DNA from: Jannaschia faecimaris
Lineage (GTDB): Bacteria; Pseudomonadota; Alphaproteobacteria; Rhodobacterales; Rhodobacteraceae
NCBI RefSeq assembly: GCF_900107415.1
Contig: NZ_FNPX01000002.1
Location: 124,001-188,000, forward strand
Direction of reading: 5' to 3'
DNA length: 64,000 bases
A program made the translations under genes and the position numbers. The notes under the pieces were generated by a model that did no database searches, was not told the origin of the DNA, and saw nothing but the letters and a program-made list of their open reading frames with translations. Positions 1-64,000 of the stretch are shown here, piece after piece (position 1 is the stretch's first letter; every line of letters begins with the position of its first letter).

Positions 1-431
1 TCCGGCGCGTCATCGACCTTGGTCATGATGAACAGCGGGCCGACACGGGCCGTTCCGTCCTTGCTGCTGATCGACTCCTTCGCAAGAACCGAACCGACCG
101 GCATCGTGATGTCCTCTTCGAACTTCAGATACTGTTCCGCCGCGATGTCATTCACGAACGTCAGCAGAAAGCGGTTGCCGTGCGGACCCGCAACGCCGGG
201 TCGGGTCGCGGTGACCTGCCAGTCGCGATATTGGCTTCCAACCTCGCTCCCCTCCTTGGCGTAGCCTTCGACCATCCGGTCCGACATACACTCATAAAGC
301 GTGTTGACAGCAGCTTCGTCCATTTCGAACGGGTCCTCGCCAACGGCACAGCTATCCTGCGCCAGGGCCGGACTGCCGATGGTCAGAGCGGCGGACAAGG
401 TCGCAGCGGCGGCCAGTGCGATACGTTGCAT
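1..431 (-). CDS. Secreted cytochrome P460-like protein (3' end outside window)
   Basis: The reading frame opens with ATG at 431 and runs leftward off the window, giving 143 visible residues. Residues 1-24 are a clear signal peptide ending ALA-QD, so the product is exported. The mature part carries Cys at 28 and 49 and a stretch resembling cytochrome P460 proteins: a YRDW segment, an HGNRF...NDIA segment, and PVGSVLAKES followed by a hydrophobic strand near residues 110-125. The heme-attachment CxxCH expected near the C-terminus would lie beyond the window edge, so heme binding cannot be confirmed. It is divergent from argD, with 168 bases between the two starts. The family call rests on remembered sequence pattern only. 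Confidence 0.65.
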   Translation of the reverse strand, partial: MQRIALAAAATLSAALTIGSPALAQDSCAVGEDPFEMDEAAVNTLYECMSDRMVEGYAKEGSEVGSQYRDWQVTATRPGVAGPHGNRFLLTFVNDIAAEQYLKFEEDITMPVGSVLAKESISSKDGTARVGPLFIMTKVDDAP

Positions 432-599
432 GAGAGTCTCCCGTTATCAAGCATTGCTACCTTGAAGCATTCCGGCTTGCTCCGGTCACCTGACAAGCGC
501 GTGAGATTCGAAATCCCGCGCACCTCTCACGGTGAATTGACAGGCCGTGCGATTTCCGCCACGCCTCGGACTTCCGCAACCTTACCCGAGGAAAAGGCC

Positions 600-1778
600 A
601 TGATCCCCGCCGTCCTTCCCATCTACAACCGTGCCCCGCTGAGCTTCGTCTCGGGCGAAGGCTCCTGGCTGATGGAAGCGGATGGGCGACGCTTTCTCGA
701 TCTGGGAGGCGGGATCGCGGTCAACGTTCTGGGCCATGCCCACCCTGCCCTTACCGCCGCGCTGACGGCGCAGGCCGGCCAGTTGTGGCACACCAGCAAC
801 CTCTACCACGTTCCGCAACAAGAGGCGCTGGCCGACAAGCTGGTGGAACATACCTTCGCCGACACGGTCTTTTTTGCCAATTCCGGCACCGAAGCCTGCG
901 AATTGGCGGTCAAGATGGCGCGCAAGTACTGGCACGAAAAGGGCCAGCCCGAGCGCCATGTCATCCTGGCCTTCACCGGCTCATTCCACGGACGCTCCAG
1001 CGCGGGCATCGCCGCCGCCGGGTCCGAAAAGATGGTCGGCGGTTTCGGCCCCATCCTGCCGGGCTTCCGCCAACTGCCGTTCGCCGACCACGAAGCGTTG
1101 GCGCAAGCGATGAAAGCCCCCGACGTGGCTGCGGTCATTCTTGAGCCGGTGCAGGGCGAAGGCGGCATCGTCCCCGTGCCCGACCAGTGCCTGAAGGGCC
1201 TGCGCGACCTGTGCGACGAAACCGGCGCGCTTTTGATCCTGGACGAAGTACAATGCGGCATGGGCCGGACCGGCAAACTGTTCGCGCATGAATGGGCGGG
1301 CATTTCGCCCGACATCATGATGGTCGCCAAAGGCATCGGCGGCGGGTTCCCCCTCGGAGCCTTGCTGGCGACGGAAGAGGCCGCAAGCGGCATGAAGCCC
1401 GGAAACCACGGCTCCACCTACGGCGGCAACCCGCTGGCCTGCGCGGTGGGCAACGCGGTCATGGATATCGTCGCGACCGAAGACTTCCTGTCCGAGGTGA
1501 ACCGCAAGGCCGGTCTGTTCCGTCAAGGGCTGGAGGGGCTGGTGGCTTCACACCCGGAGGTTTTCGAAGCCGTGCGCGGATCGGGCCTGATGCTGGGTCT
1601 CAAGTGCAAGGTGCCGGCGGGCGACGTCGTTACGGCCGCCTACGGCCAGGAGACCTGCGTCGTGCCGGCGGCGGATAACGTCGTGCGGCTGCTGCCTGCG
1701 CTCAACATCACCGATGACGAGATACGGGAGGCGTTGACGCGTCTTGATCGCGCGGCTGCCTCGCTCGTCCCCGCCTGA
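600..1778 (+). CDS. argD: Acetylornithine/succinyldiaminopimelate aminotransferase ArgD
   Basis: Class III PLP-dependent aminotransferase of 392 residues. It makes N-acetylornithine from N-acetylglutamate semialdehyde in arginine synthesis and probably also serves lysine synthesis. The PLP lysine is K244 in [14 protein letters not shown], and the upstream [14 protein letters not shown] segment supplies the PLP-ring aspartate. The start at 600 is preceded by GAGGAAAAGG. The frame stays open upstream to about 180, but that extension has no family resemblance and runs over the divergent gene. argF follows 74 bases downstream, so the two are probably one operon, with a palindromic repeat lying between them. 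Confidence 0.96.
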
Positions 1779-1783
1779 GCCAT

Positions 1784-1830
1784 TTCTCTGCTTCCAAAAA
1801 TACTCCGGGGGCCGGGGGCTGGCCCCCTGT
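1784..1830. repeat. Palindromic repeat element, copy A
   Basis: Between argD and argF lies TTCTCTGCTTCC, then AAAAATACTCC, then a G-rich arm with the perfect palindrome GGGGGC-TG-GCCCCC at 1814-1827. A related block occurs at 51022-51070 (ycjX-truA gap), inside cobN at 35379-35423 and, degenerate, at the end of the GNAT gene at 32906. I read these as one dispersed intergenic palindromic family. The hairpin could also stabilise the argD message or attenuate transcription into argF. Confidence 0.6.
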
Positions 1831-1852
1831 TGCTCCCTATTGCGAGACTGAC

Positions 1853-2779
1853 ATGACCAATTTTCTCGACATCCACACCACCGCACCCGACCAACTCCGT
1901 GCGATCCTGGAAAACGCCAACGCGATGAAATCCGCGCGCGGCGACCGCCCCAAGGGCACGCCCGACGATGATCTGCCGCTGAAGGGGCGCGTGGTGGCGT
2001 TGATCTTCGAAAAGCCCTCAACCCGCACACGCATCAGCTTTGATGTAGGGGTGCGCCAGATGGGCGGCACCACGATGGTCCTGTCGGGGGCGGACATGCA
2101 GCTTGGCCATGGCGAAACGATCGCCGACACCGCCCGCGTGCTGTCGCGCTATGTCGATCTGATCATGATACGAACCTTCGGCGAGGACATCATCGCCGAG
2201 ATGGCGGAACATGCCAGCGTGCCTGTTATCAACGGCCTGACCGACAACTCCCACCCCTGCCAGATCATGGCCGACGTCATGACCTTCGAGGAGCATCGCG
2301 GCCCCATCAAGGGCAAACGCGTGGCATGGATGGGCGACGGCAACAACGTCGCGCAGTCGTTCCTGCATGCCGCCGCCAGCTTCGGCTTTGATTTCACTTT
2401 TGCAGGCCCCGCCCAGCTTGACCCGGACCCCGCCCTTATGGGGGCCGCACGCAAGGCGGGCTGCGAAGTGCGCGTGGAGCGCGATCCGGCCAAGGCCGTG
2501 GCAGACGCCGATCTGATCGTGACCGACACCTGGGTCAGCATGGGCGACGCCGAGTCTTCCCGTCAGCGGCGTCACAATCTGCTGCGCCCTTACCAGGTCA
2601 ACGAACGCCTCATTGAAGCCGCACCCGATCATGCGCTGGTCATGCACTGCCTGCCCGCACATCGCGGCGAAGAGATCACCGACGCGGTTCTGGATGGTCC
2701 CCGGTCGGTCGTCTTCGACGAGGCGGAAAACCGTCTGCATGCGCAAAAGGCCATCATGCGCTGGTGCCTCGACCTCTGA
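1853..2779 (+). CDS. argF: Ornithine carbamoyltransferase
   Basis: Transfers the carbamoyl group from carbamoyl phosphate to ornithine to give citrulline; cytosolic and normally trimeric. The carbamoyl-phosphate loop STRTR is at residues 56-60 and the ornithine-side HCLP motif at 265-268, followed by AHRGEE. The length of 308 residues is normal. It begins at ATG 1853 downstream of argD and the shared orientation suggests cotranscription. The next gene, an ABC permease, is convergent, so this transcript must end in the 81-base gap, where a GC hairpin is present. Confidence 0.97.
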
Positions 2780-2827
2780 GCAAAGAGGCGGTCGTCCCTC
2801 TTCTGGCGATCCGCTCGATTACTCTTT

Positions 2828-2850
2828 GGGCGGCTGGAGGTCCGCCGCCC
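2828..2850. terminator. GC hairpin between convergent argF and ABC permease
   Basis: GGGCGGC (2828-2834) pairs with GCCGCCC (2844-2850) over a 9-base loop. Only a TT follows on the + strand, so this is a weak intrinsic terminator at best. Its position between convergent genes fits transcript-end formation. Confidence 0.35.
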
Positions 2851-2860
2851 TTCGCGCGGG

Positions 2861-3694
2861 TCATGACTTCAGGCGGTATCCGGTACGGAACATCCACCAA
2901 GCGATCGAGCATACGAACAGGGTTGCCCCGATCACCACCGTCAGGCCCAGCACCGGGGAGCTGTCGGAGACGCCAAGCACCGCCGAGCGCAGCCCGTCGA
3001 TCAGATAGAAAACGGGGTTCGCATGGCTGAGGGCACGCATGATCGGCGGCAGCCCCTCGATGGAATAGAACGTGCCGGAGAGGAAGCTGAGCGGTGTGAT
3101 GATGAAATTGGTAATCGCCGCCATCTGGTCGAACTTGTTGGCGAACACACCCGCGATCACGCCCAATGACCCCAGAAACGCGCCGCCCAGCGCAACCCAG
3201 ACCAAGGCCATCACGGGGTTCTTCACGCCAAGTCCTATAAACGGAAACATCAGAAGCGAGATCGCCAGCGCGACCACGACACCGCGCAGGATGCCGCCCG
3301 CAAGGTAGCCGACCAGCAGCTCGGTCGCCGACAGCGGCGGCATCAGCGTATCGACGATGTTGCCCTGCACCTTGGAGATCACGATCGACGAAGACACGTT
3401 GGCAAAGGAGTTCTGGATGACCGTCATCATCAGGATACCCGGGGCCAGGAAATGTATGAACGGCAGCCCCATAACGTCGCCGCGCGTGGGGCCAACGGCC
3501 AGCGTAAAGACCAGCATGAACAAGCCCGCGGTGGCCAGCGGGGCCAGCAGGGTCTGCGTCCAGACCGAAGCGAAGCGGCGCACCTCGCGCCCGATCAGCG
3601 TCCACATGCCAAGCCAATTCACCGCGCCGAAGCGGCGCACGCCTTGCTGCATCTCCGTAGCTGATCCGACGGTGGGGTGTGCGGTCTGTGTCAT
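2861..3694 (-). CDS. ABC-2 type transporter permease
   Basis: Integral membrane subunit of an ABC exporter, 277 residues with about six hydrophobic segments typical of the ABC-2 (YadH/NodJ/DrrB-like) fold. Visible hallmarks are an N-terminal cytoplasmic helix (WTLIGREVRRF), a loop resembling the coupling region (SSSIVISKVQGNIVDTLMPP) and a C-terminal FYLIDGLRSAVLG segment. Translation starts at ATG 3694 behind AAAGGG; the frame is open much further upstream, but that would run antisense through gcrA. No ATP-binding subunit gene is adjacent, so its partner must be encoded elsewhere. The substrate cannot be told from sequence. Confidence 0.88.
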   Translation of the reverse strand: MTQTAHPTVGSATEMQQGVRRFGAVNWLGMWTLIGREVRRFASVWTQTLLAPLATAGLFMLVFTLAVGPTRGDVMGLPFIHFLAPGILMMTVIQNSFANVSSSIVISKVQGNIVDTLMPPLSATELLVGYLAGGILRGVVVALAISLLMFPFIGLGVKNPVMALVWVALGGAFLGSLGVIAGVFANKFDQMAAITNFIITPLSFLSGTFYSIEGLPPIMRALSHANPVFYLIDGLRSAVLGVSDSSPVLGLTVVIGATLFVCSIAWWMFRTGYRLKS

Positions 3695-3721
3695 CTTGGC
3701 CCTTTCCCTTTGGGCACCCGC

Positions 3722-3750
3722 TTGTGACGGGCGCTTGGGATGCTTACAAT
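3722..3750 (+). promoter_or_regulatory. Probable sigma-70 promoter of gcrA
   Basis: TTGTGA (3722-3727) and TACAAT (3745-3750) are separated by 17 bases, close to the sigma-70 consensus and unusually good for this GC-rich genome. The -10 ends 86 bases before the gcrA start. No GANTC methylation site lies in the 142-base gap between gcrA and the divergent permease. Confidence 0.6.
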
Positions 3751-3836
3751 AGGATTTCCCCCGGCATCGCCACCCCCTTGGGTTGTGCGCCTTCGAACAA
3801 TCGGGCCGGGGCAGACGAGCAGTTAAGGAGAGTTTC

Positions 3837-4472
3837 ATGTCTTGGACCGACGATCGCGTCGAGACGCTCAAGCGGATGTGGGGCGATGGTGCCTCCGCCT
3901 CGCAGATCGCCAAGGAGCTTGGCGGTGTGACGCGCAATGCGGTCATCGGCAAGGTGCATCGCCTTGGCCTGTCGAACCGCAACACTGACGACAAGCCCGC
4001 CGCAGAGGCCAAGCCCGCACCCGCCGCGCCCAAGCCCGCGAAACCGAAGGCCAGGCCCGAACCCAAGGCGAAAGCCGCGGATGAGGATGAAAAGGCCGCC
4101 GAGGATCCTCCGGTCGCAGAGGAAGTCGACGATGATGAGCCGCGCACCATGGCCGCCGTCCCGCCGCGCACCGGCAACAACATCACAGCGCTGCGCAAGC
4201 CCCTCATGGCCGGTCAGCCCCTTCCGCCGCAGCCGTCAGCGAACGAAATCTCGCCCGAGGCGCTGGCCAAGGTGAACGCGGTCGAGAAGACAGCGAAGAA
4301 AATCTCTTTGATGGAATTGACCGAGCGGACGTGCAAATGGCCGATCGGCGATCCGGCGACGGAAAAGTTCTGGTTCTGCGGCCTGACCGTGCAGGCCGGC
4401 AAACCATATTGCGAAGCCCATGTGTCCGTCGCGTTTCAGCCGATGTCGTCGCGCCGAGATCGCAAACGCTAG
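3837..4472 (+). CDS. gcrA: Cell-cycle transcriptional regulator GcrA
   Basis: GcrA-family regulator of 211 residues. In related alphaproteobacteria GcrA binds sigma-70 RNA polymerase and activates promoters carrying CcrM-methylated GANTC sites. Residues 1-45 form the conserved DNA-binding domain starting SWTDDRVETLKRMW and including the helix-turn-helix segment NAVIGKVHRLGLS. A long Ala/Pro/Lys/Glu-rich linker (about 50-125) joins it to the C-terminal domain with ERTCKWPIGDP and FWFCG...YCEAH cysteines. The start is set by TAAGGAG just upstream. It has its own promoter and a strong terminator, so it is probably monocistronic. Confidence 0.96.
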   Translation: MSWTDDRVETLKRMWGDGASASQIAKELGGVTRNAVIGKVHRLGLSNRNTDDKPAAEAKPAPAAPKPAKPKARPEPKAKAADEDEKAAEDPPVAEEVDDDEPRTMAAVPPRTGNNITALRKPLMAGQPLPPQPSANEISPEALAKVNAVEKTAKKISLMELTERTCKWPIGDPATEKFWFCGLTVQAGKPYCEAHVSVAFQPMSSRRDRKR

Positions 4473-4495
4473 GCCATCGCCCCCCGGAAGATCAG

Positions 4496-4523
4496 AAGGC
4501 CCGTCCCGCGACGGGCCTTTTTT
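4496..4523. terminator. Bidirectional intrinsic terminator, gcrA / pssA
   Basis: AAGGCCCGTC (4496-4505) and GACGGGCCTT (4510-4519) make a perfect 10-bp stem with a CCGC loop, followed by a run of T. The A residues at the 5' side make it usable from the convergent pssA side as well. It lies 23 bases after the gcrA stop. Confidence 0.85.
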
Positions 4524-4548
4524 CATGTGGCCCTGTGCGCCCTTTGTG

Positions 4549-5283
4549 TCAGCGCCGCTTGCGCAGCGTCCCCCAGGCCAACAGTCCCAGATAGAGAACG
4601 GTCGCGCCGACGTGGAAAGTCCAGATCCGGGTAAGCATCATGCCGATGATCACCGCCGCCGCCAGCAGAACATAGACGGCATTGTCCCGGCTAATCCGCA
4701 TCGACTTGAGAGAGACCGTGTTGAACCGCGCGACCATCATGCCACCCACGGCCAGCATCCACAGTGCGATCAGGAACTGCAGATCCCGCAGGTCGGCAAA
4801 ATCAGCTAGCGAGAGCGTCACGGGAAAAATGCCAAGCATTGCACCTGCGGGGGCGGGCACGCCGGTGAAACTCTTTTTGTCGTCCGACAACTCGTCTTTA
4901 GCGGCGACATTGAAGCGCGCCAGCCGCAGGCAACAGCAGATCACGAAGAAAAGTGCTGCGAGCCATCCCATGCCCGCCAGCCCCTGCAGCCCGAAATTAT
5001 AGACCAGCAGCGCGGGGGCTACGCCGAAACACACGAAGTCCGACAGGGAATCAAGCTCGGCCCCGAACGGCGACGCCGCATTCAACCTGCGCGCCAGCAA
5101 CCCGTCCAATCCGTCGATCAGTGCGGCGAGGATCAACATCCCAGCGGCAAACTGGTACTGCTCATCGAAGGTGAAGCGGATCGAGGTCAGGCCGAAACAC
5201 AGACCCAGCATCGTGACGATGTTGGGCACCAAAGACAGAACAGGCAAGCGGCCTTCGCGGCTTTCCTGACGCTTCCGCGTCAC
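4549..5283 (-). CDS. pssA: CDP-diacylglycerol-serine O-phosphatidyltransferase
   Basis: Makes phosphatidylserine from CDP-diacylglycerol and serine at the inner membrane. The CDP-alcohol phosphatidyltransferase signature is complete: D60-G61-x2-A64-R65-x8-G74-x3-D78-x3-D82. Several hydrophobic helices follow over 244 residues, as usual for the family. The start is GTG at 5283, directly abutting the TAG stop of psd, so translation is probably coupled. The product of this enzyme is the substrate of Psd encoded immediately upstream. Confidence 0.95.
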   Translation of the reverse strand: MTRKRQESREGRLPVLSLVPNIVTMLGLCFGLTSIRFTFDEQYQFAAGMLILAALIDGLDGLLARRLNAASPFGAELDSLSDFVCFGVAPALLVYNFGLQGLAGMGWLAALFFVICCCLRLARFNVAAKDELSDDKKSFTGVPAPAGAMLGIFPVTLSLADFADLRDLQFLIALWMLAVGGMMVARFNTVSLKSMRISRDNAVYVLLAAAVIIGMMLTRIWTFHVGATVLYLGLLAWGTLRKRR

Positions 5284-5979
5284 CTATTCGCCCCGTGCTT
5301 CGGCGGGCCGGTCATCGCCCAGCACCGCCAGAATGCTTTCCCCCGAAATCATGGTCTGGCCGACCGATACACGCGGGGCGGTGCCCTCGGGCAGGTAGAC
5401 GTCAAGACGCGACCCGAAGCGGATCAGGCCGAAACGGTCCCCGCGTTCCAGCATCGCGCCCTGATCAACCTCGCAGAGGATACGCCGCGCCACGAGGCCC
5501 GCAATCTGTACAACGCCAAGGCGCGTGCCGTCGTGCATCGTCAGGACAATGCCATTGCGCTCGTTCTCTTCGGATGCTTTGTCCAACTCGGCCGACAGGA
5601 ACTTGCCGGGACGATAGGCGACGGCGGTGACTTCTCCGGCGACGGGCGCGCGGTTCACGTGGCAGTCGAACACGGACATGAAGACCGAAACGCGCACCAG
5701 CGGTGCCTCGCCCAAGCCCAGTTCCGCCGGTGGAACAGCCGGCCCGATCAGGGACACGACGCCGTCGGCGGGGGACACGATCTGCCCCTCCTCCATCGGC
5801 ACGGTCCGGATCGGGTCGCGGAAAAAGTAGTAGCACCAGATGGTCAACGCGGTCCCGATCACGCCCAGCGGTGCCCACACCAACCACAAAACCAGCGTGA
5901 CGGCGGCAAAGATCGCAATGAACTTGCGGCCCTCCGGATGGATCGGCTTGACGACTGTTCCGACGAGGCTGACGCTCAT
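5284..5979 (-). CDS. psd: Phosphatidylserine decarboxylase proenzyme
   Basis: Converts phosphatidylserine to phosphatidylethanolamine. This is the short alphaproteobacterial form of 231 residues. It has N-terminal membrane helices (about 20-52), the [10 protein letters not shown] segment (about 106-115) and the self-cleavage site G189-S190 in [11 protein letters not shown], where the serine becomes the pyruvoyl group. The ATG at 5979 has AAGGAG eight bases upstream and is preferred to an upstream in-frame start near 6024. It forms a two-gene operon with pssA. Confidence 0.95.
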
Positions 5980-6066
5980 GGGGTGCTCCTTTGTTAGCGC
6001 GCCAGATAGCGCGCCTGACGCCAAGCGTCCAGCGAGCCGGAGTGTTGCCCGGCTTGTGCTGTCAGG

Positions 6067-8058
6067 TCAGCGACCGAGGAGCAGCTCCAACAGTTGTTCT
6101 TCTACCCGCTCCTTGATGGCCTCCTCCACCGCGCCCCGACTGTCGAGCGTCTCGGGGTTCACATCCAATTCCTCGGCGATCCGCCTGCGGGCGGATTCCT
6201 CGGCGCGGGCGCGAGCCTCGTCGGCCTCGGCACGGGCGCGGGCCTCAAGCTCGTCCCGTTCGACTTCAAGACGCTGGCGGGCGAGGTATTCCATGTCGGG
6301 TCGGATCCGCGGATCGGCCCAGGGCCCCTCAATCAGCAAGGGCACGGTGATACCCTCGCTGTCTTCGCCCCGCCGCAAGGTCGGCAGTAAACGATAGCGG
6401 ATGGTCTGGGGGCCCAACTCGATACGTCCGGCCCCTCGTACGACGAGGTACTGCGCGGTCAGCGACAGATCCTCACCCCGCGCCACGCCATCAGTAATGT
6501 CGAAGCTGGCCGAGAAGGTGTCGAAGACAGTTTTCTGCCCCTCGCCCCGGAAGCCGAGGTCAAGCGTCCGGACCATGCCGCCGATATCCAGGCCCAGAAT
6601 TTCTCCACGCCCGAACTTGAAGGAAGCCGTACCATCCAGGCTTTCGATAAGCGCCTGCGTTGTCTGGCCGACGCCCAGCACGTTGACAGCCACATCTGCC
6701 TGCCCGACCAACCGGTCGAAATCGGCAAAATCGGTCAGGAACGGCTGCATCTGAAGGCCAGAAAGTTGCAGATCCACACGCGAAGACAGCCCGCCGCGTG
6801 CGTTGAGAATTATGTCCCCCGTGACCGTACCGCCGTACGCCAGCAAGGGTTGCAGTGTGGCGACCATTCGCCCCTGATCGACCGTGATCCTGGCCCGCAC
6901 CTCGTCCAGCCTGGCGTCGCCCAGCGTGATCTGACCCGACGACAATGTCAGTTCGCCATCGGCTGCAAAAAGCCCCGAGACGTCGATCTCCTCCCGGCCC
7001 CAGCCGGTATCCGACACCAATACCGTCTCCCCACCCTGTTCTTTCTGGCTGAGCGATGTGAGATCCAACTGCTCGGCGGCAAGATTGCCAACGATCCGGG
7101 GGCGTTCGCCGTTCGGGTCTATGTCCAGCGCGCCGTTGAAGCGGTTGCGGTCCAGGTCAATCACCATGTCCCGCAGGTGCAGCGTTTTTCCGGGGGCCAG
7201 CGTTATCGCTGCCTTCAGTGCGATCAGGCCCCGGCCCAGTCCTTCGGGAAGTTCGGGTACGATGACGTCAAAAATGCGTGCAACGCGAAACCGGTCGGAG
7301 GATGTCGCCTCGATCCGGCCCTCGAACGACAGCGGGTCAAGATCGGCGCGGCCATCCAATCGCAGGGCGGTTTCGCCCGCTCGAAGGGTCACCGCGACGG
7401 GTGTAAGAGCCCCGTCCAGCAGCGGACGGGCGGCTTCGGTCGACATTTCCAGGCTGATCGCCTGCCCGTCCAGTAAGGCCGAGCCGGTCAGGCGCACCGG
7501 GCTGTCCAGATCCTGAATCCGGGTTTCAAGGTCAACGGCCCGCAATTGCACCCGCGTGTCGGTGCCGCGGTCGATCCATGTGACCTCCGCGCCCGTCAAT
7601 ACTGCCTGATCAATCGACAGACTTCGCTGCACCGCAGGCGTGCCGGGTGCCGACACCGTGTTCGCGCCGGTCCGGGCCGCGAACTCCCAGTTGGCGCGAC
7701 CATCGGCCTGTCGCTCAAGTAGCAGTCTTGCATCGTCGATGCGCAGGCTCTCGACCTGAATGTCCCCTCCAAATAAGGAGCCAAGGGCAATGCCGACCTC
7801 CAGCGTTTGCGCCGTGAGCATCGGTCCTTCGTCCGACCATTCGGCGTTGGCCACTTCGATATCCTGAGCCCGCACGCCCAGATGCGGCCAGAGCGTCGCC
7901 TTCACCGGCCCCCCAAAGGTCAGCGCGCGGCCCGTTGTGTCCGCGAACCGATCGGCGGCCAGCTGCGCAACCCGCTCGGTCGGCACCAGGATCAGCACCA
8001 GAACCGCCAAGAGAACCAGTGTTATCAACGTCGCCGCGCTTCGAAAAAGCCACTTCAT
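6067..8058 (-). CDS. AsmA family protein
   Basis: Large envelope protein of 663 residues with one N-terminal membrane anchor (about 5-28) and a long periplasmic beta-rich body, the architecture of AsmA/TamB-like proteins that act in outer-membrane lipid homeostasis. The N-terminal AsmA block includes [20 protein letters not shown] and a C-terminal block has the typical [17 protein letters not shown]. It ends in an acidic/arginine-rich coiled-coil tail (about 595-655). ATG 8058 has GGGAG upstream; an alternative TTG lies six bases earlier. It is divergent from rimO. Confidence 0.88.
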
Positions 8059-8150
8059 GCGCAAAACTCCCTGCCCGACCTCAGGATGAATCGCGCAGGG
8101 ATCTATCGCAAGGGGTTCCGCAACACGAAACGGCGGCTTATGTGGCGCTC

Positions 8151-9518
8151 ATGTCCCAGAACCCGCCGAACGTTCGCCCCGACCTTGCCCCCCGTGCAAC
8201 GCTGCCCGGCGACGCCCGTCCGGGCCAGCCCAGGATCGGTATGGTCTCGCTCGGCTGTCCCAAGGCACTTGTCGATAGCGAGCGTATCCTGACCCGCCTG
8301 CGCGCCGAAGGGTATGCCATCAGCCCGGATTACGCCGGGGCCGAAGCCGTCATCGTCAACACCTGCGGTTTCCTCGACAGCGCCAAGGCCGAGAGCCTGG
8401 ACGCCATCGGCGAGGCGCTGCGCGAAAACGGAAAGGTCATCGTGACCGGATGCCTGGGGGCCGATGCTGACTACATCACCGGTGCGCACCCCAAGGTTCT
8501 GGCCGTGACAGGGCCGCAGCAATACGAACAGGTTCTCGACGCCGTCCACGCCGTTGCCCCGCCGGCACCCGACCCGTTCATCGATCTGCTGCCGGCCAGC
8601 GGCGTGTCCCTGACGCCCCGGCACTTCAGCTATCTGAAGATTTCCGAAGGCTGCAATCACAAGTGCAAGTTCTGCATTATTCCTGACATGCGCGGAAAAC
8701 TGGCCTCACGCCCGGCCAAGGCGGTTCTGCGCGAGGCGGAAAGACTGGTCGATGCTGGTGTTAAAGAACTTCTGGTGATCAGTCAGGATACGTCCGCCTA
8801 TGGCACCGACTGGAAGGATCGCGCAGGGGCAGGGTCGCACATCGTGAACCTGGCGCGCGATCTGGGATCGCTCGGCGCATGGGTTCGGCTGCACTACGTT
8901 TACCCCTACCCCTTCGTGCGCGACTTGGTGCCGCTGATGGCCGAGGGCACGATCTTGCCGTATCTGGATGTACCGTTTCAACACGCGCACCCCGACACGC
9001 TGCGGCGTATGGCGCGGCCCGCGCATGCGGAAAAGACACTGGACCGCATCGCCGAGTGGCGCGGCATCTGCCCCGACATCACCCTGCGGTCGACCTTCAT
9101 CGTCGGCTATCCCGGCGAGACGGAAGCTGAATTCCAGACCCTGCTTGACTGGCTGGACGAGGCGCAGCTGGATCGCGTCGGTGCCTTCCAATACGAAAAC
9201 GTTGCCGGGGCCCGGTCGAACGCCCTGCCCGATCACGTTCCGGATGACGTCAAGCAGGACCGTTTCGACCGTTTCATGGAAAGGGCGCAGGCGATCTCCG
9301 CCGCCAAGCTGGAAGCCAAGGTTGGCACACGGATGGATGTCATCGTGGACGGCATCGACGCAGACGGCGCAACCTGCCGCACCAAGGCGGACGCGCCCGA
9401 AATCGACGGCAACCTGTTCATCGATGAGGGAGTCGAGGCCTTGGCACCCGGCGACATCGTGACTGTCGAGGTCGACGAAGCCTCTGAATATGACCTCTGG
9501 GGACAAGTCGTGCGATGA
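8151..9518 (+). CDS. rimO: Ribosomal protein S12 methylthiotransferase RimO
   Basis: Radical-SAM methylthiotransferase that adds a methylthio group to the conserved Asp of ribosomal protein S12. The N-terminal [4Fe-4S] cysteines are C36 ([12 protein letters not shown]), C72 (NTCGFLDSA) and C101 (TGCLG); the radical-SAM cluster is C168-x3-C172-x2-C175. A C-terminal TRAM-like domain follows. [12 protein letters not shown] is the RimO rather than MiaB version of the motif. The start at ATG 8151 gives 455 residues, slightly longer than many homologues because of a variable first 27 residues. Confidence 0.95.
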
Positions 9519-9547
9519 TTATAGTCCGGCGTGGAAATTGATCCCGC

Positions 9548-9829
9548 CTAGGGGGGCCATTGACCGCCTTTCAAACGTTTGAAGAACGCGTGATTGCCGC
9601 ACATTTTCGGAATGGCGCGCGGCCCTTCAACCCGTTGGCCCTGCCACCGGCGGCAGGCCAAAACCTGACTGCACTCCCGACACGTCATAAGCGCATCCGC
9701 CCACTCGGCGTTATCAAGGCGTCCATCGGCAAACGCACCCGCCGCGTCTGTTCCCGTCGCGTCGGCCATACCCCGCGTCAGGGTCAGATGGAGGCGCATA
9801 TCGCCAAGGGGCTGCGGGCGATGGGTCAT
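9548..9829 (-). CDS. DUF6455 family small protein
   Basis: A 93-residue cytosolic protein with four cysteines arranged C50-x2-C53-x5-C59...C77, suggesting metal or redox binding. The layout of an N-terminal helical segment (RLHLTLTRGMADATG), TCRECSQVLACRRW, then CGNHAFFKRL matches the DUF6455 proteins I know from Rhodobacteraceae, whose function is unknown. The start at 9829 has GGGAGAGG just upstream. It is convergent with rimO and the two are 29 bases apart. No function is proposed. Confidence 0.7.
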   Translation of the reverse strand: MTHRPQPLGDMRLHLTLTRGMADATGTDAAGAFADGRLDNAEWADALMTCRECSQVLACRRWQGQRVEGPRAIPKMCGNHAFFKRLKGGQWPP

Positions 9830-9909
9830 TGGCCTCTCCCTGCTTTGGCACCCGCGACGCTAGCCGTGCCTACGCTGACGACGATGATCCACCACGCACC
9901 ACGGATTCG

Positions 9910-10680
9910 TCAATTCAGGATTTCAGCCAGATGCCGGGCCACCCAATTCCGCGGGATCAGATGACTGGCCGAATGGATGTCCATCGTCAGAAGGCCCGCC
10001 TCGCAATCCCACTCCCGGCGATCCTGCGTCAGATAAGGCACGCTCTTCCAGTCAAACTGCCGTATCTGTGGCCCGCACCCCAACTGCGTTTTCCAGATTG
10101 CAACGGCCTGCGTTGGATCGCCGTCCGGGCCATAGGGGAAGTCCAGCACTGTATCAGTGGTCCCGTGCACATGGCTGACGCGGCCAGGGCGACCGGTGCA
10201 GTCGATACCCGGCTGGAAAGCCCCGGCAATCAGGAGCAGCGCGTCGATCTCCGCCCCGCCATCACAGGTGAAGCGCGCCGCCATGAGCGCGCCCCAACTG
10301 TACCCCGACACGATCAGCGGCTGGCCCGCGACCGGGTAGCGCCGCGCCACTTCGGCCAGGACGGCCAGCGCAAAATCGGTGTCGCGTGATCCGGCGCGGC
10401 GGAAATCCCACGTCCGCCCCAACCCGTCGGGTGCCACGAAAAGTATACCCGCTTCGGACGCCGCCCCGCCGGTCCGCGGGCTCTGAATCGGGACCTGCCC
10501 CTGACGCCCCCAGCCGTGAAAGTGAAGCTGCACCGGCAACGGGCTTTGCCCGTCCCACCCGACCGGTTCACGCACATGGTATCCGCGGTCGCCAAGGGGG
10601 CATTTTTCGGTCCCCGTGCACGCGGCGGCTGGTGCCGCAAGCGACAGGATGGCCAGGATAAGGAACGTTAGAATTCTCAT
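9910..10680 (-). CDS. Secreted alpha/beta-hydrolase, polyhydroxybutyrate depolymerase/LpqC-like
   Basis: Exported esterase of 256 residues. Residues 1-20 form a signal peptide ending AAPAAA. The alpha/beta-hydrolase core shows the oxyanion motif HFHGWG (53-58), the nucleophile elbow GYSWG with Ser128 and a late histidine in DIHSASHLIPRNW. Family members cleave short polyesters or aromatic esters, but the substrate here is unknown. Cysteines at 21, 27 and further on could form disulfides. It lies 48 bases downstream of the M48 lipoprotein gene and may share its transcript. Confidence 0.82.
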   Translation of the reverse strand: MRILTFLILAILSLAAPAAACTGTEKCPLGDRGYHVREPVGWDGQSPLPVQLHFHGWGRQGQVPIQSPRTGGAASEAGILFVAPDGLGRTWDFRRAGSRDTDFALAVLAEVARRYPVAGQPLIVSGYSWGALMAARFTCDGGAEIDALLLIAGAFQPGIDCTGRPGRVSHVHGTTDTVLDFPYGPDGDPTQAVAIWKTQLGCGPQIRQFDWKSVPYLTQDRREWDCEAGLLTMDIHSASHLIPRNWVARHLAEILN

Positions 10681-10728
10681 GTCCCGATTCCTGCACGACG
10701 GCGGCTGGCCCGGCCAGTCACAAGCGCG

Positions 10729-11451
10729 TCAAAGACCCGCGGCGGTCCGACGAACGATGTCGATCCGGGCCGAATTGGGCGGATGGGTCCCCAGAAACCG
10801 GTCACCTGGGTCGGGAATACGTGTAAAGAATGCCGCACCGCGCACCGGATCGTAACCCGCCCGTGCGGTGATGACCGTGCCCAGCGCGTCGGCCTCCAAT
10901 TCGTGATCCTTGGAAAACCGGCGCGCACCGACGCCCGCGCTTATCCGGCTGATCTCCTGCGCCGTCGTGGCATTGGCACCTGCGACGCTGGCGATCAACC
11001 CGCCGACCAGCGCACCGGTCGTCGCGGCTTCACGCTGACGGGCGATATGCTCTTCAATATGGTGCGCCGATTCGTGACCAATGACGAAGGCTATCTCGTC
11101 CGCGTTGCGCGCATCCGCGATCAAGGCTTGCGTAAACGTCAGGACGGGGCGCCCCGACCGGTCCAGCGACTGAAATGCGTTTGGCGGCGCATTGCGATTG
11201 GGATCGACCAAGATCTTGAAATCGCAATTCAGGTTGGGCGCGCGACGTCGGCACAGGCTTTCAGCAACCGGTTCGACCCGCCGCACTGCGGTCGCGAAAT
11301 TCGCGCTTGCAGTCGAGTTGGACAGGCGCGCTGGCTCTCCTGCGGCCGTCGGCGGCGGGACGGACTGACCCGAAGACGTGGGTGCCGGCTCCACGACCAC
11401 GCAGGCCGACAAAAGGGCCGCAGTGGCGAGGGCAATGATGGGTGACCGCAT
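10729..11451 (-). CDS. M48 family metalloprotease, lipoprotein
   Basis: Zinc peptidase of 240 residues anchored by a lipobox: LSAC with Cys17 after a hydrophobic signal. The HExxH motif is H126-ESA-H130, and the third zinc ligand E186 lies in HELEADALG. Related M48 lipoproteins (BepA/LoiP-like, without TPR repeats) act in periplasmic quality control of outer-membrane proteins; which role applies here is inference. Gene length and motif spacing are normal. It is divergent from a short conserved protein at 11554. Confidence 0.9.
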   Translation of the reverse strand: MRSPIIALATAALLSACVVVEPAPTSSGQSVPPPTAAGEPARLSNSTASANFATAVRRVEPVAESLCRRRAPNLNCDFKILVDPNRNAPPNAFQSLDRSGRPVLTFTQALIADARNADEIAFVIGHESAHHIEEHIARQREAATTGALVGGLIASVAGANATTAQEISRISAGVGARRFSKDHELEADALGTVITARAGYDPVRGAAFFTRIPDPGDRFLGTHPPNSARIDIVRRTAAGL

Positions 11452-11553
11452 GGAATTTTCCTGATCGTTCGATACTCTGACGTTGTTATAGCCCCCGGGA
11501 CACGGATGTCAGTGCCTTGTGCGCCGGCCGCCCCCAATTGCGGAGATTTGCCA

Positions 11554-11784
11554 TTGTTCTCGATCGAGCATGATTTCGACGCCACGGTCATCACTCTTGT
11601 GGACGAAGGTGAGGACGACCGACCGCCCGCCGAAGACGTCGTCGTTGCCGCATTCGAGGATTGCGTGACCCTCACGCAGCCCGACCCACGCGATGGAACC
11701 CCCGTCAGCGTAACGCTGACGATGGGGCAATTGCAGGATCTGGCGACGGCCCTGAACCTTCCCGAGGGCGTCTATCGTCGGTGA
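11554..11784 (+). CDS. Conserved small acidic protein of unknown function
   Basis: A 76-residue acidic protein when started at TTG 11554, which has CGGAG eight bases upstream. An in-frame ATG at 11506 would add 16 residues but has no visible ribosome site. The pattern FSIEHDFDATVITLVDEG at the N-terminus and LTMGQLQDLATALNLPEGVY at the C-terminus look like a conserved short family in Rhodobacterales. There is no signal peptide or membrane segment. It is convergent with accA, 25 bases apart. I do not know its function. Confidence 0.6.
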   Translation: MFSIEHDFDATVITLVDEGEDDRPPAEDVVVAAFEDCVTLTQPDPRDGTPVSVTLTMGQLQDLATALNLPEGVYRR

Positions 11785-11809
11785 AAAACTAACTAGGAAA
11801 CGCGGCGCC

Positions 11810-12772
11810 TCAGGCCGCGAGCCCCTTGGATCCCATGCCGAGGAACTTGGTCCTGCGCGCGGCACGAATGTCATCGGTTGACTTGCCATCGAATTCGCTC
11901 AGCATCGCCGAAAGCGCCGCGCCGACTTTCGCGATCGTCGCGGCCCGGTCACGGTGGGCCCCACCCATCGGTTCTTCCACGATGCGGTCGATCACCGACA
12001 GCTTGAACAGATCCTGCGCGGTGAGGCGAAGGGCTTCTGCCGCTTCGCGCATCTTTTCCGCGTCTTTCCAAAGAATCGAGGCACAGCCTTCAGGAGAGAT
12101 TACGGAATAGATCGAATGTTCCAGCATGGCGACGCGGTTGGCCGTCGCAAAGGCCACGGCCCCGCCCGATCCGCCTTCCCCAACGATCAGCGAGACCAAC
12201 GGCACGCCCAACCGCAGGCACGCTTGCGTTGAACGGGCGATAGCCTCGGACTGGCCGCGTTCTTCCGCGCCCTTGCCGGGATACGCGCCGGGCGTGTCGA
12301 TCAACGTGATGACCGGCAGGCCGAACCGGTCGGCAAGTTCCATCAGGCGGATCGCCTTGCGATACCCCTCGGGTCGGGCCATGCCAAAGTTTCGCTCGAT
12401 GCGGGTCCGGGTGTCGTGACCTTTCTCGTGCCCGATCACCATGACCGCTCGTCCGTCCAGACGGGCCAGCCCGCCCATGACTGCGTGATCGTCCGCAAAG
12501 TTCCGATCCCCGGCCAGCGGCGTCCAGTCGGTGAACAGCGCCTCGATGTAATCCTTGCAGTGGGGCCGGTCGGCATGACGGGCAACCTGCGCCTTCTGCC
12601 AAGGCGTCAGTCCCCGGTAGAGGTTCGCGAGCATTTCGCGCGCCTTCGCGTCCAACTGCTTGGCCTCCTTTTCGACGTCGACCTTTTCGTCGGCCCGGGC
12701 AATGGCGCGCAATTCCTCGGCCTTACCCTCAATCTCCGAAAGGGGCTTCTCAAAATCCAGGTATTGCGTCAT
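11810..12772 (-). CDS. accA: Acetyl-CoA carboxylase carboxyltransferase subunit alpha
   Basis: The alpha half of the carboxyltransferase that makes malonyl-CoA, the first committed step of fatty-acid synthesis, working with AccD. The 320-residue length is normal. Clear family segments are [14 protein letters not shown] at the N-terminus, [35 protein letters not shown] and [19 protein letters not shown]. It starts at ATG 12772. The neighbouring accD is not in the window. The 273 bases upstream hold no convincing gene and contain a perfect hairpin at 12816-12838. Confidence 0.97.
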
Positions 12773-13045
12773 CTCGATGTCCCCACGTCAGTTCGCACCG
12801 ATATGACGCTCCTGCTCCGGCGATGCAACATCGCCGGAACCACGGGTTGGCCGCTCTAACGGGGCAACCCGGCCCGGCAACCGCCAAAATCAGGATGGTT
12901 TGGCGCATGACGAAAGCAACACCAGCAAATGGTGCCATTGGATCATCGCCCCGGCGCAGCAGCCCACCAGTTGTTGCGATCAACGGCAGATGGCGGCGAG
13001 CCAAATAACCGATACCGCCATCGCGCCCGGTTCTGGAGCGGCCCG
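12773..13045. other. Non-coding stretch upstream of accA
   Basis: No reading frame here has a ribosome site or a protein-like composition on either strand. The only structure I see is the hairpin at 12816-12838. It should contain the accA promoter, but I cannot identify convincing -35/-10 boxes. Confidence 0.5.
12816..12838. repeat. Perfect 10-bp inverted repeat, 3-base loop
   Basis: TCCGGCGATG (12816-12825), loop CAA, CATCGCCGGA (12829-12838). It lies 44 bases upstream of the accA start. No T-run follows on either strand, so it may be an operator or RNA hairpin in the accA leader rather than a classical terminator. Confidence 0.6.
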
Positions 13046-13732
13046 TCAAAACCAAGGCCCTTGCACGTCATCACGTGCCGAAATCTGCGTCCCGCAACTT
13101 GTTAAGCGTCGAGAAGAGATCGCCGCCATGCCCGACGAACTGGCCCTTGGACAGCCACACCTGCCGATCCAGCCAAGTCCGTCCGACGGGCGCGCGCTGT
13201 GAACGGCCCCGACTTTATTGCAGGGTCTGGCAAGACTGTCCCTGACGAATCGGACAGAATCCGTCCTGGCCCAGCCGACGACACCCCCTACCGGCATGAT
13301 GAACGCCAGGCGGTTGTGCAAAATCTTGATCGCGTGGTGATCGTCATCGTTCCCCAAGAGGCGGGCCAGCGCCCCTAGAAAGCGGATCGGCACAACCACG
13401 ATCGACGCCCCATCGCGCAACGATCCGGTTGCCGCGGCCTGCGTCAGGGACCAATCAAGTGCCCCACGCCCCATCAGGCGATTTCCTAGCGTGAAGTCCG
13501 TGTTTCGGGTCAGCGTCTTTTCTCGCTCGAACTGCCGCCGCTCCCGGTTCAGAAGTGTGCCGACAAGGAAGACAGGAGCCAGGTTCATCAGCACGAGCAC
13601 AGGTAAGGCTTGCCGTACCAACATCAGATTGGCACGGTCGAACGGCAAGAACACAATCGCCCACGTACGAACCGAAATCGCGAGACCGAGCAAAGCGAGC
13701 GAAAGCCCCCGGCGATTGGTCCCGTGTGTCAC
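13046..13732 (-). CDS. Unrecognised membrane protein, possibly decaying
   Basis: A 228-codon frame starting at GTG 13732, which overlaps the TGA of the upstream ORF as GTGA. Residues about 10-60 hold two hydrophobic segments around a charged loop (LPFDRANLMLVRQ), followed by a basic segment (LNRERRQFEREKTL) and a soluble part. The last 60 residues are Ser/Arg/Gly-rich and unlike a folded protein, so the true end may be earlier, with a frameshift or premature decay near 13230. Third codon positions carry more A/T than in the neighbouring genes. I do not recognise a family. It could be the second half of one broken membrane protein with the ORF at 13729-14139. Confidence 0.4.
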   Translation of the reverse strand: MTHGTNRRGLSLALLGLAISVRTWAIVFLPFDRANLMLVRQALPVLVLMNLAPVFLVGTLLNRERRQFEREKTLTRNTDFTLGNRLMGRGALDWSLTQAAATGSLRDGASIVVVPIRFLGALARLLGNDDDHHAIKILHNRLAFIMPVGGVVGWARTDSVRFVRDSLARPCNKVGAVHSARPSDGLGWIGRCGCPRASSSGMAAISSRRLTSCGTQISARDDVQGPWF

Positions 13733-14139
13733 GTATATCTAGGTCGGGCCGATCCCCCCGGACGTGACAAGGCTACAATCCCCGCCAAGGTGCCGACGCC
13801 ACCGATCCCAAGGCGGGTGAGCAGTGCGATCAAGAAACAGGGAAGCAAGCCGCGCGCGCCCAGAAACGCCACAGCAAGAACGATTGGCACTTTTTGCCTA
13901 TCTACGAGCACGCCGGGATGGGGCTCGACGGGTTTGTGCATCTGCACGAACGTCACGGAGCCCGAAGAGCCCCCCCGAACATGCCCGAAGAACCGTTTAT
14001 CAGGGAGCAGTCGATGTTTATCAGGCAGCAGTCGATAAAGCCCGCCATAGACCGCAGCCAACATCCCCAAGATCGAAAGCGAACCGGAAAGTTGATGACC
14101 GTGCAACGTCCAACATCTCAGAACTTCCCACCCATGCAA
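13729..14139 (-). CDS. Unrecognised small membrane protein, coupled to the next ORF
   Basis: A 136-codon frame, TTG start at 14139 or an internal ATG in ILGMLAAVYGG. Two hydrophobic segments are visible: about 17-34 and a longer one around residues 85-120 (VPIVLAVAFLGARGLLPCF, then LLTRLGIGGVGTLAGIV). A seven-codon tandem duplication (RLLPDKH / RLLPDKR) sits after the first segment. It ends by overlapping the start of the next ORF by four bases. There is no good ribosome site at 14139. It could be the N-terminal half of a frameshifted gene. Function unknown. Confidence 0.4.
   Translation of the reverse strand: MHGWEVLRCWTLHGHQLSGSLSILGMLAAVYGGLYRLLPDKHRLLPDKRFFGHVRGGSSGSVTFVQMHKPVEPHPGVLVDRQKVPIVLAVAFLGARGLLPCFLIALLTRLGIGGVGTLAGIVALSRPGGSARPRYT
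13995..14036. repeat. Tandem duplication, 2 x 21 bp
   Basis: Positions 13995-14015 and 14016-14036 are identical except for one base (GTTTATCAGGG versus GTTTATCAGGC at the start of the unit). The unit length of seven codons keeps the minus-strand frame open. This looks like a recent slippage duplication. Confidence 0.85.
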
Positions 14140-14146
14140 ACTGGCT

Positions 14147-14173
14147 TTGAAGAAGAGGCCTCAATCGGAGGCT
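14147..14173 (-). terminator. Intrinsic terminator of mcl1
   Basis: Reading leftward, AGCCTC and GAGGCC pair over a CGATT loop (GCCTC 14158-14162 with GAGGC 14168-14172) and are followed by TCTTCTTC. It lies 22 bases after the mcl1 stop and separates it from the ORFs further left. Confidence 0.6.
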
Positions 14174-14194
14174 AAGTCTGCGGTCTGAAACGAT

Positions 14195-15157
14195 TCAATT
14201 GCCGACAATCATCTCCGACTGACGCACGATGACCTCGGCCTGCTTGATCGAAGCGATGTCGACCAAGCGCCCTTTGTAGACGGTGGCACCAGCACCGGCC
14301 GCCTTGGCATCTTCCATCGCAGACAGGATTTCACGTGCCTCGGCGACCTTGTCGTCCGAAGGCGTGAAGACTTCGTTGGCAAGCGCGATCTGTTTGGGGT
14401 GAATGGCCCATTTTCCGACCATGCCCAACACCGCAGACCGGCGGGCCTGCGCGCGGTAACCTTCGTCATCGCTGAAATCACCGAATGGGCCGTCCACAGG
14501 CAGGACCCCGTGAGTCCGACAGGCGGCGACGATGGCTGCCTGCGCCCAGTGCCACGGGTCGGACCAATTCCGCTCCCCTGCTCCGGTCAGCATGTAGTAA
14601 TCCTCCTGCGTGCCGCCGATCCCGGTCGTCTGCATTCCCATGGAGGCCGCGAAATCCGCCGCACCCAACGACATGGCCACCAGTCGGGGTGACGAGGCGG
14701 CGATCTCCTCGACATGAGCCAGCCCAGCCGCGCTCTCGATAATGACTTCGAAAGTTACTTTCCTGGACCGGCCCTTCGCCGTCTCGATCGCCGTGACCAG
14801 CGCATCCACCGCATAGATATCGGCAGCACAGCCCACCTTCGGGATCATGATCTGGTCCAGCCGGTCACCCGCCTGCTCCAACAGGTCGACAACGTCGCGG
14901 TACCAAAACGGGGTGTCGAGGCCATTGATCCGAACCGACAGGACCTTCTTGCCCCAGTTCACCGCGCCGATCGCCTCGATCACGTTGGCCCGCGCGGCGT
15001 CCTTGTCCGAGGGGGCGACCGAATCCTCAAGGTCGAGGTTGATGACATCCGCCGCCGAGGCCGCCATCTTTTCGAATAGCTTGGTGTTGGAGCCAGGCCC
15101 AAACAGCTGACAGCGATTCGGGCGCGCGACGGGTGTAGGCTGCAGGCGGAAGCTCAT
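14195..15157 (-). CDS. mcl1: L-malyl-CoA / beta-methylmalyl-CoA lyase Mcl1
   Basis: CitE-family C-C lyase of 320 residues. In Rhodobacter Mcl1 cleaves beta-methylmalyl-CoA to glyoxylate and propionyl-CoA, and malyl-CoA to acetyl-CoA and glyoxylate, in the ethylmalonyl-CoA pathway. Metal and CoA-binding segments are visible: INLDLEDSVAPSDKDAAR, SVRINGLDTPFWYRDV, VTFEVIIESAAGLAHV, MSLGAADFAASMG and KWAIHPKQI. The start is set by CGGAG upstream of ATG 15157. The end-to-end match to the Rhodobacter enzyme's size and motifs makes it Mcl1 rather than citrate lyase beta. It appears monocistronic. Confidence 0.92.
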   Translation of the reverse strand: MSFRLQPTPVARPNRCQLFGPGSNTKLFEKMAASAADVINLDLEDSVAPSDKDAARANVIEAIGAVNWGKKVLSVRINGLDTPFWYRDVVDLLEQAGDRLDQIMIPKVGCAADIYAVDALVTAIETAKGRSRKVTFEVIIESAAGLAHVEEIAASSPRLVAMSLGAADFAASMGMQTTGIGGTQEDYYMLTGAGERNWSDPWHWAQAAIVAACRTHGVLPVDGPFGDFSDDEGYRAQARRSAVLGMVGKWAIHPKQIALANEVFTPSDDKVAEAREILSAMEDAKAAGAGATVYKGRLVDIASIKQAEVIVRQSEMIVGN

Positions 15158-15260
15158 TGAATTCTCCGGGTCATAAAGTTGCGCAACGCAATTGGCTGAT
15201 CGCTACAATGTGTCCCATGGATGTGCAACCGCTGCACTGCGGCATCTGGCGGTTTTCGCC

Positions 15261-16172
15261 TTAGGCAAGCGTCGTCATCAGGTAGAGGCCATAGCCAGTC
15301 AGCAGAACAGAACCACCGATACGCCCAAGACTACCGCGCAGCGCCAACACCAGGAACAGGACAACCGCACCGACCATAACCGGCAGGTCGATCTGCGCAA
15401 AACGAGGACCGATCGCCATCGGGGCCACCAGGCCGGTGACACCCAGAATTCCCAGCAGGTTGAATATATTTGACCCCAGGACGTTTCCCAATGCAACGTC
15501 GCCGCGGCCCTTCCACGCGGCAATCGCGCTGGTCGCCAGTTCCGGCAACGATGTGCCGACAGCCACGATCGTCAGGCCGATCACCGCTTCGGAGACGCCC
15601 ATGCCCCGCGCCAGGCCGGTCGCGCCGCGCACCAGCGACTCGGCCCCCGCCAGCACGCCGATAAATCCAAGCAGCAGGAAGACAACGGCTCGGGTCAGGG
15701 ATAGACCGCACTTCTCCTCCGCTGTCTCTACCCGACCGGTGCGTAATTGCCAGATAAGCCAGGCGGCGAAACCCAGCAGGAAGACAATGGCCCCCGTGCG
15801 GTCCACCCCGGCGGAAAACGCGATCACGACCGCGCCAACAACGGAAACCGCCAGCAGGACAAGACCGTCACTGCGCCACGTGGCCCGGTCGACTGATATG
15901 GGACGCAACACCGCCGCGATCCCGAGAATAAGCAGGACGTTCGCCGTATTCGACCCGACCACGTTGCCCATTGCCAAGCCGGGGGCACCGGACATCGCCG
16001 CCCGAAGCGATGTCAAAAGCTCCGGCAGGGACGTTCCCATCCCAACCAGCGTCACACCGATCACCAGCGGTGACAGACCCCATCGCTGCGCCAGCGCAAC
16101 GGCCCCGGACACCAACGCGCCGCCGCCCGCAACCAATGCGAGCAGGCCAAGGCCCACAAACCAGATATCCAT
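15261..16172 (-). CDS. Calcium/sodium antiporter (YrbG/CaCA family)
   Basis: Inner-membrane cation exchanger of 303 residues with about ten hydrophobic helices. The two inverted alpha-repeats that bind the ions are both intact: GTSLPELLTSLRA...GNVVGSNTANVLLILG in the first half and GTSLPELATSAIAA...GNVLGSNIFNLLGILG in the second, each with the conserved acidic residue. Family members exchange Na+ for Ca2+. It starts at ATG 16172. The gene stands alone between mcl1 and the thioredoxin gene, all on the minus strand. Confidence 0.93.
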   Translation of the reverse strand: MDIWFVGLGLLALVAGGGALVSGAVALAQRWGLSPLVIGVTLVGMGTSLPELLTSLRAAMSGAPGLAMGNVVGSNTANVLLILGIAAVLRPISVDRATWRSDGLVLLAVSVVGAVVIAFSAGVDRTGAIVFLLGFAAWLIWQLRTGRVETAEEKCGLSLTRAVVFLLLGFIGVLAGAESLVRGATGLARGMGVSEAVIGLTIVAVGTSLPELATSAIAAWKGRGDVALGNVLGSNIFNLLGILGVTGLVAPMAIGPRFAQIDLPVMVGAVVLFLVLALRGSLGRIGGSVLLTGYGLYLMTTLA

Positions 16173-16339
16173 CCCAGAAAGATCCCCGCGCCAAAATGAT
16201 CGATTCCGGTCAGGCGTATCCCGGATCCCCGGTAGATCGGGTGGCCAGCATCCCGGAACAAGCGCCCTGCGTTGCCTGCATGAAAAAGTATGCGAAGTCT
16301 TGCGTCTGCCAGCGAAAAGTCGCGACGGGGGTCAGTCCG

Positions 16340-16897
16340 TCATTGCTCCAGGTACGCCTCCAGCAGGGCAAGCGTTTCCTGTGCGTCCCAGTCCGCCTCC
16401 CCGATCAACTGCGCCAAAATGCGGCCATCGCGGTCCAGAATGAACGTATGCGGCAGCCCGCGCACCCCCAACCCACGCGCCATTTCAGACGCCGGATCGA
16501 TATGCAGCGGCAGGCTGGTTATGCCCGTGTCGGCCCAGAATTTCTCCATCGCGACCGGGTTGTGGCGTCCAAAGGCCACGGTCACAACCTCCAGGTCCCG
16601 ATCCCCCATTGCCTCCTGAAGCGCCTGAAGCGACGGCATTTCCTCCCGGCAGGGTGCGCACCAGGTCGCCCAGAAGTTCAGGACGACGACCTGACCGTGA
16701 TACATCGACAGATCTGCCAACTGACCATCCGCACCTACGAAGGTCGTGATCGCCGGGGTATAGGCCTCCAGTGGCTCCATCTTGGCCATCGTGCCGGTGA
16801 ACAGACCCGGCTCCACCTCGGCAAGGGCGGGGGTGGCGAGCGCGAAGGCCAGGCCGTATAGGGTCGGGACAAGTTTACGCAGCAAGAGGCACTCCAT
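16340..16897 (-). CDS. TlpA-like periplasmic thioredoxin-fold protein
   Basis: Exported thiol-disulfide protein of about 180 residues. An N-terminal signal peptide ends ATPALA; the thioredoxin domain follows with the active site W-C80-A-P-C83 in [12 protein letters not shown], a GLPHTFILD strand with the cis-proline region and a C-terminal helix. It probably reduces an envelope substrate, perhaps for cytochrome maturation. The ATG at 16897 shares its CATG with the argH start on the other strand. A TTG at 16885 has GGAG six bases upstream and gives a cleaner signal peptide, so either start is possible. Confidence 0.88.
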
Positions 16898-18296
16898 GTC
16901 GACGTCGTCCGAATCCAGCTCGAACAAGATGTGGGGCGGCCGTTTTGCGGAAGGCCCGGATGCGATCATGGAGGCGATCAACGCCTCGATCGGATTCGAC
17001 CGTCGCATGGCCAAGCAGGACATCGAAGGAAGCCGGGCCCACGCCGCGATGCTGGCCGCGCAGGGTATCATTACCGATACGGATGCAAAGGCGATCCGGG
17101 AAGGCCTTCTCACGGTCTTGTCAGAAATCGAAGACGGGACGTTCAACTTCTCGACCGCGTTGGAGGATATCCACATGAACGTGGAGGCCCGCCTGACCGA
17201 GATCGTCGGCCCCGCCGCAGGTCGATTGCATACGGCGCGGTCGCGCAACGACCAGGTGGCGCTCGATTTTCGCATGTGGGTGCGCGATCAATGCGACGCG
17301 GCGATCGACGCCCTGCCCCGCCTGATGCAGGCGCTGGTCGCACAGGCCGAGATCGGGGCCGACTGGGTAATGCCCGGCTTTACCCACCTGCAAACCGCGC
17401 AGCCCGTCACCTGGGGCCACCACATGCTGGCCTATACCGAGATGTTCGCCCGCGATCTGTCCCGGTTCCGGGATGCCCGCACACGCATGAACGAATGCCC
17501 GTTGGGCACCGCCGCACTGGCCGGTACCGGCTTCCCGATCGACCGGGACATGACGGCCCGGACTCTCGGCTTCGACCGGCCCGCCGCCAACTCGCTCGAC
17601 GCGGTGTCGGATCGGGATTTCGCGCTGGAATTTCTTTCGGCCGCATCAATCTGCGCGATGCACCTGTCACGGCTGGCGGAGGAGTTGGTGATCTGGTCCT
17701 CGGCGCAGTTCCGCTTTGTTCGCCTGTCGGACCGCTGGTCCACCGGCTCCAGCATCATGCCGCAAAAGCGCAACCCCGACGCGGCCGAACTTCTGCGCGC
17801 CAAGATCGGGCGCATCTTCGGGGCGCAGACGGCCCTGTTGATGGTGATGAAAGGCCTGCCGCTGACCTATTCCAAGGACATGCAGGAGGACAAGGAACAG
17901 GTGTTCGACGCCGCCGACTCCCTGATGCTGGCGCTGGCCGCGATGACCGGAATGGTCGGCGACATGGCGGGCCAGAAGGACAACCTGGAGGCCGCCGCCT
18001 CCTCGGGTTTCTCGACGGCGACCGACTTGGCCGACTGGCTCGTGCGCGAGGCCGGATTGCCATTCCGCGATGCGCACCATGCCACCGGCGCGCTGGTCAA
18101 GATGGCCGAGGATGCAGGGATCGACTTGCCGGATTTGACACTGGCGCAGATGCAATCGGTCAGCGACCAGATCACCGCAGGCGTCTTCGACGTCCTGGGT
18201 GTGCATAATTCCGTCGCATCCCGTACGTCCTACGGCGGCACGGCCCCCGCCAACGTCCGCGCGCAGGTCGCCCGCTGGAAGGAGACACTCGCATGA
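16896..18296 (+). CDS. argH: Argininosuccinate lyase
   Basis: Cleaves argininosuccinate to arginine and fumarate, the last step of arginine synthesis. It is 466 residues long, normal for the family. Signatures are NKMWGGRF at the N-terminus, [23 protein letters not shown] and the superfamily motif [14 protein letters not shown] 16896 has AGAGG upstream. Its start overlaps the divergent thioredoxin gene, so its promoter must lie inside that gene. The stop overlaps the start of a small lipoprotein gene (ATGA). Confidence 0.97.
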
Positions 18297-18445
18297 TCCG
18301 AATACTGCCCGTCATTCTGCTGCTGGCCGCCTGTGGCGTCGAGGGCGCGCCCGTGCCCCCGTCAGAGGCCGAGGCCGAAGCGGCGGCACAGACGGGTGTA
18401 TCCCTTTCCGGCAGCGTCGAAATGGGCATCAGTCGCACCTTCTGA
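18293..18445 (+). CDS. Small lipoprotein downstream of argH
   Basis: A 50-residue product beginning [18 protein letters not shown]: a short hydrophobic signal followed by the lipobox LAAC with Cys14. The mature part is Ala/Glu-rich and ends [11 protein letters not shown]. The ATG overlaps the TGA of argH, so translation is coupled. In other Rhodobacteraceae I recall such a tiny lipoprotein between argH and lysA; here greA follows instead. Function unknown. Confidence 0.8.
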
Positions 18446-18603
18446 GCCGTGTCGGCAGGCCCGGTGCCCTGAGACGCGGATGCAATACTTCGTTGCGTCA
18501 CGCGTCGGATGGGTCCGCACCCATTGCGCCCGTGCGCGCCGATGATACTCTCGTCAACAACCAGAGCATCGGGCGGAAACCGACGCCCGACAGGAGAATA
18601 CCC

Positions 18604-19074
18604 ATGGAAAAGTTTCCCATGACGCCGCGGGGCCTGACAGCCCTGCAGAAGGAACTGAAACAGCTAAAGTCGGTGGAACGCCCGGCGATCATCCGCGCCA
18701 TCGCGGAGGCGCGCGAACATGGCGACCTGTCGGAGAACGCCGAATACCACTCAGCGCGCGAAAAACAGTCTTTCATCGAAGGCCGCATCAAGGAGCTTGA
18801 GGGCCTGATCTCGCTGGCCGACGTGATCGATCCGGCGAAGATGTCGGGCTCCATCAAGTTCGGCGCGACCGTGACCCTGATTGACGAGGACACCGAGGAA
18901 GAAAAAACCTACCAGATCGTGGGCGAGCAGGAGGCTGATATCGAAAATGGCCTGCTTAACATCAAGTCGCCGCTGGCCCGCGCACTGATCGGCAAGGAGG
19001 AGGGCGACTCGGTCGAGGTGCGCACCCCCGGCGGAACCCGCGACTATGAAGTCGCAAAAGTCGATTACAAGTAG
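18604..19074 (+). CDS. greA: Transcription elongation factor GreA
   Basis: 156 residues, the usual GreA length. It binds the secondary channel of RNA polymerase and stimulates cleavage of backtracked transcripts. The N-terminal coiled coil carries the acidic tip in [19 protein letters not shown], and the C-terminal FKBP-like domain includes [12 protein letters not shown] and [16 protein letters not shown]. The start has CAGGAG upstream. A gap of 158 bases separates it from the argH unit, so it probably has its own promoter. Confidence 0.96.
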
Positions 19075-19240
19075 CCCGGTGCCCGCCCCAGTCCGCCCCC
19101 CCCAAGGCACCGGTCGCCTATCCGCCCCCCTCCGCGACGTGGAGGCACCGGCCAAGGGCAGCCGGCTGCATCTGCGCCCAGCACAATCGCGGCCCATTCA
19201 ACCCGTGGACAACGGTACGTCCGTTGGATCCGGTGGCTTC

Positions 19241-20203
19241 ATGGGCCGTATTTCCTCCTCGGGCCTGACGTTGATCGAAATCGGGGCGCTCGTTTTCACG
19301 CTGATTTGGCTGGGGGTGGTGGTTTGGTTCTTCCTGGGCCTGCCCGAAGACCAGTCGCGGACAACACTGGGCAATTCGATGGGCTTGGTGACCACGATTC
19401 TGGGCGCGTTTCTGCCTCTGGCCCTTGTCTGGGTCGCCGCATCGGCCGCGCGCACGGCACAGACGATGCGCGACGAAAGCGCCCGCATGCGTGCCGCGAT
19501 GGAGACGATGCGCGCCACCTACATCTCCAACCTGCAACAGAACAGCGACGCCCTGAAGCGCGATATCGACGCGCGCCTGGAACAAGTGAGCCACGCGCAG
19601 GCTGTACTCGGCGCGGAACTTGCCGCGCTGCAAAAGCCGGAGACCTCCGCGGAACTTGCTGCACCTGCCCGGCCCCCCCTCGTTCTCCCCCAGCAACCGG
19701 CACTGGCGCTGGAAACCGAACCCGAAGCCGACCCGCTCCCGACCGAAGACTTCATCCGCGCATTGAACTTTCCCGAGAACGAGCGCGACCAGGAAGGCTT
19801 CGACGTGCTGCGCCGCGCGCTCAAGCATCACGATACCGCCCGCCTCGTGACCGCGGCACAGGATCTGCTGACGCTTTTGGCGCAAGATGGCATCTATATG
19901 GACGACCTGAGCGTGCACCGCGCCGACCCCGTGCTCTGGCGCGCATTCGCCGACGGCACCCACGGCGCGGATGTGGCGGCCCTGGGCGGCATCCGCGATC
20001 GGTCCTCCCTGGCGCTGACATCGGGACGCATGAAGGATGATCCCGTTTTCCGCGATGCGATCCACCACTTCCTGCGAACCTTCGATCAGGTCTTCGCAGG
20101 CTTTGCGGCTACGGCGACCGACGGGGAACTGACGGCTTTCGCGAACACCCGAACGGCGCGTGCTTTTATGCTCTGTGCGCGTGTGGCGGGCACGTTCGAC
20201 TGA
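19241..20203 (+). CDS. Uncharacterised membrane protein with coiled coil
   Basis: With ATG 19241 the product has 320 residues. Two membrane segments (about 12-34 and 48-70) are followed by a long amphipathic helix (about 70-132, rich in R, E, Q, A), a Pro-rich linker and a C-terminal soluble helical domain starting FIRALNFPENERDQEGFDVL. In-frame GTG 19205 and ATG 19046 are alternative starts, the latter overlapping greA; none has a strong ribosome site. It resembles conserved uncharacterised Rhodobacteraceae proteins found near greA, but I can assign no role. Confidence 0.72.
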   Translation: MGRISSSGLTLIEIGALVFTLIWLGVVVWFFLGLPEDQSRTTLGNSMGLVTTILGAFLPLALVWVAASAARTAQTMRDESARMRAAMETMRATYISNLQQNSDALKRDIDARLEQVSHAQAVLGAELAALQKPETSAELAAPARPPLVLPQQPALALETEPEADPLPTEDFIRALNFPENERDQEGFDVLRRALKHHDTARLVTAAQDLLTLLAQDGIYMDDLSVHRADPVLWRAFADGTHGADVAALGGIRDRSSLALTSGRMKDDPVFRDAIHHFLRTFDQVFAGFAATATDGELTAFANTRTARAFMLCARVAGTFD

Positions 20204-20305
20204 GACAGCTGCGCGACATCGCGCAGACCCTGCGCGATCACCACAGTTTATGCACACGTCACGCTCCTTATTTTGTTCGCAAGGTAATCAAATGCGGAGA
20301 TCCCC

Positions 20306-21304
20306 ATGGGACAGCTCATCGACGGCACATGGCACGACACCTGGTATGATACCAAATCTTCGGGCGGCAAGTTCGTTCGATCAACTGCCGGTTTCCGCAA
20401 CTGGGTGACGCCTGATGGCGCGGCCGGGCCGACCGGCGAAGGCGGCTTCAAGGCTGAAGCGGGGCGATATCACCTCTATGTCTCACTGGCTTGCCCTTGG
20501 GCGCATCGGTCCCTGATTTTTCGCAAACTCAAGGGGCTGGAGGATGTGATCGACATCTCCGTGGTCCATCCGGACATGCTGAATGACGGCTGGACGTTTG
20601 AGACCGACGACCACGGTGCCACCGGTGACAAGCTGTTCGGCCTGCCCTTCATGCGCGACATCTATACCCGCGCGAAACCCGACGTTTCGGGCCGGGTGAC
20701 GGTGCCCGTTCTGTGGGACAAGGAGCAGGGCATGATCGTCTCCAACGAATCCTCCGAGATCATACGCATGTTCAACTCGGCCTTCGACGGGCTGACCGGC
20801 GATCGGCAGGATTTCTATCCCGAAGACATGCGCTCCGAAATCGACCGAATCAACGCCCGCGTTTATGACGAGGTGAACAACGGCGTATACAAATCTGGTT
20901 TCGCCACCACCCAAGAGGCCTATGACGATGCCGTCACTACCCTGTTCGACGCATTGGAGTGGCTGGAGGACCTGCTGGGCCAGCGTCGTTATCTTGCGGG
21001 GGAACGCCTGACCGAAGCTGACTGGCGGCTCTTCACCACGATGGTGCGCTTCGACCCGGTCTATCACCTGCACTTCAAGTGCAACCGCAAACGTCTGATC
21101 GATTACCCCAATCTCTGGGGCCATACGCGGGAGCTGTTCCAGGTGCCCGGCGTCGCCGAAACGGTGGGGATGGAACACATCGTGCGGCACTATCACTACA
21201 GCCACGATACGATAAACCCGAACCGGATCATTCCGATCAACCCGATTATCGACTGGTTCGCCCCGCACGGGCGCGGTTCAAAATCACCCGCCAGCGCAGC
21301 CTGA
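20306..21304 (+). CDS. Glutathionyl-hydroquinone reductase (Xi-class GST)
   Basis: Glutathione transferase family protein of 332 residues related to YqjG/PcpF/ECM4. These enzymes remove glutathione from glutathionylated hydroquinones. The catalytic cysteine is C63 in LACPWAHR, the Xi-class CPWAH signature. The N-terminal thioredoxin fold is followed by an all-helical C-terminal domain with GERLTEADWRLFTTMVRFD. It is convergent with the receiver-like gene, seven bases apart. The gene appears monocistronic and its natural substrate is unknown. Confidence 0.92.
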   Translation: MGQLIDGTWHDTWYDTKSSGGKFVRSTAGFRNWVTPDGAAGPTGEGGFKAEAGRYHLYVSLACPWAHRSLIFRKLKGLEDVIDISVVHPDMLNDGWTFETDDHGATGDKLFGLPFMRDIYTRAKPDVSGRVTVPVLWDKEQGMIVSNESSEIIRMFNSAFDGLTGDRQDFYPEDMRSEIDRINARVYDEVNNGVYKSGFATTQEAYDDAVTTLFDALEWLEDLLGQRRYLAGERLTEADWRLFTTMVRFDPVYHLHFKCNRKRLIDYPNLWGHTRELFQVPGVAETVGMEHIVRHYHYSHDTINPNRIIPINPIIDWFAPHGRGSKSPASAA

Positions 21305-21311
21305 CCTGGCG

Positions 21312-21713
21312 TCAGGCGGGCGTAAGACGCCGACCTGCATGGAACGCGACAAGCGCCATCAGATCGCCGGTCGGTATCTGATCGGAGACCAGTGCCGCGG
21401 CGTTGCCCACGTGAGCGAACAGCGATCCGTCAGCCATCAGGTTGCCGCCGCGCAACAGAATGACGCGTGTGTCAGGGCGGCGATAGTTGCAGAAATCGGC
21501 GACAGCCAGCGGGCTGCCGTCTTTTAAGGTCAGGTCGATCAGGACGACGGCCGGATCGGCCTCGCAAATCCGCAGGGCCGCTCCATGCTGATCTGCGGCT
21601 CGAAGCATTTCTATCCCCTCCCGCGACAGGGTCTTGCGCGCCATGTCATAGTCATTCTTTGTCTCGAAGCACTGGCCGACGACCAGCACGATGGGCTCGG
21701 GACGGATCATCAT
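21312..21713 (-). CDS. Degenerate response-regulator receiver protein
   Basis: A 133-residue stand-alone receiver-like protein. The first strand is IVLVVGQCF and the central strand VVLIDLTLKDG carries the candidate phosphoacceptor D60; TRVILLRGGN fits the fourth strand. The acidic pair expected after the first strand is missing (GQCFETKN instead), and no output domain follows, so phosphorylation may be lost. ATG 21713 has AAAGG upstream and is preferred to an upstream in-frame start at 21758. It is divergent from the DUF1636 gene. What it regulates is not evident. Confidence 0.6.
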   Translation of the reverse strand: MMIRPEPIVLVVGQCFETKNDYDMARKTLSREGIEMLRAADQHGAALRICEADPAVVLIDLTLKDGSPLAVADFCNYRRPDTRVILLRGGNLMADGSLFAHVGNAAALVSDQIPTGDLMALVAFHAGRRLTPA

Positions 21714-21891
21714 GTTGCCTTTCGCAAGAACCCCGTAGGAGCCCCCTCCCGCGTCCAACCAAGCGCCAAAATCCTAATAAATTCTAAATTTCGGCACGCA
21801 GCTCAAGCGCCTGCGGTTTTCCACCGATTGCCCCTCGGGGGGTGTCGGTCTATCGCTTGGACAGACCAGATCTATCCCCGGCGGAGGCCCG

Positions 21892-22257
21892 ATGACCACC
21901 ACGATCACCATCTGCGACACCTGCAAGCGCGACGATTGGGACAGCACGACCGGTGCAACCGACGGGGAAAGGCTGGCCACCCTGATCGAAGCCGCCGCTG
22001 ACATGACCGAGGGTGTGATGACGCGGCGGCATTCGTGCCTGATGGGGTGCTCAAATGCGTGCAACGTGACGCTTCAGGCGCAGGGCAAGATGTCCTATAC
22101 GCTGGGCCGGTTCGACGCGACCGAGGAGGCCGCGCAGGGCATCGTCGACTACGCGACCAAACATGCCGCCACCGAAACCGGCGTCGTGCCGTACCGGGAA
22201 TGGCCGGTGCCGATCAAGGGCCACTTCGTGACCCGTCACCCGCCACTGGCCGACTGA
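21892..22257 (+). CDS. DUF1636 family cysteine-rich protein, cobalamin-linked
   Basis: A 121-residue soluble protein with cysteines C8-x2-C11 and C49-x3-C53-x3-C57 (HSCLMGCSNACNVTL), which suggests an Fe-S cluster or bound metal. DUF1636 genes are repeatedly found in cobalamin clusters of alphaproteobacteria, and here it is the first gene of a DUF1636-cobC-cobD run with four bases before the next start. The start is set by CGGAGG. The exact role in B12 synthesis is unknown; a ferredoxin-like or cobalt-handling role is inference. Confidence 0.8.
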   Translation: MTTTITICDTCKRDDWDSTTGATDGERLATLIEAAADMTEGVMTRRHSCLMGCSNACNVTLQAQGKMSYTLGRFDATEEAAQGIVDYATKHAATETGVVPYREWPVPIKGHFVTRHPPLAD

Positions 22258-22261
22258 CGCG

Positions 22262-23191
22262 ATGGCCGCGCGCGATCATGGGGGCGGTATAGACGCTGCG
22301 CGCGCCCGCTGGGGCGGGGCCCTGGACGACTGGCTGGACCTGTCGACGGGCATCAACCCGGTGCCCTACCCGCTGCCCTCCATCACGATGCGCGATTGGA
22401 CGGCCCTGCCCGACCGCGATGCGCAATCCGCACTGCTGGATGCTGCCCGTGCTTTTTGGCGCGTACCTGACGGGGCCGAAATCCTGGCTGTGCACGGGGC
22501 ATCGGCCCTGATCGCCCGCCTGCCGGTCATCGCGCCGCCCGGTCCGGTGGATATTCCCGCACCAACCTACAACGAGTACGCGGCGGCCTTCCGCGCGGCG
22601 GGCCGCGACATCGGCCCCGGCGGCGCGACCCGGGTCCTGGTGCACCCCAACAACCCCGATGGACGCCTCTGGTCGCGGGGCGATGTGACGCCCGGCCTGA
22701 CCGTCATCGACGAAAGTTTCGGCGACGTCACGCCGGACCGGACGATGGAAAGCCTCGCGCGGGAAAAGCATGTCATCGTGCTCAAGAGTTTCGGCAAGTT
22801 CTGGGGCCTCGCCGGTCTGCGCCTCGGCTTTGCGATCGGTCACACCGACACGCTCGCCCCGCTGCGCGAAGCGATGGGCCCATGGTCCGTCAGCGGACCG
22901 GCCCTGCGCGTCGGAACGCTGGCCCTGACCGACCGGGAATGGGCTGTCGAAACCCGAATACGGCTGGCCGCAGATGCCCGTCGCCTCGACAGGTTGATGG
23001 AACCGCATGGCCGCCTCGTTGGCGGCACCGACCTGTTTCGCCTGTATGACGTCACCTACGCCGCCGCGATGCAGGACCGATTGGGACAAGCCCGCATCTG
23101 GAGCCGTATCTTCCCTTATTCCGACCGCTGGTTGCGGCTGGGCCTGCCACATCCAGATCGCTGGCCCCAACTGGAGGAGGCACTGGGATGA
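22262..23191 (+). CDS. cobC: Threonine-phosphate decarboxylase CobC
   Basis: PLP-dependent class I/II aminotransferase-fold enzyme of 309 residues that makes (R)-1-amino-2-propanol phosphate for the nucleotide loop of cobalamin (called CobC in the aerobic nomenclature, CobD in Salmonella). The PLP lysine is K179 in SFGKFWGLAGLRLG, with PTYNEY and VIDESF supplying the usual tyrosine and aspartate. The substrate-pocket STGINPVPYP near residue 28 is typical. It overlaps cobD by four bases (ATGA), consistent with a translationally coupled operon. Confidence 0.93.
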   Translation: MAARDHGGGIDAARARWGGALDDWLDLSTGINPVPYPLPSITMRDWTALPDRDAQSALLDAARAFWRVPDGAEILAVHGASALIARLPVIAPPGPVDIPAPTYNEYAAAFRAAGRDIGPGGATRVLVHPNNPDGRLWSRGDVTPGLTVIDESFGDVTPDRTMESLAREKHVIVLKSFGKFWGLAGLRLGFAIGHTDTLAPLREAMGPWSVSGPALRVGTLALTDREWAVETRIRLAADARRLDRLMEPHGRLVGGTDLFRLYDVTYAAAMQDRLGQARIWSRIFPYSDRWLRLGLPHPDRWPQLEEALG

Positions 23192-24129
23192 TTCTGCCCT
23201 TCGCCATGATCCTGGATGCCGTACTGGGCGAACCCGACTGGCTCTGGTCACGGGTCAAACACCCCGCCGTCGTCATTGGCAATGCTATCGCCGCACTGGA
23301 CGTTCGGTTCAACAACGGCCCCCTCCGCCGCGCCAAGGGTATCGCACTGATTGTCGCACTGGTCGCGGTCGCACTGGTGGTCGGTCGGGTCATCGCGTGG
23401 ATCCCTGATTTCGGTTTGTTGGAAATCATCTTTGCCGCGATCTTGCTAGCGCAGCGCAGCCTGGTCGATCACGTCCGCGCCGTGGCCGATGCCCTGCGCC
23501 GGTCGCTGCCGGACGGGCGCGCTGCTGTCGCTATGATCGTGGGCCGCGATACGGCCGCGATGGACACGCCACGGGTGTCCCGCGCCGCAATCGAAAGCGC
23601 GGCCGAAAATCTGTCCGACGGTGTCATCGCGCCCGCATTCTGGTTCGCCATCGGCGGCCTGCCCGCGATGCTGGCCTACAAGGTGGTCAGCACGGCGGAC
23701 AGCATGATCGGCTACCGCACCAAACGGTACGAGGCTTTCGGCTGGGGCGCGGCAAGGTTGGACGATGTGCTCAACTGGGTCCCTGCACGGCTGACGGCCC
23801 TGCTGATACTGGCGACGCATTTCGCGTTGTACCACTGGCACCGCGTGCCCAACGATGCGCGCCAGCACCGCTCTCCGAACGCCGGCTGGCCCGAAGCGGC
23901 GATCGCGCCCCTGCTGGACCTGTCGCTTGCCGGGCCGCGCTCCTACGACGGGCAGATGACCGACTTCCAATGGGTGAACCCCATGGGTCGCAAGGACGCG
24001 GGACCGGACGATATCGACCGGGCCTGCGGTGTCCTCTGGCGGACCTGGTTCGGGGCGCTGCTGTTGGCGGTCGTGATCGACATGTTGCCCCTACTGCTTG
24101 CCGGTCTTGCCGCAGTTTTCCTGTTCTGA
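23188..24129 (+). CDS. cobD: Adenosylcobinamide-phosphate synthase CobD/CbiB
   Basis: Membrane protein of 313 residues that attaches the aminopropanol (phosphate) arm to adenosylcobyric acid. Family segments are LDAVLGEPDWLWSRVKHPAVVIG at the start, VGRDTAAMDTPRVSRAAIES in the middle, ADSMIGYRT and LDDVLNWVPARLTA. About five hydrophobic helices are spread over the length. It immediately follows cobC, whose product provides its substrate. The next gene begins 11 bases downstream and could be cotranscribed. Confidence 0.95.
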   Translation: MILPFAMILDAVLGEPDWLWSRVKHPAVVIGNAIAALDVRFNNGPLRRAKGIALIVALVAVALVVGRVIAWIPDFGLLEIIFAAILLAQRSLVDHVRAVADALRRSLPDGRAAVAMIVGRDTAAMDTPRVSRAAIESAAENLSDGVIAPAFWFAIGGLPAMLAYKVVSTADSMIGYRTKRYEAFGWGAARLDDVLNWVPARLTALLILATHFALYHWHRVPNDARQHRSPNAGWPEAAIAPLLDLSLAGPRSYDGQMTDFQWVNPMGRKDAGPDDIDRACGVLWRTWFGALLLAVVIDMLPLLLAGLAAVFLF

Positions 24130-24140
24130 AAGGACTATAC

Positions 24141-25304
24141 ATGCTCCGCACCCTCGCCCTCGCAGTCGCCCTTCTCCTGCCCGCCATCGCCCAGGCCAGT
24201 TGCGGCGGCAACTTCGGCAGTTTCGTCGACGGGTTGCGCACTGAGGCCATGGCGCAAGGGCGCGACCCTGTTGTCACTGATCGCTTCTTTCGCGGCGTGC
24301 GCCAAGACAACCGAACCTTACGCGCCGACCGCAATCAAGGTGTCTTCCGGCTGGAATTCGTGGAGTTTGCGCGCCGCGTCATCTCCGGCGCGCGCCTGCG
24401 GAAAGGGGCCGATCTTGCCCGCTCCCGCGATTCGATTTTCGACACGGTAGAGGAACGATACGGCGTGCCGCGCGGCGTGCTGCTGGCCTTCTGGGCGCTG
24501 GAGACGGACTTCGGAGCGGTGCAGGGCGATTTCAACACGCGCAACTCGCTGGTGACGCTGGCTTATGACTGCCGCAGGCCCGACCTCTTTCGCCCGCAGG
24601 TTCTGGCGGCGGTCGAACTCTACGAGCAGGGCGGCTTCGACTTGGACACCACCGGAGCTTGGGCGGGCGAGATCGGGATGGTCCAGATGCTGCCCGTCGA
24701 TATACTGGAACGTGGTGTAGATGCCGACGGCGACGGGCGCGTCACGCTCAAGACCTCGGAAGCGGACGCCCTGCATTCCGGCGCGCGGTTCCTTCGCGAT
24801 ATCGGCTGGCGCGCCGGTGAGCCCTGGCTGGTCGAAGTGGAAGTGCCGGCCACGCTGAACTGGGCGCAATCCGGACTTGATACCAAGCGTCCTGTCTCCG
24901 ACTGGCTGGCCGATGGCGTGACGCTGCGCGGTGGCGCGGCGGCGGCGGACCTGCCCGCGTCACTCATCCTGCCCCAGGGGCGCGGTGGCCCTGCGTTTCT
25001 CGCGTTCCACAACTACGAAATCCTGTTCGACTGGAACCAGAGCTTCGTCTACGTCACAACCGCCGCCTACTTTGCGACCCGGCTTTCGGGTGCGCCGGTT
25101 TTTGACGCAGGCCCGCCCCCGGCGACTCTGACCGAGGCGCAAATGAAAACCCTGCAACAGAAGTTGGCAGACCGGGGTCATGACGTGGGTGCCGTGGACG
25201 GCATCCTTGGCCGCAACACCCGCCGCGCGGTGCAAGCGGAACAGGTGCGCCTCGGCCTGCCCGCAGATGCCTGGCCAACCCGCGCGCTGCTGGACGCGCT
25301 TTAA
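24141..25304 (+). CDS. Lytic murein transglycosylase, MltB type, with peptidoglycan-binding domain
   Basis: Exported muramidase of 387 residues. A signal peptide (residues 1-19, ending AQAS) is followed by the SLT_2 catalytic domain with the general acid E121 in FWALETDFGA and the AGEIGMVQMLP segment. Residues about 330-385 form a PG_binding_1 domain (LQQKLADRGHDVGAVDGILG). Cys21, just after the signal, is not in a good lipobox. It lies 11 bases after cobD on the same strand, probably readthrough rather than functional linkage. It overlaps the convergent transglutaminase gene by four bases. Confidence 0.92.
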   Translation: MLRTLALAVALLLPAIAQASCGGNFGSFVDGLRTEAMAQGRDPVVTDRFFRGVRQDNRTLRADRNQGVFRLEFVEFARRVISGARLRKGADLARSRDSIFDTVEERYGVPRGVLLAFWALETDFGAVQGDFNTRNSLVTLAYDCRRPDLFRPQVLAAVELYEQGGFDLDTTGAWAGEIGMVQMLPVDILERGVDADGDGRVTLKTSEADALHSGARFLRDIGWRAGEPWLVEVEVPATLNWAQSGLDTKRPVSDWLADGVTLRGGAAAADLPASLILPQGRGGPAFLAFHNYEILFDWNQSFVYVTTAAYFATRLSGAPVFDAGPPPATLTEAQMKTLQQKLADRGHDVGAVDGILGRNTRRAVQAEQVRLGLPADAWPTRALLDAL

Positions 25305-26077
25305 CTTAGGGTCACCTTGACGGACTGCGCATTCAATTCGGCCAACCCGAAAGACGCCAGGAACGACACATCCGCCGCGTCGCGCCCCACACCGATGACT
25401 GCGATTTCGCTGGCCTTGGCCATGCCTGTCGCGTCAACAAAGTGCCATGCATCGGAGAGCCAGACCTCCGCCACCGCGTGAAAATCGGGCGGATCGACGT
25501 CGGGGGCATAGCCCGATGCCATCCGTGCCGGTATGCCTGCGGCGCGCGCGAACGTGATCATCACGTGGGCGTAGTCGCGGCACACGCCTTGCCGCTGCAC
25601 GAAGCTTTCGCGCGCCGTGGTGGATGCGGTGCTGGCCCCGGAATCATAAGTGAAGTTCTCCTCGATCCAGTCACGCATCGCGGCAATCAGCGGGCCGCCT
25701 GCCAGCCCTTGGAACTCGGCATACACGAAGGCCTGAAACTCGTCCGAGGGGCAATACCGCGATGGCATCAGGAAAGACGTCGCCTCGGCCGTCAGACCGC
25801 GCGGCACGCCGGCTGTCAGAACCGCAAGATCAGGGTCGGGGCGCGTGACATCCACCTTCGCGCGATAGGTGATGTCGACCAGACCCTCGGCCTGCATCCG
25901 GGCCCGCGCGCCGATCGCATGCTCCCCTGGAATTCGGCTGAAATCCTTTACCGGAGTGGTAAAAAGAGCATCTTCTTCAATATCTTGCCCCGCAATGCGT
26001 GCCAACTCGATCTGCAAGATCACATCGGTGGGTTGGGCGAAGTCGTACGAAAGGTGTGTTTGAATATTCAATTCCAT
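25301..26077 (-). CDS. Transglutaminase-like cysteine protease domain protein
   Basis: 258 residues. An N-terminal beta domain opens with LNIQTHLSYDF, typical of bacterial transglutaminase-like proteins. The papain-like triad is visible: Cys in QGVCRDYAH, His in DFHAVAEVW and Asp in FVDATGM. No signal peptide, so it acts in the cytosol. Substrate unknown; related proteins are annotated as predicted cysteine proteases. ATG 26077 is chosen because homologues begin at the beta domain; a GTG at 26101 would add eight residues. The 3' end overlaps the convergent transglycosylase gene. Confidence 0.88.
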   Translation of the reverse strand: MELNIQTHLSYDFAQPTDVILQIELARIAGQDIEEDALFTTPVKDFSRIPGEHAIGARARMQAEGLVDITYRAKVDVTRPDPDLAVLTAGVPRGLTAEATSFLMPSRYCPSDEFQAFVYAEFQGLAGGPLIAAMRDWIEENFTYDSGASTASTTARESFVQRQGVCRDYAHVMITFARAAGIPARMASGYAPDVDPPDFHAVAEVWLSDAWHFVDATGMAKASEIAVIGVGRDAADVSFLASFGLAELNAQSVKVTLS

Positions 26078-26118
26078 GCCGGACCCATAGTCGATCGGCA
26101 CGGCAAGACCAACCGGGA

Positions 26119-26583
26119 TTACCAGTCGATGAAATCCTCGAAATCCTCGATCAGCAACCGCCAGAAATCCAGGTTGTAGGAAAAGCTGCCGACGCTGTTT
26201 CCGTCCCCCGCCAGAACGACGTCCATGCGGATGAACGGATCGCCCTCGTCGTCGACGAAGGCGCGGGCAAAGCGGTTTTCCCGGTTCCAGTCGTTGATCC
26301 GCTTCGCGTTCATCGGGATATCAAGATCATAGCCGGACGAAAACTGAACCGAGGTGCACTGCGTGCCGTTGTTGCACCCGTAAAAGAAGACCGAGAAATT
26401 CGACTCTAACACCTTGGAGCTGATCTTCGGATCGCCCACGTCATCCAGGCCCATCTTGGTCAGGTAGCCCTCCTCCTGCATGGCGCGCATCACGCCTTCG
26501 GGGTCGGCCGCGGAAACGTTGTCCTGCGCCATCGCGGCCTGAGCGGTACATGCCAGGACGGCGGCGAGAACAATGCGTTTCAT
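26119..26583 (-). CDS. Secreted YbjN domain protein
   Basis: 154 residues with a signal peptide ending AAMAQ. The mature part follows the YbjN pattern: an N-terminal helix (PEGVMRAMQEEGYLTKM), FSVFFYGCNNGTQCTSVQF with two cysteines and INDWNRENRFARAFVDDEGD. YbjN-like proteins resemble type III secretion chaperones in fold, but the exported subgroup has no established function. It lies 41 bases upstream of the transglutaminase gene on the same strand and could be cotranscribed with it. Confidence 0.82.
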   Translation of the reverse strand: MKRIVLAAVLACTAQAAMAQDNVSAADPEGVMRAMQEEGYLTKMGLDDVGDPKISSKVLESNFSVFFYGCNNGTQCTSVQFSSGYDLDIPMNAKRINDWNRENRFARAFVDDEGDPFIRMDVVLAGDGNSVGSFSYNLDFWRLLIEDFEDFIDW

Positions 26584-26676
26584 GAGAATACCCCCGTTCG
26601 TGATGGCCCAGCGTGGCCCGGCACCCCCTTTCGGGTCAACCGCTTCCGGTATGTTTTCCAGGCCCTCGGCTCCGCT

Positions 26677-29600
26677 TCAAGCGACAAGGGCCGCAGCCTT
26701 CTTGAGGTCCACCGACACCAGCTGACTGACGCCCTGCTCCACCATCGTCACGCCGAACAGGCGATCCATCCGCGCCATGGTGACGGCGTGGTGTGTGATG
26801 ATCAGGAAGCGCGTGTTCGTGCGGCGCGTCATCTCGTCCAGCATGTCGCAGAAACGCGTGACGTTCGCGTCGTCCAGCGGGGCATCCACCTCGTCCAGCA
26901 CGCAGATCGGCGCTGGGTTCGCCAAGAACACGGCAAAGATCAGCGCCAGCGCCGTCAGCGTCTGCTCCCCACCTGACAACAGGCTGAGCGTGGAGAGCTT
27001 CTTGCCCGGCGGCTGGCACATGATCTCCAACCCGGCCTCCAGCGGGTCATCCGACTCCACCAGCTCCAGCTTCGCCTCCCCGCCCTGGAACAAGTGCCGG
27101 AACAGAGTCGAGAAATTGTCGTTCACCGTCTCAAAGGCATCCAGCAGCCGCTGCCGCCCCTCCTTGTTGAGCGTCGCGATGCCTGCACGCAACTCGCTCA
27201 CGGCCTGCTCGAGGTCGGCTTTCTCGGCAACCAGAAGGTCATGCTCGCCCTGCACCTCCGCCGCGTCTTCTTCCGCGCGCAGGTTTACCGCGCCTAGCGC
27301 GTCCCGCTGCCGTTTCAGCGCATTCACCTGCCCCTCGATCTTTTCAACCGGGGGCAACGCATCCGGATCGAGATCAAGCACATCCAGAAGCTGCGCCGGC
27401 GTGCACTCCAGCGCCTCGTCTATGCGCTCCTCGGCATAGGCGAGCGTCTCCTTCGCCGCGTCCATCCGCGCCTCGGCCCGTGCGCGGGCCTCCCGCGCTT
27501 CCCCCGCCAGCCGTTCCGCGTCGCGCGTGGCCTGCATTGCCGCGCGCAGCGCCGTCTCCCCCTCGGCCAACGCATCCGATGCCTTGGCCCGCCGCGTCTC
27601 GGCGCGGTTGATTTCTCCGGTAAGGTCTTCGCGCTGCTGGGCCAGCTCCTCAGGAACCGCCCCGGCCGTCTCCAACTCCGACTCGGACGCGCCGCGCCGC
27701 TCCGTCAACTCACGCAGCCGCTTGCCTGCACTGTCCAGACGCTGCCGCCATGACGTCAGATCCTTGTCCACCTGCGTCATGCGCCGGGTCCGGGCCTCCG
27801 CGTCCCGCTTGACCTCGTCGGCTTGGGCGCGCCGTGCCATCATCGCCATCCGCGCGGCTTCGACCGTGGTGCGGATCGTCTCCAAAGCGGCTCGCGCGTC
27901 GTCAATCGGGGCCAGCGCGCGCCGGGCCGTCTCGGCCTCCCGCTGGGCCTCGCGCGCCTCCAGCATCTCGGCCTCAAGCCGCGACACGGACATCCGCGCC
28001 GACTCCAGCCGCGACGCCGCCGAGCCCTTGGTGCCCTCGGCCCGCGCCAAGGCACGCCCCGCCTCGGTCAACGCGCGGTCCGCGTCCCGCCGCGCCTCGC
28101 GCGCCTCGGCTTCCGCCGCCTTGCGCCGCGACAGGGTTAGCAGCAGCGCCTCATGCGCCGCCTTTGTCCCCTCCGCCCTCGCGGATGCCTCCTCCAGGTC
28201 CTGCCGGAGCGAGGCCAGTCGGTTCACCTGCTGAAGGCGCAACGCGGCGGACGAAGGCGCGGCATCCGCCGAGACGCGATACCCGTCCCAACGCCAAAGG
28301 TCGCCGTCGGTCGACACCAAGACCTGTCCCGGAAGCAATCGCGGCTGCATCTGCGCGGCCTGCTCGGGGTCCACCAACCCGATCTGACCCAGTTTCCGGC
28401 CCATCACTTCGGGTGCCTCGACGAAGGGGGCCAGCGGGTCGATCCCATCCGGCAAACCCTGACTGCGGTCATAGGGCGGCATCTGCGCCCAGCCGGTCTC
28501 CTCCGTCTCGGACACACCCACTTCGGAGGCGCGCAGGTCGTCGCCGTAGGCCGCACCCAGCGCCGCCTCGAACCCCGGTGCAACGGTCACGCGGTCCAGC
28601 AGGGGTTCCCCTTCGCCCGTGTCACGGGTCAGCAGCTTGGCCAGCGCCGTCGCCTCCGCGCCCAGCGTATTCGCGACACCCTCGGCCTCGGCCCGTTCGG
28701 TCCGCGCACGCCCCTCTGCGTCCTGCGCCTCCTCCCGCGCCGCTTCCGCTGCGACGGTCGCCGCCTCCGCCGCTGTCGCCGCGTCCTGCGCACGGGCCTG
28801 CGCGGCCGTGGCCTCCGCCGCTTGCGCGTCCACTTCCGCAAGGGTGCGGCGCGCAGTCTCGACCTGATCGCGGGCCGCAGCGGCCTGCGCCTGGACCTTG
28901 GTCAGACGTGCGTCCGCATCCTGCGCCATCCGCAGGACCGACTGATGCCGCGCGGACAGGCGCGCCAGATCCTCGGTCAACGTCGAGAGTTCCTCCTCCC
29001 GTGTCGCCAAAACCGATGCCGCCTCCAGCGCCGCCGCCTGCGCTTCGGCCAGCGCCGCATCCTGTCCTGCGTTTGCCGCCGTCAGTTCCACCTGTTCCGC
29101 AGACAGCCGCGCGATCGTGTCACCCGCATCACGATTGAGCGTCTCTTCCCGCTCCGCATCGGCGGCAAGCTGGGCAATTCGTGATTCCAGCGCACGAATC
29201 GCATCCCGCGCCTGCGCTTCGCGCTCAGCCAAGGTATCTCTCTGCACCGTCAGACGCTGCAACACCGCACCCGCGACGGCCTCTTCCTCGCGCAGAGGGG
29301 GCATTGCCTCTTCGGCCCGGACCCGCGCCTGTTCGGCCTGCACCGCCGCACGCTCCGCCGTCGCCGCTTCGGTCAGACGGGCCTGCAACGTAGCCGCCGC
29401 CGCCGCCCGCGCTTCTTCTGCCTCGCGCCACCGCCGATACAGCAGCAGGCCCTCTGCATGGCGCAACTGCGCCCCGATCTCGCGGTACCGCGCGGCCTGC
29501 CGGGCCTGTCGCGCCAGCGTGGACAGTTGCGCCGCCAACTGCTCCACCACGTCATCGACCCGCGTGAGGTTGGCTGTCGTCGCGTTCAGCTTCAGCTCCG

Positions 29601-30138
29601 CCTCGTGCCGCCGCTGGTACAAGCCGGATATCCCCGCCGCTTCCTCCAGAATACGCCGCCGTTTCTGTGGCTTGGCATTGATAAGCTCAGAAATCTGCCC
29701 CTGCCGCACCAGCGCGGGCGAATGCGCCCCGGTCGAGGCGTCGGCGAACAGCATCTGAACATCCCGCGCCCGCACGTCCTTGCCATTCAACTTGTAGGCC
29801 GAGCCGGCATCCCGCGTGATCCGCCGCACCACGTCCAGCGCGTCCGCATCGTTGAAAGCAGCAGGAGCTGTCCGCTCCGTGTTGTCGAGCGCCAGCGTGA
29901 CCTCCGCGAAATTGCGCGCCGGCCGGGATGACGCTCCGGCGAATATCACGTCCTCCATCCCGCCGCCGCGCATCGCGGTCGGGCGGTTCTCGCCCATGAC
30001 CCAGCGCAGCGCCTCCAGCAGGTTGGACTTGCCGCAACCATTCGGCCCCACGACCCCCGTCAGCCCGTCAGCAATGACAAGGTCGGTGGGGTCCACGAAG
30101 GATTTGAACCCTTGCAGGCGTAGGCGCGAAAACCGCAT
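26677..30138 (-). CDS. smc: Chromosome segregation ATPase SMC
   Basis: Full-length SMC of 1153 residues, the ATPase of the condensin complex with ScpA and ScpB. The N-terminal Walker A is G31-PNGCGKS-N39. Two long coiled coils (about 170-500 and 650-980), very rich in A, E, R and Q, flank a hinge around GFEAALGAAYGDDL. The C-terminal half has the signature LSGGEQTLTALALIF and Walker B ICVLDEVDAPLDD. ATG 30138 matches the family start MRFSRLRLQGFKSF; nine codons upstream there is a GTG. The unusual alanine content of the coils is typical for high-GC genomes. Confidence 0.97.
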   Translation of the reverse strand: MRFSRLRLQGFKSFVDPTDLVIADGLTGVVGPNGCGKSNLLEALRWVMGENRPTAMRGGGMEDVIFAGASSRPARNFAEVTLALDNTERTAPAAFNDADALDVVRRITRDAGSAYKLNGKDVRARDVQMLFADASTGAHSPALVRQGQISELINAKPQKRRRILEEAAGISGLYQRRHEAELKLNATTANLTRVDDVVEQLAAQLSTLARQARQAARYREIGAQLRHAEGLLLYRRWREAEEARAAAAATLQARLTEAATAERAAVQAEQARVRAEEAMPPLREEEAVAGAVLQRLTVQRDTLAEREAQARDAIRALESRIAQLAADAEREETLNRDAGDTIARLSAEQVELTAANAGQDAALAEAQAAALEAASVLATREEELSTLTEDLARLSARHQSVLRMAQDADARLTKVQAQAAAARDQVETARRTLAEVDAQAAEATAAQARAQDAATAAEAATVAAEAAREEAQDAEGRARTERAEAEGVANTLGAEATALAKLLTRDTGEGEPLLDRVTVAPGFEAALGAAYGDDLRASEVGVSETEETGWAQMPPYDRSQGLPDGIDPLAPFVEAPEVMGRKLGQIGLVDPEQAAQMQPRLLPGQVLVSTDGDLWRWDGYRVSADAAPSSAALRLQQVNRLASLRQDLEEASARAEGTKAAHEALLLTLSRRKAAEAEAREARRDADRALTEAGRALARAEGTKGSAASRLESARMSVSRLEAEMLEAREAQREAETARRALAPIDDARAALETIRTTVEAARMAMMARRAQADEVKRDAEARTRRMTQVDKDLTSWRQRLDSAGKRLRELTERRGASESELETAGAVPEELAQQREDLTGEINRAETRRAKASDALAEGETALRAAMQATRDAERLAGEAREARARAEARMDAAKETLAYAEERIDEALECTPAQLLDVLDLDPDALPPVEKIEGQVNALKRQRDALGAVNLRAEEDAAEVQGEHDLLVAEKADLEQAVSELRAGIATLNKEGRQRLLDAFETVNDNFSTLFRHLFQGGEAKLELVESDDPLEAGLEIMCQPPGKKLSTLSLLSGGEQTLTALALIFAVFLANPAPICVLDEVDAPLDDANVTRFCDMLDEMTRRTNTRFLIITHHAVTMARMDRLFGVTMVEQGVSQLVSVDLKKAAALVA

Positions 30139-30206
30139 TTGGTGAGTGTCGCCGCCCCACCGCACAGGTCAAGCGCCACGCGCAGTATCTGGCGCATCAC
30201 AGGCAT

Positions 30207-30247
30207 TTATCCACAACATATTGCCAGATTCACGACGCGCGCGTCGT
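30207..30247. promoter_or_regulatory. DnaA box, CcrM site and 16-bp palindrome upstream of smc
   Basis: TTATCCACA at 30207-30215 is a perfect DnaA box; GATTC at 30227-30231 is a GANTC CcrM methylation site; ACGACGCGCGCGTCGT at 30232-30247 is a perfect 16-bp palindrome. All lie 69-109 bases upstream of the smc start. The sites themselves are seen directly; a role in smc cell-cycle control is inference. Confidence 0.5.
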
Positions 30248-30369
30248 TTCCGCACCCCATCCTTGCCAAACGTTGCACGGGCGGGGCGACGTCCCCGCCG
30301 ATGTCGTAACCGGGCGGCAACCCGGCGGAATCGCGCTTGACCGCTGCGACATCCGGGCGCATCAAAGTG

Positions 30370-30575
30370 GCGCAAGGTTCCTCCGGCTCAAAGCACAAAC
30401 GGGGGACGAAATGGGAATGCGGTGAGGGGGACCCAAACAGGGACCCGATGCCGCAGCCGCCCCCGCGACTGTAAGCGGTGAGCGCGGTGCCAACAGCCAC
30501 TGGATCCGACATGCGGACCCGGGAAGGCGGCACCAAGCCACGACCCGCGAGCCAGGAGACCAGCCCTGCACCGCC
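30370..30575 (+). ncRNA. Cobalamin (B12) riboswitch
   Basis: Class I cobalamin riboswitch core elements appear in order: GGGAATGCGGTG (30413-30424), CCGCCCCCGCGACTGTAAGC (around 30457-30476), CCACTGG...CGGGAAGGC (around 30497-30529) and GAGCCAGGAGACC (30549-30561, the B12 box). It precedes hupE, with 117 bases between the end of the core and the start codon. Binding of adenosylcobalamin would be expected to switch off hupE and perhaps cobW. Boundaries are approximate because no folding was done. Confidence 0.9.
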
Positions 30576-30659
30576 ATCATGGCGGACCGATGCAACGGAC
30601 GGGGTGTTCCGTGACCGGGTGAGCCAGGTGCCGCCGCGCACATGCCTTCCCCGCCACAG

Positions 30660-30685
30660 CCCCTTCAGACAGGACCTTGAAGGGG
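30660..30685 (+). promoter_or_regulatory. Hairpin sequestering the hupE ribosome-binding site
   Basis: CCCCTTCA (30660-30667) pairs perfectly with TGAAGGGG (30678-30685) over a 10-base loop. The 3' arm contains the hupE Shine-Dalgarno GAAGGGGA, which ends six bases before ATG 30693. This is a plausible expression platform for the upstream riboswitch, acting on translation initiation. Confidence 0.65.
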
Positions 30686-30692
30686 ACCACAT

Positions 30693-31337
30693 ATGAAACG
30701 TTTTCTGATCGCCGCCGGTGCCGCGCTCGCCGCCACGCCCGCCCTTGCCCATCACCCGCTGGGCGGCCTTCCCATGACGACATTCTCCGAAGGTCTGCTC
30801 TCGGGTGTCGGTCATCCGGTTCTGGGGTTTGACCACCTGTTCTTCGTCGCCCTGATGGGCATTGCCGCCATTTACACCGGGCAGGCGCTCAGGGCTCCGC
30901 TGGCCTATGTCGGGGCCATGCTTGCCGGTTGCGCCCTGATGGCCGCCGGTGTCGCGCTGCCCATGGCTGAAACCGTGATCGTCGCATCCCTGCTGGTTCT
31001 CGGGTTCCTCGTCGCCTCGGGCCGTGCGCTGTCGCCGACCATGGCCATCGCACTGTTCGCGGGCTTCGGCCTGTTCCACGGCTCCGCTTTCGGCGGCACC
31101 ATCGCGGGTCAGGAAGGCGGCGTCGGCGGCGCGGTCTTCGCGGGCTACCTGATCGGCCTCGCCATGATCCAGTACGCAATCGCGATCGTCGCCGGGTTCA
31201 CCATGCGCCGCGTCCTCGCCGCGCCGGGGGCCGCGTCGATCAACGCGCGCCTGGCCGGTGCCATGGTCGCCGGTGTCGGCATTTTCCTGAGCCTCGAAAT
31301 CCTGGAAGGTCCCATCGTCGCCGCACTCGCCGGTTGA
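30693..31337 (+). CDS. hupE: HupE/UreJ family cobalt transporter
   Basis: Membrane protein of 214 residues: a signal-like first segment ending ALAHH, then about six helices. The metal-site motif HPVLGFDH (in GVGHPVLGFDHLFFV) is the HupE/UreJ signature HPxxGxDH. HupE/UreJ proteins import nickel or cobalt; placement behind a B12 riboswitch and before cobW points to cobalt here. The Shine-Dalgarno lies in a hairpin. An intrinsic terminator follows within 50 bases, before cobW. Confidence 0.93.
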   Translation: MKRFLIAAGAALAATPALAHHPLGGLPMTTFSEGLLSGVGHPVLGFDHLFFVALMGIAAIYTGQALRAPLAYVGAMLAGCALMAAGVALPMAETVIVASLLVLGFLVASGRALSPTMAIALFAGFGLFHGSAFGGTIAGQEGGVGGAVFAGYLIGLAMIQYAIAIVAGFTMRRVLAAPGAASINARLAGAMVAGVGIFLSLEILEGPIVAALAG

Positions 31338-31353
31338 TCACCTCACCCGTTCC

Positions 31354-31386
31354 GGGCCGTCGCGATTTCTCGCGGCGGCCCTTTTT
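31354..31386 (+). terminator. Intrinsic terminator between hupE and cobW
   Basis: GGGCCGTCGCGA (31354-31365) pairs with TCGCGGCGGCCC (31370-31381), with one G-U pair and a TTTC loop, followed by TTTTT. It lies 16 bases after the hupE stop and 14 bases before cobW, so it should reduce transcription into cobW or separate two units. Confidence 0.75.
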
Positions 31387-31400
31387 CTATCGGAGGCCCC

Positions 31401-32459
31401 ATGGCCAAGATTCCCGCCACCATCGTCACCGGTTTCCTCGGGGCCGGCAAAACCACGCTTATCCGCCACCTGCTACAAAATGCCGACGGGCGACGCATCG
31501 CGCTCATCATCAACGAATTCGGCGACCTGGGCGTCGATGGCGGCATCCTCAAGGGATGCGGGATCGAATCCTGCTCCGACGACGACGTGGTGGAGCTCTC
31601 GAACGGCTGCATCTGCTGCACCGTCGCCGACGACTTCATCCCCACGATGGAGGCGCTGCTGGCGCGCGAAACACCACCCGATCACATCGTGATCGAAACG
31701 TCGGGCCTAGCCCTGCCGCAACCGCTGGTCCGCGCCTTCAACTGGCCCGGCCTCAAGACGAAGGTCACCGTCGATGGCGTAGTGACGGTCCTTGACGGGC
31801 CCGCCGTGGCCGCTGGCACCTTCGCCACGAATGTCGAGGCGGTCGACGCCCAGCGCGCCGCCGATGACGGGCTGGACCACGAAACGCCCCTGTCCGAGCT
31901 CTATGCCGATCAAGTCGCCTGCGCCGACATGATCGTAGTTAACAAGGCCGATCTGCTGGGCAACGCCACCGCTGCTCTGGTTGCCCGCCTACGGGGGGAG
32001 GCCCGCGGCGGCGTCCAGGTCATCTCCGCCACGCAGGGGGCGCTGCCGGCGGATGTCCTGCTGGGTCGAGGCCAGGGTGCGGAAGACGATATCTCCGCCC
32101 GCCACGAAGTGCATCACCACCACCATCACCACGATGACGACGAAGACCATGACGAGGATCACCACCATGAACATGGCCATGACGCCTTCGAGAGCTTCGT
32201 CGTCGATGCCCCCGAAGTGACCGACCCGGCGGCCTTCGCCAGTAAGGTCGCGGATGTCATCCGCAGCCACGACATCCTGCGCCTCAAGGGCTTCGCGTCG
32301 GTCGAAGGCAAACCAATGCGCCTGACGGTGCAGGCTGTCGGCCCCCGCGTGGATCACTATTTCGACCGACCGCTGGGCGAGGACGCGCGCGGATCGCGCC
32401 TCGTGGTGATCGGTCAGGCGGGACTTGACCGCGCCGCCATCACTCAGGCGCTGCAATGA
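31401..32459 (+). CDS. cobW: Cobalamin biosynthesis GTPase CobW
   Basis: Metal-chaperone GTPase (COG0523) of 352 residues, thought to deliver cobalt to the aerobic cobaltochelatase. The P-loop is G11-FLGAGKT-T19 and the metal-site motif C70-I-C-C73 lies in NGCICCT. NKADLL is the guanine-specificity motif. A His/Asp-rich stretch around residues 236-260 (HHHHHHH, then DDDEDHDEDHHHEHGHD) probably stores or hands over metal. A CobW C-terminal domain completes it. It overlaps the GNAT gene by four bases, and cobN is two genes further on. Confidence 0.95.
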   Translation: MAKIPATIVTGFLGAGKTTLIRHLLQNADGRRIALIINEFGDLGVDGGILKGCGIESCSDDDVVELSNGCICCTVADDFIPTMEALLARETPPDHIVIETSGLALPQPLVRAFNWPGLKTKVTVDGVVTVLDGPAVAAGTFATNVEAVDAQRAADDGLDHETPLSELYADQVACADMIVVNKADLLGNATAALVARLRGEARGGVQVISATQGALPADVLLGRGQGAEDDISARHEVHHHHHHHDDDEDHDEDHHHEHGHDAFESFVVDAPEVTDPAAFASKVADVIRSHDILRLKGFASVEGKPMRLTVQAVGPRVDHYFDRPLGEDARGSRLVVIGQAGLDRAAITQALQ

Positions 32460-32920
32460 AGATCGGGCCCGCCGACCCTCGTGCGGCGGGCCCTGCCGAC
32501 CTTCTGGCGCAAAGCTATGCGCTGTTGGAAAGCCTCTTCCCGGCCGAGGCGAACCACTACCTCGACACGGCAGCGCTCGCGGCGTCGGACATCCGGTTCG
32601 TCAACGCGACCGACGGGGACCGGACGCTGGGTACCGGAGCAATCGCGCTCCGCAACGGCTATTCCGAAGTCAAATCTATGTTTACCGCCCCCGACTCACG
32701 GGGTCAGGGCATCGCCGATGCCATCCTGCGCCACCTGATCGACCTGGCAATCCACGAGGGCGTGCCTAACCTGCGTCTGGAAACGGGCACCGGCCTCGAC
32801 GCCGCGCACCGCCTCTACCGCCGCCACGGCTTCACCGAATGCGGCCCCTTCGGCGACTACGTCGACAGCCCCCACAGCCTCTTTTTCGAACGCTCCGAGG
32901 GCAGCTTTTCTGCTTCGTAA
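32456..32920 (+). CDS. GNAT family N-acetyltransferase
   Basis: 154-residue GCN5-type acetyltransferase. Acetyl-CoA binding motif A is visible as VKSMFTAPDSRGQGIADAIL, with R-G-Q-G-I-A as the pyrophosphate loop, followed by RLYRRHGFTECGPFGDY, the usual C-terminal motif. It starts inside cobW (ATGA overlap), so it is translated with it; a role in cobalamin synthesis is not implied. The last codons (FSAS) come from a sequence resembling the palindromic repeat seen in cobN, so the C-terminus may have been altered by an insertion. Confidence 0.88.
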   Translation: MKIGPADPRAAGPADLLAQSYALLESLFPAEANHYLDTAALAASDIRFVNATDGDRTLGTGAIALRNGYSEVKSMFTAPDSRGQGIADAILRHLIDLAIHEGVPNLRLETGTGLDAAHRLYRRHGFTECGPFGDYVDSPHSLFFERSEGSFSAS

Positions 32921-32945
32921 ATGCTCAAAAGACTCCCGCGCCGGC
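32906..32945. repeat. Palindromic repeat element, degenerate copy B
   Basis: TTTTCTGCTTCGTAAATGCTC (32906-32926) resembles the core TTCTCTGCTTCCCAAATACTC of the other copies at most positions, and is followed by the GC palindrome GCGCCGGC. The GNAT stop codon lies inside the core. Confidence 0.4.
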
Positions 32946-32946
32946 C

Positions 32947-33846
32947 CTAGCCCGCCGCCGCCACGGCGATCTGACCGGCCAGCCGCGCATTGTTCAGCAC
33001 CAGCTCGATATTCGCACCAAGGGCACGGCCTTCCGTCACCGCGTTCAACCGGCCCAGCAGGAACGGCGTGACGTCCTTGCCCGACACTCCCTCGGCCTCC
33101 GCCGCCGCCAGCGCCGCGTCGATCGTCGCGCCGATTTCTCCTGCATCCAGCGCATGGGCCGCCGGAATCGGATTCGCCACCAGCATTCCGGCCCCCAGAC
33201 CAACGGAACGGTTCGCCGCCCAGGTGGCAGCGATGGCCCGCGCATCGTCGAACCGCTCCCCGGCCATGACACCCGACCGGGGCGTGTAGAAGGCAGGAAA
33301 TTCATCCGCGCCCAAGACCGCAACAGGCACCCGCAACGTCTCCAGCACCTCGATCGTGCGCGGAATGTCGAGGATCGACTTCACCCCAGCGCAAACCACC
33401 AGCACATCCGTCATCGCCAATTCCGTCAGATCCGCGCTCACGTCCATGCCGTCGCCGCGGTGCACGCCGCCGATACCGCCCGTCGCAAACACCCCGATTC
33501 CCGCCAACGCCGCGATCCGCATCGTCGCCGAAACGGTCGTCCCCGCCGTCAGCCCCTTGACCATGCAGGCCCCCAAATCGCGCGAGGCCGCCTTCACCAC
33601 CGCCGTATCCTTGGCCAGATGCTCAACTTGGTCCGGCGTCAGCCCGGCGCAGAGCCGCCCGTCAATCACCGCGATCGTGGCGGGCACCGCGCCCTGATCG
33701 CGCACGGCCCGCTCCACCTGCAAGGCCACCTCGGCATTCCGGGGCCAGGGCATCCCATGGCTGATGATCGTCGATTCCAGCGCGACGACGGCGCGTCCCT
33801 GCGCCAGCGCGGTGGCCACCTCGTCACTCATCAGCACGTCGCTCAT
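32947..33846 (-). CDS. psuG: Pseudouridine-5'-phosphate glycosidase
   Basis: 299-residue PsuG: reversibly cleaves pseudouridine 5'-phosphate to uracil and ribose 5-phosphate. Family segments are ALESTIISHGMPWPRN at the start, the catalytic lysine region SRDLGACMVKGLTAGTTVSA, FATGGIGGVHRG and SVGLGAGMLVANPIP. ATG 33846 has GAGGA upstream; the frame continues further but without family resemblance. The partner kinase psuK is not adjacent. It is divergent from cobN. Confidence 0.95.
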   Translation of the reverse strand: MSDVLMSDEVATALAQGRAVVALESTIISHGMPWPRNAEVALQVERAVRDQGAVPATIAVIDGRLCAGLTPDQVEHLAKDTAVVKAASRDLGACMVKGLTAGTTVSATMRIAALAGIGVFATGGIGGVHRGDGMDVSADLTELAMTDVLVVCAGVKSILDIPRTIEVLETLRVPVAVLGADEFPAFYTPRSGVMAGERFDDARAIAATWAANRSVGLGAGMLVANPIPAAHALDAGEIGATIDAALAAAEAEGVSGKDVTPFLLGRLNAVTEGRALGANIELVLNNARLAGQIAVAAAG

Positions 33847-33930
33847 CCCGGTCTTCCTCTTCGGTGATTTCGCGCCCCTCTTGCACCCATTGCCTGCCTC
33901 CCGCAAACCCCCCGAAGAAGGAGACCGCCC

Positions 33931-36900
33931 ATGCATCTGCTCGCCGCCCAGCCCGGTGCCATCGACGACGGCGAACCCGTCGATCTGGGCCAGACCCCGG
34001 CGGACCTCGTGGTCATCACCGCCGCCGATACGGAACTTGCGGCCTTGTCGCAGGCGCGCGGTACGATGGGCACCCCCCCGACCCTGCGGCTGGCCAGCCT
34101 GATGCACCTGCGTCACCCGATGTCGGTCGATCTGCACCTTGATGCCTGCGCCACGAAATCGAAACTCGTCGTCGCGCGCATCCTAGGAGGGCGCGGCTAC
34201 TGGACCTATGGGCTGGAACAATACGCCGCCCGCCTGCACGAAGCCGGCGTGCCCTTTGCCGCCCTGCCCGGCGACGACAAGCCGGACGCCGAACTGCGCG
34301 AACTCTCGACCGTGCCGGATGCCGACTACGACGCGCTTTGGTCCTGCCTCGTCGAAGGCGGGCCGCAGAACGCAACCACATTCATGGCGCATGCCCGCGC
34401 GATGATTGATGGCACCGACCGCCCGGCCCCCGCCCGCCCCCTGCTGCGTGCGGGGCTCTACTGGCCCGGTCAAACTGAAACGACACTGACCGATATGCGG
34501 CACGAGTGGACCGACGGGGCTCCCACCGTTCCCGTCATCTTCTATCGCGCGCTGTTGCAAGGGGCCGGGCTCAACCCGGTGAACCGCATGGTCAAGGCGC
34601 TGCTACGCAAGGGTCTTAACCCGATGCCCGTCTTCGTCGCCTCGCTCAAGGATCCGGTCAGTCAGGCCACGCTGGAAAGCCTGTTTACCGATGCCCCGCC
34701 AGAAGCGATCGTGAACCTCACTTCCTTCGCGGTCGGCGACCCTCCGGCAAACCCGCTTGCCGCGTCCTTCGCCAATGGGGCCCCGGTGTTCCAGGCCGTG
34801 CTGTCGGGCGGCACCGAACAGGCGTGGGACGAGGGGCTGACCGGGCTGTCGGCGCGCGACATCGCGATGAACGTCTCGCTGCCCGAACTCGACGGCCGTG
34901 TCCTGACCCGCGCCGTGGGCTTCAAGGGCGAGGCTTTTTTCGACGATGCCACAGAATGCCCCATCGCCACATGGAAGGCGGCAGGCGACCGCATCGCCTT
35001 TGTCGCCGACCTGATGGCCAATTGGTGCGCCCTGCGCCGTGCGCCCGAATCCGCGCGTCGCGTCGCAATCGTCCTCGCCAATTACCCCAATCGCGACGGG
35101 CGGCTGGCCAACGGCGTGGGTCTCGATACCCCCGCCGCAACCGTCCACGTGCTAAGCCTGTTGCAGGACGCGGGTTATGATACGACGCCTCCCGCAGACA
35201 GCGCGGCCCTCATGGCGCAGATGATGGCGGGGCCGACGAACTGGCTGACCGACCGGGCAGACCGCAAGGGTGGCGAACGCCTCTCGCTTGCCGACTACAC
35301 CGCCTTCTACGCGACCCTCCCGCTCAAGGCCCGACAGCAGATCGAAGACCGCTGGGGCCAGCCCACGGATGACCCGTTCTTCTCTGCTTCCCAAATACTC
35401 GATTCCTCCGCCGGGAACGGCGGTGCCTTTGCTCTTTCGATCCATCGCTTCGGCAATGTCGTCGTCGCGCTGCAACCGGCGCGCGGCTACAACGTCGATC
35501 CGACCGACAGCTACCATTCCCCGGACCTCGTGCCGCCGCACAATTACCTGGCCTTCTACGCTTGGCTGCGCGGCTGGGGCGCAAATGCGGTCGTCCACAT
35601 GGGCAAGCACGGCAACCTGGAATGGCTGCCGGGCCGCGCCGTGGCCCTGGGTGACACCGACTGGCCCGAAATCGCGCTTGGCCCGCTGCCGCATCTCTAC
35701 CCGTTCATCGTCAACGATCCGGGCGAGGGCACGCAGGCCAAGCGTCGGGCGCAGGCCGTCATCATCGACCATCTGACCCCGCCCCTGACGCGCGCCGAAT
35801 CCTATGGCCCCATGCGCGACCTGGAGGCGCTGGTCGATGAATACTACGAGGCCGCCGGCGTCGACCCGCGCCGCATCGACCTGCTGCGACAGGAGATCCT
35901 GTCGCTCGCCTCGGTCACCGGCCTCGACATCGACGCGGGCTTTTCTGGCGATGAAAGCGACCTGGCCAAGCTCGACGCCTACCTCTGCGACCTGAAGGAG
36001 GCGCAGATCCGCGACGGTCTGCATATCTTCGGCCAATCGCCCGCTGGCGAGTTGGAGCGGAACCTGCTGATCGCCCTGACCCGCCTGCCGCGCGGCGATG
36101 CCCCCGGTCAAGCCTCCCTGATCCGGGCCCTGGCGATGGATTGCGGTGTCGACATCGACCCGCTTGATTGCGACATGGCGGCACCCTACTCCGGGCCACG
36201 CCACAAGTTCCTGAACGCCGTCAGCGCCGATCCATGGCGCAGCAACGGCGACACGGTCGAGCGGTTGGAGGCGCTGGCCGTCCTTGCCGTCCAATGGGCC
36301 GAGACTCCCGCACACATGAACCACACCGCCCCCGTGCTGAAGGCGGTCCACGCAGAAATCCTGCCCAGTCTGCGCGCCTGCGGCCCAGCAGAGGGAAAGG
36401 GCCTCCTCACCGGCCTCGCGGGCCGCTTCGTCGCCCCTGCGCCCTCCGGCGCGCCGACGCGGGGCCGGCCCGATGTCTTGCCAACCGGGCGCAACTTCTA
36501 CTCCATCGACAGCCGCGCCGTCCCCACGCCCACCGCCTGGAAACTCGGCTGGAAGAGCGCGTCGCTCCTGATCGACCGGCACCTTCAGGACCATGGCGAC
36601 TGGCCCCGCACGATGCTGGTCACCGCCTGGGGCACCGCCAACATGCGAACCGGCGGCGACGATATCGCCCAAGCGCTGGCGCTGATGGGCGTGAAACCAC
36701 GATGGGATGCAGCCAACCGCCGTGTTGTGGGGTTCGAGATCATTCCCTCCACCGCGTTGGGCCGCCCCCGCGTGGACGTGACCCTGCGCGTCTCCGGGTT
36801 TTTCCGCGACGCCTTTCCGCAGCAGATGGCGTTGGTCGACGCGGCAGCCCGTGCCGTTCAGGCGCTGGACGAGACGACGGCGGAAAATCCCGCAGCGGAC

Positions 36901-37617
36901 CGTTTCCGCGCCGGTGAAAACCCCTCCCGCGTCTATGGCTCCAAGCCGGGTGCCTATGGCGCAGGACTGCAAGCAATGATCGACGAGAAGCTCTGGGCCG
37001 ACACCGCCGATCTGGGGCGCGCCTATGTGGAATGGGGTGGGTATGCCTACGGTGCTGGCGAAGGCACCGCTGACCACGACGGGTTGCGCCAGCGTCTGGG
37101 TCAAGTGGATGCCATTGTCCAGAACCAGGACAACCGCGAACATGACCTGCTCGACTCGGATGACTACTACCAATTCGAAGGCGGGGCCGCCGCCGCAGTC
37201 GAGATGCTTCAGGGTGCCAAGCGCCCCGTGTATCACAACGACCACTCCCGCCCCGAACGCCCCGTCATTCGCACGCTGGAGGACGAGATCGGCCGCGTGG
37301 TCCGGTCGCGCGTTGTGAACCCCAAATGGATCGAAGGCGTCAAACGCCACGGCTACAAAGGGGCGTTCGAAATCGCCGCCACGGTCGACTACCTGTTTGC
37401 CTTCGCCGCCACGACCGGTGCCGTCCGCGACCACCATTTCGACCTCGTGGCGCAGGCCGTGCTGGAGGATGAAGATACGCGGGAATTCATCGCCGAGGCC
37501 AACGCCCCGGCCCTCGCCGATATCGCGGACCGGTTGCAGGAAGCCATCGACCGCGGCCTTTGGACACCACGGTCCAATTCCATGCGCGGGTTGGTGGAGC
37601 GGCTCAGACGGCCCTAG
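33931..37617 (+). CDS. cobN: Aerobic cobaltochelatase subunit CobN
   Basis: Large catalytic subunit (1228 residues) that inserts Co2+ into hydrogenobyrinic a,c-diamide with CobS and CobT and ATP. Typical BchH/CobN segments: LGGRGYWTYGLEQYA near residue 85, QPARGYNVDPTDSYHSPDLV, HMGKHGNLEWLPGRAVAL, NDPGEGTQAKRRAQAVIIDH and a C-terminal NPKWIEGVKRHGYKGAFE. GGAGA precedes ATG 33931. Between D481-P-F-F484 and GAFALSIHRFGNV lie about 13 residues (SASQILDSSAGNG) coded by a copy of the palindromic repeat, an apparent in-frame insertion. Other cob genes flank it at a distance. Confidence 0.96.
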   Translation: MHLLAAQPGAIDDGEPVDLGQTPADLVVITAADTELAALSQARGTMGTPPTLRLASLMHLRHPMSVDLHLDACATKSKLVVARILGGRGYWTYGLEQYAARLHEAGVPFAALPGDDKPDAELRELSTVPDADYDALWSCLVEGGPQNATTFMAHARAMIDGTDRPAPARPLLRAGLYWPGQTETTLTDMRHEWTDGAPTVPVIFYRALLQGAGLNPVNRMVKALLRKGLNPMPVFVASLKDPVSQATLESLFTDAPPEAIVNLTSFAVGDPPANPLAASFANGAPVFQAVLSGGTEQAWDEGLTGLSARDIAMNVSLPELDGRVLTRAVGFKGEAFFDDATECPIATWKAAGDRIAFVADLMANWCALRRAPESARRVAIVLANYPNRDGRLANGVGLDTPAATVHVLSLLQDAGYDTTPPADSAALMAQMMAGPTNWLTDRADRKGGERLSLADYTAFYATLPLKARQQIEDRWGQPTDDPFFSASQILDSSAGNGGAFALSIHRFGNVVVALQPARGYNVDPTDSYHSPDLVPPHNYLAFYAWLRGWGANAVVHMGKHGNLEWLPGRAVALGDTDWPEIALGPLPHLYPFIVNDPGEGTQAKRRAQAVIIDHLTPPLTRAESYGPMRDLEALVDEYYEAAGVDPRRIDLLRQEILSLASVTGLDIDAGFSGDESDLAKLDAYLCDLKEAQIRDGLHIFGQSPAGELERNLLIALTRLPRGDAPGQASLIRALAMDCGVDIDPLDCDMAAPYSGPRHKFLNAVSADPWRSNGDTVERLEALAVLAVQWAETPAHMNHTAPVLKAVHAEILPSLRACGPAEGKGLLTGLAGRFVAPAPSGAPTRGRPDVLPTGRNFYSIDSRAVPTPTAWKLGWKSASLLIDRHLQDHGDWPRTMLVTAWGTANMRTGGDDIAQALALMGVKPRWDAANRRVVGFEIIPSTALGRPRVDVTLRVSGFFRDAFPQQMALVDAAARAVQALDETTAENPAADRFRAGENPSRVYGSKPGAYGAGLQAMIDEKLWADTADLGRAYVEWGGYAYGAGEGTADHDGLRQRLGQVDAIVQNQDNREHDLLDSDDYYQFEGGAAAAVEMLQGAKRPVYHNDHSRPERPVIRTLEDEIGRVVRSRVVNPKWIEGVKRHGYKGAFEIAATVDYLFAFAATTGAVRDHHFDLVAQAVLEDEDTREFIAEANAPALADIADRLQEAIDRGLWTPRSNSMRGLVERLRRP
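35379..35423. repeat. Palindromic repeat element, copy C, inside cobN
   Basis: The core TTCTCTGCTTCCC-AAATACTC (35380-35400) matches copy A nearly exactly, and is followed by the perfect palindrome CCGCCG-GGAA-CGGCGG (35408-35423). The reading frame of cobN passes through it and codes for residues of about 484-498. Confidence 0.6.
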
Positions 37618-37632
37618 GACCGCATCCCGCCA

Positions 37633-37809
37633 TCACTTCTTGTCGCGCGCGGCTTTCTCTTCCTTGGTCAGCTTCGCGTTCCAGGCGTTGTTGCTCAGGC
37701 CCAGCTCGGGCTTGGGAGGCTTCGTCTTGCCCTTCTTGACCTCGCCGCCCTTCTTCAGGAACGCTTGGATCAGATCGTCGTCGGTCGTCTTCTTGGGTAC
37801 CTGTTTCAT
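37633..37809 (-). CDS. Small lysine-rich conserved protein
   Basis: 58 residues starting MKQVPKKTTDDDLIQAFLKK and ending KLTKEEKAARDKK. About 30% of residues are lysine, with a Pro-rich centre (KTKPPKPELGLSNNAWN). No membrane or signal segment. The start at 37809 has GGTGAGCC upstream, a weak ribosome site. It is convergent with cobN, 15 bases apart. I recall similar short basic proteins in Rhodobacteraceae but no function; nucleic-acid binding would be a guess. Confidence 0.65.
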   Translation of the reverse strand: MKQVPKKTTDDDLIQAFLKKGGEVKKGKTKPPKPELGLSNNAWNAKLTKEEKAARDKK

Positions 37810-37906
37810 GGCTCACCCCTACCCGTTTTCCATTGGTCCTGTCACCCGGGTTGTTGCCCTTATCCAGCGATCAATCCCGGGCCTCCGAGAGCACAGAATC
37901 ATGTGC

Positions 37907-37934
37907 TTGACGTCTAAATTTTTCAATTTAAACC
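37907..37934 (+). promoter_or_regulatory. Candidate promoter in an A/T-rich patch
   Basis: TTGACG (37907-37912), 16 bases, then TAAACC (37929-37934), inside the most A/T-rich stretch of this region. It lies 40 bases upstream of the ORF at 37975. The -35 is good, the -10 poor. Confidence 0.35.
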
Positions 37935-37974
37935 GACTTCTGACCGCGCAACCGCGGATCAATCAAGAGAGATC

Positions 37975-38406
37975 ATGACCGAAGAAGAAAAGCAGACCCT
38001 GACCGAGATGCATCCGCTCATCAACGCGCTCTTCGACGTCTCGGTCGAGTTTGTCACGAAGTCCGGAGGTTTCCTGCCCCATGGCGCGACGCTCGGCGCA
38101 GAAGGAGACGTCAAACTCGTGGGCGGGATGCCCGCAAACGACATGACCACTTCGGAAGAGGTTTTGCCGCTTCTGCACGAGGGTCTCCGGCAATCCACGG
38201 CCGTCGCCGCCACCCGCGCCGTTGCCGTCAGCGAGAGCGTCTTCATCGGCGCGAACCAAGAGCCTGCGATCAAGGTTCTGGCCGAACATCGGACGGGGTT
38301 GACGCTGGCCCTTTATATGCCCTGGAAGAAAAGACTGCTGCGCGCACCGGCCTTTGGCGAAATCCAGATGGTTCGCGCAGAACCGGAGGTCGGACACTGG
38401 GCCTGA
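37975..38406 (+). CDS. Uncharacterised soluble protein
   Basis: 143 residues, ATG at 37975 behind AAGAGAG. No signal peptide or membrane helix. Recognisable features are an N-terminal helix (EEEKQTLTEMHPLINALFDV), FVTKSGGFLPHGATLGAEGDVKL split as strands, and a C-terminal LTLALYMPWKKRLLRAP. The pattern 'FLPHGATLGAEGDV...' resembles short unassigned bacterial proteins that I cannot name. It sits alone between cobN and a divergent small lipoprotein unit. Its function is unknown. Confidence 0.7.
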   Translation: MTEEEKQTLTEMHPLINALFDVSVEFVTKSGGFLPHGATLGAEGDVKLVGGMPANDMTTSEEVLPLLHEGLRQSTAVAATRAVAVSESVFIGANQEPAIKVLAEHRTGLTLALYMPWKKRLLRAPAFGEIQMVRAEPEVGHWA

Positions 38407-38430
38407 CGCGGCCCCTTCACTTCATGCCCT

Positions 38431-38733
38431 TCACTTCACGCGGCAATCCAAAGACATGTTCACCAGCGCGATGTCGCCCAATGCAGTGCCGGGTTTTACG
38501 GCACAGCCGGTCACCTCCTCGGTGGCCTGCATCGCGGCCAGCATCACCTCCGCCAATTCGGGACGCCATGTCGGATTGGTGCGTGTCGCCTGTGCGGTTT
38601 CAAGGTTATAATTCACCCGGAAGTCATGCCCGCCCGCACTGGCGGTGCCGCTGCGGTCAAGACCGTCGAGCGGGTGCGCCATGTTGCAGGCCGTCAACGA
38701 GATCGGGACGAGAAGCAGGAATCGGATATCCAT
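38431..38733 (-). CDS. Small lipoprotein of unknown function
   Basis: 100 residues. The N-terminus MDIRFLLLVPISLTACN is a short signal followed by the lipobox LTAC with Cys16. The mature part has two further cysteines (TGCAVKPG and SLDCRVK) that could form a disulfide. It overlaps no neighbour, is convergent with the ORF at 37975 and divergent from cobO. I do not recognise a family. Confidence 0.7.
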   Translation of the reverse strand: MDIRFLLLVPISLTACNMAHPLDGLDRSGTASAGGHDFRVNYNLETAQATRTNPTWRPELAEVMLAAMQATEEVTGCAVKPGTALGDIALVNMSLDCRVK

Positions 38734-38789
38734 TGCCCGATTATGGCCTTCGCATTAGTTAACATACACTTAATAGACGTGCCCCTGTT

Positions 38790-38820
38790 ACGTCGGACGC
38801 ATATCCGACGTGGGTCCGAC
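38790..38820. promoter_or_regulatory. Inverted TCCGAC repeats between lipoprotein gene and cobO
   Basis: ACGTCGGA (38790-38797), CGCATA, TCCGACGT (38804-38811) is a perfect 8-bp dyad; a third TCCGAC half-site follows at 38815-38820. The spacing (14 bases centre to centre) suits a dimeric regulator. It lies 57 bases from the lipoprotein start and 96 bases before the cobO start. Confidence 0.45.
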
Positions 38821-38916
38821 GCGGATCACCCCCCGAATTCCGCTCGCCCCGCCCCGCCTTGACGCGGGCCCGGTTTCCCAAGATGGTCCAGCCGAGTTGC
38901 CCCCGGAGACGCCCGC

Positions 38917-39540
38917 ATGACCAATCCAGCTACCCCTGACGACACCGACCGCCACAACTCCAAGATGGCCAAGAAGAAGGCCGCCCGCGACAAGATCATG
39001 GCGACCAAGACCGAGGAAAAGGGCCTGGTGATCGTCCACACGGGCAAGGGCAAGGGCAAGTCGTCCTCGGCTTTCGGCATGATCTTCCGCTGCATCGCAC
39101 ACGACATGCCCTGCGCCGTCGTACAGTTCATCAAGGGCGGTATGGGCACCGGAGAGCGCGACCTGATCGTCAACAACTTCAGTGACCTGTGCGAATTTCA
39201 TACGATGGGCGAAGGCTTCACCTGGGAGACGCAGGACAAGTCGCGCGACATCGAAATGGCGCAGGCCGCCTGGGCCAAGGCCAAGGAGCTGATCCGCGAC
39301 CCGGCGAACCGCATGGTCCTGCTGGACGAGATCAACATCGCACTGCGCTATGATTATCTGGACGTGGCCGAAGTGATTTCGTTTCTGCGCGAGGAAAAGC
39401 CGCCGATGACCCACGTCGTTTTGACGGGACGAAATGCCAAGGATGAACTTATCGAACTGGCGGACCTGGCGACCGAGATGGAGCTGCTCAAGCATCCGTT
39501 CCGTTCAGGCGTCAAGGCGCAGGCCGGCGTGGAATTTTAA
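38917..39540 (+). CDS. cobO: Cob(I)yrinic acid a,c-diamide adenosyltransferase CobO
   Basis: 207-residue CobA/CobO-type enzyme that transfers the adenosyl group of ATP to the reduced corrinoid. The P-loop is GKGKGKSSSAFG near residue 44, with VVQFIKGGMGTGER and VLLDEINIALRYDYLDV as further family motifs. The Lys/Arg-rich N-terminus (NSKMAKKKAARDKI) is the usual extension that covers the bound substrate. Start at ATG 38917 with CGGAG upstream. It is separated from cobN by 1.3 kb of unrelated small genes. Confidence 0.96.
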   Translation: MTNPATPDDTDRHNSKMAKKKAARDKIMATKTEEKGLVIVHTGKGKGKSSSAFGMIFRCIAHDMPCAVVQFIKGGMGTGERDLIVNNFSDLCEFHTMGEGFTWETQDKSRDIEMAQAAWAKAKELIRDPANRMVLLDEINIALRYDYLDVAEVISFLREEKPPMTHVVLTGRNAKDELIELADLATEMELLKHPFRSGVKAQAGVEF

Positions 39541-39616
39541 TTTTTGCCAATGGGTAAAGCAGCTCCGAACCGCGCGTTACAATGGCAATAGCGTCGGAAA
39601 TCTTCTGACCGAGGTT

Positions 39617-40597
39617 CTAAGCAGGCGGCACCGACGGCGTGCCGCCGATTGCACCGGCAATCCGCATTCGGGCGTCAGGTACGACCTGCTCCAATTGCGG
39701 CAGATCATTCACGCAAAGAAACTTGATCTGCGTATCGGCGATACCCTGCAACAGGAGGGCCGTGATCTGCGGATCCTGATCGAGACCCTGCCCGCTGCGA
39801 ATGTGGAGGTGGTCGCCATGTGGGTGCATCACCGCGCCCTGCCGGTTTATGCACGCGTGATTATGTAGCCCCATTGGCAGGAACTGTCGGATATCGCGAA
39901 AGCGGTGACCGATATTTTCTGCGAAGGCCTGCGGGTAATGCGCGAACAGATCGGCCATCACGGACCTGCGCATCGGATGAACGACATGCGCCGCCGCAAA
40001 AATCCGGCAAGGATCGACCCCGAGCATCTGCGCGGCGTTCATTTGCATAAAGCGGTTGAAAAGTGCCGGGTCACTGCGCGCGACGGCATCGCCGGTCAAA
40101 TGGCTATTGTCGACCCACTTGCCGCGAAGAACGGGCTTGTTCCCGCGAAAAACATCTTCGGGCGACAGTGGCGCAGTCAGGAAGACGTCATCGTTAAAAT
40201 ATAGAAAATATTCGCTCAGACCCTCGATCCGCCAAATCAGGCTCTCGATGGCGAGGGAGTTAAAGGTCGGTAACGCGGCCTCGAACCCTTTGAATATCTC
40301 GCGGTGATCCACGACCCGGATCCTCGCGCGCAGATCGCGTGACAGGCGTGACAGATCAGGGCCACGACCGTCGGCGACGATCCAGATCGTGCGGATCCAG
40401 GGGGCGTTGTTCTCGATCGATTGCAGGCAGTAGAAAATCTCGTCGCTATCGGCCCAGCGATGCGGATTGACTGCATTCTCGTGCAAGGGGGCGATCGCCG
40501 CAGACACATATTGCGCCCGTTTCATCAGATGTTCGGGTGCCTTGCCATCGACCCAAGTGATCACGGCGTCGATTGCCCGGGCGTCATCGGTACACAT
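39617..40597 (-). CDS. Stealth family phosphotransferase (capsular polysaccharide)
   Basis: 326 residues when started at ATG 40597 (TTG 40606 also in frame). Stealth proteins transfer sugar-phosphate units in exopolysaccharide synthesis. The conserved regions appear in order: CR1 IDAVITWVDGKAP; CR2 SDEIFYCLQSIENNAPWIRT, IWIVADG and YFLYFNDDVFL; CR3 around AAAHVVHPMRRSV; and a CR4-like HNHACINRQG. No other polysaccharide gene is nearby and base composition dips at 40150-40260, so lateral acquisition is likely. The C-terminal 60 residues are less conserved. Confidence 0.88.
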   Translation of the reverse strand: MCTDDARAIDAVITWVDGKAPEHLMKRAQYVSAAIAPLHENAVNPHRWADSDEIFYCLQSIENNAPWIRTIWIVADGRGPDLSRLSRDLRARIRVVDHREIFKGFEAALPTFNSLAIESLIWRIEGLSEYFLYFNDDVFLTAPLSPEDVFRGNKPVLRGKWVDNSHLTGDAVARSDPALFNRFMQMNAAQMLGVDPCRIFAAAHVVHPMRRSVMADLFAHYPQAFAENIGHRFRDIRQFLPMGLHNHACINRQGAVMHPHGDHLHIRSGQGLDQDPQITALLLQGIADTQIKFLCVNDLPQLEQVVPDARMRIAGAIGGTPSVPPA

Positions 40598-40724
40598 GAG
40601 TGTCAATCATCCGGTTGATAATTGGATAAGGAAGACCGAACTTACGTCAGCGCTGCGATGTTTGACAGGCCATGCGTCAGTTTGCCCGCCCCCTGAAATG
40701 GGCGGCAGACTGGACGGCACCCGA

Positions 40725-40759
40725 AGGCAAGGCGCGACGTCCAAGCCGCGCCCTTGCCT
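40725..40759 (-). terminator. Imperfect GC hairpin directly after ileS
   Basis: AGGCAAGGCGCG pairs with CGCGCC(C)TTGCCT with one bulged C over a 10-base loop, beginning two bases after the ileS stop. Only TT follows on the minus strand, so termination may be weak or factor-assisted. Confidence 0.4.
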
Positions 40760-40760
40760 G

Positions 40761-43751
40761 TTAGGAAAGCGCGCCGTCACACCGACCGCAAACCCCGTCA
40801 TGACCAAAGTGGCCGACATCCGGCAGGATTTTCCAGCAACGCTGGCATTTCCCGCCTTCGGCCTGTGCGAAGACGACCGCGGTGCCGGGCGCGTCATCAA
40901 GTGTGAAGGCGTCCGCCGGGGCGGGTTCGCTGCTGACGGCGATGCGGCTGGTGATGCAGACATCTTCGAACGCAACGTCCTCCAAAAGGGTCACCGTATC
41001 TGCGTCGACATGAACCGTCGGGGCCGCTTCCAGCGATGCCCCGATGACCTTGTCGCGCCGTGCCGCTTCCAGCGCACCCAAAACCACGCGCCGCACCGCG
41101 CGAATACGCGACCACTTGGCCACCAGCGCGTCGTCCCGCCAGCCGGGCCGTGGGGCGGGGAAATCCATCAGGTGAACAGACGACTCCTCGCCCGGATGCA
41201 CCTCCAACCAGACTTCCTCCATCGTGAACGGCAGGATCGGGGCCAGCCACGTCGTCAGGCGCTCGTGGATCAGGCCGAGCACCGTGCGCGCAGCCCTTCG
41301 GCGCATCGTGTCGCCATCGCAGTAGAGCGCGTCCTTGCGGATATCGAAATAGAAGGCCGACAAATCCAGCGTCGCAAACTGAAAGATGGTCTGGAAAACT
41401 TCTGCGAAGTCATACCGCGCGTAGGCGTCGCGTACCTTGTCATCCAACTCCGACAAGCGGTGCAGGACCCAACGCTCCAGTTCCGGCATTTCCAGCGGAT
41501 CGACCGGCGCGTCGTCGGTCATCGACCCAAGCATGAACCGCATCGTATTGCGCAACCGGCGATAGCTGTCGGCAACACCCTTCAGGATTTCCTGACCGAT
41601 ACGGTGGTCGTTGGTATAATCGACCTGCGCCACCCAAAGGCGCAGGATGTCGGCACCGTACTGGTCCACGATCGTCTGCGGCGCGATGATGTTGCCCAGG
41701 GACTTGGACATCTTCACGCCCTTCTCGTCCAAGGTGAACCCATGCGTGACGACGGCGCGATAGGGCGCGCGCCCCATCGTGCCGCAGCCTTGCAGCATCG
41801 ACGAATGGAACCAGCCACGATGCTGGTCCGTGCCTTCCAGGTAGACATCGGCGACGCCGTCATCGGTGCCGTCTTCTCGGTCGCGCAGCACGAATGCGTG
41901 GGTGGAGCCGGAGTCGAACCAGACGTCGAGGATGTCGAACACCTGCTCCCACTCATCGGGGTTGTGATCGCTGCCCAGGAAGCGCGCCTTGGCCCCCTCC
42001 TTGTACCATGCATCGGCCCCTTCGGTCTCGAAGGCTTCGATGATGCGGGCGTTGACCGCCGGGTCGCGCAGGATGAAATCTTCGTCCGCGGCCTTGGCCC
42101 CGACCCGGGTGAAACAGGTGAGCGGCACGCCCCAGGCACGCTGTCGCGACAGAACCCAGTCGGGGCGGTTCTCGATCATGGAGAACAGGCGGTTGCGGCC
42201 CGTTTTCGGCGTCCAGGTCACCAACTCGTCGATGGAGGTCAGGGCGCGCGCGCGCACCGTATCGCCATAGGTGTCCTTGCCGTCGCCCACCGGCTTGTCG
42301 ATCGCGGCGAACCACTGGGGCCGGTTCAGCCGGATGACCGGAGCCTTGGAGCGCCAGGAATGCGCGTCGCTGATGGTGATGCGCGACCGCGCCAGCAGGG
42401 CACTGACACCGACCAGCGCGCCAATGACGGCCTTGTTGGCACCCCCCGGCTTGCCGTTCGGTTTCAGGATCTGCTCTCCGCCAAACAGCGGCAGGTCAGT
42501 GCGATAGGAGCCGTCGGCCTCGATGTTGTAGGTCATTGGGTCGCCTTCGAAGCGATCCCGATACTTGATGGCGATCTGGTAGTCGTCGTCACCATGGCTG
42601 GGGGCGGTGTGGACGAACCCTGTGCCCGCGTCATCGGTGACGTGATCGCCGGGAAGGAGGGGGACGTCGAAGTCCCATTCGCCATTGCCCTCGGCCACGC
42701 CGCGCAGGGGATGGGCGCAGGTCAGACCGGCAAGTTCGTCGGTCTGGACGGTGCGCACACGCGTCCACATCCCGGTTTCCAGACGCGCGGCGGTGAACGT
42801 CTGTTCGGCGAGGGCATCGGCGATCAGGAAGGTGTCTCCAACCGAGGTCCAGCATTCGTCCGGCGTTCCCGTGACTTTGTAAAGACCATAAGAAATGCCG
42901 GGACCAAAGCAGATCCCGCGGTTCTGCGGGATGGTCCAAGGAGTCGTCGTCCAGATGATGACTCTAGCACCAGATAACCCAGCCTCCTCCAGCGCCGCAG
43001 GACCACTCGCATGATCCGATCCCATTCGCACCTTGCTGCTTTCGCGGTTGAGCATCGGAAGAGCGGACGCATCAACCACCGGAAACTTCACCCAGATCGC
43101 ATCCACCTGACGGTCGTGATACTCCACCTCCGCCTCGGCCAGCGCGGTCTTCTCGACTGGCGACCACATCACGGGCTTGGACCCTTGGTAGACCAGCCCG
43201 TTCATCAGGAAAGTCTGAAATTCCTGCGCGATCACGGCTTCGGCGTGGAAGTTCATCGTCAGGTAGGGATCGGCCCAGTTGCCGGTGATGCCCAGACGTT
43301 TGAATTCATCGCGCTGGATATCGACCCAGCCGGCGGCGAAGTCGCGACATTCCTGGCGGAACTCGACCACGTCCACGGCATCCTTGTCGCGGCCCTTCTT
43401 GCGGTAGGCTTCCTCGATCTTCCATTCGATGGGCAGGCCATGGCAGTCCCAGCCGGGCACATAGCGCGCGTCGTGTCCCATCATCTGACGAGAGCGCACG
43501 ACCATGTCCTTGAGCGTCTTATTCAGCGCGTGACCGATATGCAGGTGCCCGTTTGCATATGGCGGTCCGTCGTGCAGCGTGAACTTGCTGCGCGAACCGT
43601 CACGGGCCTTGTCGCGCAGGCGGTCGTACACGCCCAGCCGCGCCCAGCGGTCCAGCCATTCGGGTTCGCGTTTGGGCAGGCCCGCGCGCATCGGGAAGTC
43701 AGTAACCGGCAGGTTCAGCGTGGCTTTGTAGTCGGGGGTCTCGGCGCTCAT
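40761..43751 (-). CDS. ileS: Isoleucyl-tRNA synthetase
   Basis: 996-residue class I aminoacyl-tRNA synthetase. HIGH is at 71-74 (NGHLHIGHALN), KMSKS in KGVKMSKSLGNI, and the large CP1 editing domain lies between. The C-terminal zinc finger C-x2-C...C-x2-C appears in KCQRCWKIL and GVCGRCDGAL. ATG 43751 begins MSAETPDYKATLNLP, normal for alphaproteobacterial enzymes. A divergent FAD monooxygenase remnant lies upstream. A long opposing open frame over this gene is a composition artefact. Confidence 0.97.
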   Translation of the reverse strand: MSAETPDYKATLNLPVTDFPMRAGLPKREPEWLDRWARLGVYDRLRDKARDGSRSKFTLHDGPPYANGHLHIGHALNKTLKDMVVRSRQMMGHDARYVPGWDCHGLPIEWKIEEAYRKKGRDKDAVDVVEFRQECRDFAAGWVDIQRDEFKRLGITGNWADPYLTMNFHAEAVIAQEFQTFLMNGLVYQGSKPVMWSPVEKTALAEAEVEYHDRQVDAIWVKFPVVDASALPMLNRESSKVRMGSDHASGPAALEEAGLSGARVIIWTTTPWTIPQNRGICFGPGISYGLYKVTGTPDECWTSVGDTFLIADALAEQTFTAARLETGMWTRVRTVQTDELAGLTCAHPLRGVAEGNGEWDFDVPLLPGDHVTDDAGTGFVHTAPSHGDDDYQIAIKYRDRFEGDPMTYNIEADGSYRTDLPLFGGEQILKPNGKPGGANKAVIGALVGVSALLARSRITISDAHSWRSKAPVIRLNRPQWFAAIDKPVGDGKDTYGDTVRARALTSIDELVTWTPKTGRNRLFSMIENRPDWVLSRQRAWGVPLTCFTRVGAKAADEDFILRDPAVNARIIEAFETEGADAWYKEGAKARFLGSDHNPDEWEQVFDILDVWFDSGSTHAFVLRDREDGTDDGVADVYLEGTDQHRGWFHSSMLQGCGTMGRAPYRAVVTHGFTLDEKGVKMSKSLGNIIAPQTIVDQYGADILRLWVAQVDYTNDHRIGQEILKGVADSYRRLRNTMRFMLGSMTDDAPVDPLEMPELERWVLHRLSELDDKVRDAYARYDFAEVFQTIFQFATLDLSAFYFDIRKDALYCDGDTMRRRAARTVLGLIHERLTTWLAPILPFTMEEVWLEVHPGEESSVHLMDFPAPRPGWRDDALVAKWSRIRAVRRVVLGALEAARRDKVIGASLEAAPTVHVDADTVTLLEDVAFEDVCITSRIAVSSEPAPADAFTLDDAPGTAVVFAQAEGGKCQRCWKILPDVGHFGHDGVCGRCDGALS

Positions 43752-43928
43752 CTCAGGCGTCCTTCATCTCGGAATTTCGTTCGTATCGGTGCGATTGCCT
43801 GCACCTTTTGCCCGGCCGACCCTGCGATCAGGGTGCCGGGGGAATAATTCGCGTCGATATTGACACTCGTCCCGTCATCGCGCGCGTTATAGGCACTGTC
43901 CCCAAGGAACAGCAAGGAGGCTGAGTGC

Positions 43929-45103
43929 ATGGCACGGATCGGGATCGCCGGGGCCGGAATTGGCGGCCTCACCGCCGCCACGGGATTGGCACAGGCGGGA
44001 CATGCGGTGACACGGTCTTCGACCAGTATGAGCGGGCGCTGCCCGTCGGCTCCGGCCTCGTGGTGCAGCCGGTGGGGTTGAGCGTGCTGGACGGTCTGGG
44101 CTTGGCCAACGCGGCGCGCGCCTTGGGTCAGCGGATCGTGCGCATGGCCGGGCACGAAGCGACAACGGGGCGTCAGGCCCTGGACGTCACCTACGATCCG
44201 GACGGCCAGGCTCGTGAGGGTCTGGCGATGCACCGCGCGGCCCTGCATGGTGTCCTGCTGCAAGGGGCGCAGGGGGCGGGCGTCCGTTTCGAACTGGGGG
44301 CATCGGTCACGGCGCTTGACGGCACCCGATTTCGCGTGGGCGAGACCCTCACCGATGCCTTCGACCTGCTGGTCGACGCGGCGGGCGCGGGATCGCCCCT
44401 GTCCCCCATCAAGACCCGTCCTCTGCCATTCGGCGCGATCTGGGGCACCGTCGATTGGCCCGACGCGACCGACCTGCCGCCGGACGAATTGCGCCAGTGT
44501 TACCGCGCGGCCGCCCACATGATCGGAGTGCTGCCGATCGGGCGGCCCGTTGCGGGCGGTCCGCAACAGGCGGCGATATTCTGGTCCATGCCCCGCGACA
44601 GCCACGGCGCATGGCGCGCGGCCCCGCTTGACGATTGGAAGGCCGAGGCGCAGCATCTCTGGCCCGCCATCGCGCCGTTTTTGGCGCGGATCGACGACCA
44701 CAACCAGATGACGATGGCTCGCTATTCCCACGGTACCCTGCGGCGACCCTTCGCCGATGGAATCGCGCATATCGGCGATGCCTGGCACCGGGCCAGCCCG
44801 CAATTGGGTCAGGGTGCAAACATGGCATTGCTGGACGCCTGGGCCCTGATCCGCGCGGTGGCACAGGGGCCGATCGCCGAAGCCGGCCAGCGGATGTTTA
44901 ACGCGCGGCGAATGCATGTCCGAGCCTACCAGGGGTTCAGCGCCGCATTCACGCCGATGTATCAGTCAAACAGTCGCAGCCTGCCGGCGTTGCGTGATCG
45001 CATTCTGTTCCCCGTAAGCCAGATCTGGCCCGCCACACGGGTGCTGCCCCGGTTGGTTCGGGGCGATGTTCTGCCGCCATTGGCGGCGGGGCTGGGGTAT
45101 TAA
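43929..45103 (+). pseudogene. FAD-dependent monooxygenase, frameshifted near its start
   Basis: The frame from ATG 43929 (AAGGAGG upstream) codes MARIGIAGAGIGGLTAATGL..., the FAD-binding GxGxxG fold, but hits a stop at 44079-44081. The remaining 340 residues continue in another frame from 44012 (VFDQYERALPVGSGLVVQPV ... GDAWHRASPQLGQGANMALLDA, the second FAD motif) to 45103. Deleting one AC of the ACAC at 44010-44013 restores one uninterrupted UbiH/salicylate-hydroxylase-like protein. This is a real inactivating indel, an assembly error, or less likely programmed slippage. Apart from this site the gene looks intact. Confidence 0.8.
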
Positions 45104-45153
45104 CGAAGCCTTCACACCCCCTCGGGCAAGATCGGGGCCTGAAGGAGTTTCAT

Positions 45154-45258
45154 ATGACCTTGTCCCTGATGATCGCCTTTATGGGCACCGCGTTGATCGT
45201 CCTCGTCCCGCTTTGCCTGCGCGTCCCGGCTCGCCGTCTGCCGGCCACCAAGGACTGA
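45154..45258 (+). CDS. 34-residue single-helix membrane peptide
   Basis: MTLSLMIAFMGTALIVLVPL and CLRVPARRLPATKD make a 20-residue hydrophobic helix with a positively charged C-terminus. The Shine-Dalgarno GAAGGAG is seven bases before ATG 45154, a better ribosome site than most genes here. It lies 50 bases after the FAD monooxygenase and is convergent with the DUF2339 gene. Small membrane proteins of this form often modulate larger membrane complexes, but no partner is evident. Confidence 0.6.
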   Translation: MTLSLMIAFMGTALIVLVPLCLRVPARRLPATKD

Positions 45259-45267
45259 CCGCCGCAG

Positions 45268-48093
45268 CTAGGGGTCCGTTCTCGGCGCTTCCGGGTCTGT
45301 CTCCGACGGGCCCGTTTGGTCGGGGCCACTCTTGTCAGGGGCAAAACCTTCGGGTGCGCCCGCATCCCGTTTGGGGTCGGTCGGCATTGGGTTTCCGCCA
45401 TCCGCCGCAGCCCCACCGGACCAGCGGTAAAGCCAAGCCAGACCGCCCATTGCCACCGCCAGCGCGATGAGAGCACCCACGCGCAACAACCCGTCCAGCG
45501 ACCAGACGTCGATCAGGAATACCTTCAGCATCGTCACCGCCAACACGCCTGTCCCGGCGCGACGCCACAGGTCCGACCGCTTGGCAACGCCACTGTAGAA
45601 CAGCCCGGCCCCCAAAAAGATCAGTGCGATTGTATAGGTCGTCATCTCGGGCTGGCTCACGCCCTCCCAGAACTGCATCTTCTCCGGACCCTGCCAGAAA
45701 TGGCGGATCACCAGCACGGCCCATCCGCCGACGAGCGCGAGCCCAAGGACGCCCGCGAACAAGGGCCAACCCGCAGCCGGATACCGCCGCACCTGATCCC
45801 GCCAGGCAACCAACAGAACCAGCGCCGGAACAAGGTAAGCCGGGATCAGCGTGTTGATGACCGGCCAACCGGTGATGCGATTGTCCCCCCAGTCGTTGAA
45901 GATGGGATTACCGACCGTCAGCCCTGGCAGCAGTGCGGCAAGACCAAGCCCGCCAAACAATACGGCCAGCCCGAGGCGCAGCCAGCGCATCCGTCCGCCA
46001 CGCCCCCAAACGACCAGTTGGAGCCACCCCAGGAGCAGCCAGATTGTTGCGGTAAGTCCCGAACTCATATGCGGAGTATCTACTTCCAGCGCGATCAACC
46101 CGCGCCACGTGAGAACGGTAACCAAGAACCCGAACGCCCCCAGTGCAGCCGTTTCAGCGACGACAAGCGGTTCGGCCCGCGGGACCTCCCCTTCCGCCCG
46201 ACGCAGCCAGAGCGCGGCAAGCGCGAAACCGGCCACTGCCCCAACCATCGAGATCAGCGCCGGGACGAGCGGCCCGTCTACGTGCCAGAACAGGCCGGGG
46301 ACCGCCATTAACCGCCAAAAGACAAAGGGTGCGGCAAGGGCCACGAACCATGACAACAGCGGCAGCTTGAACCGTCGGTCCAGCCACGCCGCCCCCGCAG
46401 TCATGAGCGCGACGGACGCCGTAAGCGCGGCTTCTCCGACGATTTGGCCCAAGGCATAGGCAATCAGCGTCACCGCGATCAGCGCCGCCAGAGAAGGACG
46501 CAGCCGGTCGTGGCCGTCACGCCACGCCCAGGCCGTCGCCGCGAATGTCAGCCCCGCTGCGACCACCAAAGCATGCAGCGCCCAACGGTAGGCACCCAGC
46601 ACGTCCGGCGCGCCCCAGGCGAGGTGTAAGACCAGCCCCACGGCCGGCGCAATCAGGACGGCAGCAAGTGACCAACCAAGCTTGTATGTTGCCTCCGGCT
46701 CCACCGAGCGGAGGAGCGCGAGGACCGACATCGCACCGCCCGCAAGGAGCGCCAGCGAAATTGCGGCAGTGCCTTCGGGCGCGGGCCAAAGTGTCAACAT
46801 TGCAAGGACCGCCGCCACAGGTGCCAAGGCCGCATCCTGTAAACCCCATGCGCGCTTGGCCCAGACCGATACCGCGGCAAACAGAACGACAGTCATTGCC
46901 AGCGCGGACCAGAATTCGACCTTTGCCGTTAAGACGGCCAGCCCCGACACGACCGCGACCACAACGAAGGCCATCGCCTCCTCCGGCGCAGGTCGTTCGT
47001 TGCGCAACACCGACAGTGTCATCGGTCCGGCATGATCCGGCAAAAGTCGCGAAACCGGCAACGTCATTGCCGCCAGTGCCATCGCCGTCACGGCCAGCTG
47101 ATGCCAGAGAGTCGTCTCGGCCGCGCCCAGCACGAGCAAGGTCGACGCGCCCAAGCCCGATATCAAGGCGAGCGCGCTGACCCAGCGTCCGCGCCAGCGC
47201 CGGACGGCATCGACGGACAGGCCGACCAATGTCAGCAGTAGAAAATAGCCGTGCAGCGGGCGCAGATCCGAACCGCGCGCCCCACCGACCATAAAAGGTG
47301 CCAGCGCCCCGCCCAGCAGGCCAATGGCCACCAGGAGCGGCCCGTGAAACCAGCCCAGCACGATCGCACCCAAGGCAACGACCGAAAGACCGGTCAGCGC
47401 CGGGCCCTGCCCGATCAGGTCATACAGATGCCGCGCGCCCAAGATCGCACCGAAAAGCGTGACCACGCCCGAGCCTGAAAGAATGGATGGCAGATAAGCC
47501 GTCGCCACCTCCTCGCCGTCGCCGAAACGACGCCGCAACCATTCGCCCCCTCCGATCAACGCCAGGCCGAACAAAGCGGCCGCAATCACCCGCAGGCGCG
47601 GCGGCAGGAGGCCCTGCTCTGCCCCGTACTGCACCAGAAATATTCCCGCCAGTGTCAACGCGGCAGCCGCAGCGGCGTAGAACCAGTTCACCTGCAGCCA
47701 GGCCAGCGCCCGATCGATGACGGTCGGTCCACTGCGTGTGGGCCGCGAAGGACGTTTGCCGCCCAGGTCATCGGGTTCGGGCAGACCTGAAGGCGACGGT
47801 CCGCGCGCCGCTTTCGTTGCCGATGGAGTCCCGAGGGACTTGGTGGGTGCGGCCTCCGTCTTTTCCCACGGCCCCGGTCCGGGCGCACTCGCCGTCCGCG
47901 TCGGCGTGTCGGGTGTCGCCGTCCTGAGGTTGGACACTTCGACCTTGTTCACAAGCGCTTGCAGGTCGACAATCCGGCTTTCTGCTTCCCTCAGGCGCCG
48001 GCCGTGAGCGGCAACCCAGATCAGCAGTACAATAACCGACACGGGGAGAACGATCACAACCACAATGGCCAGGATGATATAGATGTCTACCAA
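45268..48093 (-). CDS. DUF2339 family polytopic membrane protein
   Basis: About 941 residues. An N-terminal helix is followed by a short coiled coil (RRLREAESRIVDLQALVNKV), a Pro/Ser-rich linker, and then more than 20 hydrophobic segments to near the end, with a charged tail. This is the DUF2339 layout (WFYAAAAAALTLAGIFLVQYG start of the membrane domain). Function unknown. No ATG is available: TTG 48093 has GGAG eight bases upstream; TTG 48111 is the alternative. The opposing small peptide gene ends nine bases from its stop. Confidence 0.85.
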   Translation of the reverse strand: MVDIYIILAIVVVIVLPVSVIVLLIWVAAHGRRLREAESRIVDLQALVNKVEVSNLRTATPDTPTRTASAPGPGPWEKTEAAPTKSLGTPSATKAARGPSPSGLPEPDDLGGKRPSRPTRSGPTVIDRALAWLQVNWFYAAAAAALTLAGIFLVQYGAEQGLLPPRLRVIAAALFGLALIGGGEWLRRRFGDGEEVATAYLPSILSGSGVVTLFGAILGARHLYDLIGQGPALTGLSVVALGAIVLGWFHGPLLVAIGLLGGALAPFMVGGARGSDLRPLHGYFLLLTLVGLSVDAVRRWRGRWVSALALISGLGASTLLVLGAAETTLWHQLAVTAMALAAMTLPVSRLLPDHAGPMTLSVLRNERPAPEEAMAFVVVAVVSGLAVLTAKVEFWSALAMTVVLFAAVSVWAKRAWGLQDAALAPVAAVLAMLTLWPAPEGTAAISLALLAGGAMSVLALLRSVEPEATYKLGWSLAAVLIAPAVGLVLHLAWGAPDVLGAYRWALHALVVAAGLTFAATAWAWRDGHDRLRPSLAALIAVTLIAYALGQIVGEAALTASVALMTAGAAWLDRRFKLPLLSWFVALAAPFVFWRLMAVPGLFWHVDGPLVPALISMVGAVAGFALAALWLRRAEGEVPRAEPLVVAETAALGAFGFLVTVLTWRGLIALEVDTPHMSSGLTATIWLLLGWLQLVVWGRGGRMRWLRLGLAVLFGGLGLAALLPGLTVGNPIFNDWGDNRITGWPVINTLIPAYLVPALVLLVAWRDQVRRYPAAGWPLFAGVLGLALVGGWAVLVIRHFWQGPEKMQFWEGVSQPEMTTYTIALIFLGAGLFYSGVAKRSDLWRRAGTGVLAVTMLKVFLIDVWSLDGLLRVGALIALAVAMGGLAWLYRWSGGAAADGGNPMPTDPKRDAGAPEGFAPDKSGPDQTGPSETDPEAPRTDP

Positions 48094-48150
48094 GTCGGTG
48101 GCTCCGGTCAACGGCGGTGCCCGATATCTAGAACAAGCGCGTAAGCGCCG

Positions 48151-48426
48151 TCAGCGGAAATGCACGCCCGGCGGCACCGACGGCGTCAGACGTGGCGCAT
48201 CCGCCGCAGATCGCGCTCGGACCATGACGCGGCGACATCTTCTAGGACCCTGTAGATCACTCGCCGCCCTCTCCAACACATCCAGAACGCCCGGCGGCGA
48301 ACGGGGGCATTTCCTCACCATTCTACGCCCATCGTCCGGGCACAGGTCGCGGTCGCCCACTTCCCGCAAATACAGAAAGAGGTCGTCCTTACAGGCATGC
48401 GGATATCGTGCCCGGGCCTCCGCCAA
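48151..48426 (-). CDS. Doubtful small ORF after the YcjF-like gene
   Basis: The frame beginning around TTG 48426 codes ALAEARARYPHACKDDLFLY then LREVGDRDLCPDDG, which looks protein-like, whereas the Arg/Ser/Pro-rich remainder does not. The frame is open further back into the end of the preceding gene. It may be a short real protein, or a truncated remnant whose 3' end was lost. No ribosome site is clear. Confidence 0.3.
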   Translation of the reverse strand: MAEARARYPHACKDDLFLYLREVGDRDLCPDDGRRMVRKCPRSPPGVLDVLERAASDLQGPRRCRRVMVRARSAADAPRLTPSVPPGVHFR

Positions 48427-48436
48427 AGCCCCCCAG

Positions 48437-49483
48437 TCAGGTGTCTTTCTGGCCGAACAGGCCGGTCAGGGCGCGTTGCACCACCGCGGTGATGCGCGGT
48501 GGGCGTTCGTGAGTGAACGGCAGGGGTCGACAGACTTCCATTGCCGCAAGGCCGACGCGCGCCGTCAGAGCGCCATTGACGACGCCTTCCCCGAACCGCC
48601 GCGAGATCTTGGACAAAACCCCGCCGCCCGCAACCGAGTGGATAAGGTCGTCGCCCACGGCAACGGCACCGGTCGCCGCCAGATGCGTCAGCACCGTCTT
48701 GGCCAAACGCCAGCTGCCCAGGGTACCACCCCGCCCACCGTAGATCAGGGCAATGCGGCGGATCATCCGCAGGTTCGATGTCAGCGCCGCAACCACATCG
48801 GCCAGCGCCAGTGGCACGACGGCGGTCACCAGCGCGACTTGCCGCGCGGCGGCCTCCACCTCCCGCGTGGCGGCTGCGTCGAGAGGGGCAAGCAGGCTGC
48901 GTTCGGTCAGGGCCAGCATCGCGTCGGCGTCGAAGACGTCGGCCTTGCGCGCCGCCAACTCCTCCCGCCCCCACCGGGTATCGGGCCGCCCGGCATAGAA
49001 AGCGGCCAGCCGATCCGCGAACTTGCGCGCCGAGGTCAGGTCCGCGACCGCGGCCGCATCGCGGTGAAACCCGTCGATCCGTTTCAGCCGTGACAGCGCC
49101 GCAAGCTCCCGCAACACGATCACAAGGCAGATCGCGATGAAGGACGCGACCAGCGCCGTCGCGACCCAGCCCAGAACCGGGTTCGCGGCCAGCAGTCCGG
49201 TCACGAAGTTCCACATTGCGATCGACAAGGCAAACGTCAGCAACGCGCCCAAAAGGCCGAAGAACCACCCGGCCAGCCCACGCTCACGCCGCGTAGCAAG
49301 GAGCGCGACGGTCTGCATCGCGCGGCCAGAGGCGGGCGGCACGATCTCGTCATCGGGCACGGGAGGGGCACTTGCGGGATCAAGGGGCGGCGCGTCCCCA
49401 TCCGCTTTCACCGTGTCCGGCCGGGTGGGGGGTGTATCTTCGTCCAGATCGAACAGGACGGCGCGGCGGCGGGTGTCAGTCAT
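48437..49483 (-). CDS. TIGR01620/YcjF family membrane protein (DUF697)
   Basis: 348 residues. A variable acidic/Pro-rich N-terminus is followed by two membrane helices (about 90-115 and 122-145), then a helical domain with DUF697 features (RQVALVTAVVPLALADVVAA, RMIRRIALIYGGR, TGAVAVGDDLIHSVAGGG). ATG 49483 is preferred over an upstream frame extension. It follows ycjX with 66 bases between, the conserved ycjX-ycjF pair; the pair is associated with envelope stress, but the biochemical role is unknown. Confidence 0.9.
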   Translation of the reverse strand: MTDTRRRAVLFDLDEDTPPTRPDTVKADGDAPPLDPASAPPVPDDEIVPPASGRAMQTVALLATRRERGLAGWFFGLLGALLTFALSIAMWNFVTGLLAANPVLGWVATALVASFIAICLVIVLRELAALSRLKRIDGFHRDAAAVADLTSARKFADRLAAFYAGRPDTRWGREELAARKADVFDADAMLALTERSLLAPLDAAATREVEAAARQVALVTAVVPLALADVVAALTSNLRMIRRIALIYGGRGGTLGSWRLAKTVLTHLAATGAVAVGDDLIHSVAGGGVLSKISRRFGEGVVNGALTARVGLAAMEVCRPLPFTHERPPRITAVVQRALTGLFGQKDT

Positions 49484-49549
49484 CTGGGACTCTCGTGCGG
49501 CAGGTTGACCCCTGACATAGGGTGATCGCATCCGGTTTTCACCTGATCC

Positions 49550-50959
49550 TCACAACCGGTCAGCCAGAAGAAAGTCCGCCGCGCGGTCCAGCCGGATATG
49601 CGGGGGGCCTTCGCCGGGACGCAGGGTCAGAGGGGCGGGCGCGAATTCCATCAGGTCGTACTCCCCATCATGCCAATGGTCCGCGCCCTGCCGCGCGGGG
49701 GTCAAAACGTGCGACGGATCGGCGGGCATCTCTCCGGGATAGAGCGCCGCCTCCCGTCCGGCGGTGCCGTCCGCGTTCAAAAGGCGACCGCGCACCACGG
49801 GCAGCTCCTTGCCTTCGTGTGTGCGCGTTTCCTCGACCGTCGCGCGCAAAGCAGCCATCGAAAGCGCCTTGGTCTGCGCCCCGGCAAAATCCGCGCGGCT
49901 TCGGGCATCGCGAACCATCGCCTCGGTCAGCGCCGTCAGGCGGGCGTGCTGCGTGTGATGCAGGTGGTCCGCCTTGGTCGCCACGAACAGCAGCCGATCC
50001 ACCCGGCGCGCGCCCAGCAACTGCATCAGCCAGCCCAGCGCGCCGGGGCGAAACGCCGTCAGGATATCGGCCAGGGCGGCGCGCATCTCCTCCAGTGCGC
50101 GGGGGCCGCGCCGAAGCGCGCCCAGTACGTCTAAAAGGACGACTTGCCTATCCAGTCGGGCAAAATGGTCGCGAAAAAACGGTTGCACGACCTGCGCCTT
50201 GTATGCCTCGAACCGTCGCTCCATCTCCTTTCGCAGACTGCCGCGCGGGGCCTCCCCCGGAGGCAATGGCGCAAAGGTCAACGCCGGGGAGCCGTCCAGA
50301 TCACCCGGCAGCAGGAATCGCCCCGGCGTAAGGTCATAGGCCCCTGCCGCCCGCGCGGCCTGCAAGGCGACCGTATAGCTCCGCGCCAGTTTCTGTGCCG
50401 TCGGTTCTTCCAGCCGGGCCGCGCCGTCGACGCGTGCCATCGCCCCGGCGTAATCGGCGACCTCCCAAGCTTGCAAACGTGCCAGCGCGCGCGCCGACCA
50501 CTGCGCATAGGTCTTATCCATCAACCCAAGGTCCAAGAGCCATTCTCCGGGATAATCGATGATATCCAGGTGCACCGTCCGTGCCGCCCGCAACCCGGCC
50601 AACAGGCCCGCAGGACGCACCTTGAGCGACAGGCGCAACTCCGACACAGCCCGTGTCCCCGCCGGCCAGTGCGGCGTGCGGGAGGTGAGCGCGGCCAAGT
50701 GCGCCTCGTAATCGAAGCGCGGCACCGTGTCGTCAGGCTGCGGCTGCAGGAAAGCCGTCTCGATCCGGTCGCCCGCCGAAAAACCCGGCATCCGCCCACG
50801 ATCAATCAGGTTGGCGACCAGCGACGTGATGAAAACGGTCTTGCCCGCACGGCTCAGCCCGGTGACGCCCAGCCGCAGCGTCGGGTCGAACACATCAGTG
50901 ACCGAGAAGGCGACGTCCCCCACCCCGCGCGTCACCGCATCCGCAAACCGTCCGATCAT
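49550..50959 (-). CDS. ycjX: YcjX family P-loop GTPase (DUF463)
   Basis: 469-residue P-loop NTPase of the YcjX group. Walker A is G34-LSRAGK-T41 in GVTGLSRAGKTVFITS; a later FVATKADHLHH holds the guanine-specificity-like motif, and VVLLDVLGALRRG the second metal motif. ATG 50959 is set by GAAGGGA; a TTG 15 bases upstream overlaps that site. It is the first gene of a two-gene unit with the membrane protein at 48437. A palindromic repeat lies in its promoter region. Confidence 0.92.
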   Translation of the reverse strand: MIGRFADAVTRGVGDVAFSVTDVFDPTLRLGVTGLSRAGKTVFITSLVANLIDRGRMPGFSAGDRIETAFLQPQPDDTVPRFDYEAHLAALTSRTPHWPAGTRAVSELRLSLKVRPAGLLAGLRAARTVHLDIIDYPGEWLLDLGLMDKTYAQWSARALARLQAWEVADYAGAMARVDGAARLEEPTAQKLARSYTVALQAARAAGAYDLTPGRFLLPGDLDGSPALTFAPLPPGEAPRGSLRKEMERRFEAYKAQVVQPFFRDHFARLDRQVVLLDVLGALRRGPRALEEMRAALADILTAFRPGALGWLMQLLGARRVDRLLFVATKADHLHHTQHARLTALTEAMVRDARSRADFAGAQTKALSMAALRATVEETRTHEGKELPVVRGRLLNADGTAGREAALYPGEMPADPSHVLTPARQGADHWHDGEYDLMEFAPAPLTLRPGEGPPHIRLDRAADFLLADRL

Positions 50960-51021
50960 GAAAATTCCCTTCAAGTTACCCGGAATCTAGGCGCGATGCC
51001 GCGCCGCGAAAACCCACCCCC

Positions 51022-51070
51022 TTCCTCTTGCCCAAAATATCCCCAGGAGCGCGAGGGGCTGGCCCCTCGC
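51022..51070. repeat. Palindromic repeat element, copy D
   Basis: TTCCTCTTGCCCAAAATATCC followed by GCGAGGGG-CTGG-CCCCTCGC (51051-51070), a perfect 8-bp stem. The layout (T/C-rich core, A-run, TA(C/T)(T/C)CC, then GGGGCTGGCCCC) is that of copy A at 1784-1830. It lies between the divergent ycjX and truA. Confidence 0.55.
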
Positions 51071-51095
51071 TTCGAGCCGCCCTATCACCCCCAAT

Positions 51096-51866
51096 ATGCC
51101 CCGCTACGCTCTTCGCATCGAATACGACGGCCACCCCTTCGCAGGATGGCAACGCCAGGACGGCCCCACGTCGGTCCAGCAGACGCTGGAGGAGGCACTG
51201 CGCGCGCTGCAGCCGGACATGCCGTCGATCGCCGCCGCCGGACGCACAGACGCCGGGGTCCACGCGACGGGCCAGGTCGCCCATGCCGACATGGCCAAGG
51301 ATTGGGACGCGTTTCGCCTCTCCGAAGCAGTGAACTGGCACCTGAAGCCCGCACCCGTCGCCGTGACCGCCTGCGCCCAAGTGGATAACGACTGGCACGC
51401 GCGGTTTTCCGCGTTGGAGCGGCGCTACACCTTCCGCATCATCGCCCGCCGCGCGCCGCTGGCTCTGGACGTCGGGCAGGCCTGGCGTGTGATCGGGCCG
51501 CTGGACCTGCAGGCGATGCGAGAGGGTGCGGCGCATCTGGTAGGGCAACACGATTTTACAACATTCCGCGCTTCGATCTGCCAAGCGAAATCGCCGGTAA
51601 AGACGATGGACGAGATTGCGCTGGAGGAGCGCCCCTACCCCGGTGGGCAGGACATCCGCATTCACCTTCGGGCCCGTTCCTTTCTGCACAACCAGGTCCG
51701 TTCGATTGCCGGAACGTTGGAGCGTGTCGGGGCCGGATCTTGGACCCCGGACCGCGTACGAACGGCGCTGGCCGCCCGCGACCGCGCCGCCTGCGGGCCG
51801 GTGTCACCGCCGGATGGGCTTTGCCTGACGGGGGTCGAATATCCGGAAGATCCGTTCATACGCTAA
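51096..51866 (+). CDS. truA: tRNA pseudouridine synthase A
   Basis: Isomerises uridines 38-40 in the anticodon arm. 256 residues; the catalytic Asp52 lies in [15 protein letters not shown]. The N-terminal [18 protein letters not shown] and C-terminal [19 protein letters not shown] are typical. ATG 51096 has no strong ribosome site, and the upstream gap contains a palindromic repeat. It is followed by lldD after 77 bases, perhaps with a separate promoter. Confidence 0.96.
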
Positions 51867-51904
51867 CGCTGCAGGCTCAAAGTAATATTGCCCGAGGCGC
51901 ATAG

Positions 51905-51927
51905 ATTGGTTAGAAAGCCTTACCAAT
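51905..51927. promoter_or_regulatory. Inverted ATTGGT / ACCAAT half-sites before lldD
   Basis: ATTGGT (51905-51910) and ACCAAT (51922-51927) are separated by 11 bases and end 16 bases before the lldD start. FCD-type GntR regulators such as LldR and PdhR bind TTGGT-n3-ACCAA, so the half-sites fit but the spacing does not. Confidence 0.35.
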
Positions 51928-51943
51928 TCCCGGAGTCGCCACC

Positions 51944-53125
51944 ATGCCCGTCATTACCAACATCGAAGACTTGCACCGGATCTATAAGCGCCGGGTTCCC
52001 AAGATGTTTTACGATTACTGTGAGTCGGGCAGCTGGACGGAGCAGACCTTTCGCGAAAACGAGACCGATTTCGACAAGATCCGCCTTCGCCAACGGGTGG
52101 CCGTGGACATGGTCGGACGTTCGGTCCGCTCCACCATGATCGGGCGCGAGGTGGCGATGCCGGTTGCGCTGGCACCAGTGGGCATGACCGGGATGCAGCA
52201 CGCCGACGGGGAAATCCTGGCGGCGAAGGCAGCCGAAAAATTCGGCGTGCCCTTCACACTTTCGACCATGTCGATCTGCTCGATCGAAGACGTGGCCGCG
52301 CGCACGCAGGCCCCGTTCTGGTTCCAGCTTTATGTCATGAAGGACGAGGAATACATCGACAACCTGATCGGGCGCGCACGTGCCGCTGGCTGCGATGCGC
52401 TGGTCCTGACGCTGGATCTTCAGATACTTGGCCAGCGACACAAGGATTTGAAAAACGGTCTTTCCGCGCCACCCAAATTGACGCCCGCGACGATCGCCAA
52501 CCTGATGACCAAGGTCGCATGGGGTCTGGAGATGTCCAAGACCACGCGACGCCAGTTCGGGAACATCGTGGGACACGCGAAAGGTGTGAAGGACACGTCA
52601 TCGCTGTCGTCCTGGATCGCGGATCAATTCGACCCCGCGCTGGATTGGTCCAAGATCGCACGCATCAAGGAGAAGTGGGGCGGCAAGCTTATCCTCAAGG
52701 GTATTCTGGATGCCGAGGACGCGAAGATGGCGCTGCAGGTGGGGGCCGATGCAATCATCGTGTCCAACCATGGCGGGCGGCAGTTGGACGGCGCGCTGTC
52801 CTCAATCCGCATGTTGCCCGAGATCATGCAGGCGGTCGGCTCGGAGATCGAGGTGCACATGGACGGCGGCATACGGTCGGGTCAGGACGTGCTGAAGGCC
52901 GTGGCCCTGGGCGCACGCGGCACCTACATCGGGCGGGCGTTCATCTATGGCTTGGGCGCGATGGGCCAGAAGGGCGTGGAGCACGCGCTCGACGTCATCC
53001 ACAAGGAACTGGACACGACCATGGCCCTTTGCGGGGAAAAGAACATCCACAACTTGGGGCCGCACAACTTGTTGGTTCCCAAAGGCTTCACCGGTGAGTG
53101 GGAGACCGTTCAGCGAAACGCGTGA
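51944..53125 (+). CDS. lldD: FMN-dependent L-lactate dehydrogenase / alpha-hydroxy acid dehydrogenase
   Basis: 393 residues, family of (S)-2-hydroxy acid dehydrogenases. The catalytic histidine is H276 in SNHGGRQLDG; FMN-binding segments include PVALAPVGMTGMQH, FWFQLYVMKD, LTLDLQILGQRHKD and MDGGIRSGQDVLKA. The form is LldD-like and would oxidise L-lactate to pyruvate, passing electrons to the quinone pool; other 2-hydroxy acids are possible. CGGAG precedes ATG 51944. Its last 38 bases overlap the convergent MFS gene. Confidence 0.92.
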   Translation: MPVITNIEDLHRIYKRRVPKMFYDYCESGSWTEQTFRENETDFDKIRLRQRVAVDMVGRSVRSTMIGREVAMPVALAPVGMTGMQHADGEILAAKAAEKFGVPFTLSTMSICSIEDVAARTQAPFWFQLYVMKDEEYIDNLIGRARAAGCDALVLTLDLQILGQRHKDLKNGLSAPPKLTPATIANLMTKVAWGLEMSKTTRRQFGNIVGHAKGVKDTSSLSSWIADQFDPALDWSKIARIKEKWGGKLILKGILDAEDAKMALQVGADAIIVSNHGGRQLDGALSSIRMLPEIMQAVGSEIEVHMDGGIRSGQDVLKAVALGARGTYIGRAFIYGLGAMGQKGVEHALDVIHKELDTTMALCGEKNIHNLGPHNLLVPKGFTGEWETVQRNA

Positions 53126-54230
53126 GCGGCCAGATCACTGCCAGCAGAAGCGCCACGCAGGCAAAAGCCCAGCGCAACCCGAACGCCTGCGCGCCCAGCC
53201 CCATGAGGGCGGGCGCGATGAAGAAGCCCAGAAAACCGATCACCGCTACGCGGGCGATGGCCGCCGTCCGCAAGGCCGGCGGTGCCAGCCGCCCCGTCAG
53301 CGCCAGCCCCATCGGCCCGATGACCGAAATGCCCAGACCCAGCAGGCCGAACCCCACGTAGGCCACGAACGGCGTGGGGGCGGCAGCGGCGATCAATACG
53401 CCGACAATGGCACAACCGGTTGCGATGCGAATCACCCCGACTTCGGACAGTCGCGCCGCCACGGCCTGTCCGGAGAAGCGCCCCACGGCCATTGTCAGGC
53501 CCAGCATCGCGGGGCCGAATGCGCCCTCGGCGGCCCCCCCGCCTAGCGTCCGTTCGATGTGCAGGGCCGACCAAGATTCGACCGTGGCCTCTGCCATGAA
53601 CCCGATCAACACGATCAACCCACCCAACGCGATCAGGCCGAAGGGAAGGCGCGGTGCCGGGCCGTCTTGATCGGCGGTCGGGGATACCGACATGACCTGA
53701 AAAGGCGCGGTCGCAAGGATCAGAAGCGCCATTGCCGGAAAGATCATCGCAGGTCCCCAGCCCGCTTCGCGCATGGCCCCGGTCAGCAGGGCCGCGATTG
53801 CATAGGCGACCGAGAACATGGCGTGGTTCACATTCATCAGGCTGCGCGCCTCGCGGGCCTCCACCTCGGAGACGCGGGCGTTCATCACGACATCGGTCAG
53901 GCCCGACAGCCCGCCCAGGATCATCAGGATCACGAAAAGCAGCGGCACCGTATAACCCACGGTCGGAAGCATCGCGGCACCGGCCAGCATCACCGTACCC
54001 ACCGGCAAGGCCCAGCGTCCCATGCGCCGATCCCACCGCGGAGCCACATAAAGGGTCGTCGACAAGCCAATCGAGGTGCCGAGGAGGAGCAGGCCGAATG
54101 TCGCGTCATCCACCCCAATGCGTGCCTTAAGGACAGGTGCCATCGCGGCAATGCAACCCCAGGTAAAGCCGACGGCCATGAAGGCGGCGATCGGCGCGCG
54201 GCTGAGACGAAGGGCGGAGAGAACATTCAT
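53088..54230 (-). CDS. MFS transporter (12-helix)
   Basis: 380 residues with 12 hydrophobic helices. The MFS loop between helices 2 and 3 reads YVAPRWDRRMGRWALP, and FSGQAVAARLSEVG fits the pseudo-repeat in the second half. DVVMNARVSEVEAREARSLM after helix 4 resembles the YbjJ-like inner-membrane carriers. Substrate unknown. ATG 54230 is used; an upstream frame extension lacks a ribosome site. Its 3' end overlaps lldD by 38 bases in opposite orientation. Confidence 0.87.
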   Translation of the reverse strand: MNVLSALRLSRAPIAAFMAVGFTWGCIAAMAPVLKARIGVDDATFGLLLLGTSIGLSTTLYVAPRWDRRMGRWALPVGTVMLAGAAMLPTVGYTVPLLFVILMILGGLSGLTDVVMNARVSEVEAREARSLMNVNHAMFSVAYAIAALLTGAMREAGWGPAMIFPAMALLILATAPFQVMSVSPTADQDGPAPRLPFGLIALGGLIVLIGFMAEATVESWSALHIERTLGGGAAEGAFGPAMLGLTMAVGRFSGQAVAARLSEVGVIRIATGCAIVGVLIAAAAPTPFVAYVGFGLLGLGISVIGPMGLALTGRLAPPALRTAAIARVAVIGFLGFFIAPALMGLGAQAFGLRWAFACVALLLAVIWPLTRFAERSPTHR

Positions 54231-54327
54231 GCGCGCCAAGTGGCGCAGGGCCGGGTGGGTTTGCAAGCGTCAAACGGAGCGGGTCAGCGCAACGAAAGGC
54301 CCTGAAGCGCCACCGGTCCATGCGGCG

Positions 54328-54804
54328 TCAGCCGTGATCCTTCATCAGGCGCGCCTTCTGACGCTGCCAGTCGCGCTTGGCCGAGGCTTCGCGCTTGTCA
54401 TGGTTCTTCTTGCCCTTGCCGACGCCGATCTTCAGCTTCACCATCCCGCGGTGATTGAAATACATCACCAGCGGCACGATCGTGTAGCCTTCGCGCGCGG
54501 TGGCGTTCCAAAGGCGTGACATCTCTCGCTTGGACACCAGCAGCTTGCGGCGGCGGCGTTCCTCGTGGCCGAAAGTCTTGGCCTGGGAATAGGGCGCGAT
54601 ATAGCCGTTCACCAGCCACAGCTCCCCGTCCTTCACCTCGGCGTAGGATTCAGCGACGTTCGCGCCCCCCTGCCGCAGGGATTTGACCTCGGAGCCTTCA
54701 AGCATGATACCGCATTCGAGGTCGTCCTCGATCGCGTAGTCGTACCGCGCCCGCCGGTTCTCGGCGATAACTTTGTAGTTCTTGTCTTTGTCGTCCTTGG
54801 CCAT
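54328..54804 (-). CDS. smpB: SsrA-binding protein SmpB
   Basis: 158 residues; binds tmRNA and brings it to stalled ribosomes. Typical segments are [46 protein letters not shown] and the lysine-rich C-terminal tail ([20 protein letters not shown]) that occupies the mRNA channel. The start is ATG 54804. It follows the MFS gene by ten bases and dapA lies beyond, so the three probably share a transcript. The tmRNA gene itself is not in the window. Confidence 0.97.
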
Positions 54805-54814
54805 GCCCTGCCAC

Positions 54815-56005
54815 TTAGGTGCGCAACGGCCCCGTGTCCACGGGCGACAGGCGTGCGGACACCAGGATCGTCGCGACGGCAAGCAGACAGGTAACACCGC
54901 CAGCCACGCCCAACGCAGCCAATCCTGCCCCTGCGACAACCCAGCCACCGATGACTGCGCCCAGCGCCGCGCCGACGTATATACACGCGGCATTCAGCGC
55001 CAGCGCGACCGGTGCCTGTGTCCCGGCCAGGACGACCAGACGCATCTGCTGTCCCGCGATGAAGCCATAGCCGCAGGCATTCCAGACGAAGAACAGCGCC
55101 ATCGCCAGCGGCAGTGAGATCGGCAGCAGCGAGAGCAGCGGCATTATCGCGACCTGCAGGCAGGCCAACCCGATCAGCGTGCGCGCCGGACCCAGGCGGT
55201 CGGCCACCCAACCCCCTGCAAAGTTGCCCGCCACCGCGCCCAAGCCGCAGACCACCAGCGCCGCCGTGACCCCGTTGCGGCCCAGCGACATCTTTTCTTC
55301 CAGAAGCGGAGCCAGATAAGTGAATGGCACGTAGATCGCCCCAAGGAACACGGCCGTGAACCCGATCGCCAGCATCAGCCGCCCATTTCCCAACACCGAG
55401 GCGAGGTCCGCCAGACGCACAGGCTGAAACGACAGGCCTGCCGGGACGCGCATCCAGATCAGGGTAGCGCATCCCGCAGCCAGCACGGCAACAAGACCAA
55501 AGGCGACCCGCCAGCCATAGGTGTAAGCAATCCAACTGCCTGCGGGCACACCCATCACCTGCGCCAACGTCAGGCCGAAGAAAACCATGGCAAGCACCTT
55601 GCCCCGCGCCTCGGGTCGGGCCAATCCAGCGGCCACGGCGGCGGCCACGGGCGTCGTCAGACCAGCCCCCGCAGCCGCCAGCGCGCGGGCGGCAAACAGC
55701 GTTTCCTGTGTCGGCGCAAATGCCGACCCCAGCGCCGCAAGACCGAACAGTGCCATCCCAAAGGCCATCACCCGCCTGCGCCCGAACCCTCCCGTCGCAG
55801 CGACCAGAATGGGAGAAAGTACGGCATAGGACAGCGCGTAGCTCGTCAGGACCCATCCAGCTTCAGACGGTGTCATCAACAGATCGCGCGCCAACGGAGC
55901 CAGCGCACCAATAACAAGAAAGGCCCCCATCCCGATGACGAAATTCGCCGCCGACAGGACTGGCACCAAGCCTCGGGGCAATCCCGAGGCAGTGTCGGGC
56001 GTCAA
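54815..56005 (-). CDS. MFS transporter, AraJ/DHA1-like
   Basis: 396 residues, 12 hydrophobic helices. Motif A between helices 2 and 3 appears as [20 protein letters not shown], and helix 5 has the drug-antiporter-like GxxxGPxxG variant [20 protein letters not shown]. Related carriers export sugars or drugs; the substrate here is not known. The only start is TTG 56005, which overlaps the dapA stop (TTGA), so it is translated by coupling. It separates dapA from smpB, which are direct neighbours in many relatives. Confidence 0.88.
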
Positions 56006-56874
56006 TTCAGCAGGCCGGCGTGGCGCAGAGCGTCACCGATTCGGGTCCGCGTGGCCTCGGTCGCGGGGGTGATTGGCAGGCGCACCTCGTCCGAGCATTT
56101 GCCCAGCATTGCCAACGCAGTCTTGGCCCCGACAACGCCCGGCTCGGCGAAGATGGCCTCGTGCAGCGGCATCAGGCGGTCCTGAATTTCCAGCGCCGTG
56201 GCGTAATCGCCCGCAAGCGTCGCTTCTTGCATCCGGGACAGCATCTTGGGCGCAACGTTGCACGTGACCGAAATGCAGCCGACACCGCCCTGCGCATTGA
56301 ACCCGTGCGCGGTGGCATCCTCACCCGAAAGCTGGGCGAAGTCCGTGCCACAGGTCATCCGCTGCGCCGACACGCGGGCCAGATCGCCGGTCGCGTCCTT
56401 GACGCCGACGATCATCGGCAGCTTGGCCAATTCGCCCATCGTGGCAGGGGTCATGTCGACAACAGACCGCCCGGGAATATTATAGATGATGATCGGGATT
56501 CCGATTTCGGCGACCGCAGCGAAATGAGCGATCAGCCCCGCTTGCGTCGGCTTGTTGTAATAGGGCGTCACGACTAGCGCGGCGTCGGCCCCCACGTCCT
56601 TGGCAAACTGCACAAGGCGCAGCGCCTCGGCGGTATTGTTCGAACCGGCCCCGGCGATGACCTTCACACGACCTGCCGCACGCCTGACCACTGCGGCGAT
56701 TACAGCCTCGTGCTCCTCGTGGGTCAGGGTGGGGCTTTCTCCGGTGGTGCCGACGGGTACCAACCCGTGCGATCCCTCCGCGATCTGCCAGTCGACGAGC
56801 GCATCAAGCGCCTCGAAATCCACTGCGCCATCTTTGAAGGGCGTCACCAGTGCGGGCATGGAGCCTTTGAACAT
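56002..56874 (-). CDS. dapA: 4-Hydroxy-tetrahydrodipicolinate synthase
   Basis: Condenses pyruvate with aspartate semialdehyde in lysine/diaminopimelate synthesis. The Schiff-base lysine is K159 in VGVKDATG, with Tyr131 (YNIPGR) and the GTTGESPTL motif (42-50) completing the active site. 290 residues, normal. ATG 56874 has AAAGGAGG upstream. It is divergent from the transglycosylase gene and heads the dapA-MFS-smpB run. Confidence 0.97.
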
Positions 56875-57000
56875 CGACGCGTCCTCCTTTGATCCGGTCG
56901 GAAATTTGGGCGGAACCTAGCCGGGGTTGTCTGCTCTCACAACCCGGTGACTTGTGATGAATCGCATGACTGTTAGTCGTCGGGCAGCCGTTTCCGACCT

Positions 57001-58983
57001 ATGTTTGCGTTCATGATGATCAGACTGTTTGCCGCCACATTGTTCCTTGCCCTTTCGCCGGTGCCCGCCGCCCAAGCAACCCCGGCGCTGACCGCCGGGT
57101 TGCAAGCCCTGCGTATCGGGGATGAGGATGCCGCCCGCGCCGCGCTTACCCGCGCGCAGGACCCGGTCGCGCGCGACCTGATCCTGTGGCACATACTGCG
57201 CGGCCGGAAAGGCACATTTCGCGAGGCGAAAGCGTTCCTTGGCCGCAATCCGGACTGGCCGGGATTGGACCTTCTACGCGCGCGGGTCGAACTTGACCTG
57301 CCATTCATCCTGCCGCCGAACGAAATCGTCGCGTTCTTCGATCAGGAGGCCCCGCGAACATCGCGCGGGGCGCTGATGCTTGCGATCGCGCAGAGGGCGC
57401 TTGGAGAGGTCACCTCCGCCGAAATCGTCGCTATCGATACGTGGTTGACGATGGCGATGCCGGCATCTTCCGAGGACGGGTTTCTGGAGGTCTTTGGCGA
57501 CATCCTGCGCCCCTTCGACGCCGTGCGACTTGATGCGATGATCTGGTCCGGAGATATCCAGTCCGCCGAGCGGACGCTGACCCGCGTATCTGGCCCGGAA
57601 GCCGCCCTCGCCCGCGCCCGCATCGCGTTGCGCGACGACCGCGACGGGGTCGACGACTTGATCGATGCGGTGCCCGACGCGCTCCGCGCGCATCCCGGAT
57701 TGGCCTACGAGCGGTTTCGCTGGCGGCTCAACCGAGGCCGGACGGACGATGCGCTGGAACTGCTGTATGCCTATGACGAGAGCGCCGACACGCTGGCCGC
57801 GCCGTCCATCTGGGGGAAGCACCGCGACCGGCTGGCCCGCGGATTGATGCAGGATGGTCGCCCAGCGGATGCCTACCGCGTCGCCGCCAACCATCACCTG
57901 CCGGACGGCGATCGGGATATTGCGCCGAACGAATGGCTGGCGGGGTACGTCGCCTTGCGATTCTTGAATCGACCCGGCGATGCGGCTGCGCATTTCCGCA
58001 CCTTCGACGCCAATGTCGCCTCGCCCATTTCCAAGGGGCGTGCCGGTTACTGGCTGGGCCGGGCGCTGGAGGCGAGTGGCGACGCCGCGGGGGCGGTCGC
58101 TGCCTACGCTCAGGGGGCGCGTTACCAGACCAGCTTCTACGGTCAGCTTGCCGCCGAGCGCGCGGGCCTGACCGCCGATCCGCTGCTGACCGGGACCGAG
58201 GTGTTTCCCCCGCTGGCCCAGACCAGCTTTGCCGACAGCACTGTTCTGGCCGCCGCGCGCCTGCTGGCCCGGATCGGGGAGCGGGCGCTGGCCGAACGCT
58301 TTATCGCCCACTTGGCGGAAAGCCTGCCACGCGCGGAAATCGGCACGCTGATCAACATCGCGCTGGACGAACTGAACGACCCGCACATCGCTCTTCTGAC
58401 GGCCAAGCGCGCGGCCCAGGACGGGCACGAGTTGCATCGCGGGTATTTCCCGGTCACCGATCTTGCGAGCCGTGCCAGCCCGGTGGCCCCGGAACTGGCG
58501 CTGTCCATCGCTCGCCGCGAGTCCGAATTCGACCCAGTCGTGGTGTCCGGTGCAGGGGCGGCTGGCCTGATGCAGCTTATGCCCGGAACCGCACGAGAGA
58601 TGTCGCTTCTGCTTGGGGAGCCTTATCGCCAGTCAGCCCTGACGCGCGATCCGCTCTATAACGCCCGACTCGGCACGGCCTATTTGGCCGAGCTGGAGTT
58701 CGAATTCGGCTATTCCCCGATTCTCGTGCCGGCGGCCTACAACGCGGGACCAAGCCGCGCCCGCAGATGGGCGGCGGAGTTCGGCAACCCGTCCGACCCA
58801 ACCTTGGACGTTATCGACTGGATCGAGGACGTGCCCTTTTCCGAAACGCGCAATTATATCATGCGCGTGTCGGAAAGCCTGCTGCCCTACCGTGCGCAGT
58901 TGACCGGCAATGTCGGCGAAGTGCGCCTGCTTGACTGGCTGAGAAACGGCTACGGCGACTTGGCGCGAAGCCAGGGCGGCTAG
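57001..58983 (+). CDS. slt: Soluble lytic murein transglycosylase Slt
   Basis: 660-residue periplasmic transglycosylase of the Slt70 type. A signal peptide ends PAAQA; a long alpha-helical superhelix (about 25-480) follows, then the SLT catalytic domain with the general acid E507 in ALSIARRESEFDP, AGLMQLMPGTA and the NYIMRVSESLLPYR end. ATGs at 57001, 57013 and 57016 are all possible starts. It ends on a CTAG shared with the stop of the convergent EamA gene. Confidence 0.92.
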   Translation: MFAFMMIRLFAATLFLALSPVPAAQATPALTAGLQALRIGDEDAARAALTRAQDPVARDLILWHILRGRKGTFREAKAFLGRNPDWPGLDLLRARVELDLPFILPPNEIVAFFDQEAPRTSRGALMLAIAQRALGEVTSAEIVAIDTWLTMAMPASSEDGFLEVFGDILRPFDAVRLDAMIWSGDIQSAERTLTRVSGPEAALARARIALRDDRDGVDDLIDAVPDALRAHPGLAYERFRWRLNRGRTDDALELLYAYDESADTLAAPSIWGKHRDRLARGLMQDGRPADAYRVAANHHLPDGDRDIAPNEWLAGYVALRFLNRPGDAAAHFRTFDANVASPISKGRAGYWLGRALEASGDAAGAVAAYAQGARYQTSFYGQLAAERAGLTADPLLTGTEVFPPLAQTSFADSTVLAAARLLARIGERALAERFIAHLAESLPRAEIGTLINIALDELNDPHIALLTAKRAAQDGHELHRGYFPVTDLASRASPVAPELALSIARRESEFDPVVVSGAGAAGLMQLMPGTAREMSLLLGEPYRQSALTRDPLYNARLGTAYLAELEFEFGYSPILVPAAYNAGPSRARRWAAEFGNPSDPTLDVIDWIEDVPFSETRNYIMRVSESLLPYRAQLTGNVGEVRLLDWLRNGYGDLARSQGG

Positions 58984-59840
58984 TCCGCAACCCTTGCACG
59001 CCAAAGCGTGAACAGCCCCGCCGCCATGACGATGGCCGCGCCCAGAACCACATGCGTCTCAAGCGCTTCGCCGAAGATCGTGACGCCGATCAGGGATGCG
59101 AATACAAGTTGAAGATAGGCGAAGGGCTGCACAACGCTGGCCTCCGCCACCTCGTAGCAGCGGATCAGAAGCCAGTGCCCGGTCGCCCCCGACACGCAAA
59201 GCGCGGTCATCCAGCCCCAGTCACCCAAGGTCATCGGCTCCCAGAACCAGATACCGACAAGCGTGACCGCGATCGCGCCCACCGTGCCCGTCCAGAAGAA
59301 GCTGGTCGCCGTGGTATCGCGCCGGGCGACGTAGCGGGTCAGCAAACCATAGAGCGCGAACATCAAGGCCGCCGTCAGCGGTACAAGCGCGGCGGGGCTG
59401 AAAACACCTGCCCCCGGTTGCAGGATGACCAGCACGCCAACGAAACCGACACCGATGGCCGCCCACCGCCGCCAGCCGACCGACTCCCCCAAGACCGGCC
59501 CTGACAGCATCGCCACCAGCAATGGATAGGCCGCGAAGATGGCGTGGCTTTCGACCAGCCCCAGCAAGACGAAACCAGCGACCATCACGCAGATCTCCGC
59601 CACCAGCAGCACGCCACGAAACGCCTGCACCCATGGCTGCGACGTGGCCGCCGCCGCGCGAAGCCCCCCGGCCTTGCGCGTGGCGACGGCGATCACGAAG
59701 GCGGCAAAGAACCAGTAGCGGATCATCACCACCATCAGCACGTTGTATTCCCCGGCGAGATGGCGCGAGAACCCATCCTGCACGGCGAAAATGAAGGTGG
59801 TCACCACCATCAGCCAGATGCCCAACCGGTCGCCCGTCAT
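58980..59840 (-). CDS. EamA/DMT family exporter
   Basis: 286 residues with ten hydrophobic helices in two EamA repeats (GIWLMVVTTFIFAVQDGFSR begins the first; LVPLTAALMFALYGLLTRYV the second). Such carriers export amino acids or other metabolites; the substrate is unknown. The start overlaps the stop of mnmD (ATGA), so it is the second gene of that unit. The stop codon shares CTAG with slt on the other strand. Confidence 0.88.
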   Translation of the reverse strand: MTGDRLGIWLMVVTTFIFAVQDGFSRHLAGEYNVLMVVMIRYWFFAAFVIAVATRKAGGLRAAAATSQPWVQAFRGVLLVAEICVMVAGFVLLGLVESHAIFAAYPLLVAMLSGPVLGESVGWRRWAAIGVGFVGVLVILQPGAGVFSPAALVPLTAALMFALYGLLTRYVARRDTTATSFFWTGTVGAIAVTLVGIWFWEPMTLGDWGWMTALCVSGATGHWLLIRCYEVAEASVVQPFAYLQLVFASLIGVTIFGEALETHVVLGAAIVMAAGLFTLWRARVAD

Positions 59841-60490
59841 CGCAATCTACCCTTTGTCATGTGCCGTTTTCGCCCATACCCCTGAACACGTTCCACCGCG
59901 AACCCTGCCGCGGCCAGCGCCTGCCGCACATGTCCCGCGGCCGTATAGGTGGCAAACGTCCCGCCGGGTGCCGTGTGCCGCGCCACCTCGCCCATCAGGT
60001 CGGCCCCCCACATCTCCGGATTTCTGGCAGGCGAGAAACCGTCCAGAAACCAGGCATCCGCCCGACCGCTCCAGTCGGGAAGCGCCCGGCGCACATCGCC
60101 CATGATGATCTCGACATCCATGTTCGGCAGGGCGACGCGCGCACCCGGCCATTGATCCAGCAACGCGGTCGCATCGAACTCGGGGAAGGCGGCAAGCGCG
60201 CGTGCCATGTCGTCGCGCGCCATCGGGAACGCCTCGAAAGATGTAAAGCGCAGCCGCCCCTTCCCCGTCCACGCGGCAGCGGTCACCAGCGCGTTGAGCC
60301 CGGTCCCGAAGCCCAGCTCCGCGATATGGAATCCGTCGCACATTCGCGCGGGCAAGTCGTTGCCCCGCAGGAACGTGTGCCGCGTCTCTTCGGGGCCGGA
60401 GGCGAGCGAAAAATACGGGTCGTCGAATGCAACGGCCACCGGGGTTCCGTCGCGCCATTCCAGATCCGGAGAGAGGTTTATGTCCGTCAT
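59837..60490 (-). CDS. mnmD: tRNA mnm5s2U34 methyltransferase MnmD
   Basis: 217 residues; corresponds to the N-terminal methyltransferase half of MnmC, which converts nm5(s2)U34 to mnm5(s2)U34 in tRNA. The SAM site is AELGFGTGLNALV; DAWFLDGFSPARNPEMW is the DUF752 signature. In E. coli this domain is fused to an FAD oxidase; here it is separate and an FAD oxidoreductase gene lies divergently 46 bases away. ATG 60490. Confidence 0.93.
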   Translation of the reverse strand: MTDINLSPDLEWRDGTPVAVAFDDPYFSLASGPEETRHTFLRGNDLPARMCDGFHIAELGFGTGLNALVTAAAWTGKGRLRFTSFEAFPMARDDMARALAAFPEFDATALLDQWPGARVALPNMDVEIIMGDVRRALPDWSGRADAWFLDGFSPARNPEMWGADLMGEVARHTAPGGTFATYTAAGHVRQALAAAGFAVERVQGYGRKRHMTKGRLR

Positions 60491-60536
60491 CGCCTGCCCT
60501 ATGCCCTTGGTCGGACAGGACAGGAAAGGCCGAAGT

Positions 60537-61577
60537 TTGGCAATCGACGTGACGATCTATGGCGCGGGCGTCTTCGGGTTGGGCTGCGCCTGGGCGCTGG
60601 CGCGGCGCGGCGCGCGGGTGCGCGTGGTCGATCCGGCGGGCGTGGGGGCCGGAGCCTCGGGCGGGATCGTGGGCGCATTGGCCCCCCACGTGCCCGAGCA
60701 GTGGAACCAAAAGAAGGCGTTTCAGCTCGACAGCCTGCTGATGGCCGAAAACTGGTGGGAGGCGGTCGCACAGGTCGGCGGCGGTGCCCCGGGGTATGCC
60801 CGCACCGGACGCCTGCAACCGATCGAGGACGAAGCCGCCCTGACCCGCGCGCAGGGCCGCGCCACCGGGGCCGCCACCCTCTGGCAAGGGCATGCAACCT
60901 GGACCGTCGAGGACGCCCCCGAAGAATGGTCGCCCGGCACGGCTCAGGTGATCCGCGACACGCTGACCGCGCGCATTCACCCCCGCCGCGCCTGCGCGGC
61001 GCTTGCCGAGGCGGTGCAAGCTCTGGGCGGGAAGATCGTGCCCGACGCCACCGCAGAAGGCATGATCCTGCATGCGACCGGTTGGCAGGGGCTGTCCGCG
61101 ATGCAGGACGAAAAGGGCCGACCTGCCGGTAACGGGGTCAAGGGTCAGGCCGCGCTCCTGCGGCTCGACCGGCGCGACCTGCCGCAACTCTATGCCGACG
61201 GCCTGCATATCGTGCCGCATGCAGACGGGACGGTTGCCTTGGGCTCCACTTCCGAGCGGGATTTCGAGCATACGGACACCGATGCGCAGCTTGACGACAT
61301 CCTGACCCGCGCCCGTGCCGCCGTGCCCGCATTGGCCGGTGCCGACGTCATACAGCGTTGGGCCGGTGTGCGCCCGCGCGCCCGCTCCCGCGCGCCGCTC
61401 CTCGGACATTGGCCGAACCGGCCGGGCCACTTCATCGCCAACGGCGGCTTCAAGATCGGCTTCGGCATGGTCCCCAAGGTCGCCGAAGACATGGCCGACC
61501 TGATGCTGGATAACCATGACGCCATCCCGCAGCCGTTCCGCTCCGATACCCTTGCGCCGTGGGCAAACGGGGATTAG
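60537..61577 (+). CDS. FAD-dependent oxidoreductase (DAO family), MnmC(o)-like
   Basis: 346 residues when started at TTG 60537, with AGGAAAGG upstream; no ATG is available near the N-terminus. The FAD fold begins at once: IDVTIYGAGVFGLGCAWALA, followed by GAGASGGIVGALAPHVPEQW and a C-terminal PLLGHWP...IANGGFKIGFGMVPK. The GALAPHxPxxW pattern resembles the MnmC oxidase domain, so it may convert cmnm5U to nm5U for MnmD, its divergent neighbour. A general amine oxidase role cannot be excluded. Confidence 0.85.
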   Translation: MAIDVTIYGAGVFGLGCAWALARRGARVRVVDPAGVGAGASGGIVGALAPHVPEQWNQKKAFQLDSLLMAENWWEAVAQVGGGAPGYARTGRLQPIEDEAALTRAQGRATGAATLWQGHATWTVEDAPEEWSPGTAQVIRDTLTARIHPRRACAALAEAVQALGGKIVPDATAEGMILHATGWQGLSAMQDEKGRPAGNGVKGQAALLRLDRRDLPQLYADGLHIVPHADGTVALGSTSERDFEHTDTDAQLDDILTRARAAVPALAGADVIQRWAGVRPRARSRAPLLGHWPNRPGHFIANGGFKIGFGMVPKVAEDMADLMLDNHDAIPQPFRSDTLAPWANGD

Positions 61578-61637
61578 ACGCCCCCATCGCCCAATCGGGC
61601 CATGTCTCCGACCACCATGTCAAAACGGGTTACTTGA

Positions 61638-62240
61638 ATGCGTCTTCTTCCCCCCATCCTCGCGATGGCTCTCATCGTCGTCGCCGCCAATATCGGCGTC
61701 CAGTTCATCATCGCCGACGGCTGGCTGACCTGGGGGGCGTTCACCTACCCCCTCGCCTTCCTCGTAACGGATATCTCCAATCGCCTGTATGGACAGCATG
61801 CCGCCCGAAAAGTGGTCTTGGCCGGTTTTGTCGTGGGGATTGGCTGTTCGCTGATCGGAACGCAAATCATGGGCGAGTTCGGCCCACTGGTGACCCTGCG
61901 GATCGCGCTGGCATCGGGGCTGGCGTTTCTCGTGGCGCAACTGCTTGATCTGGCTATTTTTTCACGGCTTCGCGACCGGGATTGGTGGGTGGCCCCCTTC
62001 ACCTCTTCGGTGGTCGGGTCGGTCGTCGACACGGCGCTGTTCTTCACGATCGCCTTCGCAGGTTTCCTCGCATTTCCAGCGTCTTGGGGCGACGTTTCCT
62101 GGGCGCAGGACGCGACAGTTGTGGGCCCGTTGTGGGTTGGTCTGGCACTTGCGGATTGGGTGGTGAAAATCTCGATCGCGCTGCTTGCGCTGGTGCCATT
62201 CCGTGTCATTACGACCAAGTTTGCACAAAGGGTTGCGTAA
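61638..62240 (+). CDS. yhhQ: Queuosine precursor transporter YhhQ (VUT family)
   Basis: 200 residues, about six hydrophobic helices. ECF-type-like single-component importer for preQ0/preQ1. Family signature: WGAFTYPLAFLVTDISNRLYG near residues 32-52, then QLLDLAIFSRLRDR and VVGSVVDTALFF. A further AfKxxxA-like end is present. It starts at ATG 61638, 60 bases after the FAD oxidoreductase. I looked for and did not find a preQ1 riboswitch upstream. Confidence 0.92.
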   Translation: MRLLPPILAMALIVVAANIGVQFIIADGWLTWGAFTYPLAFLVTDISNRLYGQHAARKVVLAGFVVGIGCSLIGTQIMGEFGPLVTLRIALASGLAFLVAQLLDLAIFSRLRDRDWWVAPFTSSVVGSVVDTALFFTIAFAGFLAFPASWGDVSWAQDATVVGPLWVGLALADWVVKISIALLALVPFRVITTKFAQRVA

Positions 62241-62309
62241 AGGGTCTTGACCCACACAAAATCTGTGCCAACCTCCTACCTGTGAAACCCATTGAAAGGA
62301 GGTGATCCA

Positions 62310-62366
62310 GTGTCAAGAAAGATAGTGGAGAAGATGGTCGGGACAACTTCGGGGATTCGCGTCTAG
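62310..62366 (+). CDS. 18-residue ORF with extended Shine-Dalgarno
   Basis: GTG 62310 to TAG 62366 codes MSRKIVEKMVGTTSGIRV. The upstream AAAGGAGGTGATCC (62295-62308) is complementary to the entire 3' tail of 16S rRNA (GGATCACCTCCTTT), with optimal seven-base spacing from GGAGG. No other gene in the window has such a complete match. It may be a leader peptide whose translation reports on ribosome supply, or a small functional peptide. Confidence 0.5.
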   Translation: MSRKIVEKMVGTTSGIRV

Positions 62367-62435
62367 GGCAGCCCTTAAACGTTTGAAACCGTTGAGGTTG
62401 ATGCGTCTAACCGACCACACCTCCTGATACTTTCG

Positions 62436-62472
62436 GAAGGCCGCCCTCTGTATTTGGGGGCGGCCTTCTTTG
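62436..62472 (+). terminator. Intrinsic terminator before arfB
   Basis: GAAGGCCGCCC (62436-62446) pairs perfectly with GGGCGGCCTTC (62458-62468) over an 11-base loop and is followed by TTTG. It ends the leader element 88 bases before the arfB start, so arfB is either attenuated or has its own promoter. Confidence 0.7.
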
Positions 62473-62559
62473 CTTCTACCCCCTGCCAAACGACGTATGA
62501 TCCGGGTATGTTTCACGGGTGATCCACGTCCTACGTTCATCAGATCCAAGGCCCGCACC

Positions 62560-62976
62560 ATGCCCCTGACCGTGACCCCGACCATCGAGATCCAGGACTG
62601 GGAACTGACCGAGCACTTCGTGCGCGCGGGCGGGCCGGGCGGACAGAACGTCAACAAGGTGTCGTCGGCGGTGGAGTTGCGATTCGAGGCGGAACGGTCG
62701 CCGTCGATCCCAGGCCCGGTCAAGGCGCGGTTGCGGCGGCTGGCCGGGCGGCGGTGGACGAAGGAGGGGGCACTGATCTTCCAGGTTTCCGAGGAACGCT
62801 CGCAGGCTCGCAATCGGGAGATTGCGCGGGACCGGCTGGTGGAGTTGATCCGCGCGGCCACCGTGGTGCCCAAACGGCGGGTAAAGACAAAGGTGTCGCA
62901 AAACCAGAAGCGCAAGCGAGTGGAGGCGAAGAAGAAACGGGGGGAGATCAAGGCGCTGCGACAAGGACCGCTCTGA
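62560..62976 (+). CDS. arfB: Alternative ribosome-rescue factor ArfB (YaeJ)
   Basis: 138-residue codon-independent peptidyl-tRNA hydrolase that frees ribosomes stalled at mRNA ends. The catalytic G27-G28-Q29 lies in VRAGGPGGQNVNKVSSAVEL. The C-terminal basic tail (RRVKTKVSQNQKRKRVEAKK, then KRGEIKAL) inserts in the empty mRNA channel. ATG 62560 has AAGG upstream; the frame extends back to 62470 without family resemblance. It complements the SmpB-tmRNA pathway present at 54.3 kb. Confidence 0.93.
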   Translation: MPLTVTPTIEIQDWELTEHFVRAGGPGGQNVNKVSSAVELRFEAERSPSIPGPVKARLRRLAGRRWTKEGALIFQVSEERSQARNREIARDRLVELIRAATVVPKRRVKTKVSQNQKRKRVEAKKKRGEIKALRQGPL

Positions 62977-63056
62977 CCGTTCCGACCGGGGTGGCACCCG
63001 AAGTGGCACCGCGCGGCAACCGCACGATGCCGGGTGTCTTGGCCGGGTTTCGGGGC

Positions 63057-63389
63057 TCAGGCGTGCGCCGGGACGTAGCTTTTGGAGGCGTCGTGCGCTT
63101 TCTTCATCGCCGACTGCGCCTCCGCCGCGGTCATGAGCTTGGTCGTCATCATGCCGCCGAACGCGCCCGATGCGCCGAGCGCCAGGACAGACGCGGCAAT
63201 GGCCTCATCGTCCGGAGCCTCGACCAGCACCATGACGTCTTCGCGCCCGAAGCAGAAGAACAGGTGATGCATCTTCACACCGGTGGCATCGAAGAGCTTC
63301 TTCGCAGGACCGGTCCGATCCTGCGGCTTGTCGACGAGAGCCTTGACGGCTTCTGCGGTGTACTGACCCTGAAGCATGTAAAACGGCAT
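63057..63389 (-). CDS. GYD domain protein
   Basis: 110-residue small alpha/beta protein starting MPFYMLQGQYTAEAVKALVD. The GYD family pattern continues with VKMHHLFFCFGREDVMVLVE (a ferredoxin-like strand pair) and DDEAIAASVLALGASGAFGG. The start has GGGAGG seven bases upstream. Proteins of this family are widespread and have no established function. It is convergent with arfB, 80 bases apart. Confidence 0.85.
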   Translation of the reverse strand: MPFYMLQGQYTAEAVKALVDKPQDRTGPAKKLFDATGVKMHHLFFCFGREDVMVLVEAPDDEAIAASVLALGASGAFGGMMTTKLMTAAEAQSAMKKAHDASKSYVPAHA

Positions 63390-63922
63390 GATATTTCCTC
63401 CCAAACGTTGCGTGAAACATGCGGAACGGCGGATCACGCAACGGGTCCGCCAAACTAAAGGATACCACATTTCGGGTGCCCAGAGTCCGGGTTTGTTCGG
63501 ACGGGGGGCAGCGAGACAGCGATCGGTGCGGAATCGGTGATCGGCGCGGCGAAGAGGACGCGAAGGGGACTACGGCGCTCAAGAGTGGGGTGGAGAGTTG
63601 TGGGCGGTGTGCGCTTGCAGCAAGCACGGCCCCGACGCGGCCATGCCTTGGCCCGCGCAACGAACCGGGCACTCCGAGCGCACGGCGCACGATCAGACCG
63701 GGACTCGGCTTTTTCGCGTCCTTGGGGCGTCTGGTTTCCCCGCTGACTGCGCGTGTTGGTTTCCCGCCCTTGCGGAACGGCCCGGACGCGCCGGCGAAGG
63801 AGCAGGCCTTCCACCTTGCGTCGCTTGTTATGCCGAGACCGTGGTTTCGTCGCACGGGTCGATATTGAACACCGGCATCGCTGACGCTAGACGGACGCGA
63901 CCTGACATCCCGGAGGCCTCGC
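63390..63922. other. 533-base stretch without a recognisable gene
   Basis: Both strands have open frames, but they are Arg/Gly/Pro/Ser-rich, lack ribosome sites and resemble no protein family. Short inverted repeats occur, for example GTCCG...CGGAC around 63488-63506. I could not fit RNase P, tmRNA, 6S or SRP RNA motifs. It must include the divergent promoters of the GYD gene and gatC. Confidence 0.5.
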
Positions 63923-64000
63923 ATGTCCATCGACAAGGAAACCGCGCGCCGCGTGGCCAAGCTGGCCCGCATCGCCGTCCCCGAAGACCGGCTGGAGCCG
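63923..64000 (+). CDS. gatC: Glu-tRNA(Gln)/Asp-tRNA(Asn) amidotransferase subunit C (5' end)
   Basis: The first 26 codons are visible: MSIDKETARRVAKLARIAVP, then EDRLEP, which matches the GatC N-terminal helix. CGGAGG lies six bases before ATG 63923. GatC stabilises the GatA-GatB amidotransferase; gatA normally follows, beyond the window. Confidence 0.88.
   Translation, partial: MSIDKETARRVAKLARIAVPEDRLEP

What the first reader, a model, noticed from the sequence alone, without database searches (positions are those of the whole stretch)
62271..62472. Shine-Dalgarno flanked by two perfect anti-Shine-Dalgarno segments around an 18-codon ORF upstream of arfB
Seen: AGGAGGTG (62297-62304) can pair with ACCTCCT 19 bases upstream (7 bp) or with CACCTCCT 113 bases downstream (8 bp). 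The two pairings are mutually exclusive. The downstream pairing is directly continued by a 7-bp helix 62335-62341/62411-62417, and an 11-bp terminator closes the element. The ORF's ribosome site matches the whole 16S tail. Inference: a self-contained RNA switch that senses ribosome availability or initiation, placed before a ribosome-rescue factor. It could also act in trans as an anti-SD small RNA.
Basis: partly seen in the sequence, partly recalled or inferred. Interest (0 to 1): 0.75.

Follow-up and report, generated by a model that had tools for sequence, protein, structure and literature searches.

The report
Self-closing ribosome-binding small RNA
The stretch looks like a small stand-alone RNA gene, related to a bacterial RNA family of unknown function, that carries an unusually complete landing site for the ribosome in front of an 18-codon frame and is predicted to fold shut over that site once fully made; the frame, but not the peptide, is conserved, which points to a role for the act of translation itself.

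Summary
The Shine-Dalgarno site (SD), downstream anti-SD, continuing helix, 18-codon ORF and terminator are real and conserved. The upstream anti-SD is not part of the RNA: it overlaps a predicted promoter -10 and is complete in only 2 of 37 loci, the window included. The element is a divergent relative of Rfam RF01867 (CC2171 sRNA): 43.2 bits, cut-off 75. The same 5' block followed by a start codon occurs in 80 of 161 genomes of the class and 1 of 236 other Pseudomonadota, nearly always once. GAAAGGAGGTGATCCA complements the whole 16S tail. A start codon follows in 63 of 64 matches. In 37 of 37 Rhodobacterales-type loci the stop is at codon 19 (TAG, TGA or TAA), yet codon positions 1 and 2 diverge at least as much as 3, unlike neighbouring arfB. 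Translation looks selected, the peptide does not. The segment before the terminator is predicted to close the SD in 34 of 36 such loci, late in transcription; in two other lineage groups it pairs with the early ORF. arfB follows in 29 of 37 Rhodobacterales-type loci but almost never elsewhere, so arfB control is unlikely to be the basic function. Best reading: a translated, self-closing small RNA that captures 30S subunits; output unknown.

The parts
62247..62274 (+). Predicted promoter: -35 TTGACC 62247-62252, 16-nt spacer, -10 CAACCT 62269-62274; expected start of the RNA about 62281.
   Evidence: TTGAC at the matching place in 33 of 37 Rhodobacterales-type loci; CANNCT-like -10 seen by eye. 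Inference; the generic sigma-70 scan found none.
62294..62309 (+). GAAAGGAGGTGATCCA: 16-nt complement of the alphaproteobacterial 16S 3' tail, including the SD AGGAGG 62297-62302
   Evidence: 16S tail in public plasmid-borne rRNA; duplex -29.6 kcal/mol; 29 of 30 Rfam-model loci keep >=14 of 15 pairs, G-U allowed
62310..62366 (+). 18-codon ORF, GTG start, TAG stop
   Evidence: start codon in 63 of 64 matches; stop at codon 19 in 37 of 37; no amino-acid-level conservation
62306..62329 (+). Predicted start-codon hairpin: UCCA 62306-62309 with UGGA 62326-62329, UGUC 62311-62314 with GAUA 62321-62324
   Evidence: 98.0% of cells paired in 37 loci, one-sided changes only
62335..62341 (+). 5' arm of inner long-range helix (inside the ORF)
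   Evidence: Two-sided changes in L013 and L019
62411..62417 (+). 3' arm of inner long-range helix
62418..62425 (+). Downstream anti-SD CACCTCCT, predicted to pair with 62297-62304
   Evidence: SD paired to the pre-terminator segment above 0.5 in 34 of 36 loci; one-sided G-U changes only, no two-sided covariation
62435..62469 (+). Intrinsic terminator hairpin
   Evidence: 10 of 12 aligned pairs have changes on both sides in 37 loci

Best explanation
A stand-alone, translated small RNA (about 62281-62472), distantly related to the CC2171 family, that works by capturing 30S subunits. SHOWN by comparison: wide conservation of the complete 16S-tail complement and of the start codon, and in Rhodobacterales-type loci of the stop position and of a long-range fold, without conservation of the peptide. 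PREDICTED by folding: while the RNA is being made the SD is mostly unpaired (the start codon already sits in a small hairpin); when the segment just before the terminator emerges it pairs with the SD and the RNA closes. The 16S tail covers both locked strands (the SD, and the UCC of the start hairpin), so a ribosome that arrives early could hold the RNA open, and the freed anti-SD then has an alternative partner in the ORF (GGAG, codons 6-7). INFERRED: the RNA is translated in a short window during or just after transcription; ribosome capture and transit over 18 codons are what is selected; the captured and closed states differ in stability or partners. The output is not known.
For: Start left free in the pattern: 63 of 64 matches in 387 genomes carry ATG, GTG or TTG; no control match in the rows listed. 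Stop at codon 19 in 37 of 37 loci: TAG 17, TGA 16, TAA 4, no TGG (Fisher p 6e-7, not corrected for relatedness). Divergence by codon position 0.33/0.35/0.29 in the ORF against 0.24/0.17/0.45 in arfB of the same 29 loci. SD paired to the pre-terminator segment in 34 of 36, and more than with that segment shuffled in 36 of 36. In the window's nascent RNA SD pairing is 0.07-0.14 from 62345 to 62405 and 0.97 at 62425; opening SD to start costs 11.4 kcal/mol, the 16S duplex gives -29.6. Two-sided changes in the inner helix in L013 and L019. Block plus start: 80 of 161 genomes of the class, 1 of 236 other Pseudomonadota (my count of rows). A Mesorhizobium huakuii candidate matched to RF01867 was detected by sequencing as 215 nt (PMC5596092, section 5 read).
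Against: No expression or ribosome data for this element. The SD helix shows one-sided changes only, its 5' side never varies. In other lineage groups the SD is not closed by that segment, so the lock is not the family's common mechanism. L064 and L083 lack a predicted lock above 0.5. Schrader et al. 2014 (PMC4117421, passages read) say of Caulobacter ncRNAs that most lie between genes and that profiling showed these regions untranslated; whether the Caulobacter relative was among them I did not see. Folding is nearest-neighbour prediction without proteins.
Confidence: 0.42

Rival explanations
1. 30S decoy: the RNA ties up free 30S subunits or shields the 16S tail, the ORF and stop being there only to release the ribosome; the fold limits how long each copy acts.
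For: 16 nt of complementarity exceeds the core SD (AGGAGG alone -9.2, full -29.6 kcal/mol) and is widely kept; in the family scan 23 of the 28 one-mismatch places carry the same A to G change, which would keep a G-U pair with the 16S.
Against: Nearly always one copy per genome (82 places in 81 genomes); an effect needs a very abundant RNA and abundance is unknown. The Rhodobacterales lock would work against it.
Confidence: 0.15
2. Trans-acting anti-SD small RNA: the CCTCC segment, freed when a ribosome holds the SD, blocks SD sites of other mRNAs.
For: CCTCC or CTCC is kept before the terminator in the Rhodobacterales-type alignment and is predicted to lose its SD partner when the SD is occupied.
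Against: No conserved CCTCC there in the two other groups aligned; with the SD occupied it is predicted to re-pair with the ORF; no targets tested.
Confidence: 0.12
3. Leader or cis-regulator of arfB through read-through of the terminator.
For: arfB downstream on the same strand in 29 of 37 Rhodobacterales-type loci; downstream gene on the same strand in 33 of 36.
Against: Terminator kept with two-sided changes; in 4 of the 29 arfB lies 740-1135 nt away and in 8 of 37 it was not found in the fetched flank (one of these, L125, with only 239 nt); arfB in only 2 of 144 other loci; the upstream yhhQ-like gene is equally syntenic (37 of 37), as expected from conserved gene order.
Confidence: 0.08
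4. Small mRNA for a functional peptide, or a type I toxin whose SD is closed by the 3' end, as in aapA of Helicobacter.
For: Conserved start, stop and length; fold-back of a distal anti-SD onto the SD as described for aapA3 (PMC6733600, passages read).
Against: No amino-acid-level conservation; peptide not hydrophobic (mean GRAVY -0.09, range -0.69 to 1.07); peptides look unrelated between groups beyond the initial Met-Ser. An antisense RNA was not looked for.
Confidence: 0.1

Closest known systems
Rfam RF01867, CC2171 sRNA (Caulobacter)
   Same: Aligned end to end (model 1-159), same 5' block GAAAGGAGGUGAUCCAGUGUC, terminator at the same end
   Different: 43.2 bits against a curated cut-off of 75; the outer helix takes the SD here, codons 2-5 in the MSHC group; Rfam types it as sRNA, and no ORF or function was mentioned in what I saw
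aapA type I toxin mRNAs of Helicobacter pylori (PMC6733600, passages read)
   Same: A distal anti-SD closes the SD of a short ORF when transcription is complete
   Different: No conserved or hydrophobic peptide here; SD predicted mostly unpaired in the nascent RNA, where aapA3 is held shut by transient hairpins; the SD here is a complete 16S complement; no antitoxin known
Extended Shine-Dalgarno sites of Staphylococcus aureus (PMC13009471, passages read)
   Same: SD pairing continued beyond the core motif towards the start codon
   Different: There two additional pairs in the structure shown, and a property of many mRNAs; here complementarity to the whole 16S tail, on one small RNA
CCUCC-bearing sRNAs of alphaproteobacteria: BbsR14 of Bartonella (PMC7717549, passages read); CcsR of Rhodobacter (recalled, no call)
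   Same: Carries a CCTCC anti-SD segment
   Different: BbsR14 is described with two stem-loops of TTCCTCCTAA; here the anti-SD is predicted to pair with the RNA's own SD

Membership tests
RF01867 CC2171 | Score above Rfam's gathering threshold (75 bits) | tested here: not met
   43.2 bits, E 9.3e-8
RF01867 CC2171 | Full-length alignment with the conserved 5' block and a 3' terminator hairpin | tested here: met
   Model positions 1-159; GAAAGGAGGUGAUCCAGUGUC identical
RF01867 CC2171 | Helix between early ORF (UCAUUGUC) and pre-terminator segment (GACAAUGG) | tested here: not met
   Those sequences are absent in the window; its pre-terminator segment is predicted to pair with the SD
Leader/attenuator of arfB | Constant downstream gene | tested here: not met
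   29 of 37 Rhodobacterales-type loci, 2 of 144 others, one of these upstream and opposite
Peptide-coding small mRNA | Amino-acid-level purifying selection | tested here: not met
   Divergence 0.33/0.35/0.29 by codon position against 0.24/0.17/0.45 in arfB, 29 loci
Type I toxin mRNA | Short hydrophobic toxin | tested here: not met
   Mean GRAVY -0.09 over 37 peptides
Type I toxin mRNA | Anti-SD closes the SD in the full-length RNA | tested here: met
   Predicted above 0.5 in 34 of 36; not probed
Type I toxin mRNA | Antisense antitoxin RNA | not tested
   No transcript data
Anti-SD trans-acting sRNA | Pairs with SD sites of target mRNAs in the cell | not testable with these tools
   Needs RNA-RNA interaction data

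The most novel reading that the evidence does not exclude
A class-wide alphaproteobacterial RNA that gauges free 30S subunits: it offers the complete complement of the 16S tail, is translated for translation's sake over a short peptide-independent frame, and its 3' end resets the initiation region when transcription ends, shutting the SD in Rhodobacterales and opening the start codon in three other lineage groups.
Probability: 0.3. Interest if true: 0.85.

Novelty: new variant of a known kind. Interest (0 to 1): 0.6.

Why it matters
Relatives of an sRNA family that Rfam lists without, as far as I saw, a function turn out by comparison to carry the complete complement of the 16S tail and a conserved start codon, and in Rhodobacterales-type loci a conserved stop, with no conserved peptide. 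This is in a class where many genes lack an SD (75.4% of start sites in Caulobacter, PMC4117421, passages read). It makes a question testable: does a bacterium use translation of a tiny frame on a stand-alone RNA as a readout of ribosome supply? The change of pairing partner between groups is also a natural experiment in how an RNA switch is rewired.

Tried and rejected
Upstream anti-SD as an RNA arm: rejected, in the predicted promoter and not conserved; yet a fold that includes it uses it, so this depends on the true 5' end, which was not measured.

First neighbour tally (86 opposite, 67 same of 153) was dropped: its ORF caller picked antisense frames in GC-rich DNA (for example across arfB in L007). 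One search, with codon-position GC, replaced it; it too is a heuristic (7 of its Rhodobacterales-type upstream calls still look antisense to yhhQ).

Peptide function and toxin: rejected on codon positions and hydropathy. Column counts for the SD helix (84.5% paired) understate it because a subgroup is misaligned by about one base; folds each sequence by itself. Pair 57-157 of the inner helix is unpaired in 28 of 37 and is not part of the consensus. That SD closing is general was rejected: in MSHC, MSS and Sphingo the start is more open than in shuffles (0.38/0.63, 0.38/0.53, 0.45/0.57) and the SD slightly so (0.55/0.68, 0.62/0.67, 0.65/0.67); the mixed 'other' group shows neither (SD 0.69/0.69, start 0.70/0.63). 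(4 sequences with rough ends) was replaced.

Groups (Rhodo, Sphingo, MSHC, MSS, other) were made from peptide patterns, not taxonomy. Of the 37 Rhodo loci 36 fit a pattern blind to length and one (L019) came in by length 18; the 37 include the window itself (L008). L005, of the window's family, fell into Sphingo, as did L128, L177 and L180 with ORFs of 56-59 codons. Loci without AGGAGGTGA, a start codon plus TC, or a stop within 300 nt were dropped. L125 was too short to fold (36 of 37 folded). In the alignment I set the end of L067 by hand, since the terminator finder took a later hairpin. Most of the 181 loci were fetched by an exact match to the 5' block, so its conservation among them is no evidence; searches are less biased, though the Rfam model contains the block.

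Literature: searches (listings and starts of abstracts; passages or one section of seven papers opened) showed no description of an ORF or of 16S complementarity in this RNA. Subscription papers are mostly not held; the original Caulobacter report (Landt 2008, recalled) was not seen.

Full report
WHAT IS THERE. The listed sequences are at the stated places. The RNA most likely starts near 62281: TTGACC 62247-62252 and CAACCT 62269-62274 with a 16-nt spacer lie where TTGAC is found in 33 of 37 Rhodobacterales-type loci, and in three of four lineage groups TTG[ACT] peaks 50-53 bases before the SD; in the Sphingo group it is not enriched. ACCTCCT 62271-62277 would then be promoter DNA. It is complete in 2 of 37 loci, the window included. 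The generic promoter scan finds nothing, so the start remains an inference.

THE 16S COMPLEMENT. GAAAGGAGGTGATCCA (62294-62309) is the reverse complement of UGGAUCACCUCCUUUC, the 16S tail. The tail was checked in public plasmid-borne rRNA: 535 records match the 58-base query, 204 at 99% or better; the 25 listed were all identical to it and, by their names, alphaproteobacterial. The window's own 16S was not seen: the 15-mer has one exact match in its genome, this element, and 0 of 12 same-genus genomes gave the 16S end, so rRNA is missing or withheld there. In 120 genera of the family (one genome each) 84 have AAGGAGGTGATCCNRTGTC with at most one mismatch, none in the reversed control. Of 85 places 57 are exact, and 23 of the other 28 carry the same A to G change, which would keep a G-U pair with the 16S (my count; these loci were not read further). 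Of 30 loci found by the Rfam model, 29 keep at least 14 of 15 pairs with G-U allowed; the thirtieth (L027) was missed because its locus is cut short, and it carries the block.

DISTRIBUTION. RF01867 at E <= 0.001: 61 of 289 genomes of the class, 9 of 289 over the curated cut-off; of 14 named control genomes one, Caulobacter vibrioides. AAGGAGGTGATCCNRTG: 81 of 397 Pseudomonadota genomes, 82 places; by my count of the rows 80 of 161 of the window's class and 1 of 236 others.

TRANSLATED, BUT NOT FOR THE PEPTIDE. With the start codon left free (AAAGGAGGTGATCCNNNNTC), 64 matches in 387 genomes: 59 ATG or GTG, 4 TTG, one neither (G381); no control match in the rows listed. In the 37 Rhodobacterales-type loci the ORF is always 18 codons (one of the 37 was grouped by that length); the stop is TAG 17, TGA 16, TAA 4, never TGG (Fisher p 6e-7 without correction for relatedness). 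Divergence at codon positions 1, 2, 3 is 0.33, 0.34, 0.29 (36 distinct Rhodobacterales-type sequences) and 0.38, 0.40, 0.29 (29 of the Sphingo group). In arfB from 29 of the same loci it is 0.24, 0.17, 0.45. RNA pairing limits the third position in places, but codons 12-18 give 0.44, 0.54, 0.32. Start and stop look selected, the amino acids do not.

FOLD. From 62281 the RNA folds at -83.3 kcal/mol, z -5.96. With 21 more bases upstream the SD pairs with the upstream CCTCC instead, so the 5' end matters. In all groups the RNAs fold better than shuffles: 45 of 47, 39 of 40, 17 of 17, 36 of 37, 36 of 36. In 37 aligned loci the stated structure has 92.8% of cells paired against 39-56% when slid, and 13 of 37 pairs with two-sided changes against a shuffle mean of 6.4; 10 of the 13 are in the terminator, 2 in the inner helix, 1 in a short hairpin after the stop. 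Inner helix: L013 has GTC to ATC with CCGAC to CCGAT; L019 has GTC to AAC with CCGAC to CCGTC, which restores one pair and leaves one broken. Start-codon hairpin 98% paired, one-sided changes only. SD helix: one-sided changes only. Folding each sequence alone, the SD pairs with the pre-terminator segment above 0.5 in 34 of 36 loci (not L064, L083), and mean SD pairing is 0.97 against 0.65 in shuffles, 36 of 36 higher.

TIMING. In the window's nascent RNA the SD is paired at 0.41 at length 62325, 0.07-0.14 from 62345 to 62405, 0.40-0.57 from 62410 to 62421, and 0.97 at 62425. The start codon is paired at about 0.66 from 62345 on, so only the SD, not the start, is freed in the nascent RNA. Over 36 loci mean SD pairing goes from 0.40 to 0.96, the start staying at 0.82. 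Shuffling only the last 30 nt before the terminator halves the rise (0.56 against 0.27; 36 of 36 above their mean). With SD and start held open the anti-SD turns to GGAG in codons 6-7. Opening costs 11.4 kcal/mol; pairing with the 16S tail yields -29.6 as naked RNA.

OTHER GROUPS DIFFER. The pre-terminator segment pairs with codons 2-5 in the MSHC group (23 of 48 loci aligned; two pairs of this helix with two-sided changes) and with codons 3-6 in the Sphingo group (23 of 39; no two-sided change in this helix). There its arrival is predicted to open the start codon: -0.34 against +0.02 in shuffles, 36 of 42 (MSHC); -0.16 against -0.02, 30 of 39 (MSS); -0.14 against -0.01, 28 of 33 (Sphingo); in the mixed rest -0.03 against +0.03, 9 of 15. 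So the SD lock looks like a Rhodobacterales rewiring of a shared long-range helix. This speaks against one common mechanism of SD closing, and for a common theme of timing at the initiation region.

NEIGHBOURS. In Rhodobacterales-type loci a yhhQ-like transporter gene (named from sequence, recalled) lies upstream in 37 of 37 and arfB downstream in 29 of 37. Outside this group the downstream gene is on the same strand in 62 and opposite in 74 of 136. The largest downstream cluster there has 12 members, all in the Sphingo group; one of 4 members is shared by the MSHC and MSS groups. The element looks like its own transcription unit, and arfB adjacency is most simply conserved gene order.

EXPRESSION AND PRINT. 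A Mesorhizobium huakuii candidate matched to RF01867 was detected by sequencing as 215 nt (PMC5596092, section 5). Rfam 15 lists one additional covarying pair for RF01867 (PMC11701678, one passage). The searches showed no paper that describes the ORF or the 16S match.

VERDICT. A real, conserved small RNA gene whose frame is kept and whose peptide is not; most likely self-closing and ribosome-captured. What the RNA does to the rest of the cell is open.

Noticed in passing
62255-62267: CACAAAATCTGTG, an inverted repeat between the predicted -35 and -10. CACANNATCTGTG is found upstream in 11 of 37 Rhodobacterales-type loci and 0 of the other 144; a looser form in 12 of 37 (not counted in the others). 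Possibly a regulator's site.
   Followed up: partly
30358-30582: Cobalamin riboswitch (RF00174, 109.9 bits).
   Followed up: no
L128 (Azospirillum), L177, L180 (unnamed): The same complete 16S complement precedes a 56-59-codon ORF that begins like a signal peptide; a different gene or a converted element.
   Followed up: no
L097, L107, L111, L115, L133, L153, L158: In these loci (the first five titled Bradyrhizobium) the ORF is only 14 codons and ends KRCHLAGIAR; in L153 and L158 its CTCGCTGG is matched by CCAGCGAG before the terminator.
   Followed up: no
L050 and 11 further Sphingo-group loci: A gene that looks like a branched-chain aminotransferase (named from memory of the sequence) follows on the same strand in 12 loci of this group.
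   Followed up: no
window's genome and same-genus genomes: No 16S 3' end was found in any of 12 genomes, so rRNA seems missing or withheld in this collection.
   Followed up: partly
181 loci, 2-20 bases upstream of the SD: A [ACT]AAC motif is present upstream of the SD in 162 of 181 loci; perhaps near the transcription start.
   Followed up: no
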